The notes under the pieces: model-generated
What the model was told of the DNA's origin: nothing
Database searches by the model: none
The model's input: the letters and a program-made list of their open reading frames with translations, nothing else
Program-made: the position numbers and the translations under genes
Assembly: GCF_010389155.1 (NCBI RefSeq)
Contig: NC_057767.1
Span: 21,835,723 to 21,899,722, forward strand
From: Erigeron canadensis
Taxonomy: Eukaryota > Streptophyta > Magnoliopsida > Asterales > Asteraceae
Reading direction: 5' to 3'
Length of the DNA: 64,000 nt
Part shown: positions 1-64,000 of the stretch, in pieces
Layout: each line of letters begins with the position of its first letter
Position numbering within the stretch: the first letter of the stretch is position 1

Positions 1-2
1 TT

Positions 3-3000
3 GTGATGGAAGATCAACCGACTGTGAGGACTCCGGTTACCCAACCGGAACCGGCGGCGACACCTGAGGCTAAGCCATATAAGCCCAAGGTTCCATTTCC
101 ACAGCGGTTCAGGAAGGCCAAATTAAAGGAACAATATGATAAATTTGTTAACATGATTAAAAATGTTCATATTAATGTGCCTTTAGTTGATTTGATACAG
201 GGAATGCCCAACTATGCGAAGTTTATCAAGGAACTCCTTACGGACAAGGGGAAGATGGATGAGGTGAAGGCGACATATCTCAATGCTGAGTGTTCTGCTA
301 TCTTGCAGAATCAACAGATTCTGCCTAAGCTTGAGGATCCAGGGAGTTTTCTTATAACTTATTCCATTCGTACTTTGACTTGTAAGGCTTTAGCAGATTT
401 AGGTGCAAGTATTAATTTGATGCCTTACTCGGTTTGGAGTAAGTTGGCTTCCGGTATCCTGAGACCCACTCGTATAGGTATAAGACTAGCTGACCACTCT
501 TTTCAGTATCCCATTGGGATTGCTGAGAACATGACTGTCCAAGTTGGTCATATAGTCTTTCTTGTTGATTTTGTGATCCTGGAAATGGAAAAAGACACTA
601 AGGTACCGTTGATTTTGGGTAGACCATTCCTTAACACCGCGGATGCTATCATCCGGGTGAAAGATAAGGAAATTTCATTGCGTGTGGGTACGGATAGAAT
701 AGTGTTTAATGTTGAACGATCTATTAAGCATTCTTACTCAACTGATGAATCTTGTTTCAGGATTGACGTCATCGATGATGCTTTGGATCAAGAGTTTCAG
801 GAGTTCATGGAGACAGAAGTTGATGAGGAGCTAGTTTGCTTGGGAGCTGGGGACATTGGTGATGATGACTTGTTTGCAGAGGTGATGGTGCTTGATATGG
901 ATGAGACACCTCCAGAAATTGAGAGCTTTGAAAAGGTCGTTGCTGATGGGAGCTCAAGGGTTCCAAACTCGGTTGATGTACCCCCTACTGATCTGGAGCT
1001 CAAGCCATTGCCTGCCCACTTGGAGTATGCTTACTTGGCAGGTAAATCCTCTTTACCCGTTGTCATCTCGTCCGCACTTTCGAGTGACGAGAAGAATCTT
1101 CTTTTAGCCGTGCTTAGAGCTCATAAGCGGGCTTTTGCTTGGAAAACCACCAACATTCCAGGTATTAGCCCTGATTTTTGCATGCATAAGATAGATTTTG
1201 TTGATGATGCTAAGCCCGTTGTCCAGAGACAAAGGAGGCTTAACCCGAATATGAAGGAGGTGGTCAAGAAAGAGGTGATTAAGCTCTTAGATGCAGGGAT
1301 CATTTTTCCCATTGCTGATAGTTCTTGGGTAAGTCCCGTCCACTGTGTCCCAAAAATGGGGGGCATGACGGTCATCAAAAATGAAAATAATGAACTTTTG
1401 GCCACTAGGACTGTCACGAGTTGGCGGGTTTGCATAGATTACCGTAAGTTGAATGATGCCACCCGTAAGGATCATTTTCCCCTCCCTTTTATTGATCAAA
1501 TGTTGGAAAGACTTGCCGGAAATGCATATTTTTGTTTCTTGGATGGGTTCTCCGGGTATTTTCAAATACCCATCGACCCGAAAGACCAAGAAAAGACCAC
1601 TTTCACATGCCCATTTGGCACCTTTGCTTACCGGTGAATGCCGTTTGGTTTGTGTAATGCCCCGGGCACCTTCCAAAGGTGCATGATAGCTATTTTCCAG
1701 GACATGCTTGAAACCTCAATGGAGGTTTTCATGGATGATTTCTCGGTTTTCGGGGATTCCTTTAGGTCTTGTTTGCATAACCTAGATAAGATGTTGACTA
1801 GGTGTGAAAAGGCTCGTCTAGTTTTGAATTGGGAGAAGTGTCACTTCATGGTGACCGAGGGAATTGTCCTAGGTCATAAGGTGTCTAGGGCCGGAATAGA
1901 AGTGGATAGGGCTAAGATTGATGTGATAGCCAAGTTACCCCCACCTTCAAATGTGAAAGGGGTACGTAGTTTCCTTGGCCATGCCGGTTTCTACCGGAGA
2001 TTCATTAAAGATTTCTCTAAGATTACTCGTCCGATGACCCACTTGTTGGAGAAGGACGTCCCTTTTGTTTTTGATGAATCTTGTTTAAGTGCTTTTCAGG
2101 TATTGAAGGATAAGTTGACCAATTCTCCCATTATGGTGGGACCGGATTGGAACTTACCGTTTGAGCTTATGTGTGACGCTAGTGACTATGCGGTTGGAGT
2201 TGTGCTTGGGCAAAGGGATGATAAGCATTTCAAGCCAATTTACTATTCTAGTAAAACCTTGAATCCCGCCCAGCAAAACTACACCACTACAGAGAAGGAG
2301 TTAGTAGAGGTAGTCTTTGCATTTGATAAGTTTCGGTCATATCTTGTACTAAGTAAAACTGTTGTTTTCACTGACCACTCTGCTTTGAAGTATTTGTTTT
2401 CTAAGCAAGATGCAAAGCCTAGATTGATTCGATGGATTCTGTTGTTGCAAGAATTTGATATCGAAATCAAGGATAAGAAAGGTGCCGAGAACTTAGCTGC
2501 TAATCATTTGAGCCGATTAGAGGACCCGAACCGGGAGGAGCTTCAAGATGGGGAGATTAAGGATCACTTCCCCGATGAATATTTGAATTTCATTTCTAGT
2601 TCTGATGAAGCCCCTTGGTTTGCTAATGTTGCTAATTATTTGGTTGCAGGTGAAATACCAAATGATTTCTCGGGTCAACAGAAGAAGAAGCTCATATCGG
2701 ACGCTAAGCATTATTACTGGGATAACCCATATCTGTTTAGAATTTGTGCAGATGGTATGGTCAGGAGATGCGTTGCAGGAGCTGAGACTAGAGAGATTTT
2801 GGATGCTTGCCATTACGGGCCAACCGGAGGTCACTATGGTCCGTCAGTTACAGGTAGAAAGGTTTTTGATGCAGGTTTCTATTGGCCGACAATCTTCAAA
2901 GAGGCCCAAACGTTGGTTGAGACTTGTGACATTTGCCAACACCAAGGAAGCATCACAAAAAGGGATGAAATGCCACAGCAAGGGATTCAGGTATGTGAAG

Positions 3001-3905
3001 TTTTCGATATTTGGGGCATAGACTTCATGGGACCATTCCCACCGTCTAACAAGTCCCAGTACATCCTAGTTGCTGTTGACTACGTGTCTAAGTGGGCTGA
3101 AGCCAAGGCTTTGCCTACAAACGACGCGCGGGTAGTCATAGATTTTTTAAAACAGTTGTTCAGTAGGTTTGGTTGCCCTAGAGCCTTAATTAGTGATCGT
3201 GGAACACATTTTGCTAATCATCAGTTAGATAAGGTTCTTAAACGTTATGGTGTTCATCATTACTTTTCAACTTCTTATCACCCACAGACCAGTGGTCAAG
3301 TGGAGAACACCAATAGGGCGTTGAAAAGAATTTTGGAAAAAACGGTCGGGGATAACCCCAAGGTTTGGTCAAAAAATTTAGATGACGCCTTGTGGGCGTT
3401 TAGGACCGCTTTTAAGATGCCTATTGGCACGACGCCATATAAGTTGCTCTACGGTAAGAATTGCCATTTGCCAATTGAATTAGAGCATAAGGCGTATTGG
3501 GCTTTGAGGAATTTGAATTTAGACATGATGGAGGCCGGTGAACTTAGGTTGTTACAACTCCATGAGCTCGATGAGCTTAGATTAGGAGCTTATGAAAATT
3601 CTCGGCTTTACAAAGTAAAGACCAAACTTTATCATGACAAAAGGATCCGTAGGAAAGAATTTAAGGTTGGCGGCAAGGTTTTGTTGTTTTTGTCAAAGTT
3701 TAAAATCAAACAACCTAAATTGACTTCCAGGTGGATAGGTCCTTTTGTGATTAAGTATGTTTACCCATCCGGGTATGTTGAATTGTTTAAAAGGGATGGA
3801 AATGGGTCTTTTATTGTTAATGGTCATCGTTTGAAATTGTATGTGGAAGAAGAACAGGAGGAAGGGACGATTGAGGAGGTCCCCATTTTCAAATCGGAAA
3901 CTTGA
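3..3905 (+). pseudogene. pol: Athila pol polyprotein (PR-RT-RNase H-integrase), interrupted
   Basis: Two same-frame segments, 3-1637 and 1638-3905, separated by TGA at 1635-1637. Segment 1: protease with catalytic DLGAS (residues 132-136), then RT up to the FAYR box. Segment 2 continues RT with MPFGLCNAP at its first residues and FMDDF (31-35). RNase H has Asp180, Glu219 and Asp246, but the final position, normally Asp in the ADHLSR motif, is Asn289. Integrase has the HHCC zinc finger (His392, His399, Cys430, Cys433), the core triad Asp462, Asp520 and Glu556 with the D,D35E spacing, and a C-terminal GPF-type tail. The stop lies in the conserved FAYR-x-MPFG motif, where Arg is usual; a CGA to TGA change at a CpG would explain it. 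The left end is open because the window begins inside the polyprotein. Confidence 0.92.
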
Positions 3906-4118
3906 AAAGTGATCGAGTCTAGCTCATGACTCGTAAATAAATTAAGCGCTTCTTGGGAGGCAACCCGTGTTTTACTTGTTTTTATTTTCTTAGTTAGTTT
4001 AACCATGTTTGGTCCAGAAAAGTGCAGGTGCAAGTTTTGAGCTACATTGGATGGAGGTAAGTATGTTTTCAAAAATTTTCTAAGGAAAAAATAAGGGGGC
4101 ATGAACAGTGAAAAAGAC

Positions 4119-4293
4119 CTGCGACGCAGTGGAAGTAGGTAAGCCCACTGCGCCGCAGTCTTCTTTGAAGGAGCTGGGTATCGTTATTTTTTCACCCCAA
4201 CACTGCGCCGCACCTCTTATTCCATGAGAAAAAGCTTATTTTTGATCCACTGCGCCGCAGTGGGTACGGGTAACAACCACTGCGCCGCAGTGG
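4119..4293 (+). repeat. Palindromic motif array 1 (CACTGCGMCGCAGTG), 5 copies
   Basis: Copies at 4119-4132 (A-type centre), 4145-4159, 4201-4212 (half lost), 4247-4263 and 4277-4293 (C-type centre). Each is an inverted repeat of seven or eight bases about one central base. The array lies between the end of pol and the env-position ORF. The sequence after it (4320-4460) looks like a plant mRNA leader, pyrimidine- and adenine-rich. A regulatory role is inferred only. Confidence 0.85.
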
Positions 4294-4861
4294 ATTGTTG
4301 ACTGGTCAAAAGGGGCCACGGGTTGGATAAGGTAAAAAGGGAGGATGTCTTTTTCACCACATAAGTTCAAAACATCTTTTTCTTCCCCTCTTGTCTGACC
4401 GAACGGAAGCAAGGAAACAAAGAAAAACAAAATTTTAAACCCCCTGAAATCTCCATCAAGGTTTGCATTTTTCTTCCTCTTTGTCTTAGATTATCATTCA
4501 TCCGTCATTACCATGGGAAAAGAGGTTAGATTTCTTTACTTTTCTCTTTATCTTCTTCATTTTGAATTTTTGAATTTTTAGGTTTTACTCTAAATTAGTT
4601 AGTGGGTTTTGTTGGTTTGGTAATGTTGAGGCTAATGGTGTGCTTGGTCTCATGGATTAAACACTTGTTCACCCGAATTTGAATCAAAATCGAATCCAGG
4701 GTTTTGGAAAATTAGGGCTTTTTGATGAACAAGTGTGGGGAAAGATTAAGGGTAAATTGTACGTTGATTGTTGTCTGTTGATTGCTAGTGCATTAGTAGT
4801 TACCTATAATTTTGTGGTTGCTTGTCATGTTTGGATGAAGAACTTGCCCAGAAACCTAACA
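4294..4861 (+). other. Non-coding leader-like stretch between pol and the env-position ORF
   Basis: No supported ORF. It has a CT-rich leader-like part (4360-4500), a possible splice donor at 4461 (AAG|GTTTGC) and T-rich sequence after it. With the acceptor at 5082-5083 this could delimit an intron upstream of the env-position ORF; that is inference. Confidence 0.4.
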
Positions 4862-4983
4862 CACTGCGACGCAGTGAGGTTGTGTATATTCCACTGCACC
4901 GCAGTGGTTGGTGTATGACCCGTACATGACTCGCCACACTGCGACGCAGTGAGTGAGCGTCTGAGCCCACTGTGCCGCAGTGG
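4862..4983 (+). repeat. Palindromic motif array 2, 4 copies in A/C/A/C order
   Basis: Copies at 4862-4876 (A), 4891-4907 (C-type with one G to A change), 4937-4951 (A) and 4967-4983 (C-type with one C to T change). The two A/C pairs are 75 bp apart. Both deviations from consensus are transitions within CpG, as expected of methylated DNA. The array ends 118 bp before the ATG of the env-position ORF. Confidence 0.85.
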
Positions 4984-5081
4984 GTGTAATTGACCATTTA
5001 GTTTGTTGGGGTTTCTTGCTTAAACGAGTTGGTTTCACCATTTTTGTCCCTCATATGCGTATGTTTTGATGTTGATTTTGC

Positions 5082-5083
5082 AG
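5082..5083 (+). promoter_or_regulatory. Candidate 3' splice acceptor before the env-position ORF
   Basis: A T-rich run ends in TTTTGCAG, with AG at 5082-5083, 18 bp before the ATG at 5102. Env-position genes of plant Athila elements are thought to be made from spliced RNA, so this site is plausible; no transcript evidence is available here. Confidence 0.4.
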
Positions 5084-5101
5084 ACCGCAACACAAAGGAA
5101 G

Positions 5102-6814
5102 ATGGAAGCGGGACAAGGGAGTGGAACTAGCAAAACATCGGCCAAGAGAGCTAGACAAGAACCGGAAATACCGACTTTGAGTTTTGGGGAAGAAGACATG
5201 AATGAGACACATGAATGGCTGGAATTTAGGGGGGCAAAGAAACCTCACAAGAATAACTTTCTTAACAAGCTTTACACCCTTCATAGACAAGTGGTTTGTC
5301 CCCCTAAGTACCTTGATCCTATTTTTTCTAGAACTTATGGTGTGCAACAAGACATCCGTAGGTGGTTTACCATAGAAGTGCAAGTTGGTGATCGAGTGGT
5401 TAGTAGTGACATGTGGCATAACATCTTTAATAGTCGCGAACCATCGTTTCGTGAGTTATGTCTTGAGTTTTATTCCTCGTTGAAATTGACCAAGGATTTG
5501 AATAAGGTGAAGAATATCTTTGAAGAACAAATTGTTACTTTCATATGTGGTGGGCAGGCTAGAAAATTGTCTATTCCTGAGTTTGGATTTTACTGTGGCA
5601 TGTATACAAGAGAATAGTTGGATGACCCGGATTTTCGAGGTTTGTTGCGTAAAGGTTTGTTTGTGAAGCAAGATTTAGGGGATGGCGAGACCATTAATCA
5701 GTATTGGGATCGCATCTCGGGAGGAGTAAATTGGCCTATTGGTGGTACTGTGAGTGTTACGAAGATTAGAAGTGTGAAGTTGAGATTGTTGCATCGAATG
5801 ATTGTTACTTTTCTTGTGCATCGGTCGACTCATTGGGATAAGGCTTATAAGTGGGATTTGTGGTTAATGAAGTTATTCACTGAGGGAGCCCCGAGGAGAT
5901 TTGCATTGGCACCTGCAGTGGTTCTTGACCGGATGGTTAATCATTCGGATTCCCAGTTAGTTCTTGGGCATTTTATCACTCGTCTTTGTAAGTGTATGGG
6001 GGTTTTTGATTCGGATGTTTGTCATGAAGGTTTGTCTTTACCAGTTCGACCGGAACATTTGACGGAAAAGGAGTTGATCATAGCTAAGATTGTGAAGAAA
6101 CCAAGGAAGAATGAGCAGGCATGTTTGTTGGAGGATACCGGTGCTATTGGTGCAACACCACCGATTGTGGAGGATGTGGAGATGGATGATGCTCCTCAGG
6201 AGCAGCCTAGGACTCGTGCTCGTACTATACCTGTTCCTCGTTCTTTTGATCTTACATTACTTGGGCAGATGATCCAGAACATCTATGAGGGCCAGCAACA
6301 AAGTCAGAGGGCTTTTGATGAGTACCAGCGCCGCATGGATCAGGAGGTTACTTGGTTAGGATCTCAGCAGTCCCATGTTGATTATACACTAGGGTACTAC
6401 CAGCCCATGTGGCAGGCCCAGTTCGAGGGATGCGAGTATGTCAGACCAGCACAGATCCCTCATTTCAGCCCTCCTCCCATCCAGGTTCCTGAATATCGTT
6501 AGGGTGGTAGTTCCTTCTTTCCCATGACTGCACCAGGGGTTGTATCACCACGTCCCCATGTTTTAGGAGGCTCTCCTCACGAGCCAGTACAGTTTCAGGA
6601 TGTTGGTGCTTCTTCTTCTTTAGCTGGTGGTGTATTTGCAGGTACTAGAGCAGATTTCGCTGAGTACGCGAGTGGTTCTGGAGGATTTGCAGCAGGAGGA
6701 GCTCAAGGGGAGGCAGGTTTTGGTGGCTCAGGGTCGGGACAGGAAGGCGAGAGTAACTGGGTGACAGATCTCTTTTCACCGCCCAGTTTCATGCGTCCCG
6801 GCCATTATGATTGA
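5102..6814 (+). pseudogene. Athila env-position ORF, two in-frame stops
   Basis: One reading frame of about 570 codons from ATG 5102 to TGA 6812-6814, broken by TAG at 5615-5617 and TAG at 6500-6502. The N-terminus is Ser/Thr/Lys/Arg-rich (residues 1-25). The central part is helical with many Trp and Arg residues and resembles the 'ATHILA ORF-1 / putative plant transposon protein' families of plant genomes (recognised by style, not by search). The C-terminal third is rich in Gln, Pro, Gly and Ser with a GGFAAGG-like low-complexity tail. I see no clear signal peptide or membrane anchor, so calling it an envelope protein would rest on position only. The start at 5102 is preferred over 5066 because it follows the candidate splice acceptor. 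Either TAG could come from CAG by C to T change. Confidence 0.75.
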
Positions 6815-9275
6815 TTATGCTACAGAGGTGATGACTTCCGTCCGGCACCGTGGGATGGGGTCATATGATGGTTATTTGGTATTCATTCACGTTGGTATTT
6901 TGGATGAATGTATTATACACTAATTCTCTCTTCCTTCTTTATTTCTGTAGTATCCACCCTACGGGGTGATGAGACATTGAACTTGTTCTGTTTTATTTTC
7001 TTAGGATTGTATGTTGGTTGCAAGAACAATAGGTTGTTATGGTGCTTATTATTATGACTTGATTGTTGATGTGTTATGAAGCAGGTATGGATGGTTGTAG
7101 TTCCACCCAAGTGTGGGGGGGACCCCTTGATTGTTGATTGTGTGATGACATGTATATGTTGGCAGTAAGTTCAGCGCCGCATTGTGTTTGGTATGTTTGA
7201 TGTATTCGATTCTCGCACCTTCAGTTTTGGTACAAGTTGTTTATCCCGCCAACCAAAGTGTCCTTCCTATTTTGGAAGTGCCATTTGTGACACGGGGTTG
7301 ATAACTTTTACCAAAACGGATTGTGTCCTTGTTCCGGTATGTGCTCTATTTATCGATTTCGCTTACCCCTATTTCCTTTTGTGACCAAATATGGACATTG
7401 AGGGCATTGTCCATCTTAAGTGTGGGGGGGGGGGGTGGCAAATAGGTTTAAGCTACCGGGTATATCACTTTTGTTGTTTTGTCATTGAGATTCCTATCGG
7501 TTTCGTTGATATGTCCCTCTCATAGGCCTTTGGATTCTATCTAGGGGTTTGAGTTTCTCTTTTGAACTCTTAACTGTGATGTGCATGTTTGAAACTGGTA
7601 TTATCAATTTGGCGGGATAATAGAAGCTGATATTGATTTTTAAACTTGAGTTGAACTTGTCCTTGTGGTAAATTGCTTTTGACACCTAATTGATTACTTA
7701 ATAAGCAATTTTACTACAAACTGTTTCCTTGACAAAAATTTTTAATTGGCGAAGTGTGTCCTGAACGGTTATTTGGCTAGTCCTCCGGGATTGATAACAT
7801 TACTTGCATACTCATATATATCCAAAACACCCAAATGTGAGATTTCATCATTTCATATATAGTTGTTTAGGTGACGGTTTTGGTTTGTTTGCCTCGTAAA
7901 TACATCCCTCTCTTAGGCTCTTGGATTTATTCGGGAGTAAGGGTATTCATTTTTTATACCTTGCACTAGGATGTGCGAGTTTGAGGTATTTCTAAGCCAT
8001 TTCCGAGTTCTTCTATTGATGAGAGTGTGCAGGTGATGTGTTGATTCTAGAACTTGGCCTGGTGATCGTGACGAGTACATTGGATGACGAATTGGCATTT
8101 AGGTTTGACCACACATCTTTCTTTCTTTCTTTCAAATTTTCTTTTGTATATCCACACCCTTATACAACCTTATACAATTATACATACAACTTTTCACCTT
8201 TCCTTGTACATTCACATATCCTTGTAACTTAACAACTCCACTGTAAATTCCCATTCATACTTGTAAACTAAACCTCACTATACCTATAATCTGGGGGGCC
8301 GTTGATTGTCATGGTTTGTTTGGATGATTTGGGAGAGTTTCATGGGTTGATTTGTGAAATATTCTTGTCTATGAGAATACGTGAACGGGTTAAGTTATTG
8401 AAGATTATCTTGGATTGTTCAAACAAAGAAAGTGAAGTGTTATAGACATGTTTATCATTGTAAGAGATCATTGTAGAGTAAAAATGGTTCAAAAAGAATA
8501 AAGAGAATGGAAAAATAGAAAAATATAAAAAAAAAAAGAGAACTCGGGCTACTAGTAGATATTTCTCAGTTCCAAATGTCTAGAAAGTTTGTTGTATTAT
8601 TTTGGAGGATTTGGTTGTTTGTAAGTTGTTTGAAGTTGATACACCACAATGGTGTCGGGTTTTGCTTGGCTAATTTGGGGGGGGGGGGGTGTTCGCGGAT
8701 GGCGGCTTTGGGTTGGTGGTTTGATGACAATCAATGGTATGGGTTTATATTAGACTAGTTTGTGCACTTAACATATCCATTATATACTTTTTCATTTTTC
8801 ACAATTATCATCAACGTTCATCAATAAATTCCATTTGAACATATTCATATAACTAGCCTTACTTTAACTATACACCCGTCCTCAATGCCTATTTTGACGA
8901 TGTATTCGATCCTTGCGCCGTAATGGTGAAGTGACGATCCTAGTTCAAGCCTATGGTAAAAGAGTATACATCATAACTAAGCTATGAGGGATTCTTCATA
9001 TATTCAACACCAAATGTAAGTTTGTTGGAGTAGAATGATATTGGTAGGATCATTTGTTTCATTTATGCTTAGTTGATTATCGTGGCTTACGGATTGTTCA
9101 GGTATTGTCAAACATTTCGAGTTTTCATTTAAGATTAAAACCGCTTCATCAGCCTTATTGTCATTTGACATGCATGGTGTTGCTTCTTTTTGAAACTTGT
9201 CATTTGTTTTGATAGTTTGATTGTCAAGGAATACTTTACTTAAAGTTCGGATTTTCTTGAAGACAAGCAATGCTC
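6815..9275 (+). other. Athila 3' untranslated region
   Basis: About 2.5 kb without a supported ORF between the env-position ORF and the LTR. It contains G-run motifs resembling the polypurine tract: AAGTGTGGGGGG at 7109-7121, AAGTGTG followed by a run of 12 G at 7418-7437, and G-runs near 8291 and 8678. The motif adjoining the LTR (9276-9290) is the one in the right place to prime plus-strand synthesis. Confidence 0.6.
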
Positions 9276-9290
9276 AAGTGTGGGGGAATT
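9276..9290 (+). promoter_or_regulatory. Polypurine tract (PPT)
   Basis: AAGTGTGGGGGAATT sits directly before the LTR start TGATGTG. Purine-rich sequence at this place primes plus-strand DNA synthesis in LTR retroelements. Confidence 0.75.
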
Positions 9291-9554
9291 TGATGTGACT
9301 AATTTATACTCATTACCCACATCATTATTGGCCATATATTTACATGTTTTAAATCGATTTTATGTGCATTTGGTGCGTTTATGGTGTTTGTTAGTGTTTT
9401 CAGGCGCTTAACAGGTTACGTGTTCATTTGTCATATTTTCGGATGATTTTTGGCCAAAATGAAGATTCTGGATGTCGAGAGTCAATTCAAGTAGAAGTGA
9501 AGGTGTGATTTGATGTTAAAAGTTGAAAAAGATAAGTTGGCGAACTTGTAGCAG

Positions 9555-9841
9555 ACTGCGACACAGTGGGGGTAGACTTATGCCCACTGCGCCGCAGTGG
9601 TGACTCTTACACGAGTAAGCCTTTGGTCAGAAGATTTGGCGTGCGACGCAGTGGTTGGTACCATGTCCACTGCGCCACGATCATCGAAGGTCAACAAGGA
9701 TTTTTAGTCAAAGAATTGACTGCGACGCAGTCAAAGCCACACGAGGAGACTGCGCCGCAGTGGAATGAAGGCAAAGCGCTTACATAGTCAGTGAAAATGA
9801 CCTGCGACGCAGTGGATCCTCCAATGGTCACTGCGCCGCAC
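9555..9841 (+). repeat. Palindromic motif array 3 in U3, 8 copies (A/C pairs)
   Basis: Four A-type copies (centres about 9561, 9648, 9725, 9808) alternate with four C-type copies (about 9592, 9674, 9757, 9836), so pairs repeat every 77-87 bp. The second member follows the first by 26-32 bp. Sequence between palindromes is not obviously conserved. The array ends 56 bp before the TATA box, where enhancer boxes of LTR promoters usually lie. Some copies carry transitions in CpG (GACGCAG to GACACAG). Confidence 0.87.
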
Positions 9842-9896
9842 TGAAAGACGAATCTGGAGGATTTTTGGCCGACTTACACATCAGATTTCAAGGGGG

Positions 9897-9905
9897 TATA
9901 AATAC
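9897..9905 (+). promoter_or_regulatory. LTR TATA box
   Basis: TATAAATAC within GGGGGTATAAATACAAACCC. Transcription would be expected to start near 9930. It is the only good TATA box in the U3 half of the LTR. Confidence 0.65.
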
Positions 9906-10955
9906 AAACCCTAGAACGAATTTTTCTGCATTCAAACTCTTTCTAGGAGCTGCTATACAAGGATTCTTCCTTCTCCAATCAAGTGATTCACTTAGGCGGA
10001 TTCATCGAAGATATTACGAGCACCCATCTAGATTGTATCTACATTATTGTCTTGCAATTTATTTTCTTCAAACAATTGGTACATCATGTTTCTTTTCTAT
10101 TTCTTTGATTACTTTGAATTGATCATGAGTGACTAACTGTTTAATCATCCACCTTGATAAAACGAGACGGATAATGTGATTGCTACATTTTTAATTCAAA
10201 AGGGTTTATTTAATTATCGTTGTTCCGTGATCTTGAAGATTTTAATTCTTTTCATTTAATTAAAATCGATATTGGTTGCATATGATTTTTCGTTGGTGGT
10301 ACCAGTAGAATGTGTATGTGATTTTAAAACGGTTACTTGTCTATAAGTAATTATGACTAGTGCATGGTATGATAGTGAATATCATTTTAAGAAAAGATTA
10401 AATTTGTCAACGTGATTGATATCGGTTGGTGGTACCACGTTATTGTCACATAGGTTCAATTGATAATTTGATAAGTAAATAAAAACTGATTGTTAGGAGA
10501 ATTGACTTGGTCTTGGTGGTACCGGCTTGGGTAATTCAACTAGTAGTTAGGTGATTCGATAATATGTTCATGGATGGTGGTACCACGTGAGTAGTATAAT
10601 CTTGTCACGACTATCTTTCAAACTCTAAAGAATTTGTTCCTCATCAAATGCAATCACATTTGAAGTCAAGGGAAGTCAAGGTGGATGACTTTTAATTATA
10701 TCGTCTGAATTTGTCTTTAATTTTATGCAATCAATTTGCAAATCAATTTGTTTAATTGTCAAGGGGAATTTCGAGCAACACCTGTTTTTCCAAACCATTT
10801 AACAAGCAACTAATCATTTCACAGTCCCTGAGAACGAACTCAGACTTACCTCTTTGCTATATTACAAACGATCAGGTCCACTACCCGTGAGTGCGTAGTA
10901 GTTAGTTCTTTGGTAGTTTTAGTTTACAAATATTAAAGCTCGATTTTGCACATCA

Positions 10956-11365
10956 ATAACTTATGTGTTATTTTACTTAGCTAATTCGTTAGCTAACACT
11001 TGCTCTTTTAAATGTGTTGTGCCCTCAGGTCCAACAATAGTGAGCAGGTAGATGTGAGAAGATGTGAGGCATGGGTAGATGATCTAGAAGCTAGCTATAG
11101 TTTACCCATAGTGTCTGCTCGCTTTAGACATTTGCTTTATGTTTAAATATTAATGACTTGTATTGATAATGTACTCGGTTGTTTAATGTTGGGCAACCGA
11201 TGGATTTCCATTTAGACTTATTTTGATGATATGGCTAGTAACACCATTTAATGAATAACCCAAACAGATTTTACTGGTTTGGACTTTTAAAGTTAATTCC
11301 GCTTCTTTTAACGCTGTTAGGCAAAAGTTTTTGGAAATCCTTGTTTTTAAATGACGGGTGTTACA
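10956..11365 (+). repeat. 5' LTR of the non-coding element, 3' portion
   Basis: Ends GGGTGTTACA, the complement of TGTAACAYCC at the start of its partner at 15286. The first 217 bp match 17252-17468; the last 193 bp are missing from the partner. The upstream remainder would lie left of the Athila insertion, outside the window. Confidence 0.75.
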
Positions 11366-11368
11366 AGT

Positions 11369-11379
11369 TGGTATCAGAG
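11369..11379 (+). promoter_or_regulatory. Primer binding site (initiator Met-tRNA type)
   Basis: TGGTATCAGAG, three bases after the LTR end, is complementary to the 3' end of plant initiator methionine tRNA, the usual primer of plant gypsy elements. Confidence 0.8.
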
Positions 11380-12857
11380 AAATGGTTTAAGTGAACCAAG
11401 GACTATAGGTGTGCCATAGGAATTCGACTTAAACCGATAAGGAACAATATAGGCTTGAGTAGGTATGCTTAGCCTTTGAGATGAAATGCCTTAAGACGGG
11501 TTGGGATGAGTGAGAGTGTAGGATTAAGGCTATACGATGATTGTTTATTGATGTGTGAATATGTTTTAGCCTTTATTCTTCCGTTTCTCGCTTGTCCGTC
11601 GCTAAATTATCCTATTGCTACGATAGACGGTTCCAGAGGTAACGTGCCTTTTCCCTAACTGAATTTGATAAATGTGCGTTGTAACTTATGTGTGTAGTAG
11701 TTGAGGTGAATGAAGTGAGGAAATTAGGTGAAATGGTATTCCATCAATGTTTTCTAGCCCATGGGGTTAGTAACAAGGACCGCAAAGGAAATGAGACGTT
11801 GTATATGTGTTAAAAATCACATGGCTGGAGCTGATAGAAAGAAGAGTGATACACAAATGTGGGAACGAATGCGCGTGTGAAAGGATACAATTGAAATTTG
11901 GTCTGAAACATAATTGCAAGCGTATCACGACGCGAGCGTGTTGTATGACCATGCTTGTGTTGACCGGTGTACAAAGTAATGAAGTGGGAGAGAATTTTAT
12001 AGATTGTCCCCCTATTTGTCAAGAGTAAACATCGTGTTACAACTTTGGTGATGTTGATGTTTCAAGTGTATGGAAATGTGTGAAGGTAGATAGAAAGTGA
12101 TAGCCGAATGAAATGTCTATGACAAATGATGATGTACATGAAGTTGAACGAAGTGATTGGTAGTCAATGTAGTCGAGTCTACTAGTTTAAAAGACATGGA
12201 TATGAAGTTTGAAAGATAAAGTTGATGCTGGGTACTTGAAGGATTATAAGTAGGTGAAGCATAGAAGGGTTACGGGGCACACGTATGGAAGGATATAATT
12301 ACAATTCCAGTCGCGAACGTAATTATAAATGTATCCCGAAATGTGTGTGTTTGTGAGACTGTGTCTATGTTGATCCGAATGAAGTGAAGATGAGAATGAT
12401 GAGATCACTGAATGGTATCATATTTAACCACGCGAAGGGTGGACACGTATAAAAGGACTAAAGAATAATGAAGCTGAAACAAGTGAAGAAGTTGACATTA
12501 AGGTTGATTGAACCATTTAACCATGAAGTTCTTCAATTCTATGAACACTATGATATGATGTGAAACTACATTCGAGCTGTGAAGTGTTTGAGTCGTGCTT
12601 AGGTGTAAGAAAAACGTTTAGGTTCGTTTGATGTTATTTTTCCTGGTCATAGATAATATGTTGCGCACAAAGGCTGTATATGGCTCATATATGCCCAGTT
12701 TTGAAAATGATCTTCCTAAGGAAGCTTGATATGCGACATATGAAGCATCCATGCGGCGCATATTCGAATCTGTTTTGGATTTACGACTCATTTAATCTTG
12801 CTTTCGCTACGGAACGATATATGATGATTGGTTCAAGTATCTTAAGGGGGAGGTATT
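11380..12857 (+). other. Non-coding interior, first part
   Basis: No supported ORF. The sequence is rich in ATG, GAAGTG and GTGAATG-like words. It ends in a PPT-like AAGGGGGAGGTAT (12844-12856), after which a second, older LTR start is seen. Confidence 0.45.
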
Positions 12858-14120
12858 TGCAACATCACAAACTTTCATGTGATGGGTTGACTTGAGTCGT
12901 TAAGTCAACACTTTGCTACCATTAAGACTCTAAACGAATTAATGTTCACGTGGGATTAATAATGTTATATGTGAGAGGCTTTAATGCCTTGAAGATATAT
13001 GCGTTTATGTGTTAAAGATGCTAAGATGTGTTTAATATGTCGATAGAATTTCCGGTGGATGGTTTAAGCTAGATATGTGACGTATAGAAGTTTAGGGACC
13101 ATTATTGACGTTCCTCGAACTTCAAAAACATGATTAGGAAAAGTTAGGCGAGATTATTACCCCCTAATTTAGATTATTCTTTCCTCCTAAGAGCCCTAAT
13201 CCGCCCTTTTTTTCAAGAGTGACTCTCGTATGTCTCTTGCGATTTCGGGTGGATTTATGATCAATCGATGCACGTATTCGATCCATTAATCATCCTCCCA
13301 GGTATATATCAAAGTCTTTGCTGAAAATCAGTCAATTCCATCCATATATTTCGTCCATACCTGGACTTGTTGAGTTTTAATTGATAGGAAACGTTTTTGT
13401 TGTTAGATTTGACGATTTCAGGTCATTCGGTGATTGTTATTGCAATCAATATGTATCTTGAGATTACCTACAGGTATGAAGTTGTTTCCAAAGTCATTTA
13501 AATGTTCAAATGGAACCAATATATGGTTCACATCTGGTCTTAAGGCTTGTATGAATTCAATTACGTTTGTGAGTCGATTTAGGTCAATCGGTCGTCAAAT
13601 CGGATGTAGAAGGAGTATAATGAATCTGTGGCTCAATTTATGATTTCATATTGATAACCAGGTCATAATTTGATGTGTGTGAGCTGTAAAGGTCGTTGTG
13701 GCATGACTTGAAAGGTTGATGGCGGAAATGGTTTGCAAAACAAAGAGTTTATTGGTTTGAAAATTCAGTCATATTGCAAGAATGATATCTTCCTTATATG
13801 AAAGATTTAGAAGTTGAATCTTACCTTTTTGGAAACCTCTATGTGTCCCCTAAATTTGATATGAACAAAGTTTCTTGTGACTTGCCCAGAGATATGCGAA
13901 AAACGTCGATTTCCAGAAGTGGTCAGGTTTCTGACGAATTCTGCAGACTTGCCTTGCAAATGTCACAACTTATGCATTAGAGCTCTTCGAGAGTCAAACC
14001 TTGCATTTTTCAAAAGGTTTTTGAGTTTTATTCATTTGTTAAGAACTGAGTTTTGTCTCGTTTGGTCATCTTATGACCCAAAAGTTGTACTTAAGGAGGT
14101 TTATGAACCATGGTGACGTG
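12858..14120 (+). repeat. Diverged LTR related to the 15286 LTR (right end uncertain)
   Basis: TGCAACATCACAAACTTT at 12858 parallels TGTAACATCCCGAACTTT at 15286. Similarity continues for several hundred bases: a shared TTGACTT-AGTCGTTAAGTCAA block, then AGGCTTTAAT and TTTAGGGAC words. It is preceded by a PPT-like tract. It suggests a second, older element of the same family nested in or fused to this interior. The right limit is a guess. Confidence 0.45.
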
Positions 14121-15271
14121 CTTACTTGGATGCCATCTGAAACGTGATACGACCTATTGTGATACGACGTGTTGTAAATCTTTTATGTGAACGTGTGATG
14201 GGGCTAGAAGCCTAGACAGGACGCCAAAAGTTCTGCTACAAAAGTAATTATTTAATGATCCCTTAACGAAAGTGAGGAGGCACGTCATTTATGGACTAAG
14301 AGACGAAATTTTGCGGGAAGGTTGAAGGTAATGATATCAGCCATTATTAAATTGGTTAACCAAGAATGTTTATTCCCCGATGAACTATTGTACCATTTCA
14401 TTGGACATGAAAGAAAAGGAAGTTCGTTAAGAAGTTCTCTTAAAGTGTGAAAGCTAATTGTTGAATGCTTCGAATTGAGACGACTGTTATGTAAACAAAA
14501 TTTTTAGATATGTTTTGGAAAAGTATGTAAGGAATGGTGAATTCAAATGGTGTCTATAACCCTTAGATTGATGGGAACGAGAAAGGATGATCTAGAAACT
14601 TGGGAAAATCATATGATCATGTGTTAGTGCGTTGAGATTTTCATATACCATTGTTGAGTTCACATATAATGGCAACTACGATGTAGGTGTGGATGTCAAT
14701 TCATAATATGACCTATTATTGAAAGGAAAGTGTAGAGCCATATGACATGAAATAGCCGCTCCTAGAGTTAATATTGTTGAACGAGTGTTTAATTAGCTCA
14801 AAATCGACCGAAGGTTTTGTGGTGAGCAAAGAAAGCTTATGTTGAACAAGTGAGTATAATGGTTTACCATAAGACCCTATGGAGGGATATGTTATGCATC
14901 GAAAGTTATGGCGAGTCGACCCTTTGTTCAAATGAGTCATGTGAGTTATGGTAGCAAGTTAATGAGGAAATGTGTCGAACGGGCTTATTCGCCAAATGAA
15001 TAGCCTTCACTGAATGTAATGTGTATACTACTTATGAAGGTTGAGTAAATGAGTTGACTACTGCTTGACTTAAAGATTGAAACAAATAAATGACGAAACG
15101 GTTAAAATAAAAAGTGAAAGTAGAAAAGAATCTGTAAGACACTAAATAAGTTTGGCTATGCTAAGTTAAAGTACAACTCAAGGAAATTCTGAAATGATAT
15201 GAAAAAGTGAGGGACGCGGTGAAGTCATTTATTTACAAGTGGCGAAATGATTCTGAGGACAGAATCCTCAT
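14121..15271 (+). other. Non-coding interior, second part
   Basis: No supported ORF. AGACGAAATTTTGCGGGAAGG near 14300 resembles the sequence that follows pol in chromovirus-like elements (GACGAAATTT then a purine tract), which hints at a decayed internal end. Otherwise nothing recognisable. Confidence 0.35.
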
Positions 15272-15285
15272 AAGGGGAAGGTAAT
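15272..15285 (+). promoter_or_regulatory. Polypurine tract of the non-coding element
   Basis: AAGGGGAAGGTAAT directly precedes the LTR start TGTAACATCCCG. Confidence 0.7.
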
Positions 15286-15729
15286 TGTAACATCCCGAAC
15301 TTTCTAGTTAACAGTTGACTTTAGTCGTTAAGTCAAAATTCCGTGTCTATTAAGTCTTTAGATGATTCAATGCGTCTATATGTTTAATATGCTTTAAATG
15401 CAAGGCTTTAATACCTTAATGATTGATGTGTATAAGTTTTTAAAGGTATATTTAAATGCCTTTAGAGGTTCTTAAAGTGTTTAATGTGTTGTAAGTGTTC
15501 CCTATAGGTGTTTTGAGCTTAATATGAGTCGTTTGGAAGCTTAGGGACTACTTTTGATATAAGGTTAAACTTAAAAATGGGTTAAGGGTCTTGTAACCTA
15601 TCATTAGACTCATAATACAGAGATTATACTCTTCCTTTGAAGCCCTAGTTGTCCCCTTGGTTCCATAGCATTCTATTATTCGATTTCATCGTCGTTAGGT
15701 TTTGGGGTTGTTTTTCACAACTGGTCGTC

Positions 15730-15865
15730 GTAACTCCCGTTATGGTTGTGTAACTCCCGTTAGCTGAGTAATTGCGATAACACCTCCACTGTAACTCCCG
15801 TTACAAATTTTCATAACTCCCGTTAGGTGCGTAACTCCCGTTACAAATATTCGTAACTCCCGTTA
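15730..15865 (+). repeat. GTAAC-TCCC-GTTA motif array, 6 copies
   Basis: Copies start at 15730, 15750, 15791, 15812, 15831 and 15853, giving steps of about 20, 41, 21, 19 and 22 bp, close to multiples of two DNA helical turns. The best copies are GTAACTCCCGTTAC, an inverted repeat of GTAAC around TCCC. The reverse strand reads TAACGG, the core of the MYB3R-type (MSA) cell-cycle element. Binding is inferred. Confidence 0.8.
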
Positions 15866-16399
15866 GGGACTGATTTTTGTTAACATTTTTAAACGACCAT
15901 AACTTTTGAACCGTAACTCCGATTTTGAAAAATAAGCTATCCACGGAACCGTGAGAGAGTCTACTATCTAATGGTTATGCTTTTAAAAGATGATGATGAT
16001 TTCAAGTATTCAGAAAGGTTAATTTAGTGAGTGAATGTCGAGTTCCGTTGAGTTATGTAAGCTCTAAAGCATTAATCGAACCTCCAATGCATCAATTCTT
16101 GTCGTGGGTCATGTTTATAGGTATCGAGACCTGAGTTATGACCATAAGTAAGTGGGTATTTTATTAGCTCATTATGTCGTTTAATGATTATAGGTAGTCG
16201 GGAATATTTGCAAAACTCGGTAACTTACGTTATCATTTGTTGTGTGCTTCTACGAGGTAAGATACACTACTTTGACACGCTGAGGGTTCAACATAAACAT
16301 AGTTTTCATATAATAACATCCCAAATGGTATCTTGTTTGCTTATGGTATTCGGGATTATATGGGAGGTGATATGGGCTATGTAGATGCATATAAAAGCC

Positions 16400-16640
16400 T
16401 GAAATGCTACCCCAATGATACGTATTGCTATGAGATATTATGTATGCTTAATAGATGATATGATATGAAATGATGTACGATCTAAGATGATAAATGTTAT
16501 GCAATGTTGTAATGATATACGATATGCAATGATATATGATGATGTACGTGATGTAACAATGTATGCGATGTGATGACATGAAATGAAATGCTATGAATTG
16601 TGATGTATGATGATGATATGTGGAATGTGCATGATTACAT
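16400..16640 (+). repeat. ATG/GATATG-rich low-complexity stretch in LTR
   Basis: Dense short words such as GATATG, ATGATG and GATGTA without a fixed period. It has many ATGs but no long frame. Such stretches occur in the long LTRs of plant gypsy elements and may act as an upstream-ATG-rich leader. Confidence 0.5.
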
Positions 16641-17468
16641 GGCTTGTTCATCTAGTTCACTAGACTTATTCAGTTGCCATGACACGTGCACGTTTAAAGG
16701 CCCAAACGTAATGATGTATATGTGATGATTGTTTAGGTTGTGTAAACACCTAAACTATATGTAATGTGAAATCGAGCTCGTAAATTTGATGTGAAAGTGT
16801 TAAGCTTAACCCGTACTTGCCCTAGCCCGGTTAAGTGTGTTGATGTGGTTGCTCGGGTGGCTCCTTGCAACGAGGTATAACGTGAAGAGTAATACGGAAG
16901 GTCTTACGAGCCCCATTGTCATTGAACATACGGATTACTCCTGGATTGGCTTGCCATTCCTTAACGACATTGATGTACTACTGAATGGTGGTTCATCTAG
17001 TCGGGTGTGACTTATGTCACACTTAACGAGATGCATATGTTATATGAGATGTGTGACTTTTGTTACAATTATAAAGATGTTCAAATGTGATATGTGATGA
17101 TGCAAAATATGACTAGACACATTTAGGATGACCCATCCTAATATGAATGATGTTGATGATATGATATGTAAGTATGATGATATGTTTGAGGATATGTGCC
17201 TTAACGACTTAATATGACTTTTATATAATGTTTTAAAAGGACAAACGTTTTATAACTTATGTGTTATCTTACTTAGCTAATTCGTTAGCTAACACTTGCT
17301 CTTTTAAATGTGTTGTGCCCTCAGGTCCAACAATAGTGAGCAGGTAGATGTGAGAAGATGTGAGGCATGGGTAGATGATCTTGAAGCTAGCTATAGTTTA
17401 CCCATAGTGGCTGCTCGCTTTAGACATTTGCTTTATGTTTAAATATTAATGACTTGTATTGATAATGT

Positions 17469-20193
17469 TCAAAGGCTTATCATGGTGCGGTTGCCTCTAG
17501 CTTTAAGTTCTTGATGAGCAATCCTAACTGTAAATTTTGTTGTGTCAAATGGCACAGTCAGAAAGATTGCCCTAATATCAAAAGATAGCTAGCTAAGAAT
17601 GGTAACTTACTCAATTTAATATTTGATTCCTTACTATTGATGTTCCAATAAATACATGGTGAGGTGACTGTGGGTCATAATTTCTCACAGTCTTTGTTGT
17701 CTCATGATATTGATGACATAACTAAAACAAAGACAAAATCACCTAAATAATTAGAGAATTCCTCCATGTTATGACATAAACATTTTGGTCACATCTCACG
17801 AGTTCGCATGATACGGCTCATAAAGGATGAAATATTACATTCTCTTGACTTTAGTGATTTTCAAACATGTATTCAATGCCTCAAAGGCGAATTGGAAAAA
17901 GGGAATTAAAAAGGAGCCACTAGAAGTTTCAACTTGATATTATTGGCCCCTATCCCGCATCCATCATATGCACCTATATCTAATCTTAATCTTTACAAAC
18001 TTTTATTAATCTTAAAGTTTTTGGTTTCAAACCAAATTGGTCATAAAATAAAAGTTGTGAGATTAGATTTACGATGTAAGTATTATGGTAGACAGACATA
18101 ATTATCTAATACACCATGTCTGGTTCTCCTCAACAAAATTGTGTTGCTAAAAGGAGAAATAAAACCTTAATAGACATGATGAAAAGTATGCTTTCTAATA
18201 CTAACTTACCTACTTTCCTTTGGACTGAGGCCTTAAAAACAACCTTTCATATACTCAATAGGGTTTCATCAAAATTTGTCCGTAATCTGGACAGGTAGGA
18301 AACTGAGTCTAAAATATATGAAAATATGAGGTTGTCCTTCTCACACTACTAGCATTATTGACATGTATCATGCCACGTTTCTCGAGAACTCAGGGATCAG
18401 TGGGAGTACGAATTATAACTTGGATTTGCAAGAAGTACAAGAAGTGGGGGGAACCACTCGTCGGTTATTATTACTCCTCCGATAATCCCTCTTGTACCCA
18501 ACGTTGCTCCTAATATCACTGATCTACCTTCTCCTAAACAAAATCCTCCTAACCAGGATACTACTAATACTGAAGCATCTTATTTACTAAACCTGAAAAT
18601 CAACTCCAGAGATCTTCTAGGTCATGCAGGCCACAAATTTTGATGATCTCTTAATTATTTCATTGGAGTTGAGGATATTAGAAAGCTTACCGATCCTACC
18701 TCTTATTGAGAAGCCATTAACAGTGATCAGGTAACTCAGTGGAATGAAATCATGATTTAAGAGCTTAATTTCATGTAGCATAATGACATTTGGGACTTGG
18801 TTAAGTTTCCTAAAACATCCAAACCTATTGGTTGTAAATGGATCTTCAAAACCAAATTATACCTGAATGGAAATGTCAAATGCTATAAGGCCAAACTGGT
18901 TGCGAAGGGCTTTACTCAAAAGGAAGGAATCGGTTATCAAGAGACCTTTTCTCAAGTCTCCCATAAAGATTCCTTAAGGATCGTCATGATATTCGTAGCT
19001 CATTATGATTTAGAGTTACATCAGATGGATGTCAAGACCACTTTCTGAACGAAAACTTGCAATAAGACGTACATGCGACAACCTGAAGGATTCATTCTAA
19101 AAGGTAAAGTGCACATGGTCTGCAAGTTGAAAAAGTCCATATAAGGGTTGAAGCAAGTATCACTATAATGGTACCTTAAAAATATTTAGTGGATCAATGC
19201 GCCTATCTCAAGATCAGTGGGAGTAAAATTACAATCCTTGTTTTGCACGTGGATGATATTATACTTGCATGTAACAACTTGGATATGTTGCATGAGTCGA
19301 AGCGTATACTTTTCACAGAATTTCGACATGAAAGATCTCGGTGATGCCTCTTATGTCATGGGTATCGAAATACATCGAGATAGGCATAATAATATTCAGA
19401 GTGTTTCTCAAAAGGCTTATAATGAACACATCTTAGAACGCCATAACATGCAGCACTACACACCCACTATAAATCTAGTAGTAAAAGGAGACGTATGTAA
19501 TTGTTTCCGAAGTCCAAACATTGATATTAAAAGGGAGCAAATGAGGATGATACCTTACTTATAAGTAGTTAAGACTATTATGTACGCTCAGGTCTGTATT
19601 CGTCCAGATATCGCTTATATTGCCGGGATGCTTGGGAGTTAACTATCTAATCCCTGTTAGCATATTGGAAAGCAGCTAAAAAAGGTTCTATGATATTTGC
19701 AAAAGATCAAAGACTACACATTAACTTATAGAAAATGTGACAACTTAGAAGTAGTGGGATGTTCTGATTCCGATAAGAATTCTACTTCTGAATATACTTT
19801 TATTAGCTGGCGGACCTATCTCTTGACGGAGTCATAAACGAAAACCAACTAAAACGTCCACCATGATGGCTGAATATAGTGTCATGTCCTGGGGTGTTGT
19901 TAAAGAACCTAGTCAGTGGACTCAAATTCGTCTACTTTTTAACCAGACCATTGAAGATTTATTGTGATAACTCAGCTGCTGTAACTTTATTGAACAATAA
20001 CAGTTCAACTGGCACTGAGTTGTATATCGATACAAAGTATCTGTTTGTACGCGAACGGATTGAGGAAAATGTTCTTTGTATTGAGTACATAAGTACACAT
20101 AATATGCTATCGGATCCAAAGACCAAAAGTCTTCCTCCTAAAATCTTCGTAGGACACGTGTCGAAGCTGAGGCTTACTAAAGGACGAATATAA
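17469..20193 (+). pseudogene. Ty1/copia gag-pol relic, 5'-truncated and frameshifted
   Basis: Recognisable in several frames and in order: gag zinc knuckle CX2CX4HX4C (17529-17570); integrase end with PQQN-VA-RRN (18116-18298), where the catalytic Glu of the AER motif reads Lys; RT start with the GCKWIFKTK block (18797-19048); RT catalytic VDD box (about 19242-19275), then a frameshift before the FDMKDLGDASYVMGIEI block (19320-19400); and the RNase H end with IYCDNSAAV and DTKYLFVRERI (19945-20140). Frameshifts, stops and lost segments make it non-functional. It starts abruptly in gag with no 5' LTR. Confidence 0.88.
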
Positions 20194-20505
20194 TAGCATG
20201 TTGTACTTATTGGTCATTATTATTATCTTAACAAATTTTTTCTCTATATTCAAGTTTTGTTTGTCTGATAATTACACTTTGAGTACTCATAACGGTGTAC
20301 AAACATTATTATAACAAAATTTGTCTTAGGCAATTGATCATTGTTTATTAGTTTTGAGGTTGAGTCATAGTTTGACTAGTGGGGGTCCTGAGTTGATGTT
20401 CTTCTCTACGACTGTATTTATTGACTATGATTTCAGTTTAAAACAAAATGAGTATTATCCCGGCCGGACTTATTGAATACTCATAGATAAATGATCGCTT
20501 GGTCA

Positions 20506-20515
20506 AGTGGGAGAA
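20506..20515 (+). promoter_or_regulatory. Copia polypurine tract
   Basis: AGTGGGAGAA immediately before the LTR start TGTTGGAA is the common copia arrangement. Confidence 0.7.
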
Positions 20516-20954
20516 TGTTGGAACCATGTTAAATGTGACCGTCACTGATCGTTTATCATTCGTGATATGATCATTGACGATAACTAAAATCCCTATGTCT
20601 AGTAAATATACGATGGGCATATTTACTCTTAAAGACATACTATAGGGTTTCCCATTAGGTGATGGAAACTGTGGGGACTTATATTGCACATACTAAACAC
20701 TAGGGTCTAAAATGTAAATGCTCTCTCTATAAATAGAGAGTCATTTCCAACCATTTTAATCTTAATCTCATTCTTTTGTGTGCACTTTCTCTCCAAATTC
20801 TTAATCCCATTATCAAACAATCATCTATTTTTGAGAACCCACAATTAATGGCAAATGTGCTAAACGTTCTTACAGGTTCCACTGCTTTGTCATGTATTAT
20901 TAATATCATCATGTTTTTATTATATTTACAATACGAATCATAATTATTCCAACA
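20516..20954 (+). repeat. Copia 3' LTR, 439 bp
   Basis: Begins TGTTGGAA and ends TTCCAACA, perfect 8-bp inverted ends. A TATA box (CTATAAATA) lies near 20734-20742. The five bases that follow, TCTAT, would be one half of the target duplication; the other half is lost with the 5' end. Confidence 0.85.
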
Positions 20955-21119
20955 TCTATATCATTATCACATTCTTACTTCAATTGATTGCCTAATTGTA
21001 CTGTAAATACATGTATTTGTTTAGTTAATGTAGTTGGATGTTATTGGAGCTACGTTATCATCGTGGTATCTCGCTTAATTGATTTCTCACTTAACTGTTT
21101 TCAGGGTAATCACATCATC

Positions 21120-21167
21120 AAACGGATTGTTAATGGTATCCGCTGCAACGCGCAGGTATCATGCTAT
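21120..21167 (+). mobile_element. Helitron 3'-end relic
   Basis: CCGCTGCAACGCGCAGGTATCATGCTA near 21140-21166 (given here in part) matches the hairpin-plus-CTRR terminus of the Helitron family described at 57191-57448, with a damaged last base. Its 5' end was not found. Confidence 0.4.
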
Positions 21168-21258
21168 ATATTAAAAAAAAACATTGAATGCATCATATTG
21201 TAATCTCATTAAAGGCGAGGACAATGAACAGTGTCACGTGCCACGTGGCGCTGTTCAG

Positions 21259-21860
21259 TTGGTCCACCTGTATCCCGCGTTTTTTCTCAGATTTTGCCAT
21301 ATCGGATTCCGTTAAGGTTATTTTTTGTTCGGTTTTTCTTGGTTTCCTACATAGTTTTTTTTGCTTTTGTGTTTTCTTTCTATTGGTCCACCTATACCCC
21401 GCTTTTTTTCGGATTTTGCTATATCGGATCCCATTAAAGTTATTTTTCTTTCGGTTTTTATTGGTTTATTACATAGTTTTTTTGCTTTTGTGTTTTCTTT
21501 CTATTGGTTCATCGTATACCCCCATCACTATTTAGATTTTGCCATTTTGGATCCCGTTTGGGATTTTTTTTTGGTGTTCGTCATAGTTTTTTGGCTTTTG
21601 TGTTCTGAATTAATATATTGGAAACTTTTACACAATATTTTATTTTTCTTTTGTTATTTCTATTTTCGTTAAGGTTATTTATCTTTTCGTGTTTCTTGGT
21701 TTTTTGATACCTTTTTTTTTTGCTTATATGATCTCTTTTATTGGTTCATCATATACCCCGCATCAATATTTAAATTCTGACATTACGGATCCCATTTTGA
21801 GTTTTTTCTTTCTTTTTTTTTGGCATGGTTATGAATAGTAACCATGCTTATTAAAACTTG
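21259..21860 (+). repeat. Tandem repeat, about 121-bp unit, about 5 units
   Basis: Units begin with TTGGTCCACC or TTGGTTCATC at 21259, 21383, 21504 and 21741 (the last gap is two units). Each has the order: CGGATTTTGCCAT-like block, GGATCCC-like block, a T-rich tract and TTTTGTGTTTTCTTTCTA. ORFs seen across it are by-products of the repeat. A related partial unit lies near 21910. The region is flanked by CACGTGCCACGTGG at about 21236 and ends in a Helitron-like hairpin (CCGCAACGCGGG, about 22287). Confidence 0.7.
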
Positions 21861-21867
21861 ACACGTG

Positions 21868-23340
21868 GCATCGGTTATAAAGTGACACATCGCACATTTC
21901 TTATAGTTTGGATTTTGCCACATTGCATCCTGTTTGGATTTTGTCACGTCTTTTCCTTTTTTAGTTTTGTTTTTCCTTTTCGGATTTTTTATTACGGGTT
22001 ACTTCTTTTGTTTTTTTCACACTTTTTATTTGTCATTCAACCTTATTGTGATACACACCATACCACTACTTGCATTTTCCTATATCGCATCCACTTGATA
22101 TCTGAATTAATATATTAATACTTTTGTCATATCACAACCCGTTCAGGTTTCTACTACGGGTTACGTTTTGGTTTCTTGCATACTTTTAAACAAACATATT
22201 AATGTCAAAATTATTTTTAATTAAGCTGTCGAAATTTCACGACATATATACTAAAATAAGAACCGTTTCAACAAAAGAATTGAGATCCGCAACGCGGGTC
22301 CAAAATTTTCATAGTTAACACTAAATACATATATCTCTATTACATTTTTTTTGTTTGTTTCTCCCAACATTTTGAACGGCATTTTTCGATATGGTCAACT
22401 TTTCTTTTTTGGCCAAAGTTGTTTTTTTTTTCTTTTTAACTATTTTTTCATGAAAGTTGTTTTCTCAAAACATTACTTTTTAGTGTACTAGCCTATTATT
22501 GTTATAGTTAATTTTTACTTACTTCTAGTAAACTTGTTTTTTAGGATATTATTATTATTAACTAACACTATCTTATAAAACAAATCACTTCTTTTTTTCT
22601 TATATTTTCAGCTTTTGAAAAACCAAAAATGTTCATCTCCTTTAAATACATTGGAAAACTAACCACACAACCACCTTTAACATAATAATAATACCACTCC
22701 TTTTTTATTATGGTTAATTTTCAGCTTTAGATCTATCAACTTTTAAAATTATCACACAACCGCTTTTAACATCAATTAATTTTACATTCACCACCACCGT
22801 CACCGCTGACAACATTACCACCGCCATCACTACTCCCAACGTCTCTGCATTGCGCGAGCATAAGTCTATTTTAATACTAACGATTTTCGTTTTGTACATG
22901 TCAGATTCTAGTGAATTTGTCACTAATAAGGTTGACATTTTATTTAAATATTATTTAAGCTAAGTAATTTTGTTAGGATGAAATAGTTTTTGTCGATATA
23001 GTTGATTAGATATATTAATGTCATTATATTTTTGAAATAATTCTTTTTTTATTTATGTAATTTTTGGACTTTTATAAAAGACACAAGTTTTTTTTTTATT
23101 TTTACTATCACTAACAAAACAATTAATATATAAAAATAAAAAATATATATAAATTATTAAAAAAATAATTTTAGTTAATGAAATAAGACAAAAAAATATA
23201 TATATTTTATGTTGTGATTAAAAGAGAAAAAGCTAATAAATGGAGTTATTTTAATGAGATATTTAATGAATAAAAAGAATAAAGAGATATTTAATGAGAT
23301 AATTAGTTAAACTAATAATTATATAGGTGTCTAATTAACA
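21868..23340. other. AT-rich intergenic DNA
   Basis: No gene seen. It contains Helitron-like 3' end sequences near 22287 and 22855 (CTCTGCATTGCGCGAG) and A/T-rich runs. Confidence 0.5.
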
Positions 23341-23357
23341 TATGGAGGTTTCTTTAG

Positions 23358-23592
23358 TCCTTCACTACTTAGTCTAGTGGTAGGACACCCGGTTGTTATC
23401 CTCGAGGTTGCATGTTTGATTCCTACTGCAGGGTTGGCCTGTGATTATATTGAGGTATAGATCTTGTCTTTGGCGGGTCTTCGTGGAGTTTTCCGGGCGG
23501 GGGGCAGGGGGTGGGGAAGCGGGTCGTAGGTCTACGGTAACCAATCCGGATACCTGTGGTACCCGACTCCATGCCGTTCAAAAAAATATATA
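23358..23592 (+). mobile_element. tRNA-derived SINE with 17-bp target duplication
   Basis: The 5' part has RNA polymerase III boxes: A-box-like TAGTCTAGTGG and B-box-like GTTTGATTCC. The body is GC-rich and ends in A/TA-rich sequence. Flanks TATGGAGGTTTCTTTAG (23341-23357) and TATGAAGGTTTCTTTAG (23593-23609) are a target duplication with one mismatch, which fixes both ends. Confidence 0.85.
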
Positions 23593-23609
23593 TATGAAGG
23601 TTTCTTTAG

Positions 23610-24379
23610 ACACTTTCATTTGATTGTACAAGTTTGAATTTTATTTAACACAAATCGATTTACTAAATTGATTGAAATTACCAAAGTATGAATTTAGTTC
23701 ACACTTGTAAGCTGCATTATCTAAGTTCTTTTCTTTAGTTTAATGTGTGCAACTCGCCAATCTATGACATTGATATTTTTAGTACATATATTCATATATA
23801 TGTTGGGTCAAGGAGATTGAGCACAAATCTCCAACGGGAGGCACTAATAAGGATACTCCTATTATTTAGGAAGTTAGATTACTCTGAATCTGGTCCATAT
23901 TGTATTATCAAATGTTTATTAAAAATACATAAAAATTGCTATCGAATGAAGCATAACAAAAGTTTCTTACTTGATTCAAGAAATAGCACGAATGGTTGTA
24001 TATTAAGTAATAATCACTACATCCATTTCGAGATCGAAACCACACACTGCATATGGATTCACAAGGTTCCTTTCTTTTGGGAAAAACCTAGAGATCGGAT
24101 TTTAAAATGTTTTTTCTGTTTGAAAAATTTATGTTTTCGATCTAAGTTAAAATGTAGAATAAAATACAACTTGTATAAAGTTTTATACTAGATAGATTAT
24201 TAGCGAATAATTTTTATTTTATTTCTAAAGCATAAGCTAACACACAAATTGATACAAAGAAGTCGTCTATTTTTTGAAATGTAATGGAAACATGAGATTG
24301 AGTTGTGGGGTAACAAAATAGAAAATAGAAAAATAAATCTCATGTCTTATATATCGTCACAGACCTATGTTTATATATT
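23610..24379. other. AT-rich intergenic DNA
   Basis: A 148-codon frame (23745-24191, +) has no recognisable domain and atypical codon use; I do not call it a gene. Nothing else is seen. Confidence 0.5.
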
Positions 24380-25387
24380 GAGAAATTGTCACAAATCGTC
24401 CATGTGGTTTGCTCAATTAGCATTTTCGTCCCTGTGTGTTTTTTTTCATTAGGTGTCCCTAAGGTATGCAATTTCATTGCTAACCATACATGACACTAAC
24501 AACCGTTAGTTTTTCTTCGTTAAACACCTCACGTGTATACCACGTGAGGGTATAATCGTCAATATTGTAATCACATGGACTATTTATGATAAAAACAGTG
24601 AATTTAAAGAAAATCCTTGGAAACCTTCTCCCCCACAACTCTGACCACCACCAGTGCCCAGCCGGCCACCACTTACTAGCGCCGGAAAACGAAAAAAATC
24701 ACCCCACTCTGATTACAAAAAAGTTAACATAATAATCGGGCATGAATGTCTCTTCTTATTTCTAGATCATCATGAGGTGATGGTGGTCCGGTGGTGTGTG
24801 GCTGCGAGAGAGAGAAAGAGAAGAGAAAAAAGAAATTTAGGGTTTTTAGAGGGAGGTTCGAAATGTGTATGTTTAGGAGATCATTACTTACGTTCCTTAC
24901 CTTCTTGGGATGTTATGGAGTTGTGTGGTGGCGGCTGGAAGACGGAACAACGGCGACGGCAGCGATGGCGCCACAGTGGCGGAGCAGCAGTAGTGTCGGT
25001 TGTGTGGTGGTGATGAAGTAATTAGGTCTTAGGGTTAAAGATGAAACGTTAAGTACTGTTAGCTAGGGATGATGGTCAAAGTCTTTTTCCGGTGAAAAAG
25101 AGCGGGGCAGATGGCTATGAGGGTGACCAGAAGTTTGGCCGGCAGTAGGAGTGAGAGAGGCAGAATGATAATGAGTTTTTATTACAAGTAGTCCTTGTGG
25201 TTACGAAATTGACGATTATACACTCACGCGGTAAGCACGTGAGGGGTTTAACGTAGCAAAATTAACGATTGCTAGTGTCAGGGACGGTTAGCAATAAAAA
25301 TGCATACCTCAGGAACACCTAATAAAAAAAAACAGGGACGAAAATGCTAATCGAGCAAACCACAGGAACGATTTGTGACAATTTCTC
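24380..25387. mobile_element. Mutator-like (long-TIR) non-autonomous element, 1,008 bp
   Basis: The outer 20 bp are perfect inverted repeats (GAGAAATTGTCACAAATCGT at the left, its complement ending 25387). Similarity between arms continues imperfectly for about 200 bp each side, through GCTAATYGAGCAAACCACA and GTTAGCAATAAAAATGCATACC-like blocks. The GC-richer centre (24600-25190) includes CCACCACCAGTGCCC and GGCGGCTGG stretches unlike the flanks, possibly a captured gene fragment. No transposase is present. I could not find a convincing 9-bp target duplication, so the class is tentative. Confidence 0.65.
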
Positions 25388-27319
25388 TTTGGTCCATTTA
25401 GTGTTGTAAAACTCCCATAGTCACACCGAGTACTTGTGGAATACTCACCACTCTTAGAATGTTGAGTCGAGCTGACTCAGATGAGTACATTAAGTATTCC
25501 CTGTCCAAGACATTTTAACTCATCGAGTATTCTCTGCATATTTTCGAATACTTACAACTTCCTATTTAGCTGAGTTGTTTTTAAATAAACATAAATCTCA
25601 CAATGATAAGAAAGTTATATTAATATTACCTGTAATATTTATGTTAAAAGTTAAGGAAAATATAATCTAAGTAAAACCAAATAAGTTCAACTAACAATAG
25701 AAAAAGAAGCCTCAATTTTGAGGTAAACAAAATAAATTTGGAAAATACATAAATAAATACATTACCTAAATTAACATGTAATTTCACAATACATTTATAT
25801 TAAACAACTCTTTATTCTGTTTTTATTTATTTATTTATTTAAGTATTGATGATGAAACCACTGATTCTCAATGGTCCTTACTTCCATTTTGAGACGGATG
25901 TAACCGCATTGATTACAGGGAAAATCCTTAGGGGTTGTTTGGTTCATAAAATGTAAGTTCCAACTCAGGAGATAGTATTATTGAAGACACTTCTATATCG
26001 ATGGTGAGAGTCTTTGCATTATGTTCACTGGACTTGTTTGGAGCCAGTACCAGTGAACGATATACCAAGAACTGATGTAATTACTTATTTAGGTGACAAG
26101 TTAAATAAGTAAATGGCAATGCAATAAAAATAAATACATGTAAACTGGTGAGACCAAGTTGTAATTTTTCAATGTATTATATTTATTGTATTAAATAAAA
26201 TACAAGGTCATTGTTGCGGAACCAAGATAATACAAACATATATAAATATCCTAACAACCTAAAAATACAATTGATCTACACTTCAAAATTCTCTTAACAA
26301 TCAAAACACTTAAAGTTGTGAAATGTTCCTTTTTGCGATTGAGAGAATATTGCACAAGTTCACCAAGAAAATGCAAAGTCTGGTTTTATCATAGACAAAT
26401 AATATTTTCTCAGTAATATAGTATAAAGGTAAAAGGTCTCACGCGTAATCAGTGTAAAGCTTTGTAAGTATTTTACGATGGTCTATGTTTCATCTAATTA
26501 ATAAACTAAAGTTAAAAGTTTAATGAGTGTTTATTAATTAAAAGAGAAGGATTAAAGTGTACATTGGAAAGTTTCCTAATTATACACTAATAAAGGGGCC
26601 CGAAAATTTCATGGTTTTTCTAAGCCTTGACTAAACTTGTTCATTAAGTTTAAAACCTTAACTTATTATCCCTATATATATGGATTAAGGTTTAAGTGTT
26701 TTGTAAAACGATCTACCAATATATATATATATATAACAAGGTCCTAAATTCATTCATAAACAAAATAGAAACCCTTAGATGAATTTCATCTTTAATTTAG
26801 AACCGTTAGATCAAATTTAATTATTTCAACTTTATTTAATGACAATATTAATACTTTTACTTTACATGGTTAGACAAAAACCCCCCCTTTAAATCCTAAG
26901 TCATAAAATAATATTGTATACGTACAGCTAAATTTCATTTTTGCATCACATGTACCATACATAAATAATTTTAAATAAATAATAATAATTAAAAACCCTT
27001 GACCAACTATCTCATAAAAATCGACATATGCATCAATTTCATTACTTGCTTTTCATGGTTCTTAGTTTTTCAAATTCTCCCTTTGCATTATTTTTGCGAC
27101 CTTCCCTTTCTTCTCCAAAATGGATGATGGCTGTTTTATCTTTGATTCTTAATTTGTACCGTGTGATTGTGAGATGAATATCATTACGATTTAGTACAGT
27201 ACTATAACTATTTTATATTTTTAAGATATATTATATTAAACCTGGAAATAATTTTTAAAACATTTAATATCTTCGTAAGCCTTAAAAGCTTTGATGTATG
27301 GATTATATGTTTGAGTACA
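25388..27319. other. AT-rich intergenic DNA with small repeat traces
   Basis: No gene seen. GAGTACTTGTGGAATACTCA and CATCGAGTATTC words at 25400-25560 suggest a small foldback element, and GGGGTTGTTTGGTTCAT at 25932 resembles a hAT-type MITE end. Confidence 0.4.
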
Positions 27320-27650
27320 CTAGCACAGTACCTGCATAATGCGGCGGTGGTTGTGGCAGCAATAGTGTGGTGGTGGAAAAGTCCATAACAATTAATAAAG
27401 TAGTTTATGACATATTGAAGATAAAAACTAATTTGTATATAGTTGTGATGCTTTTATACGGTACTCGAATAATACGACGACGGTGATGGTGGCGATGACT
27501 AGTAGTAGTGGTGACGAATGATGGTGGTGGTGGCGGTATCAAGTGGTGTAGCTAATTGATGTGAAAGATTAGTGGATATATTTTAAAAGTAAAAAGACCG
27601 GTGGCGTAATTTAATCATCAAATTTATATAGGTAAATTTCCTTATCCTAA
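27320..27650 (-). mobile_element. Helitron 3'-end copies (two overlapping relics)
   Basis: On the minus strand the sequence ends in CCGCATTATGCAGG, then GTACTGTGCTAG at 27320, followed by T, as expected of a Helitron end. A second damaged copy lies near 27455-27560. 5' ends are not resolved. Confidence 0.5.
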
Positions 27651-30600
27651 AAAATGTAACTTTTTTAGAATTAGTGATATATTTCTTTTTACAACGAATA
27701 AGTTGTTAATAGTTTATTTAGATTTTGAGATAGTCGTTATTGGAATTGATCAAATTCAAAAAGTCCATAACAACTAACAAAGTGGTTTATGACATTTTGA
27801 TGATAGAAAAGTTTTAAACTATTCAATTATTTATATAGTTTAAGACAGCAGTGATGGTGACGATGACCGGTGGTGATGACATCAACTGGTAATAGTGGTG
27901 GCGAATGATGGTGGTATACTTTAGTCATTAAATTTATATAGGTAAATTTCTTTATCCTGGAAAATGTCGTTTTTCTAAAGGGGCTGATATATTATTATTT
28001 TGTTGGACAACGAGTTTATAGTTAGTTAACAATTAGAATTTGAGACACCACAGTAACATCCAATTGGGTAATATGTGAAGTTTGAATCACACATGTTTGG
28101 GATGAAACCAAGACTATCGGAACCCCCACCCCCCACCATCGCGAAATAATTCACTCCTATTAATTCTCAATAAATTAATATTCTGATAAATTTTGTAGTT
28201 TGCGTAGTCCCAACTTAAGAGAATTAATATAAATTGACACTCGATAAATCAATATAATATCTTGGTCCAACACTGTGACTAATATAGTTATCCATCTTAA
28301 GGAAGTCAAATCTATGTTCGGTTGTTAATTATATGCGTTAAAAAAATCTGGTTATCTTGATTTTCAATATATTGATCACTTAATAAATAATTTTTAAAAT
28401 TTTACTAATAGTTTATTGAAACATAAAATAATATGTTTTTATTTATATAAAGATATTTGTAGGATTAGTTTATATCTTAACTTTAATTGTAAGCACGATA
28501 GTAAAACTTTGTTTATTTTTTAAACTAACTCATTTTAGTATTAATTAAACTTGACTTTCTTTTGAACCATTATACTAATTAAAATATTATCAACATTTCT
28601 TTTATCTATATTTATCAATTTACAATATCATGGAATGATAATTTGTTACAAATTATACATGTCTACTCGCGTATTACGCGATATATATATATATATATAT
28701 ATATCTACGTTAAATTTAGGTTAAAAATAAAAATAATATTAAGAATTTAAAAGGAAAACATATACGTTGGTATCTTATTCAAGTTTTACAAAATTAATTA
28801 AATAAACAAAATAAGATATTAATATTGTATCACTAAAATATTATAATGGGGAGGGAGATTCATTCGCTCTTTGCGTACGTAAGAATAGAGAAACCATTGT
28901 TTAAACTATAATTTTAAATTTTGCCACTGGACGGTAATATTATACAAGTAATGATTAAACGAAGATATTATAATTAGTAGATAATATATGTTATTTTTAA
29001 TACTTATAGACCATTAAACACTATAATGTAATAAATTTATTAGAAAATATCATAGAAACATGATTACTAAATATTTTCGAATTTTATATTACACATATAG
29101 CTACTTAAAAGAATTTGTTTTAACAATAAAATGCTACATAGTAAAAATCTTACTTGCAAAAGAAAATGAATGTCACGTAAGTTATATAGAAAAAAATGAT
29201 AAATAATTTGGCTTTACCCCCGACCTAACAAATATTTTCTAAGGATTATGCTAAAAAGATTGACAACTAAAAATGTCATGTATGATTTATTGAGATGAGT
29301 ATACATAAAAATAACATTTATTTTAAATTTAAATAAGAGTTATTTAACTAACAATGGACAAATAAGCAAAAATTTTACTTGTAATTCAATTTACAAATAT
29401 GCTATTTAAACTTTAAAGTAGAGAAACTAATAATAATAACTACTTTTAATGTATATTCATGAAGAAAAAAAACTAATTCTTTTCGACATATTAATATCAT
29501 TATCATGTATTTTTTTTCCGATCTATTATTATCATTTGTATTTTATTTTATTACATTTTATCTTTATAAATATATTGTTCAAATGGTAAAGTTCTTCCAA
29601 CATAATAATTAATAAAATACTTATTTTAATATAAATTCAAATAAACTATATGCCACAATTTATACTAAAATAATATAAAAAAAAAGTACTTAAAAATCAT
29701 AAAATTTTGAATAGTTAATAAGAAAGGGTTTGAATAAAATAATTCATATAAGTCATAGATATGAAAGGCTTAAAATCGACTCAACTCAAACTTAGGTAAA
29801 AGATGTCATTATCTATATATAAAAGAGAGTCTTAAATTATACTCGTACAATGGAGAAACAATGACCATTAGATGAGTTTCCATTTTTAAAGCACGGTACA
29901 TGCGCAATGCAGCGGTGATGATTGTGAGGGCGGTCTGGTGGTGTAATTAGTGACGGACGGTGATGTCGCAACTATTGGTTATGGTGGCGGTGTCGAGTGG
30001 TATAGGTTGATGTAAATGTAATTGATCTAAATGGGTATGAAAATATTCTAAAAGATAAGAGATTAATGGTGTAAATTGACTTTATAATTGGTCAAACACA
30101 ATATCAGTCATTATACTTTTTAGTTTAGACAAATTATAAATCAAAACTTAAACGATAAAATAATAATAACTATTTTCTAATGTATATTCATGCGCTAATT
30201 CATATTAATCTATAATAATCATAATCATGCATTATTTCATTTAAATCTATTATTATCATTTGTATTTTATTTTATCTTTTATATATTTATTGTTTAAATG
30301 GTAAAGTTTTTCCATATTGTAACTAATAAACAGATGTATATAAATTCACATAACTTATTTGGTGTAATTTATTAAAAAATAATATAAAAAGACTAAATAT
30401 ACTAAAAAAAAAAAGTTGAAAAAAACAAACAAACCATGACTTAATAAGAAAATTAAAAGGAATAAACGATTAGAGCTAGGAATCACAATGAAAATTGTTT
30501 TGAGGTTCGGGTTAAGAAAATATAATCTATTAAAAATAAAGAATCAAAAAAACTGTAGATTAAGCTCATAAAAATACTTTAAAACTTAAAGTTGAGTTTT

Positions 30601-32140
30601 TTTATTAAATCACAATAAACTTTTCATACAGATTTCGAATGATAGGTAAAAAAAGGGTTTGGAAAAAATAGTTCATTCAATCCATAGTATAAAGAGCTTA
30701 AAATCGACTTAACTCAAACTTAAGTGAAAAATGACATCATTTATATATAAGAGAGTATCAAATTATTAATTAGAATAACAATGATCATTATATGAATTTC
30801 AAATTTTAGTTACAATGTTTAGATCAAAATGATGATTCACATTGACTTTAAAATTGATTTAACACAACATTAGTTTTTTCTACTTTATATTTTAAACAAA
30901 ATATAACTTTGCATATTTACATTTATTAATGTATGATAATTAAAATAAAAAAATATATATAAATGTAGAAAATGTTTCAAAAGAGTAAAATTTATCTATA
31001 AAATTAATTTGTAAATTTTGACTTTATGTTATGCATATATCAACTGAAACTAAATTTGTATCTATAACGAATAAGTTAAGGCTAAGTTAAGTTTAAGCAA
31101 GTTAATTTCAAATTTCACCAAATAAAATAGCTCTAATATTTTTGTGTACATGTTAAAATGTATACCATGAAATTATAAATGTTGACCTTGTATTTTAATT
31201 TTAAGTTTCAAACTTAACCCTTAAATTTGATTACATGAAACCAATATTTTCTATCTATATTAAATAGAAGAATAAATAATATGTTAAAAACATATATTTA
31301 TATGATTTTTCTTATTTAACATCAAATAGCTCATCTTATGTAAAAAATCAAATATTTATATATAAAATCAAATATTTATTAAATTTTTTATTTATATCAA
31401 ATAATATGGTCATGAAATAATAACATGTTATATATCTACTCGCATCTTACGCGGGTCAATAATCTAGTTAAGATTGTAAAATCCCTAAAAATCTCCTCTC
31501 TTCTCCCCTTTAGTTCGGCCGAACCCCTTTAAAGTTTGAAGGGTGTTCGTTATGTGCCATTCGAATGATCTGCAACTTGCATAATTAAAGTTTAGCATTA
31601 ATTGTGGTCTAATTTGTTTGGTAGCAACAAATGGTTTTTTGGTACATAGGGGTTTCGACATTAGGGAGAAATACAACGGGCTTGTAAGTTTGTGATCGGT
31701 AACTAGCATACATTATAGGGGTGTCAACTGTGCGATCGTAGAGGGGTTTTGCTTTAAACCCTAACTAATAATAATCTTATTATTAATAATATTATGGAAG
31801 CTTTGTGCAAGGATCTGGGTAAAGTATTCACTGGGCTTCGCTTCCATGAATGATTTTCTTTCTTCCACTTATTTTGTTCTACTTCAACTGGAATGATATT
31901 AGTTCTGGTCAGATCTCAAGTGAAACTCCAATGGCATTAATTGTACACAGGTCATTGTACTTGTATTATTACTAGACAAATCTTGCAAACTCTAGTGTGC
32001 ACTGGAGTTGCTCTAATTTCACTGAAAAACTGGACTTACACAATATTTCTTAAAAAATTGAAATATTTCATAGAAATTGAAATTTGAAAGTTTTAAAATT
32101 GATTATGTGTTTGGTTAACAAAATTAAATGGAATTTAGTT
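27651..32140. other. AT-rich intergenic DNA with decayed Helitron pieces
   Basis: No gene seen over about 4.5 kb. Helitron-end-like sequences occur near 28664 (CTCGCGTATTACGCG, then a TA run), 29890 (minus strand) and 31436-31467 (CGCATCTTACGCGGG, CTAG at 31464-31467, then T). The rest is A/T-rich with long homopurine and homopyrimidine runs. Confidence 0.45.
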
Positions 32141-32149
32141 AAAGAACGA

Positions 32150-32945
32150 GATATGTCATCCGGGCGTTGCCCCGGGAGACATGACGTGTGTGGTAGTCTT
32201 TCTTTTTAAGAAAATATTCTAAATTTATTAAGAAAATGGTATTAGGAGAAATGACGAAATTTGATACATAAACGGCGCTCTTATAAAATTGACAAAATGT
32301 GTTGCGATCATAATACAAATAATAATAGGAAAAAGATGAATTTGATATATTAATTTCTTTCTACCATTTTCTAACCAAAATATTACATGTTCCTTTAAAA
32401 AGTTTGTGTGGAAACAAAAAGGGTTTAATGGATGCCTACAATTTAAAATAGAATCCTTAGTACAAAATGTAAGAGATCAAAATTTTTGGTGTAAATGTAT
32501 TTTAAAGAAATAAAATTAAAAAAATTTACAAAGACTAGCACGTTACCCGCGCAATGCGGCGGTGGTCGTGACAATGTCGTTGTAGTGGGGGGCCGAGTGT
32601 TGATGGTGGAGATGGCGTCGAGTGGTGTGGATAATTGATGTAAATGGTTAATGAAAATATACTACAGAATAAAGGATTGGTAGTGTAAATTAATCATTAA
32701 TGTTATGGGGTAGTGTATGTTAAAATATTTTAAGGAGTGTTAAGTGAAAATATTACATATTTTCAACATTTCCATAAATAAAAGGGGCTATTTCTTTTAT
32801 AATATAGTATAGATAATAAATGTATAATGAGGAAAAAAAAGTTAAGCATGTAAAAAATGTAAGTTAAAAATAATAATTAGAAAATAATGGACATGTGGGG
32901 CCTACAAAAAAATAAAAGAAAAAGTTACTATTCTTTGCACAAATC
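32150..32945. repeat. CCCGGGAGACAT-type repeat, copy 1
   Basis: Starts with CCGGGCGTTGCCCCGGGAG at 32161 and shares with copy 2 (32946-36870) the blocks GGTATTAGGAGAAATGACG, CGGCGCTCTTATAAAA, AATAATAG and, near its end, AAAGTTACTATTCTTT. It is interrupted by a Helitron at 32535-32813. The GC-rich hairpin suggests a Helitron-like terminus, but no CTRR end was confirmed. Confidence 0.5.
32535..32813 (-). mobile_element. Small non-autonomous Helitron, 279 bp
   Basis: Read on the minus strand: starts TCTATACTATATTATAAAAG, ends with hairpin CCGC-ATTGC-GCGG, then GTAACGTGCTAG. The flanking bases are A before and T after, the Helitron target. No coding capacity. Nearly identical 5' ends are seen at 57191 and 56650. 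Confidence 0.8.
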
Positions 32946-33053
32946 CCAATACGACCCGGGAGACATTACGTATGTGGATGCTTTTAAAAAAATTACTTCA
33001 ATTTATTAAGATAATTGTATTAGGAGAAATAACGAAATACGTATATAAATAAA

Positions 33054-35865
33054 TGTAACACCGCGCTAAAGCGGAATATACGGGATGCACAGATAAGCAC
33101 AATTGTATACAGTACAAGTTCCAACACAGCCAATAACATTAAAAAGAGAAGAAATATAATAGTTATTACAGAACATGGGATATACCCAGAATAGTCAAAT
33201 CAAAAGACAGAACAAATGTCTTTAAGTATCAAGTCTGAACTGAACAAGCAAAGGAAAGGTCTTCACAACTTCTGATCTTGAATGCTCGAACAATCACCAA
33301 ATGAATGAACTTAAAAGAGGAAGACTCCTATGCTAAAGACCTATTTAGCCTAGCCTGAAAAGCATGTAAGTTCAAAAGGTCAACTACAAAAGTAGTTGGT
33401 GAGATTCACGTAAAGTACTAATTAGTATACATATAATAATATGTATAGTAAGAACAAGGTCATAAGATCTTTACGTTTAGCAAAAGTACTTTCTAATAGT
33501 AAGAACATGTACAGGAACAAATATTGCACGATAAATGTAATGTCACTGCTAACCCGATTGGCTAGAACTGAACTGTAATGTAGAGATATGCTCATAATAA
33601 TCAAGTACGTCAAGTAAGATCTAGATTAGAACAAGAACAAATAATATGCATTCTCTAGAACTGCGGAGAATGAGGGTGGGCCTACCCTAAACAGCGCTGT
33701 CCATAATTACCTACGGTTCAATCCCTGAACTATGGGATATGAATAGATAGCAGTGAACAAAAACTGAACAATACAAGTAAGAACTAGAACATGATAATGA
33801 ACAAGTACAGTAGTATGAATGTATTTAAGGATCTTGCCTATTCAAGACTTAAATACTCTTTTAAACAGTTAAAAATCATATCATGAGTATCTCATAAGTT
33901 CGTAAAATAGTTCAAGAACATATGTACAAGTACGAAACAGTTTTCATGCTTTTCAGTCCCCGATAAAAGAACTTGAACAAAATGTACGAAAGGGGGATTA
34001 GTGAACTCACAGTGGTCTGGTATAAGCACAGTTTATAAGCACAGAGAACAAGTACAGAGATAGATAAGTTGTATCTATCAAAATCCAAGCACGTCTTGAT
34101 GGAAGCCTAAGTACATGTCATTGATCATTAATAAGTACGTATATTAGTTCATGTGATTAATTAATCATTGAGATATCCTTGATGAACTGATGATTTGGCC
34201 CTTGATGATCTTAGAACGTTTTGACTTAAAATTTTGAATGACCTTTAAGTACTCGAACTGGACTCGATCTGAACGTCTTTGAACTCACACATATGTAATT
34301 ATAATGTTAATTAGTTGAACGTGTATGTAATAATGAACTTTAGCCTTAAGAACTTAATTTGATTGTTCATAGAACTTGCACTTTAATGATTACGATGAAT
34401 CATGACTTTAATGTACTCGATTAGGGTTCGCACAATGTACATAGTTCTAGATCGTTTTAGGAACTAGCTTCACTGTCAAAACATAGCCTTGAATGTGATT
34501 AATCAAAAGGTAATGAAACTAAGGATTGATTTGGTGATTAAGTACATGATTAGATCGTTTGAAGTTTAAGTATAATAGTTGTAGATGCAAGATCGTTTTA
34601 GGGTTTTGAAGTCCAAGATCGTCCCACTTGCTTGATCAAGATCGTTTCATGGTTGCATAGGTTCAAGATCATTTCATGATCACTCAGGCTCAAGATCATT
34701 TCAGTAGGCAAGGCTCAAGATCGTTTTAGTAGACTAGCTCAGGATCGTTTTAAGGGATTGGTTCAAGATCGTCTTGGTTACCTAGACCAAGATCGTTTCA
34801 AGGTTTAAAGAACACGAACAAGAACAATGGTACAAGGTTCATTCTAGTTCAAGAACAAGTGTTTGAGCGAAACCGATCCAAAGGATTAGTTACCCAGTAA
34901 GTGTACCAACAACATCACAACACAACACACAATCAAACGAGCATGCACAAGTACAAGATAGGCTGCCCTAGGACGATCTAGGCTTCAAGATCGTCCTAGC
35001 AGAATCGTTCTAGGCCCAAGAACAGGTACGAGCACGACAATAAGGTCTAGATCGATTTCATGACTCGTTTGGACATAACACTAGTACTTATATGCACAAT
35101 AACACTAACCAATAACACTTTTAATGATTTCCAAGATCAAATATAACATGAACAAGTTGTGACTTCAAGAACAAGTTGTACCTTCACTTTCAAAAATGGG
35201 TTTTGTAGATTGTTATGACCCAAATTTGTTCACACAAATGTGGTTAAACACATTTAGACACAAACCCCTTAACCATTAACACGTTTTTCATTCAAAAATT
35301 GGACCAAATCATCAAAAACATGAACTTGAAAAAGTACACTTTTAATTTGATCAAAAACTCATCAAATGTTGTTGTTACCTGAGAAATGATTCAAGAAGTG
35401 TGTTTTGATTATCACAAGGATGTTAAAAGTACAAACGATTTCGATTAAATATATCAAAATCAAAAGATGCTCTTGTGTGTGTTTTATGGTGGCTGAGTGT
35501 GTGTTTTAGTGAGAGAGTGGTGAGATGGAGAAGATGAAGAGAATGGGGGTTTCTCTCTCTAACTCTCTATTTGTAGTTTTCCAATATTAAATGAACTTAA
35601 TAAGTGCAAGGACTATTTGCGAACATCTTAAAATAGAACTTTTATGAACACGAACGTTTACGAACCGAACATTAATATTTCATCGTATTTTAAGCATAAA
35701 CTCGTCATATAATCAAGATTTAAGATCAAATTGACCTTCATATAAGCACATATTTTTGGTCTAAAGCACGTCAAGAACTTAAATAAATTGAACTCTCTAG
35801 CCGTTCTAATGGCGGAAGTACGATTCAAAGAACTTATTTAGAACATTTCTAAGACGGTTGTTACA
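33054..35865 (-). repeat. Solo LTR, 2,812 bp, with 5-bp target duplication
   Basis: Ends TGTAACA (33054) and TGTTACA (35865) are perfect inverted repeats, and ATAAA flanks both sides (33049-33053, 35866-35870). No internal retroelement genes are present, so this is what remains after LTR-LTR recombination. Orientation is inferred as minus: the minus strand shows CTACAAATAGAGAG near 35565-35580, similar to a TATA region followed by a CT-rich leader. It contains a tandem motif array at 34587-34800 and a CCGC-GCTAAA-GCGG hairpin beside the left end. Confidence 0.85.
34587..34800. repeat. CAAGATCGTTT motif array, 9 copies, about 25-bp period
   Basis: GATC centres at about 34591, 34617, 34640, 34667, 34694, 34719, 34743, 34767 and 34791. 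The shared core is (T)CAAGATCGTTTYA; the bases between differ in part. Isolated copies lie at 34449, 34553, 34978 and 34998. No ORF explains it. Confidence 0.8.
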
Positions 35866-36898
35866 ATAAATATATTAATACCGAGACGACGCTCTTAAAA
35901 GAATAGCAAAATGTGTTACAAACATAATACAAACAATAATAGATAAATATGACATTTTTTACATATAAATCCAAAGTTTTGAATTAACCTGACATACTAA
36001 AATGTCATCACAAGGCCCAAGATTAAATATAAATAAGTAGCCCAAAAGTTTGAATATGGAATAGCAAAGCCTATTAACGATAACTATATTAATACCGATA
36101 ACGACGTTCTTAGAAGATTGGTATAATATTAAAAACAATAATAGAAAAAAATGACAATAAAAATATATTTAATATTATACGATGAGTTTATGTTTTACAA
36201 ATAATTATGGGTTCATGAGCCGGGAGTTAAAAGACACAAATTTTTTAAGGGGAACATGTAGTATTCATCTGGTGGTTAAAAAAAATGGTAAAAATAAATG
36301 AAGGTGGCATGCCCATGTGAAAAAAAGAATATTAAAACTTTTGTGTGAAAGTGAAACTTGTACAGTTTAAAATGAAATCCTTACTATAAAATTGTAAGAG
36401 ATTAAATCTTTTCGTATAAAATGATTTTAAAAGAAAATAAAAATAAAAAACGTTAAAAAATGTTAAATAAATTTACAGTGAAAAAAATTTAACCATTTTT
36501 TAAAAAAGGGTAAAAATTACTTTTGTGAGAAAACGAAACCCATACAATTTAAATGAAATCCTTAGTGTAAAATTGTAAGAGATCAAAGCTTTTGGTGTAA
36601 AATAATTTTAAAAGAAATAAAATAAAATAAAAAGGTTTGAAAAAGTTACATAAATTTGTGGTGATAAAAATTTAACCGTTTTAATAGAAAAAGGTAAAAA
36701 ATAATAGTATAAAAAAAAATGAATAAATTTACATAAATTTGTGGTGATAAAAATATAACTGTTTTAATAGAAAAAGGTAAAAAAATAATAGCATAAAAAA
36801 CAATAAATATGTGGATCCTACCAAAAAATTTTAAAAAAAATAAAGTTACTATTCTTTACACGGGAGACTTTGTTTTTAATATATATATATATATATAT

Positions 36899-37254
36899 AG
36901 GGTGGCTTTCAAATAAAAATGGAATTAAAATGAGAACAAATGAGAACACTCAAAAACTACATTTTGATGCATTAAAAGTCCATAAAACTAACATAGTGCT
37001 TAACTAATTATCATTATTTAAGTGTTTAACAACACATTGATCAGTCAAAATAAAAAAAATCACGTTTTTTGGTGGATGCATACAAAACAAAAAACATGAT
37101 TTTCTTAATTTTGACAGGCCAATGTGTTGTTATACACTTAAATAATGATAATTAGTTAAGCACTATGTTAGTTTTATGGACTTTTAATGCATCAAAATGA
37201 TGTTTTTTAAGTGTTATCACCGTTCTTATTTTAAGTCTGTTCTTACTGGAGTGT

Positions 37255-37260
<6 letters not shown>
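36899..37260. mobile_element. Foldback MITE inserted in a (TA)n tract
   Basis: The arms are long inverted repeats of about 150 bp: CATTTTGATGCATTAAAAGTC on the left matches the complement at about 37178-37200, through AATTATCATTATTTAAGTG and ACAACACATTG. Ends read AGGGTGGC and its complement-like ACCCT. Both flanks are TA runs (36879-36898 and 37261-37287), as in TA-microsatellite-targeted MITEs such as rice Micron. The whole could fold into one RNA hairpin. Confidence 0.75.
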
Positions 37261-37291
<31 letters not shown>

Positions 37292-38483
37292 TGAATTTAA
37301 ACTATAAAATTTTGCCAATCTTGTTAAAACTAAAAGTTTAATAATAACAACGATATAAATAAGTAAAAATAATGATAAAAAGATAAGAATTATTAATATA
37401 TTGTAATAATAAGAATATACTAGTATATAATAATGATAAAACAATAAAAAAAAAATAATGTAAATATTAAACAATATAAAAGAATAATATAAATAATAAT
37501 ATTAAGATAATTTATAATATACTAAAAAAGTATATGAATGTACAAGACTTTATGCGTGAAATGTACAAGTTTTTATATCATATAGAAATTTTTACCATTT
37601 TTCATTTTTATATAATAAAAAATTATATAAATAATAATAATAAGATAATATATACTAATATTGATAAAAATGTAAATAATGATAATTATAATAATTTTAT
37701 TATAATAATTATAACTATAATAAAAATAGTAATAATAATAGCATAAGCAATAATATATGATATTTGCTTAAAGGCTTTCAGGTAACTTTGTAAACATTCT
37801 ATTGAAATGTTTAGACATTTCATTCATTTTATGATGAATTGAATTTCATGATTTAAAAAATTTAAGAGAAATTTTACAATTTCAATTACATCAATTTTCT
37901 CAACCAAATATGGTAAATGGTGAAATGCAAATTTTCATTTCTATAATTTCTTAAGAATTTAATGAAACAAAAACCCCTTTAATAATCCACCAAATAACAC
38001 AACAACTTAATTAATTAGAAGTAAAACATTTGCTCCTCAAATACGAAACCAAGTTTTCTCGATACATACTCACTAAGAGACTTGGGATACCACTAAGTCA
38101 TTACCACAATTTATTGGTTTAGTGTTAAAAAGATGCATTATGTCGACATTTACATTTGAATTTAATTATTTCGTTATTCCATTATTTTATTATTCTGGCA
38201 TAGTGTATTGGTTGCGTACCAATGGTTTTTAATTACACCAAATATATTAATTTGAATTTAGATATAATCTTTGTGGTGATACCAAATATCTAATTTACCG
38301 TTAAAATAGCTTGCGTGGCCTTGAAATCAAGGTGTTAATTGGATCTATAATTTTTTGATAGATTACTCTTAAAAAAAGTAGGCCCACGAAAGCACATAGA
38401 TTTTCCACTTTTTAGATAATCTATAAAATATTGTACCTTGCAAATTAACCATTTTATTGCTTCCTACTTGACAACATGCTCCC
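37261..38483. other. Intergenic DNA upstream of the P450
   Basis: A TA run, then very A/T-rich AATAATAAT sequence (37300-37750) without genes, then ordinary intergenic sequence that would hold the P450 promoter (about 37980-38483). Confidence 0.5.
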
Positions 38484-38491
38484 TATATAAA
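38484..38491 (+). promoter_or_regulatory. TATA box of the P450 gene
   Basis: TATATAAA in CTCCCTATATAAACAACC, 53 bp before the ATG, with a C/A-rich leader (38500-38543) after it. The ATG context is CTCCATGGC, favourable for plants. Confidence 0.7.
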
Positions 38492-38543
38492 CAACCATCT
38501 TTCCATCAACTTTTATCCCACAACCCCTCATCACATATACTCC

Positions 38544-40906
38544 ATGGCAATAACCATAAGCTCCTTTCCATATGAAGATACGATTACTTGGTTGGCTCTT
38601 ACTTACTTTAGTATTCTTGAAACTTATAACTTGAATATCACTTATGTATTGTTATATGCTGTAATAGCATTTACTACTTTTGGGGTTTTAACATGGACTT
38701 TATCATCTCATGGGGGTCCAGCATGGAAAAATGGCCGCAACCATATGGGCCATATTTCCATTCCGAGCCCATTAGGACTTCCCGTCTTTGGGAGCTTACC
38801 AAGTTTGGTTCATGAACTACCTCATCGAACTCTTGCAAAGATGGCTCATACTAGCCAAGCAGCCACACAACTCATGGCTATTAGCTTAGGGTCGACCCCA
38901 ACCGTGGTGGCCTCAGACCCACAAACTGCTCGTGAAATCTTGACTTCCCAGCACTTCAGTAACCGTCCGGTCAAGCAGTCGGCTAGGTTACTCATGTTTA
39001 ACCGAGCCATTGGATTTGCACCTAATGGAGCCTATTGGAGGCATTTGAGAAAAATTTCGTCGTCTCATCTCTTTGCTCCTAGGCACATTTTTGCACATGA
39101 ACAAGCACGCACGCTTGAATGCACCATTATGTTAAATGACATTCGTATCGAACAATCCATGAATGGCTTCGTAGTACTAAGAAAGCACTTGCAAGCGGCT
39201 TCTCTAAACAATATAATGGAAATTGTTTTTGGAAAAACCTATAACAAAGAAGCAGATTCTCATGAATTAAAGGAACTTCAAGAAATGGTTAGAGAAGGCT
39301 TTCAATTATTAGGGGCATTCAACTGGTCCGATCATTTACCATGGTTGGACTATTTTTATGACCCTTTTCGTATCAAGGAACGATGTATGGCTCTTGTCCC
39401 TCGAGTCAAAAAGTTTGTCCAAGGGATTATCGACGAACATAAGCTCAAAGGCAGTCAAAATCTCCATGACACATCCGACTTTGTTGATGTTTTACTCTCT
39501 TTAGATGGAGAAGAGAAGCCTAGTGAGGATGATATGGTGGCCATCCTATGGGTTAGTATACCTTTCCAATAATTAATTATAACATATTATTAACATGCCT
39601 TTCAATTTTCGGTTGGCAACGAGTTTTATTAATTAATTAAAATAGTGTGTGATACTCACACAACCATTAAGATACTCGGAAATCATTACATGTTACATGG
39701 GAACGTACTAAAAGACTAAAAATCGTCATAGGTCCCCTCATATACGTGGGGTCATTTACCCTTAGATTATATTTTCTTTGCAAGTATCCAGGGAATGTCC
39801 TTTTTACGACATACTATTATTTTTATTGTGGACCTTACCACTTGTCGAAATAGCTATAAACAAATCATTTTAGGATCTTTGTTACCGACCAAATATATTT
39901 GAGAGATGAAGGTTTGCGTGTGTATCAATCAACTATTTGTTATTTATTTTTTTATTTTTTACTATTATTATTTTTTAAATTAACTATTTGTTAATTAATA
40001 AATAAATCATGATTTAAAGTTTCTTTAATATACCCATACTAGCTCTCATTTTCTTCTGTAGGTTCCCATACAAAAAACAAATTACACATTTACTTTGGAC
40101 ATTAATTATATACCGCGTATGTATAATAAAAAGTGCTTTTATATATAGGTAATGTTGTTTTGTGGTCAAATATATAGCTATCTTGTATATTCTTTAATTT
40201 CCCATTATTATCCTTGCCATGTACAACAATATATCAAGCTTTAATTTCTCTAATTTAACATATTTATTTTATATGGAATATTTAGGAGATGGTATTTCGA
40301 GGCACCGATACGATTGCTCTATTAACCGAATGGGTCATGTCTGAATTGGTACTAAATCAAGATATTCAATCGAAGCTCCGTTTCGAACTTGACAATGTTA
40401 TGGGCAACAAAAACCTTGATGATGCTAAAATAACAAAACTTCCTTATCTTCAAGCTGTTATTAAAGAAACCCTTCGACTTCACCCACCCGGGCCTCTACT
40501 ATCATGGGCGCGTCTATCTACATCCGATGTCTATCTCACAAACGGCATGGTCATCCCGGCCAACACTACTGCCATGGTAAACATGTGGGCAATTACACAT
40601 AATCCCGACATATGGGAAAACCCTTTTGTTTTTGAGCCAGAGAGGTTCTTACCGTCGGCCGGTGGTTTTAATGTGGATGTAAGGGGTAGTGACCTTCGGC
40701 TTGCTCCATTTGGGGCAGGCCGTAGGGCTTGCCCTGGTATGAACCTTGGCATGGTTACAGTTAGCCAGTGGGTGGCTAAGTTGGTTCATAATTTTGAATG
40801 GGTTCAAGACATGGCTCATCCTGTTGACCTAAGAGAGGTGCTCAAGCTTTCTTGTGAAATGAAGGAACCGCTTTGCGCAAAAGTTATTCCAAGGAATGAA
40901 GCTTAA
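38544..40906 (+). CDS. Cytochrome P450, CYP78A-like, two exons
   Basis: Exons 38544-39551 and 40286-40906, phase-0 GT-AG intron of 734 bp (TGG|GTTAGT ... TTTAG|GAGATG), giving about 542 residues, normal for CYP78A. N-terminal ER anchor (about residues 27-52), then a proline hinge ([12 protein letters not shown], about 73-84). Typical CYP78A blocks follow: [20 protein letters not shown] and [13 protein letters not shown]. Exon 2 has the I-helix oxygen-binding motif with GTDT (342-345), ExxR as ETLR (397-400), FEPERF (452-457) and the haem loop [10 protein letters not shown] with Cys485. All key P450 residues are present. CYP78A enzymes (KLUH and relatives) are ER mono-oxygenases that promote organ, seed and leaf growth; their substrate is still unclear. 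The single intron at this place is normal for the family. Subfamily member not assigned. Confidence 0.92.
39552..40285 (+). other. P450 intron
   Basis: AT-rich 734-bp intron with conventional GT and AG ends. It contains no recognised element. Confidence 0.85.
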
Positions 40907-41345
40907 TTATGCAATGATGTAAGCTTTTGTACGTGGTCTGATTATTCAAGTACTCTCTTTTCACCCTCTAAGGGTAAATACAGTAAGAATTAATTAAATA
41001 AAGAATTGAGAGGGTTAAAGTCGTTTTTATTTATCATTAATGTTTTTGTTTGTCATGTGTGTATGTCGATCAGCATGTGAAATTTATTCTCGAAGTATTT
41101 GGAATTTGTATAAGTTTTGTATGTTGTTGTTTAAGTTATATATATATGAATTAATAATTCCCATGTACATGCATCTTTTATTATTCATGCTTCAATCGTC
41201 TTAAAGTTTTTAAAGTGAACACAATTGTTAGGACTTACGTTGAGAAATATAATTCAGTAAATGATTGATGATCGATGACCATCAACACTAATGAATACAG
41301 TATTAATTATTAATGTTTAGATAAACTTCAAGCTGGTAAGGAAAT

Positions 41346-41759
41346 TTTTCACTCCATCACCTTGTTCGATTTCTTATCTTTGGATAAATAGTCGAGACAA
41401 GAAGGCTTCTATCTCGTGGGATTCATGGATCGAGACTCCACTTAGCACTTAATTTTGGCCCTTTTTCTTAGTCTTGTTGTCTTGTTTCCTATGAACGTGT
41501 TTTGGGTCGCACCAAAAACACCACGAATTGAAAACCGGTGGCATGACCTTCGTCGGTGGGGTTTTTTCTTATGTCTCAGTTTCTGTAATTGGCATAAGTT
41601 TTTTAACCCTTTTGCAACCTTAGCAGTTAAAATTTTGGGTAAGTCTAGAATGTGTTCTCTGTTGTAATTCTAGATTTTGTGATCTGTTGTACTTTAATTT
41701 GTCCTCTAGCATCTTGCTAGAGGAGTTATAGTAATATAATTTTTGTCGTTCGAAAAAAA
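41346..41759 (+). mobile_element. 5'-truncated LINE 3' end
   Basis: Coding remnant near 41388-41455 reads a reverse-transcriptase-family C-terminus (LWINSRDKKASISWDSWI, like the zf-RVT region of plant LINE ORF2) followed by a stop and a 3' untranslated region ending in an A-run. The flanks AAACTTCAAGCTG (41333-41345 and 41760-41772) form a perfect 13-bp target duplication. The truncation is typical of LINE insertion. Confidence 0.85.
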
Positions 41760-41800
41760 AAACTTCAAGCTGACTTGAATTGGTATATGGTATTTTATCT

Positions 41801-42010
41801 TCTTTTTTTTCGAACATTCGGTCGGTATGTGACATCAGGGAAACCTCACCATATAATGGTGAAGCCTTGCACGTACCCTAGACAACGAGATGTTGACCAT
41901 GGGCCGTTACAAGTATTCGGAGGAAAAAACCCCAAGAATTGTCATCCCTAAAGATCGAACTCAAGATCTTAGGTAAAACCTGGGATGTCTCTAACCAGTT
42001 GACTATAACA
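41801..42010 (-). mobile_element. tRNA-derived SINE
   Basis: On the minus strand it begins TATAGTCAACTGGTTAGAGAC (A-box region, about 42007-41987), has GAGTTCGATCTTTAGGG as B-box region (about 41960), and ends in an A-run (41801-41810 as T on +). No target duplication was resolved. Confidence 0.7.
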
Positions 42011-42343
42011 TACAATATCAATAGGACGTACTCCTAAGAATTAAATTATTTTCACTGCAAATATAAAGTATTTAAGTTAATTTTGATCGTCTATGCTGTT
42101 CAAAAAAAATAAAAAATAATTAAGTTAACTTTGATAAGCTAACATAACTTTGATACAAAATTTGGAAGCACACCTTTCGAAACTTCGCTAGACTTTCATC
42201 GGCTAAGATGAATTAGATATTGTTATATAAAAGTAATTATAACTGTACATCTTTATATTTCTACAATTAATTTATTTTTGATGAGATTGTAATAATGTTA
42301 TTATTTTTGTTGGATGATAGTTATTGGAATCACCTGGACTCAA

Positions 42344-42429
42344 TGACAAAGCTTTGCTATTTAACTTTGTTCTCTTAGTCCCTGTTTGACAAAGCTTTGC
42401 TATTTAACTTTGTTCTCTTAGTCCCTGTT
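42344..42429 (+). repeat. Tandem duplication, 43 bp x 2
   Basis: TGACAAAGCTTTGCTATTT begins both units at 42344 and 42387; the two copies look identical. Probably a recent local duplication. Confidence 0.85.
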
Positions 42430-42609
42430 TTTTGTTTACCTCCTTTTTTCTTTATTTATCTTTGAATATTATATGTTTTTATTAGCTTCTCGCTCTCTTT
42501 AATGTTAAAGAAAAAATAAAAAAAAAAGTATTAGAATATATATATCATTGGCAACTACTCGTACATGATATATGTACGAGTATTATGTTTATTAAAAGGG
42601 AAAAGTGAG

Positions 42610-42759
42610 TATGAGGCTGTTATGCACCCAACTTGGGTGGAAAACCCCTCACATACTTTTTAATATTTTAAATAAATACATGACCCTCATGATTTTTACC
42701 TTTTAAAAAAAGGTATGTGAGGGATTTTTCACCCAACTTGGGTGCCAAACAGCCTCATA
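42610..42759. mobile_element. MITE with about 48-bp inverted repeats
   Basis: TATGAGGCTGTT at the left and AACAGCCTCATA at the right; the arms continue through CACCCAACTTGGGTG and CCCTCACATAC. It has only about 50 bp between arms. Within each arm CACCCAACTTGGGTG is itself a palindrome. Confidence 0.8.
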
Positions 42760-43209
42760 TTCCCTTCCTCTTATTAAAAACCTATAATATATAACTCTTG
42801 AACGAATTAATTGTTGTAGCAGTTTATGATGAAATCGATCAATCAATTGTGAGTCTTTGCAATAAGTCAATAACATATAAGAAAGTCGATCGTGTCCAGT
42901 GCAATCACCTTATGGCGTATGGATCTACTATTGTCGTTCATATATTGTAAAATTAATGAAAAATATATATAAATAAAATACAATCAATTAACATGTAGTA
43001 GTGATGTTATTTTATATTTTCAATCAACTAATATACAACATCGTTTATTCATGTATAAAACAAATTTATTAGTACAAATCATACATTTAACATCAGTTTA
43101 ATTACAAACAAACTTATTACAATCCGAAACAATCTTGTTTAATTGAAAAGAAGAAATTACGTAACAATAATAAATAGAAACAACAGATAAACGAATCAAT
43201 TAGTAATTC
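42760..43209. other. Intergenic DNA 3' of the laccase
   Basis: AT-rich, no gene seen. It would hold the laccase 3' untranslated region on the minus strand. Confidence 0.5.
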
Positions 43210-45720
43210 TTAACACTTTGGCATATCCGGTGGTGGAGGCAACATTCTTGCGTTTGCATTCTTTCCGTTCCTTACTATAAATACCATCTCCATCCCCCAG
43301 CTAACATGACGCTCAAAATGACAATGCATGAACCATACTCCTGATCAATTTTTCAAATGTAACAAAATATTAATTACAATGAATATATTTAATTAAATAA
43401 TTAATGTATGCACACTCTTATAATTAGCTAATTAATTAATTAACGTTATTACAAATTAAGGACTTTACCAGGGTTGTTTGCTCTGAATCTTATAGCTGTC
43501 CAACCATTTTGTGGAACCGCAATCGTCTGCTGAAGGGGAGGGTCGACTAGATTGTACCTCAAAGGATCTCGCTGTCGATCAAAGTTTCCAAATCCGGAAC
43601 CAACAACGTAGAAACTATGTCCATGTAAATGCATGGGATGCTCTATTCCTGAAACCACGTTTGTTCCTTGGAAAACAAGCTCCACTGTATCATTATACTT
43701 CAATATTTTTACCTCCGTCCCATTCCTTGGAGTTTGTAACGACGTAGTCAAATTATTCGCCGTGTAGTTGAAGCTAAAAGGAGGATTATCAGGAAAGTCA
43801 TCCCCATAAACACCGTTGATTCTACGGTAGTAAGCTCCAAGAATAGAAGTTTTGGGAGTATCAAATGTGATGTTGTTTATGCTTGCAGCAAACCTCCTTC
43901 TTTGTGGTCCCTCGCATACGGTGTTATTAGCACAAGGCAATGTGTTAATCGAGAGGGTGTACATTAACTTCCTTGTGATTGATAGTGGAACGTCGATTGG
44001 ATACTCATTGTTTGCTAAACTTCTTAGGCTACTAGTAAAGTTAAAAGATGCATTTCGGTCATCAAAAGCAGGAAGTGTAGGTGAAATGGGTGAAGACGAT
44101 GATGTCATGTTTTTGCTATTGTACTCAATGATGGCTGTGGTGGTGTTCCTATTGAATTGACTACGAGGGTTGCTATTATAGAACTTTGCAGCCATATAAT
44201 AGCGATTGTTGGCCGGCTGGTTTGCCTCTAACAAGACATCAATTGTTTGTCCTGGAGATATAGTCAAATAATTGGTTTTTAGCGGCTTTGTGTACGCTCC
44301 ATCAGTACCTACGACAGTAAGTTGATGGTTTGCGATTGCGAAAAATATGATGTTGTTCATAGCAGCATTAACCATTCGGAGCATGTACGTCTTTCCTCGA
44401 TCAACCTTTACTTTGAATGTGTCTGCACAATACATAGCTGTAAGTAGCTAGCTAGCTAGGTAGATTTAATACAGACAGAAATATTTACGTCCAAAGTCAG
44501 AAGAAAAAGACTTTAAAAGTCAAACTATGAATTTATGACATTTAAAATAGGATAGAGGGAGTACAAATTTAGTGTCTCTAATACTAAAACGACAAGACGA
44601 GAAACAATGGAGAGACCTGGGCGAGAGCAATTGTAAATATCGCCTGGTTGACCGTTAACTGTTAGAGCATCAGAGATAGCCGGATCACCTCCTCTACGCA
44701 AGAAGTCTTCCAACACTGTTTGTATATCATTTTTCCACCACTCACCTGCATTTCCAATAACTCATTAATATAACTTACAAATTATATGAACTTACATATT
44801 TATTTAAATGACAAATGTATGTGTTGAGAGCAAATGAAGAATTTGCGAAATGATTAACTAGCTAGTATAATACCTAATATGACCGGAACCTCTGCATGAG
44901 GCTTAGGGAATGGAAATGTAGTTCCAAGCTTGGGAGACACAACTAGTAAACCATGTACGGTGGCTCGAGACCAGTCACTATGTGCGTGCCACCATAATGT
45001 TCCTTCCTCATCAGAGAGGATAATCCTCTGGCTAAAGCGAGAACCAGGCTGAATCGGACATTGTGTGATAAACTCGGGTCCATCAGACCATGGATACCGA
45101 GGTAGTTTCACTCCATGCCTATAGTTAATACGAGTAACATACAACTCATGATGTTAGCCAAAATAATTAACACTTTGTTTGTAAGGTGTCGTTCTAAGAT
45201 ACGAAAGTGAATATACCAATGAATCGTGATATTTTGGGTCCCTTGGTTGATAACATCAACGATAACAGTGTCTCCTTTACGAGCAGATATAGTCGGACCA
45301 GGGTATTGTCCATTGACTGTCAAAATGTTCTTGCTGCTACACAGTCTCGTGTAGTTAGTTTCTTGAACCTGCAAACAAAAAACTTTCCATTATAGCTCAA
45401 TGGCTGAGTACCAGCTTTATATGCTGGAGGTCTCGAGTTCGAGACATGGGAAAGACATTTAAAGGAATTTCAAAAAATCTAATAATTAAGTAAGCTACTT
45501 GCATATAACAATATAATATTAACAAAGCTGCACAACACAAAGCTAGCCTAGCTAGCTACTATAGGTACCAATGCAGTACCGGGGACTAACTTGTTTTTTG
45601 ACACAAAGCTAGGGAGCTTACCACAAACGTATATCGAACCAAAGCTGCGTGTGATTGAACGGAACCAAGAATCACTATGAGCCATAGAACTAGAAGATGC
45701 ACATTCATGGCTATCTTCAT
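43210..45720 (-). CDS. Laccase (multicopper oxidase), LAC14/15-like, six exons
   Basis: Exons in transcript order: 45720-45622, 45368-45217, 45118-44874, 44745-44617, 44422-43469, 43340-43210, all with GT-AG introns; total 1,710 bp, 569 residues, normal for plant laccases. N-terminal signal peptide (hydrophobic about 8-22) predicts secretion. Copper ligands: His83-Trp-His85-Gly, WWHAHSDW with His128 and His130, [10 protein letters not shown] in exon 5, and HCH(532-534)...His538 with Met543 at the type-1 axial position where many plant laccases have Leu. The [15 protein letters not shown] block resembles the LAC14/15 (TT10) clade. Laccases oxidise phenolics and monolignols in the cell wall; LAC15 acts on seed-coat flavonoids. 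Substrate here is not predictable. Exon junctions at TG|G and G|GT match those of the partial copy at 50795. The gene looks intact. Confidence 0.9.
45383..45470 (+). mobile_element. tRNA-like SINE fragment immediately upstream of exon 2 in intron 1
   Basis: TAGCTCAATGGCTGAGTACC resembles a tRNA A-box region and GGTCTCGAGTTCGAGAC a B-box region. It lies in antisense to the laccase, within its 253-bp intron 1 (45369-45621), and explains part of that intron. No tail or target duplication was found. Confidence 0.6.
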
Positions 45721-45853
45721 ATGATGTAGAGTACTAACTTATTTGCAATTGGAATATATATGAATCTGATTTGTTTTAAAAAAATTTTTCTTGATGGTGT
45801 TTGTTTAAGTAATTATGTATTTGGATATGTATAATAGCTTAGATAAGTTGCAT

Positions 45854-45861
45854 GTATATAT
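45854..45861 (-). promoter_or_regulatory. Candidate TATA box of the laccase
   Basis: Minus strand CCACTATATATACATG, about 135 bp before the ATG at 45720. A weaker TATATATTCC lies about 30 bp before the ATG. No other promoter element is assigned. Confidence 0.45.
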
Positions 45862-48800
45862 AGTGGTTGATAAAGTGGCTGCTGGTGGCTGGTCATCTAA
45901 ATTAACCTTGAAATTTTGTCATGTTTTTAGTTTTACGAACGCGTGCTGCAGAAAGTTTTGGACCCATTCTTATGTTTTGAATACTGTATCAGTATGTTTT
46001 TCATTTTGACTTTGTTTTATATTATACATTTTATAGATATATATTCGTTATTCGGTTATTGACATTTCTTCTTCTTTAACTTTTCCTTCCTCTTCTCTTT
46101 AATCCAAGGACATCTGCTCCCAAGGTATTTGACGTTAGTTTCATTACTTTGTTATCATATACGAGTAATAATAATAATAATGTTTGTCAATTAATATTAT
46201 AACAACCTTTTTAATACTATGCCAAAAATATGAGATAATTATGTGTCTTTATCGATTCAACATGGTATTTAACTATTTATTAACGACCTTAGCCCAAGAC
46301 TATTCTGCTCTTAGGCATTAGTCAAACCCACTTTCTTTTCTGTGGATTTACCTCTCGCTAGTTACGTAGCATACTTTGGTTTGATTGAAATTGTAATCCC
46401 AAATACTCTTGTGCTAGTCTTGTAACTGGTATAATGAACATAAATACACACGAGTATATATATTTCTTCAGAATAAGTCAAGTAAAACCTATTCATATAT
46501 GAACATAAGTAATCATAAATATAACTTGACAGTTCATATATGAACAAATATATATGTTCACATGCATATATGATTCACATATAAACATTAAATTATAATA
46601 TATAAGTTTTCATGATTCTTTCAATTTAAATGGTTCTCACATTAATTTTTTTCTATGCGGATATACCTGATGTATGCATGTTTCTAATCACTGCAATTAG
46701 CTTCATATATGTGTCTTACGACATACGCACCAAGCCAACAATACAATCATTACATTATATAAATGAACTCTTGAGAAATTTAATAGTATATGTAAGTTTC
46801 ATTTCACGATCATCGGATCATGGAATATGTTGGTTTGATATTGTATTTCTGCATAATACTGAGTCATGTGAATTTTGAGATCGATTGATAGATTGATAGT
46901 GGTACTGTCAATTTGTGGTCCAGAAATAAATTAATAATTGGAAACATTGCATAGAAAGTGTATCTTTTATCTATATTCACTAGTGTAGTTTCAATTTAAT
47001 ATTCTCGATCTTATTCCAGATTGCAGAATAATTTATGTCCAATACTACATGCTTTCTTATATATATGGTCAAGTATGTGTAACGCGTTGCACGTACTGTC
47101 TCACATATCTAGTTTGGACTTTGTCCAAAGATTTACTCTATCTCTAGTTATGTTTTACCTAACTTTATATCAATTTATGACATGTATATATATATCCTAA
47201 CTTTTGACAATTCTTTACAATTACATATATCAGTTTGGCATAAAAATATGACGTTCTTAGTTTCTTCGAAATTTCCTTTACGTGAAGGCAATAATAAAGA
47301 GAAATAATACATACGTACTTACGTTTTATATATAACTAGATGATTATTCCACGTAATAAACGGATAATTAATATATGTAAGAACTTATGTATTTATTTTT
47401 TCATAGAAGAGTAGATTGATAGTTCATGACATAAATTTCTAACCAATAAGTCAATATAAAAACCAACTATCATTGAAGAACGGATGTAATTTTTTGTCAA
47501 ATTTTTGTAACCCTTAACATATAACCCGTAACGATTCCGAACAAAGTTTTTACATTTATTAGTGAAAGTCGTCTGTTAAGGAGACACTTACACCAAAAGT
47601 TAATGGAGCGAGATTTATAGGTAGAATGTATCATTAGGTGACATTCTCCGGATATTATTGAAAACAAAAAAAATAGTTGAGAAAAGAAAAAAAAAATATT
47701 ATAAATACAATAGGACGATAAAACAATAGCTTCAAAGAAATTCATGATAAACAATTCTATATTTTATTTGAATAAATATAATTTCACACAAAAATGGTTT
47801 TGACAAACCCAATATAAAAGTTATTGCAGACAATTATATTATAATTTTGAGTAAATTTACCTTAACGGAGGATAAATATTGAAATTTGTCCTTCTTTTTT
47901 ACTTTTGTAAAATGATTTCCCTCGTCTTTCTCTAACAAAATTCGAATAATGATTAATATATATCTTCATAATACGTTTTATCATATAGATACAAAATTAA
48001 TTAATTAAAAATAAATAAATTAAATGTAAGTATATTAAAATTTTAAAAGTAATTGTACTATTATGATTTTTAACTCAAATACTTTTAATAATTATCATGA
48101 CACATATAATATTGTTATATTCTAATTGAAATATCTATAATATGTTTCATCTAAGAATAAGATACGGAATATTATTTCTAATAGTGTAAAATAAGAATAT
48201 AATATATCATGTGTAACAATAAAGCATATAAAATGATAGTATCCTATTTGAGTTTTAAGATTTAAACATAATATTACTAAGTATGATTTTATAATATTCA
48301 AATATCGCTAAACATGTCACAACAACTTCGATAGAAACAATTTTTATAAATATGTTAATATAAAACTCAAAAGTTAATATATAAATCAACTTTTTGTTAC
48401 TAAAAATACTAAACTAAAGTTTATAATGAATAAAGGGGTTAGTACATTAGAATGTAAGAAACTTTATACGAATTGTCATAATATGTATCGAACTTTAATC
48501 ATGTGCATTGTATGTATTGAACTTTTGAATCTTGTGCATTGTATGTACCCGCGTATATGTGACAATCATATAAGCTGTCACTTATAATTTTTTTTATTGG
48601 TCGGATACATACAATGCACAAGATTCGAAAGTTCAATATATATAATACATATGATTGAAATTGATACACACTATGACAATTCGTGTAAGGTTGTTTGTAT
48701 TCTGGATTATTAATCCCATGAATAAATACATCTAAATTTTTTATGCTGTATATGCTGAAAAACAATGATATTACATGTGAGATTTATATATATTTCGTTC

Positions 48801-49373
48801 AACATATAAAAGTTGAAGGCTTACAACATACTACAGAGACTTGATCGTATCAATCAAAACATTGTGGGCTTGTTAAAGGAGAAAATGAAGAAGGTAAATT
48901 ATTAAAAAGGGTAACTCAACAGAGAATGTTAAATGTATTCACCTATAATAGTGGTGTCTATTTTCTTTGTTTTGTATTGTTAATTTGTTTTATTTTAATT
49001 AGATATTGGAGGGTATATTAAAATATTAAATCTAAAAGTGAATCATTTATGAGAAAATAATAAATAAATAAATAAATAATGATGATACATCATAGAAAAA
49101 AATATATAAAAAAAGATGAACTGTTAACAATGCTCTTAGGATAGGCCAAACAGAATAAGTTGCTAAACTGAACTATTCTCCCATTGGTCGAATGGTCATT
49201 AACTGAACAATTCTCCCATTGGTCGTTCATTCTATGGATAATGGACTCATGAAAGATTGGTCATAATTGGCTCCATTAAGGCATTAACGAGGCCCAGATG
49301 GAACTTAGCCCAAATGTAATAAAACAAGGCTCTAGTACCTAGTAGGCCATATTCTATATATATATGGAGAAAA
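45862..49373. other. AT-rich intergenic DNA
   Basis: No gene seen. It holds a foldback element around 48430-48690 (TGTGCATTGTATGTA twice on one arm, TACATACAATGCACA on the other) whose outer sequence ACAATTCGTGT is also met near 53233. Confidence 0.5.
48430..48690. mobile_element. Foldback MITE
   Basis: Left arm ACGAATTGTCATAATATGTATC ... TGTGCATTGTATGTAC, right arm GATACATACAATGCACAAG ... CTATGACAATTCGTG (quoted in parts). The loop is about 60 bp. A possible relative lies at about 53090-53250 in laccase intron 4. Exact ends are uncertain. Confidence 0.55.
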
Positions 49374-49874
49374 ATAACGTGAGTACCCAATTTATTATAA
49401 AAATAATCAATTTAACCAATTTTTTTTAGACTTTCACAAAATACCCAACAAAATCATAATAAAAAATTAAAATCGCAATGAGATTTTGAAAATCTTTATG
49501 AGATTTTAAAAATCTAATAAAGATGTTGTAAAATCGATATGAGATTTTGACTTTTCTAATTTTGATTTTTTTTTTTTGAAATTTTGACTTCCACATTATG
49601 TTTTTTGACTTTTTTTTAGGCTTTGACTTTTTTTGAGATTCAAAATCACAATGCAAAAATCAAAATCTAAATACAAAGTCAAAATTTAAAAAAAAAAGTC
49701 AAAATAAAAAACAAGTCAAAATCTCATAGAGATTTTCAAAATCTCTATGAGATTTTCAAAATCTTTATACGATTTTACAAAATCTTTTTGCGATTTTGTT
49801 GGGTAATTTGTGAAATTCCAAAAAAAGTTGGCTAATTTAGTATATTTTTTTAAAAAGTTAGGTACTCATGTTAT
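49374..49874. mobile_element. Foldback MITE built of GAGATTTT palindromes
   Basis: Ends ATAACGTGAGTACC and GGTACTCATGTTAT are inverted repeats. Both arms contain chains of GAGATTTTSAAAATCT and AGATTTTGAC words, so the whole could fold into a long multi-hairpin. No coding sequence. The target is not resolved. Confidence 0.65.
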
Positions 49875-49943
49875 TAACTCATATCTATATCTACACTTTC
49901 TTGAATTTTTTTTTTTCAAACAGTACTTTCTTGAAATCTCTAT

Positions 49944-50511
49944 ATATAATAATAGAAAATTGTTATGACACAAGCATTTTACAAAACTAGCTTATGTGTC
50001 ACCTCCAAAATTTTTCTTAAAGTTTATTTCCTTTTTGTTTAATTTACTTATGATGTCATAAATATTTTTCTTCTTAAAATTTATTTTATTTTTATTATTT
50101 ATGATGTAAATTTTGTAAAAAAAATGTTTCTTTTTTTTTGAAAACTATAATAACTTATAAATGCTATTTTAAACTTTCATTATCTAAATAATTTTTTATA
50201 ATAGATTTTTGAGTTATCTGTGTATCATGCGGGTTAATAAGCTAATTATATTTATCTGAAACATAAGGTAATATTCCGAGGTTATAAATAATATATTTAT
50301 GTTTGTTGTCTACGCATAGGTATATATTTAATACAAAAAAACTTGGTAATTATATGTATTTTGATTATCAAAACTAAAAAATGTTTTAATAAATTATCAC
50401 ATACACATTTAAGAATAACTCAATCAAATTCATCACAATTTTAATGGGGAAGATATAATTTTCTAAAATGTTTATTAGTATGTCCGGGTTGAACCCGGGT
50501 TAATTAGCTAG
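49944..50511 (+). mobile_element. Helitron, short non-autonomous (possibly two joined)
   Basis: Starts TCTATATATAATAATAG at 49944 and ends with hairpin CGGGTTGAACCCG, then GGTTAATTAGCTAG (50508-50511), followed by T. An inner CTAA at 50233-50236 after ATGCGGGTTAATAAG could be an earlier end, which would make two adjoining copies. The same 3' end occurs inverted at 60123. Confidence 0.7.
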
Positions 50512-51125
50512 TATATATGATAAAAGAAAAAGAACTACTTATGGACGTTAATGACACCTTATTAACAAAAGAAGTCTTCATTCTATTAAAAATATTGCAA
50601 TTTATATCAATAAGTACAATACATTAACCATGTATGTCTAAACTATTTTAAGTGGCATTTTCATACTGTCGTATGATCTTTATTCTTTCGCATAACAACA
50701 AACTGACTAGCTAATTTAATTTTATATTTTATACCATTATATAACAAACTTTTTATAATCAGGGAATTCATGTACTATATAGCTAATTTAATGTCTAAGT
50801 ACATGGCGGCAGATCCGGTGGTGGTGGCAATATCGATTGACCTGCCTTGCTACCATTCTTTGTGATGAATACCATCTCCATTCCCCAGCTTATATGACGC
50901 TCAAGATGACAATGCATTAACCATACACCTATACAAAAAATAATGCATTATTATTTTCAGTGTAAAGAGTAACGGTTTTTCATTTAATGTATAAACTATA
51001 TAAGTACAATACTTTCAAAAGTGTAGTTAGGTAGGGACAACTTAATCCTATGTACTGTATTAGTATCTATACCTACCATCCAGCAAAACAGATATAAATG
51101 TAAGTCATTTCGGTACATGAGACCA

Positions 51126-51336
51126 GAAGGTTACCACAGATCTAACTTTTTCAGTATATATGTTCGCCTTGGTCATTGCCAAAAACTAAAACTAGATATT
51201 CTTGGTCAACCTCTTTTGTATGTCTGACATGGAAGGTTACCACAGATCTAACTTTTTCAGTATATATGTTCGCCTTGGTCATTGCCAAAAACTAAAACTA
51301 GATATTCTTGGTCAACCTCTTTTGTATGTCTGACAT
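51126..51336. repeat. Tandem duplication, 106 bp x 2, in laccase intron 5
   Basis: GAAGGTTACCACAGATCTAA starts the units at 51126 and 51232; the second ends about one base short. The two look nearly identical, so the event is recent. Confidence 0.85.
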
Positions 51337-51423
51337 AGGCGTCATAAGTGGCTGGTGACCATTTGATCTATATATGACTAAGTTTTTTACAGTTTTTGAA
51401 GGTACAAACCTAGCAATACACAT

Positions 51424-51941
51424 GGGTTGTAAACGAATTGAACAGTTCACGTACAGTTCATGAATCGTTCGGCGGGAAGTTCGTTCGTGTTCGTTCGTTT
51501 AGTTAAATTAACGAACATGTACAAAGCTCTCGTTCGTTCATTTACGTTCATAAATGTTCGATAATTTGTTCGTGAACGTTCGTTCGTGAACAATAATATG
51601 TTTATGAACCTTGGTTCGTTATCTTATACATATATATATATACACACACATAATCAGCTATACAATAGAAAATAGTTTAAATATAAATATATTTTTATAT
51701 AATATATATTATTAATACTAATAATTTAAGAAAAAGTTTAAATAAAAATAAAAAAATTATAGATTTTTTCGTCCGTTTATGTTTGTTCATTAGTGTTTGT
51801 TCGTTTGTGTTCGTGAACATTTCATGAACAAAAACGAACGAACATGAACAAGTCATTATGTTCGTTTATCTGTTCATGAACCGTTCGTTACGAACATGAA
51901 CAAGGTCTCGTTCGTGTTCGTTCGGTTCGTTTACAACCCTA
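51424..51941. mobile_element. GTTCGTTCG-rich MITE with 9-bp flanking direct repeat
   Basis: Begins GGGTTGTAAACGAA and ends TTCGTTTACAACCC, inverted repeats, and is flanked by AATACACAT (51415-51423 and 51942-51950). Inside, GTTCGTTCGTG words and their complements make it highly self-complementary. This end sequence is common in plant genomes. A 9-bp duplication would suit a Mutator-type transposase; 8 bp would suit hAT. Confidence 0.8.
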
Positions 51942-54154
51942 AATACACATGATACTTTTGAAAAGAACTTACTATCTGCAAAAGTTGTAAAAATTAAAAT
52001 ACAAGGCTTCTGGATTGATCATTCAAACTCACCAGGATTATTGGCCTTGAACCTTATGGTAGTCCAGCCATTTTTAGGAACTGTAATAGTCTGTTGAAGA
52101 GGAGGATCCACCAGATTATAACTCATTGGATCTTTACTTCTATTGAAGTTACCAAATCCCCATCCAACAACATAGAAACTATGCCCATGTAAATGCATAG
52201 GATGATCAATTCCAGCAACAAGGTTAGTTCCTTGAAACACCAACTCCACATTGTCGCCGTACTCTAGTACTTCTGCTTCTGTAGCATTCAGTGGAGTTTC
52301 TAATGATCTACTAAGATTACTAGCCGTGAAGTTGAAAAATAAAGGTGGGAAATTTGGAAACTCGTCTCCATAAACACCGTTAATTCTTCCATAATAAGCA
52401 TCAAGGACCGAGATGTTTGGTGAATTAAATGATATGTTGTTTACACTTGCAGCAAACCTCAAACCTCTGGGTCCTAAACATGTATTACCTGGGCATGGCA
52501 CTGTGTTAATAGACATTGTGAACAAAAAGTGTCGTGTAATCTTCATTGGAACGTCAATAGGATGAGCACGACTAGCTAAACTCCTAAGCCTTCCTGTGAA
52601 ATTAACCGATGCACTAGTGTCATTGACCTTAGGAAGATGGGGGAACATAGGAGGAGTTGATGAGTTTTTGTAGCCTTTGTATTCAATAATAGCTGTTGTA
52701 CTTGTGTTATCGAAACTAATGAGTGGCTGGCTATTGTATGGTTTAGCTTCAATGTAATATCGACCTATGGGTTGGTTGGCTTTCACTAAGAGATCAATGG
52801 TTTGACCAGGGGCGATTACCACGTAATCACTCTTAAGTGGCTTGGTGTATGCTCCATCAGTTCCTACAACAGTAACTTCATGGCCTCCGATCCCCCAAAA
52901 CATAAACAGGTTCATTGCAGCATTGACCATTCGGAACATATAAGTCTTTCCATATTCCACAATGAACTTGGTTGTCTCTGAAACACATGTTATAACATAT
53001 ATACCATAAGATAACAGATTAACAACTCTTTCAAATTACAGATGCAAGTATGATAATAAGTTACATTAATAGATTTAATAACAATTTTATGTATATCTTT
53101 CAAAATTTCAAATATTGTATGCACCTGACTAATTAAAAGCTTGCAAAATGACAACCGAGTACATACAATGCTCAAAATTTTGAAAGTTAAATACATACAA
53201 TGAATACAGTTATAGTTGGATATATACTATAGACAATCGTGTATATTTAGATAAAACATTATCCCTAAAAATAATAAAGAAAGCTAATTACCTGAACTTG
53301 AGCAGGGGTATAGATCACCAGGTTGGCCATTGATGGTTAAAGCATCAGAACTATTAGGATCTCCTCCTGTTCTCATGAAATCTAGTAACACTGCCTCAAC
53401 ATCTTGCCTCCACCATTCAGCTGCATTTTTGATTCAATGACAATTATAGTTTTTTTTTCCAAGTATCGTACATATTATGTGTTGTTTAAATGTAATATTG
53501 ATAGTAAGTATTAAAGAGGAAAATTAACCTAGGATGATTGGATACTCGACATAAGGTTTAGGAAAAGGGTAAGGTCTTCCGATCTTTGGCCATATCACGA
53601 TTAGACCATGAACGGTGGCTCGAGACCAATCACTATGGGCGTGCCACCATAAAGTGCCTTCTTCATCTGAAAGAATAATCTTTTGACTAAAGTTGGCTCC
53701 TGACTGAATCGGGCATTGGGTGATAAATTCAGGACCATCTGACCATGGATACCTTGGTTGCTTCACTCCATGCCTGTAAGTAAGCTTTCTTTTAATATTA
53801 ATATATACAGTATAATTTACTGTGATCTTCAATACAATTATAAATCTTAATTAACGAATTATGTTCAAAAGATATATGAATAGTTGTATATTCAGTTTTA
53901 TATAATCATATTTCCCATAATTAAGCTTAAATGAATTTTCTATTATACAAATTTGAATATAACTACAATTGTAATACAAATTTTGCATAGATCATTCCCA
54001 AAACATCTTATTTGAACGTTATCAATTTATGAGAAACCACGCTATATGAGAATCATTCGCATATGAATATATGTAATATTAAGTATAATTTAATTTGTTC
54101 ATATCAATTTATCAAGATAACATAACAATTCTTATGTTTCTTTCGACTCAAACT

Positions 54155-54708
54155 GACATGGTACCCGCGCAATGCAACGATGGTAACAATGACGACGACA
54201 GTTTAGTGGTGTCGGTGACGGGTGGTGATGACATCGACAATTGGTGTCGAGTGACGTAACCGTGTAAGTTGATGTAATGGTGATAGTGGAAATATTTTAA
54301 AAGATAAGGACTTAGAGTGTAAATTAACAAGATAATGGTTCAAAGTGTAAATTAATTCATTAAGGGCAAATTTGATACAACAATAACAAGACCCAATCCC
54401 TGGACGGGGTTTGGGGGAGACTACTTCCAATAGGGACCTCCGGCCACAAGGAGATGAAAATCGAAGAGTGAAGAAAGTTTAGTTACCGTACCTGTCGTCC
54501 AAAAATATCATACGAAAACCCCCGGCAACATTAAGAGTAGGGAAAAGTAGCAAACAAGCGACCTAGATAACCTTATGGCAAATTTGGTAATCTCTAATAA
54601 CCCTTTTCACATGAGGTGTTTAATAAGGGTAATTTAGTACTTTTTCATCTAACCATTTTTAACGGTTTTTAAAAGTAAAGGGTTAAAATAGTTATTATAA
54701 AGGATAGA
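54155..54708 (-). mobile_element. Helitron relic split by a SINE
   Basis: On the minus strand it starts TCTATCCTTTATAATAAC at 54708 and ends with GCATTGCGCGGGTACCATG near 54160; the CTRR itself reads TCAG, so the end is damaged. The SINE at 54378-54576 interrupts it. Confidence 0.6.
54378..54576 (-). mobile_element. SINE with (TTG)n-type tail
   Basis: On + it begins CAACAATAACAA, the complement of a TTG-repeat tail, then CCCAATCCCTGGACGGGG, a sequence typical of TS-type plant SINEs in minus orientation. Flanks GGCAAATTTGATA (54365-54377) and GGCAAATTTGGTA (54577-54589) are a target duplication with one mismatch. Confidence 0.7.
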
Positions 54709-55063
54709 TGGTTCTCATATGAATATTTTTCCAACTAAATTAATCTAAAGATATCTTCTTTAAATATATTCAACGTTATGTTTTTAGGAAACTTTCGACG
54801 ATTTGAAGGATGGAAAGCAATATACTCGTATGAATAAAATTATGCCGAAGTGTTCTGCTTCAAGACAAAAAGTGATAATTTTTTCACTTATAATTGGTTT
54901 TGGCCCATCAATTACACCTTATCAAGTAAATATAACTATTGAAATTCAATTGATAGAGTCTTATGAATAATATCTCAATCACTTTTTTTATAACTTTAGT
55001 TATTTTTATATGTAATCATTTGTTAAAGAAGAAAAGGAAATTCAAAAAAGAAAAAAAAAAGCC

Positions 55064-55240
55064 AATAGAGTTGATGGCTCATTGGTAAGGTTTTTGACCT
55101 TGAGATGATTCACCTGAGTTTGAGTCTCACTTCCCACATTTGTGAGTGTGGATTAATAGGGTTTTTCGAGAGTCCTGATTTCCAAAAATACATGTAATTT
55201 AGTACTAGGAGTATGATAGAATGTCGTTAAAAAAAAAGGA
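55064..55240 (+). mobile_element. tRNA-derived SINE
   Basis: A-box-like GATGGCTCATTGGTAAGG, B-box-like GAGTTTGAGTCTC and an A-run at the end (55228-55238). Target duplication is unclear because both flanks are A-rich. Confidence 0.6.
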
Positions 55241-55794
55241 ATGAAAAGAATGAGTGTTTATTGTTGATTGGGGACCCTCTGACTGTCTTTCTCCTCGTCT
55301 ATACCATCGTCGCTTAACTAATTTGCGAAACTGATTTGCAAAATGACTTAGAAAATGATAAAAGAGTAGACTATATGGTGTCACTTAAGTGAAAGTACGT
55401 CACTTGTGAACTATTTAATGTGAATTTGTTAGTTTAAAGGTTTTTCACAACAAGTAACTATATATATATATTAAATATATTGTACTATGATTTCAAGATA
55501 ATAGACAAAGGGATTAGGTATGACAATTGAGTGGCATTTATCCTCATGATTGAATATTATTGGACCACTAATTAAGTTGTTATATGTGTGGAGTTAATTC
55601 AACACAAATATTTTTGTTACACAAAAATAAATTTTTCAAAACGTGTCGAATTCTAATTCCGACTGATCGAAACTTTTATTGTCGCTTTCATTTAGAATAG
55701 TAACGTAGTCGGATTGTTTTCATTTGTTTCGTTAAGTTATTGGCCAGGATTTAATCGGGTCGAGTTTTTTCATGCAGTTGCTTTATTTTACTTA

Positions 55795-56000
55795 GGTGGT
55801 GTTTGTTTTGGACTTAATAAATTAAGTCATGAGTTAATAAAAAATACTTAATCTATTAAGTCATCTAATGTGGTTGTTTTTTTTTTTACTTAATAAACAA
55901 AAAACAACTGTATTGACTTAATCCATATAGACATTACTTATCCACTCAGTCACTTAATCAATTCAGTCACTAAATGGTTAATAAAACAAACAGACCCTTA
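55795..56000. mobile_element. hAT-like MITE, palindromic
   Basis: Arms GTGTTTGTTTTGGACTTAAT and TTAATAAAACAAACAGACC are imperfect inverted repeats; the inside is rich in ACTTAAT. CTTAG on both sides may be the target duplication. Confidence 0.5.
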
Positions 56001-56050
56001 GTTTGATGTGTCGGTTATAGGATGGAAATTTAAAACGTCAATTAATCTTT

Positions 56051-56247
56051 TTTTTTTGAACGACAAAGTTGGGTTCAGCGGCATACCTCTTCAAATCCCC
56101 AACTCCAATTCCAGAGGAAACCCATACTGAGAAAACCCTTGTCTCGATTCCGGGAAGCATTTTGCCCACACTAGGATAGGATTTGAACCCAAGACCTCTC
56201 AGTCTCAGACTCCACCATATACTAATACATCTATTGATAATTGGTAT
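56051..56247 (-). mobile_element. tRNA-derived SINE with 13-bp target duplication
   Basis: The minus strand shows GGTGGAGTCTGAGACTGAG (A-box region) and GGTCTTGGGTTCAAATCC (B-box region). It ends in an A-run (T-run on + at 56051). Flanks TCAATTAATCTTT at 56038-56050 and 56248-56260 match perfectly. Confidence 0.85.
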
Positions 56248-56649
56248 TCAATTAATCTTTAAAATATAAACAAAGTACAAACTGAGGTATCTAATAAACC
56301 ATTTTTTCCAATTTAGAGATTTAAAAGAAGGAAAATAATAAATCATCATAATCAAATAGCCTAACAGTACCGGCTTTGTTGCTGGGCCAAAAGGGCGACA
56401 GCCCATAGCAGCAAATGTCTAGGGGCAATGGGCTTCAAGTCTATGTAATTGTATAATAGGTCCAAATTAGTTGGTGGTCCCTTCATTAGTTTCAGTTTGT
56501 TGGTCATACATTAAATGGAAAGGGTGATATTACGCCACTAATAATCTAATACAGTAATACACTTTTACCTCGGATGGCTAAACTTCACCCAGTTAGAAAC
56601 AAAATTATTTGTTATATATTTTTTTAATCATAATAGAACTCACCGTTTA

Positions 56650-56912
56650 TCTATACTATCTTATAGTAATTATCATTTTTTCTCTCATAAAAGTGTTAGA
56701 CAAAAAATTACCATTTTACCCTTTATAAATTAATTTACATCATTAATCATTTATCTTATAAATTATATCTACTATCACTTTACATCAATTACATTTACAC
56801 AAATTACTTACACAGTTACACCCACCATGAACAACACCAGCACGGCCACCGTCATCACTGCCAATCGTCGTCACCACCAAACCGTCTCCGCATCGCACAG
56901 GTACAATGCTAG
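56650..56912 (+). mobile_element. Small non-autonomous Helitron, 263 bp
   Basis: TCTATACTATCTTATAG at the 5' end; GCATCGCACAGGTACAATGCTAG at the 3' end (quoted in part), followed by T. Shares ends with 57191 and 32535. A GTCATCACTGCC-rich centre is common to the family. Confidence 0.75.
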
Positions 56913-57190
56913 TTTTATCTTATAATATATTGTTTTCTTAATTCCTACCTATTGCTCCTTTTATTGTATTTATAAGAATAATAATACATCGTTTTCTTTC
57001 TTCTTTACCATTACGGAGGCATACAAAAAGGTATACTTTTTCTTCCCTTTTTTCCACTGTTTATATATATAGATCATATATTTTTACTTTCAAAGTATTT
57101 TATTTTTTGGGTAAAAGAGTTTACCCTAATTAGATTATATTATTAGATTCTAACTAGTCGATTCTATGTATAGGTAAAAGTATTATCATA

Positions 57191-57448
57191 TCTATACTAT
57201 ATTATAAAAGAAATAGTCCTTTTTATATATTTTTTCACTTAGCACCCCTTAAAATATTTTCACATACATTATTTCCTAACATTAATTATTAATATACACT
57301 ACCAATCCATTATTTTTTTCAATATATTTTCATTAACCTTTTATATCAATTATTCATACCACTCGACGTCGCCTCCACCACCAACCCTCGCCCCCCACCA
57401 CACCGTCGTTGTCACGATCACCGCCGCATTGCGCGGGTAACGTGCTAG
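57191..57448 (+). mobile_element. Small non-autonomous Helitron, 258 bp
   Basis: Starts TCTATACTATATTATAAAAG and ends CCGC-ATT-GCGCGGG, then TAACGTGCTAG. It aligns along its length with the minus-strand copy at 32535-32813 (shared GAAATAG, TTTTCACTTA, CCTTAAAATATTTT, CGTCGCC-rich part). The base after CTAG is C instead of T. Confidence 0.78.
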
Positions 57449-58424
57449 CTGTCTTATAATTTAACTTCTATTATGATTTTGACATTCTAACAGTGTGTTT
57501 ATCTATTTCTTTACACTTATAGTCGGGACATGATTCTGAAGATGAACTTTCAAATACGAATATATTTAGAATTGAGATTCTTTAAAGTTATTATTAACTT
57601 TATAGGTAAAGTTGATGATTTTGACATTTGGATTAAAATTAAGGATCAAGATTATGAATAAGCAGAATCGAGAGAGAAATGTGTTTGGGAATTATGAATT
57701 TCATATTGATTAATTAGAAATGAAATTACAATGTACATAATATAACCACCTCTAACCGACTCTTCCCATATTTACACTTTATATCCCTATATTTACATGA
57801 ACTTACAAAAGCTGCCTATACTCAAATTAAGAACTAAACAAAAGTATAAAAGACTAAATCGGGCTGCAGATCTTGAACCATTTCCTATGCCAAAGGTGTT
57901 GGTTTGTGATGGAATTTACAAGTGGTGCACTGGTTTTGGTATCTCCTTTAAAGATTCAAATATCAACTTTGATTCTTAACCTTTGATTTTAATCTAAAGA
58001 TCAAGATTCTTTCAACTATACCTATGAAGTTAATAATAACTTTAGAGTATCTTAATCCATATATTTAATAGGCGAACCATGAAACGAAGACATGTGGCCG
58101 ATATAATCAAAGATAAATAAGAAAAGATAAAATGCACATGCCACAATTAGGTTCATCACGTGTATATATATATCTTAAATACAAAGTACTCGTACTTCTT
58201 GTCTTCTTCCCATGCTTCGAACTAATTAAAGGCGAAGGGATTATTGTTATCACTTTCGTGATCGGTGATTCAGGGAACTTATCAAGGCCAATATCTTATC
58301 AATGAATTACATATTCATGTATAATACTATTTGCCATTATTATAACATAGTAATGGTTAATTTATTGACAAATCGCTCATAACAAATTTTATGTTTTGAT
58401 TTTTAAACTTTTTATTTTTTTATG

Positions 58425-58430
<6 letters not shown>
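57449..58430. other. Intergenic DNA
   Basis: No gene seen. Two similar blocks with AGAATTGAGATTC and TTTGATTTTAATCTAAAGATCAAG occur in opposite orientation near 57570-57660 and 57930-58060, suggesting an inverted pair. Confidence 0.4.
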
Positions 58431-58468
<38 letters not shown>

Positions 58469-58474
<6 letters not shown>

Positions 58475-59147
58475 ACTTTCCGGTGAGAACAAATTTAAAA
58501 TAAGAACAGTAAGAATGATTTATGTCCTTTGGATGAAATAATTTAAAGGCTGGGATCATTATGGGTATTTTTGAAATAATAAAGAAAATTAATGTCAAAG
58601 ATGTCTTTTTACATATATATTAAAGGACAGAAGCGCAAGTAAAAAAACATTTGGAAAAAACAAAAGAAGTTGCACTCGATTGTAATACACGATGGAATCG
58701 AGGAATTGAGGAATAAAGTAGTTACTACTTTTAAAATAGATATGCATCCACTTTTACAACAGGTTGTTCATCCAATTTTAAAATAGATAACTGGTTATAG
58801 ATTTTAGAATAGATTATGCATCCATTTTTATACTCGTAATAAATTGTGCATCCATTTTTAAAATAGATAATAGATTGTGCATCCAGTTTTGAAATAGATT
58901 GTGCATCCATTTTGAAGAAGAATGTCGTTCCAATCATCCAATGTAAAACTGAATTTGAAAAAATGAATTATCTATTGAATGAGTAACCGATTGATGTATA
59001 ATAACTGCTTGAATAAAATTACAAATTAATTAATTGTATTTTGTAATTGTCTTAATTACCCTTTTAAAAGTTTAATGATTTGAAAGTTTCCTATTGGTTC
59101 TTACATGTTCTTATTTTTTTTTTTGTTCTCATTGGATGACTCTCATA
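58469..59147. mobile_element. (TA)n-flanked MITE with TGCATCCATTTTT array
   Basis: Begins AGGGTAACTTTCCGGTGAGAAC directly after a TA run of about 45 bp and ends with GTTCTCATTGGATGACTCTCA, an imperfect inverted repeat. Its start matches the end of the 36899 MITE (AGGGTAAC). The centre (58735-58915) repeats ATAGATTGTGCATCCATTTT about six times. Confidence 0.65.
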
Positions 59148-59891
59148 TCTATATATTTATTAAAACAATAGGAATCCTAACCTTTTAAAACCCTCCTCAA
59201 TATAAAGCTATTTTTAAAATTTGCCACATAGGTTTTTATCCTATGTGTCATTATCACATTTTTTTGACAATATTTATCCATTAAATATTAAATAAAAAAG
59301 AAAAGATATTTATACACAAACTTAAGAAACCATATCCCTTATATTTAAGAAACAAATCTCATATGCAAAAAAGAAAACTAAAACCGTATAAACTTAAATA
59401 TGAGTTTAAATTTTCTATATATCTTTTTTTTCCCTGTAAAGGCAATATTCTTTATCTAACTTTTTTGATCTTTGATTCATTTAATCAAATCGTATATTAT
59501 CAAAATCGTTTCATTATAGGAATTTAAATATTTTTAACTAAATAATGATATCACAATTTGATTCATTGAAGTTACGGGTTATACAGGTTCATTTTTTTCA
59601 TGGGTAGCAATTGTTTTAATAAAAACATGGGTTGTAATTACAATTATTGCTGATCAAATACGATATTTAGAGCAAATATGCAGCCACAAGATACTGTCAA
59701 TCTCATTTAAACTAATTTTTCACTATTCAAGTAGCACAACACCATTAGGTTTCTAGATATGTTCAACTAAGTTTATTTTTTTTTTGGTATTTAAATGTTG
59801 AACATTATATATATTATTGATTTCAATGTCAATATTAAAACTTTTAAAAAATAAATTTAATATCCGCACATCGTGCGGGTAAAAAACCTGA
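59148..59891 (+). mobile_element. Helitron, non-autonomous
   Basis: Starts TCTATATATTTATTAAAAC and ends with hairpin CCGCACATCGTGCGG, then GTAAAAAACCTGA (CTGA at 59888-59891, a CTRR). No helicase gene. Its 3' end is shared with 61145. Confidence 0.65.
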
Positions 59892-61145
59892 AAGAGTAAG
59901 AATCCTAGCATTTTAAAGCCCTCTTCAAAATTAAACCTATTTTAAAACATTGCCACCTAGGATTACATCATATGTGTCATCTCCATAATTTTTTACAATA
60001 TTTATCTTATTTATATATGTTAAAAAAGAATTTAAATATTAAAATAATCTCCATAAATTTTTACAATATTTATCTTATTTATATATGTTAAAAAAGAATT
60101 TAAATATTAAAATAAAGACTAACTAGCTAATTAACCCGGATTCAACCCGAGCATATTAATAATAGTTTTTTAAAAACGTATGATCATCCTGCTGAAGTTG
60201 CGACGAAATGGATTGAGTCTATTCTGAAATATCTATGTGATTATTTACTACAACATTTTTTAGTTTTGATAAACAAATGCATATAACTACCTTTAAGCTT
60301 TTGTATATCAAATATATTTGATGTACTTAGACAACAAACATTAATATATTTGATGATAATTTTTTTAACTTAAACTTCTTAAATCAAGCTATTTTTTTTC
60401 TATATAAGATACCTAGCATGTAAAAAAAACAATATGTAGTTATATATTTTAAACTTCAAAAAATTCTTTTTACTTGGAAATAAATAGAAAAATGTCTATA
60501 TTTATTAAAGTTTCATCAAGACTTAAATGTAAATTATAAAGTTATATGAAAAATTAATAAAATAATTAAGATAGTGTTAAGATGGATAAATTTTTTAAAA
60601 AACTAAAATGTTGCTAAAATTATAATTTTAAATATGATGTCATAATTTCTAAAAACATTTTAAGAAAGATTATGAGTTTGACACATAGGAAATTTTATAC
60701 AAAAATCTTCTAGAAACAATTCTCTTTTATTTATATAAGAGATATACAAAATTAAAAATATAATAGTTTAACTTTGGATATACGTAGGATTCCCTACAAG
60801 TACATTAAACTAAATAAAAACTTTATATACACATAATTATAAGAAAAAATAACAAAATCAAATCCCATATCAAAATTAAAGCACGTACATTAACAAAAAT
60901 AACATAATCAAATCTCATATCAAAACTAAAACAGGTATAAACTTAACATATATTTTCAAATTTTGAAAGTATTTATTTATCAAAAATTTGTGATTTTATC
61001 CTTTTTCCTTTTCCAAGTAATTTTCTTATTTGATGGGTGAGAAACCATTTTCTTTTTATGTTTTATACGGGTTTTTAATATTAAAAATATTTACTTTTTT
61101 TTCAACTTTTTTACCATGCGCACATCGTGCGGATAAAAGACCTAG
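59892..61145 (+). mobile_element. Helitron, second copy in tandem, carrying a nested Helitron
   Basis: The 5' region matches the neighbour (AGAATCCTAGCATTTTAAAGCC). The 3' end is GCACATCGTGC, then GGATAAAAGACCTAG at 61145, followed by T. It includes a 67-bp direct repeat (about 59980 and 60047) and is interrupted by 60123-60742. Confidence 0.6.
60123..60742 (-). mobile_element. Helitron nested in another, 620 bp
   Basis: On the minus strand it starts TCTCTTATATAAATAAAAG at 60742 and ends CGGGTTGAATCCGGGTTAAT, then TAGCTAG at 60123, followed by T. The 3' end is the same as that of 50511. Confidence 0.75.
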
Positions 61146-63290
61146 TATATATATATATATATTTGACAACAATTTTTACAATAAAAATATATTAAAAATT
61201 TAGCCCTTGTTCTTTTTTTACATAACATACTTAATAATTAAGAGCATAATTCATTCATTCAATTAAGTTTCATTTTTTGACGTAATGAACAAAAATATCT
61301 GTCAATTACTTATTTTTTACTTAATGTATATATACATTATTTATGCATTGATCTAGTCAGTTAATGCATTCAGTACTTAATAACTGGAAAAAAAAAGCTC
61401 TTAACCTCTTTCATATAACTTTTATCTATTTTTATATATATAATAAAACAAAAATATTTATCGGTAAATTTAAGAAACATGTATTTTTAACAAAATCATA
61501 ATAGACACTCATTGAGTAACATATATTACATTTTCTTTCTTAAATCTTAATTATGTGTTTGGTATCCAATTCTTGCAAATAGTTACAAATAAAATATTGA
61601 TTAATAGAATATATGTATTATACGACAGGGTAATCTTTTATTTACAATATCCGATAAATATTCATTATCTTTAAATCTTTTATTATACGAAAGCACAGTT
61701 GCTCTAATAACTTATCGACCAATTATTGCTCTCGATTTCTTAATATTGACTTTTGTTTTCAATTTTGATTTTAATTTACACTTTTTTGTTTTTCATCACA
61801 AATTTACACTTTTTACCCAATAATTTCGATATAATAAATAATAATAATATCTAATATATATCCGATAGAATAATAGCTAATATTTATCCAATAAAATAAT
61901 AACTAATATATATCCAATAATATGTTCTATCATATATATATATAATAAATTAAATTTAATGTAAATATATCAAGATCTTAATAGTAGTTGACTAATTGTA
62001 ATACTTTAATATTAATAGAGACAATTGAACTTATGATTTATTAACCAATTATATCGCTCAGTTTCATGAAATTGACTCTCAATGATGTCATGTCACCATT
62101 TAGTTTTTTACATAATTTTATTTAATTAACAAAAAAACAAATAACTAAAATAATTATTTTACAATTTTTTTTTTTAGAAATGAATAATATTTGAATCTTA
62201 ATAAATTATAATTAAGATAGTGTTTGCAAAACAATTCATAAATAAATTAATGAAAATAATGGATATTATTTCGCGTGTATTTCGTTTTTCTAAACATTCT
62301 ATTGTTTGTGTGATTTTTTTTTTAAACAGCTATAATCAAAATATTTAATAATATTATTTGACTAATTTATTAATCTGTTTATTATTTTTTTAATGACGTC
62401 ATTTGCATTTCAAACAAGTTAGGTGAAGACCCAAATATCACTTTGTGATTAATGACGTCATTTGTATTTACATTATCGTAAAAATGTAATGAGACGTGTA
62501 AGACTTTTCATTCTGTTAGTAATGTGCATAATTTAAAATGAGAGTGAAAGGTCGAAAAATTGAAAACGTCATAGTAGTAATCTTATGACCGCTTTTTAGA
62601 GTTAATGGCTTGTTGTTTGTTCTCATAATTTTTTTTTTTTCAAGTTCATTAGCAATAAAGGACCTTAAATTAAGAATTTTTTGCATCCTTGCCCAAATTT
62701 AACGGATTCGTTAGTGCGAGTCGTGTTATCTTCATGCAAATTTGGTCACTGCACGTGAGGGCCGCGTGGGCACTTGACAACACTTGCTAATGAATTCATT
62801 AATTTTGGATAGTATGCATAAAATTTTTGATATAGGGAGCCCCTTGAAGGTCTTCTAATCAATTTTTGTTAAAATCCAAACTTATTTTGTTAAATTTATC
62901 TTGAAAATCAGTGTTTTTAGCTTTTAAAGATCATCAAAATTTCATATTTTATAGATTCTGGGTAAGGATTAAAAACCTCTTTTAATCTTCTTTTTAGTTT
63001 TCAGCTTTTTTTTTCAAAATACACTCATGATAATAGTCAAGTTTGACACTTTTTCGTCCAAAGTATTTGTTATCACCCGCTATGATTCTTTTCAAAATTT
63101 TGTTGCTTTTGTTAACAAAATCTTAATTCAAAAATTCTTTTACACTTTTTGCAAATTTGTGAGTTTGAGTCTCTTTTGGAGATTACAACTTTACAATTGT
63201 TTTCCTACTATTTCAGTGAGTTGAAAAGTATAATCTGATGTTAAAAACAATTTTCAGATCAAAATAAATGATTAGGGTTTTTCTGAAAAT
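61146..63290. other. AT-rich intergenic DNA
   Basis: No gene seen. The TA run at 61146-61160 follows the Helitron. Stretches with AATTATTG and AATGACGTCATTTG words (62395 and 62450) and a GCACGTGAGGGCCGCGTGG block (62755) stand out but give no annotation. Confidence 0.45.
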
Positions 63291-64000
63291 CTTTTCGGGA
63301 AGAACACCTCGCATTGCGACCTCGTAATTTCAACCTCTTACTTTTCACGACCTCGTACAACTCATCTGGCGACTTCGTAAAGCTTGCGTGACCTAAGTTC
63401 TTGTGACCTTGCATAACACATTTATGTATTTAACCTAGTAGAGCTCATGTTACCTTGTACAATACGTGTGACCCCGTGTAGTTCATCTGACCTCGCATTA
63501 TTCGTGTGACCTCATATTCATTTGAGACCTCAAAATGTCGGACTGATAAACTTTGGTCAAGTCAAACTTATATGCTTTTGGGTCAAACTAAGTCAACACT
63601 TGAGTGCTTTAACGAAGTAAAATTAATCATATAACACTAATGGTTAAAGCATTTACAATAAATCAAGCTAAGACTAGTTCATTTGTATGTATATATACCT
63701 AGGTGCTAGGCTGAAGTATTTAAGCATTCTATTATAGTAATTCAAGCTATTGGGTGAGTTTCGTAACCCTTTTTATGTGTTTTCATGGGGTAAAAAGATA
63801 CTAAACTGCTTTCATGTGCCGTAAATGTTATTCTATTATGGCTATCTTATCTTAATATATGTTACAAAACAGTTGAACTAATGACTTATTGACCAATCAA
63901 AGCGCATCTTTTTAATTGACTTTTAGTTATGTCATCATTTAGTTTATTTATAGATTAAAATTTTTAATAATCATTATCCAAATATATTATTATATTAGTT
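63291..64000 (+). repeat. LTR-like sequence with GACCTCG motif array
   Basis: About ten degenerate copies of GACCTCGTA (63318-63535). After the array TTGGTCAAGTCAAACTTATA and GGGTCAAACTAAGTCAAC resemble long gypsy LTRs of this window, and GTGAGTTTCGTAACCC (63755) is a word seen in such LTRs. LTR ends are not in view. Confidence 0.45.

Follow-up and report, generated by a model that had tools for sequence, protein, structure and literature searches.

What does a series of short palindromes do immediately upstream of a retrotransposon TATA box, and does the order of the bases at their centres matter? The question arises from a stretch of 64,000 nucleotides of Erigeron canadensis (hereafter the window, always meaning the whole stretch). 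A first-pass annotation made from its letters read the conservation of the palindromes but not of their spacers, in a fixed A-then-C order of centre bases, as a sign of selection on protein binding or on pairing between copies. The first half of that interpretation, the excess conservation of palindromes over spacers, stood up in our analysis; the fixed order did not.

The palindrome array and its host element

The window contains the 3′ portion of a Ty3/gypsy element, namely pol, a noncoding stretch, an env-like ORF, a long linker and the 3′ LTR; the 5′ LTR falls outside the window. The features around the array are:

1638..3905, + strand: part of the pol ORF, with RT, RNase H and integrase in Ty3/gypsy order and no chromovirus SH3 domain
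9275..9290, + strand: polypurine tract CAAGTGTGGGGGAATT, directly abutting the 3′ LTR
9291..10955, + strand: 3′ LTR of the Athila-like element, TGATGTG...CACATCA, 1665 bp
9554..9843, + strand: U3 palindrome array, eight copies in four A-then-C pairs
9554..9599, + strand: pair 1, 9554–9568 (A) and 9585–9599 (C), 31 bp apart
9639..9682, + strand: pair 2, 9639–9653 (A) and 9668–9682 (C, 4 mismatches), 29 bp apart
9718..9762, + strand: pair 3, 9718–9732 (A) and 9748–9762 (C), 30 bp apart
9800..9843, + strand: pair 4, 9800–9814 (A) and 9829–9843 (C), 29 bp apart
9897..9903, + strand: TATA box, 53 bp beyond the U3 array

As in the Athila lineage, the pol of this element is of the Ty3/gypsy type without chromovirus domains, and an extra polypurine tract (PPT) lies upstream of the 3′ LTR; PPT-like CAAGTGTGGGG tracts occur at 4730, 7108, 7417 (with a mismatch) and 9275. 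Named proteins among the best 120 of 7979 pol relatives are mostly from Asteraceae. The LTR ends were seen again in 7 LTR copies, and 5-bp target duplications adjoin three LTRs (L111, L114 and L117). A search for TGGCGCCG, made with regard to the tRNA primer type, did not find it in the loci L102–L121. The Athila-like element itself seems to sit within the LTR of another element: the 217-bp stretches at 10956–11172 and 17252–17468 are 98.6% identical, and what we take to be a methionine-type primer site follows the first of them near 11367. Elsewhere in the window, two ORFs within 38472–40906 match consecutive parts of the cytochrome P450 profile and are probably two exons; on the − strand, a pair of multicopper oxidase (laccase-like) ORFs (43449–44447 and 52019–53035, ~69% DNA identity) represents a local gene duplication; and a 106-bp unit forms a perfect two-copy tandem repeat at 51126–51336. 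An Rfam scan of the window returned no match at gathering scores.

The eight U3 palindromes start at 9554, 9585, 9639, 9668, 9718, 9748, 9800 and 9829, with the centre bases A,C,A,C,A,C,A,C in that order. The first-pass description of four pairs beside the TATA box, each with A first and C second, thus holds for this 3′ LTR, and its pair repeat of 77–87 bp agrees with pair starts 85, 79 and 82 bp apart (31, 29, 30 and 29 bp within pairs); the distance to the TATA box, given there as 56 bp, needs correcting to the 53 bp listed above. Relative to CACTGCGNCGCAGTG, the copies carry 2, 0, 3, 4, 2, 1, 2 and 1 mismatches, so that the palindrome at 9585 is the only exact one in the U3 and that at 9668 is degenerate. 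The array has a GC content of 0.54 and a CpG o/e of 0.95, compared with 0.85–1.01 in the remaining LTR. At ≤3 mismatches, the window holds 16 matches where shuffles predict 0.17, and 9 of these 16 sit in two further arrays upstream of the U3 (4117–4292 and 4862–4982), bringing the palindromes in this part of the element to 17, eight of them in the U3.

Genome-wide, the motif occurs 8955 times in 426 Mb at ≤1 mismatch, against 7 occurrences of the reversed control. Together with the window shuffles, this control rules out a chance origin of the palindromes. In viral contigs, 93 stretches were retrieved; each of the 80 listed has a single palindrome, approximately the chance level by our estimate, and no relatives were seen. 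A protein search in other species with the translated array of locus L105 gave 12 candidates, none at E ≤ 1.

Conservation, spacing and the centre base

To compare palindromes with their surroundings, regions were labelled on one sequence and transferred to the others. In the first such test, 7 of the LTRs were Athila-like and 12 chromovirus-like, taken from 20 loci fetched for perfect palindromes (L102–L121), excluding L102, L106, L112, L118, the first array of L104, the second of L108 and the third of L121; ten further loci (L122–L131) were fetched for exact A-then-C pairs, two of which, L123 and L130, represent pre-env arrays and do not enter the LTR counts. Across 14 Athila-like LTRs, identity was 0.896 in the palindrome arms and 0.427 in the spacers, with 0.728 in the upstream U3 and 0.643 downstream, and palindromes exceeded spacers in 180 of 182 ordered comparisons. 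The 12 chromovirus-like LTRs gave 0.931 for arms, 0.862 for centres, 0.668 for spacers, 0.698 upstream and 0.818 downstream. That palindromes are kept while spacers drift, as the first-pass annotation described, is thus borne out; the centre base is less conserved than the arms, with an identity of 0.778 in the Athila-like LTRs.

Since these loci were fetched by the motif itself, we also assembled an unbiased sample by R-U5 similarity, comprising the window LTR and 19 others at 95–97% identity (from 40 scored, out of 981 candidates). All 19, although chosen without the motif, carry arrays of 6–10 sites (≤4 mismatches), including 0–4 perfect sites per array, so the recurrence of the array is not an artefact of the motif search. 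The 20 LTRs split into two U3 types. Seven copies, including the window, have sites at distances of ~31, 53, 30, 50, 30, 53 and 30 bp (one, L133, has ten sites), and 13 copies with mainly C centres have distances of 29, 45, 31, 45, 29, 42 and 31 bp, a few lacking sites. Between the types, divergence is 5.8% in R-U5, 32% in the upstream U3, 64% in the spacers and 14% in the palindrome arms; the mainly-C copies, compared among themselves, show a smaller contrast (6.0% in the arms, 11.7% in the spacers and 16.9% in the upstream U3). The attachment of near-identical R-U5 sequences (95–97%) to two very different U3 types in L132–L151 amounts to intrafamily U3 swapping. If, as known from retroviruses, the first strand transfer during reverse transcription lets U3 and R-U5 recombine, U3/R-U5 mosaics of this kind would be expected.

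Spacing is similarly constrained. Exact pairs with spacers of 28–32 bp number 492 genome-wide, versus 9 with spacers of 18–27 bp. Among 198 clustered palindromes with ≤4 mismatches, taken from the 20 fetched loci and the window, neighbours lie mostly 29–32 bp (92 pairs) or 44–46 bp (48 pairs) apart; in Athila-like LTRs neighbouring sites are ~30 bp apart and the next 41–54 bp apart, and 14 chromovirus-like LTRs show exclusively 29–31 and 44–46 bp. Site number per array ranges from 4 to 10 in those tabulated. The TATA box lies 52–55 bp past the last site in 14/14 Athila-like LTRs and 52–54 bp past the array in 17 of the 19 R-U5-selected LTRs, no TATA match being found in the other two (L140 and L141).

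The 198 palindromes carry 172 arm mismatches, of which 72 are at the outermost position (50 of them C/G swaps) and 100 at the 12 inner arm positions, where C>T or G>A changes at CG/CHG sites make up 65. This pattern fits methylated, dead copies that would be decaying from a perfect site. Conservation among such copies would reflect the lineages that produced them, and dead copies cannot reveal present selection.

Centre bases behave differently from the arms. A-then-C in all four pairs is found in the window alone among the 20 LTRs of the R-U5 set; in its U3 type the first and last pairs are A-then-C in 7/7 copies and the second pair in three (the window, L133 and L143), other middle pairs being mostly C-then-C. 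The 13 mainly-C copies have C at 91 of 99 centres and A at none. Chromovirus-like arrays have mainly G in the sense orientation, with G-then-G in 32/38 pairs. In the fetched LTRs, C-then-C accounts for 29 of 49 pairs and A-then-C for 17, counts that are biased because L102–L131 were fetched by perfect palindromes or by A-then-C pairs. A fixed A-then-C order is therefore no rule of the family, most arrays being mainly C or, in the chromovirus-like LTRs, mainly G. Alternation of A and C as a code was rejected as a family rule on these counts, from both the fetched and the R-U5 sets. The order is nevertheless biased: at spacers of 13–17 bp, exact A-then-C pairs occur 67 times genome-wide (28 spacer sequences in 10 clusters) and C-then-A pairs 3 times, with 7 of the latter over spacers of 5–35 bp. 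We read the A/C centre as lineage history, inherited by certain U3 lineages and outside any code.

A second clade and the arrays before env

The same motif occurs in LTRs of a different clade. Ten of the 20 perfect-palindrome loci (L103, L104, L107–L110, L113, L115, L118 and L120) have a common ~2 kb LTR by blastn; of the other ten, six are Athila-like and L102, L105, L106 and L112 belong to related groups. The pol matched in L103, L107, L108 and L115 is 27–40% identical to that of the window, and L115, the one locus scanned, has SH3_Tf2-1 and RVP_2 domains. A TGGTATCA primer site, presumably of the initiator-methionine type, was seen in L104, L108 and L115. On these sequence features, we refer to the family as chromovirus-like. 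The array is found at the 3′ end of its LTR, 3–5 bp before a TATA match in 7/14 arrays and before an A-rich run without such a match in the other seven; whether it counts as U3 depends on the start site. In L104 (486–665), a further array of four palindromes lies beside a chromovirus-like LTR; read in the orientation that has a TATA 30 bp downstream, its centres are all A.

Do the arrays of the two clades have a common origin? Aligned with their palindromes masked, the spacers of Athila and chromovirus arrays scored 15.06 in the sense orientation, versus 12.60 (sd 0.21) for shuffles, none of 100 reaching it; the test is not clean, because the antisense control also beat its shuffles (14.60 versus 13.93, sd 0.21; 0/100). 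The best matches, selected post hoc, have 11–13 bases in common (for example ATCCCACGxAAAG), and of four such matches three lie at equal offset in both arrays, the exception being in an array without the first pair. A second chromovirus-like group (L102 and L106) showed no clear excess against Athila (5/100 sense and 47/100 antisense shuffles reached its score), but did so against the first chromovirus-like group, with 0/100 and 51/100. It is possible, though less likely than not, that Athila-like and chromovirus-like LTRs of this genome have exchanged an array of common origin, a portable promoter module that would place several lineages and, through an internal promoter, the env-like gene under one host factor.

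The nine palindromes upstream of the U3 lie between pol and the env-like ORF (4117–4982), in the following arrangement:

4117..4292, + strand: pre-env array 1, palindromes at 4117 (A), 4146 (C), 4201 (C), 4248 (C) and 4278 (C)
4298..4309, + strand: TTGACTGGTCAA, two opposed TTGAC cores, immediately 3′ of array 1
4327..4361, + strand: AT-rich stretch, then TTTTCACCACA, candidate env-like core promoter
4513..4524, + strand: predicted first exon of the env-like ORF, 4 codons, ATG at 4513–4515
4525..5083, + strand: predicted intron (GT...AG), containing the PPT-like tract 4730–4740 and array 2
4862..4982, + strand: pre-env array 2, palindromes at 4862 (A), 4892 (C), 4937 (A) and 4968 (C)
5084..6502, + strand: env-like ORF, putative exon 2, with one in-frame stop in the window copy

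Pre-env arrays are present in all five copies seen with the region (the window, L116, L119, L123 and L130), the last four having been fetched for holding the motif, and array 2 has a similar layout in all five, with four sites in four copies and six in L116. In L119 the first array looks interrupted by an insertion (~7340, − strand). Identity in three such regions is 0.867 in the arms and 0.584 in the spacers, a class that here takes in the whole stretch separating the two arrays; CpG o/e between the arrays is 0.38. Three aligned copies agree exactly in TTGACTGGTCA, which follows array 1 closely, and in TTTTCACCACA. We take the opposed TTGAC cores to be W-box-like, and the stretch between array 1 and the ATG looks like a promoter of the env-like gene, although 4327..4361 contains no canonical TATA. 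The ATG, the four-codon exon, the GT donor and the PPT-like tract align in three copies (the window and two others); the acceptor AG is present in each, that end being poorly aligned in L116. The PPT-like tract at 4730, within the predicted intron, recalls the multiple PPTs of Sireviruses. The second piece of the env-like ORF has five relatives at 48–63% identity, without useful names, and no Pfam match. This arrangement suggests that the env-like gene may have its own internal promoter/enhancer, derived from the pre-env arrays.

Function and comparison with known systems

What we observed directly is the motif itself, how its copies are spaced and placed, their excess conservation and their occurrence in two lineages. 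The reading that we consider probable is that the array serves as a promoter-proximal enhancer for a dimeric DNA-binding factor, probably of the host, which two Ty3/gypsy clades would use and which is apparently reused before env. Each 15-bp palindrome would be the binding site of a dimeric, sequence-specific protein; sites paired at ~30 bp, about three helical turns, would place two dimers on nearly one face of the DNA, with the last site kept 52–55 bp from the TATA box. Binding would activate transcription from the U3, and the sites before and within the predicted env intron may act as an internal promoter or enhancer. That one motif is common to two clades with very different pol makes a host factor more likely than the product of one element; we know of no factor for this motif. 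Several points count against this reading: the spacings of 42, 45 and 50–54 bp are not all whole helical turns, L140 and L141 lack a TATA match, palindromes of the mainly-C type differ from their spacers only modestly in divergence, conservation among dead copies says nothing of present selection, the candidate env promoter is without a canonical TATA, and the arrays fold strongly as RNA, which leaves room for an RNA role.

Strong folding raises the alternative that the palindrome pairs act as RNA or single-strand hairpins, giving RNA structure or small-RNA templates, as proposed for maize Sirevirus LTRs, where the accessible part of that work ties such structure to small RNAs (PMC10760457). 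Each of the three arrays has a better fold than any of 200 shuffles (z −5.20, −4.80 and −4.33), and the outermost bases are complementary more often across a pair (C/G 64, G/C 10, G/G 9 and C/C 1 in 92 pairs) than within one palindrome (C/G 139, G/C 8, C/C 16 and G/G 16; n = 198). Good folding is, however, expected of any palindrome array, and the covariation is not independent, because many of the compared copies are related. Given also that the centres of the common pairs (C/C, G/G and A/C) are mismatched and that an RNA role needs no fixed TATA distance, we regard hairpins as unlikely. A functionless array, in which tandem duplication, slippage and conversion between repeats spread the palindromes and kept them alike, would agree with the near uniformity of the centre base within many single copies and with the varying number of sites. 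Homogenisation of whole units would nevertheless have taken the spacers along, yet these diverge faster than other parts of the LTR, both in the 14 LTRs and between the U3 types (an argument limited by the mainly-C type, in which spacers are less diverged than the upstream U3), and spacing classes and TATA distance stay constant; we judge this account distinctly unlikely.

Other proteins or processes could also use the sites. Short motifs arrayed in noncoding DNA, with surroundings that change fast, resemble the targets of element-encoded anti-silencing proteins such as the VANC-bound arrays of Arabidopsis VANDAL elements, targets that the text available to us describes as rapidly diverging tandem repeats (PMC10398659). 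The motif is common to two clades, though, and the three L115 ORFs scanned gave gag, protease and pol domains or nothing, so that an anti-silencing factor would have to act across families, which makes this reading very unlikely. That the arrays position nucleosomes or guide integration instead of transcription seems hardly probable: a wheat LTR motif from another family has been proposed, in the part of the study available, to place nucleosomes (PMC11302176), and the seemingly insertion-cut array of L119 would suit integration, but the strict TATA distance and the pre-env position suit transcription better.

An enhancer bound by a host factor, which we continue to favour, would bear on how plant retrotransposons recruit host transcription and on how env-like genes behind pol are expressed. 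Because the motif can be named, is frequent, occurs in two clades and keeps a fixed distance to the TATA box, a direct search for the factor is feasible. The retention of palindromes amid changing spacers points to a control switch common to two distantly related families.

Among env-bearing Ty3/gypsy elements, Athila4 and Calypso have an extra PPT in the linker, and splice acceptors are predicted for the Athila env; the window element likewise has an extra PPT, besides its candidate env-like ORF. A partial literature survey on palindromes in Athila, Tekay or gypsy LTRs and on internal env promoters found no array of this kind; the 15-mer motif string was not found in the literature as far as it was covered, and 11-mer matches, in four papers, fell under titles unrelated to transposons. 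The accessible text of the Sirevirus study makes no mention of palindrome arrays in Athila4 or Calypso (PMC2829016). VANDAL elements, judging from the portion seen, also hold motif arrays in fast-changing noncoding DNA, but are transposons with their own anti-silencing protein. The RLG_Quinta LTR carries a 162-bp motif taken from RLC_Gisela and tied to CENH3 (PMC11302176, seen in part), and so is alike in having an LTR segment common to unrelated families; it differs in being a single motif and no palindrome array. In maize Sireviruses, CACCGGAC palindromes cluster in the LTR cis-regulatory region and are linked to small RNAs (PMC10760457, in the text available); the clustering in the LTR is shared, whereas superfamily and motif differ.

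Of known systems, the Sirevirus RM box comes closest, and the palindrome arrays may be seen as its counterpart. According to the accessible parts of Bousios et al. 2010 (PMC2829016), RM boxes are palindromic and CG-rich and number at least 8 per element; they cluster upstream of the TATA box in the LTR and occur again 5′ of the env gene, with diverged flanks. A regulatory function, together with an internal promoter for env, was put forward by the authors. Those boxes belong to Ty1/copia elements, have a CGG-CCG core in all but one case and were termed Sirevirus specific (PMC2829016). The window element matches this layout, as far as that text describes it, with eight palindromes upstream of the TATA box in U3 and nine before env. 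It differs in its carrier, a Ty3/gypsy element with RT, RNase H and integrase in one frame, in its CTGCG-N-CGCAG core, in the occurrence of one motif in two clades and in a spacing quantised near 30 and 41–54 bp. What is new here is thus an RM-like layout, in the LTR and 5′ of env, in Ty3/gypsy elements, with another core, quantised spacing and two clades, which suggests that elements other than Sireviruses also have palindrome boxes before both env and the promoter in the LTR.
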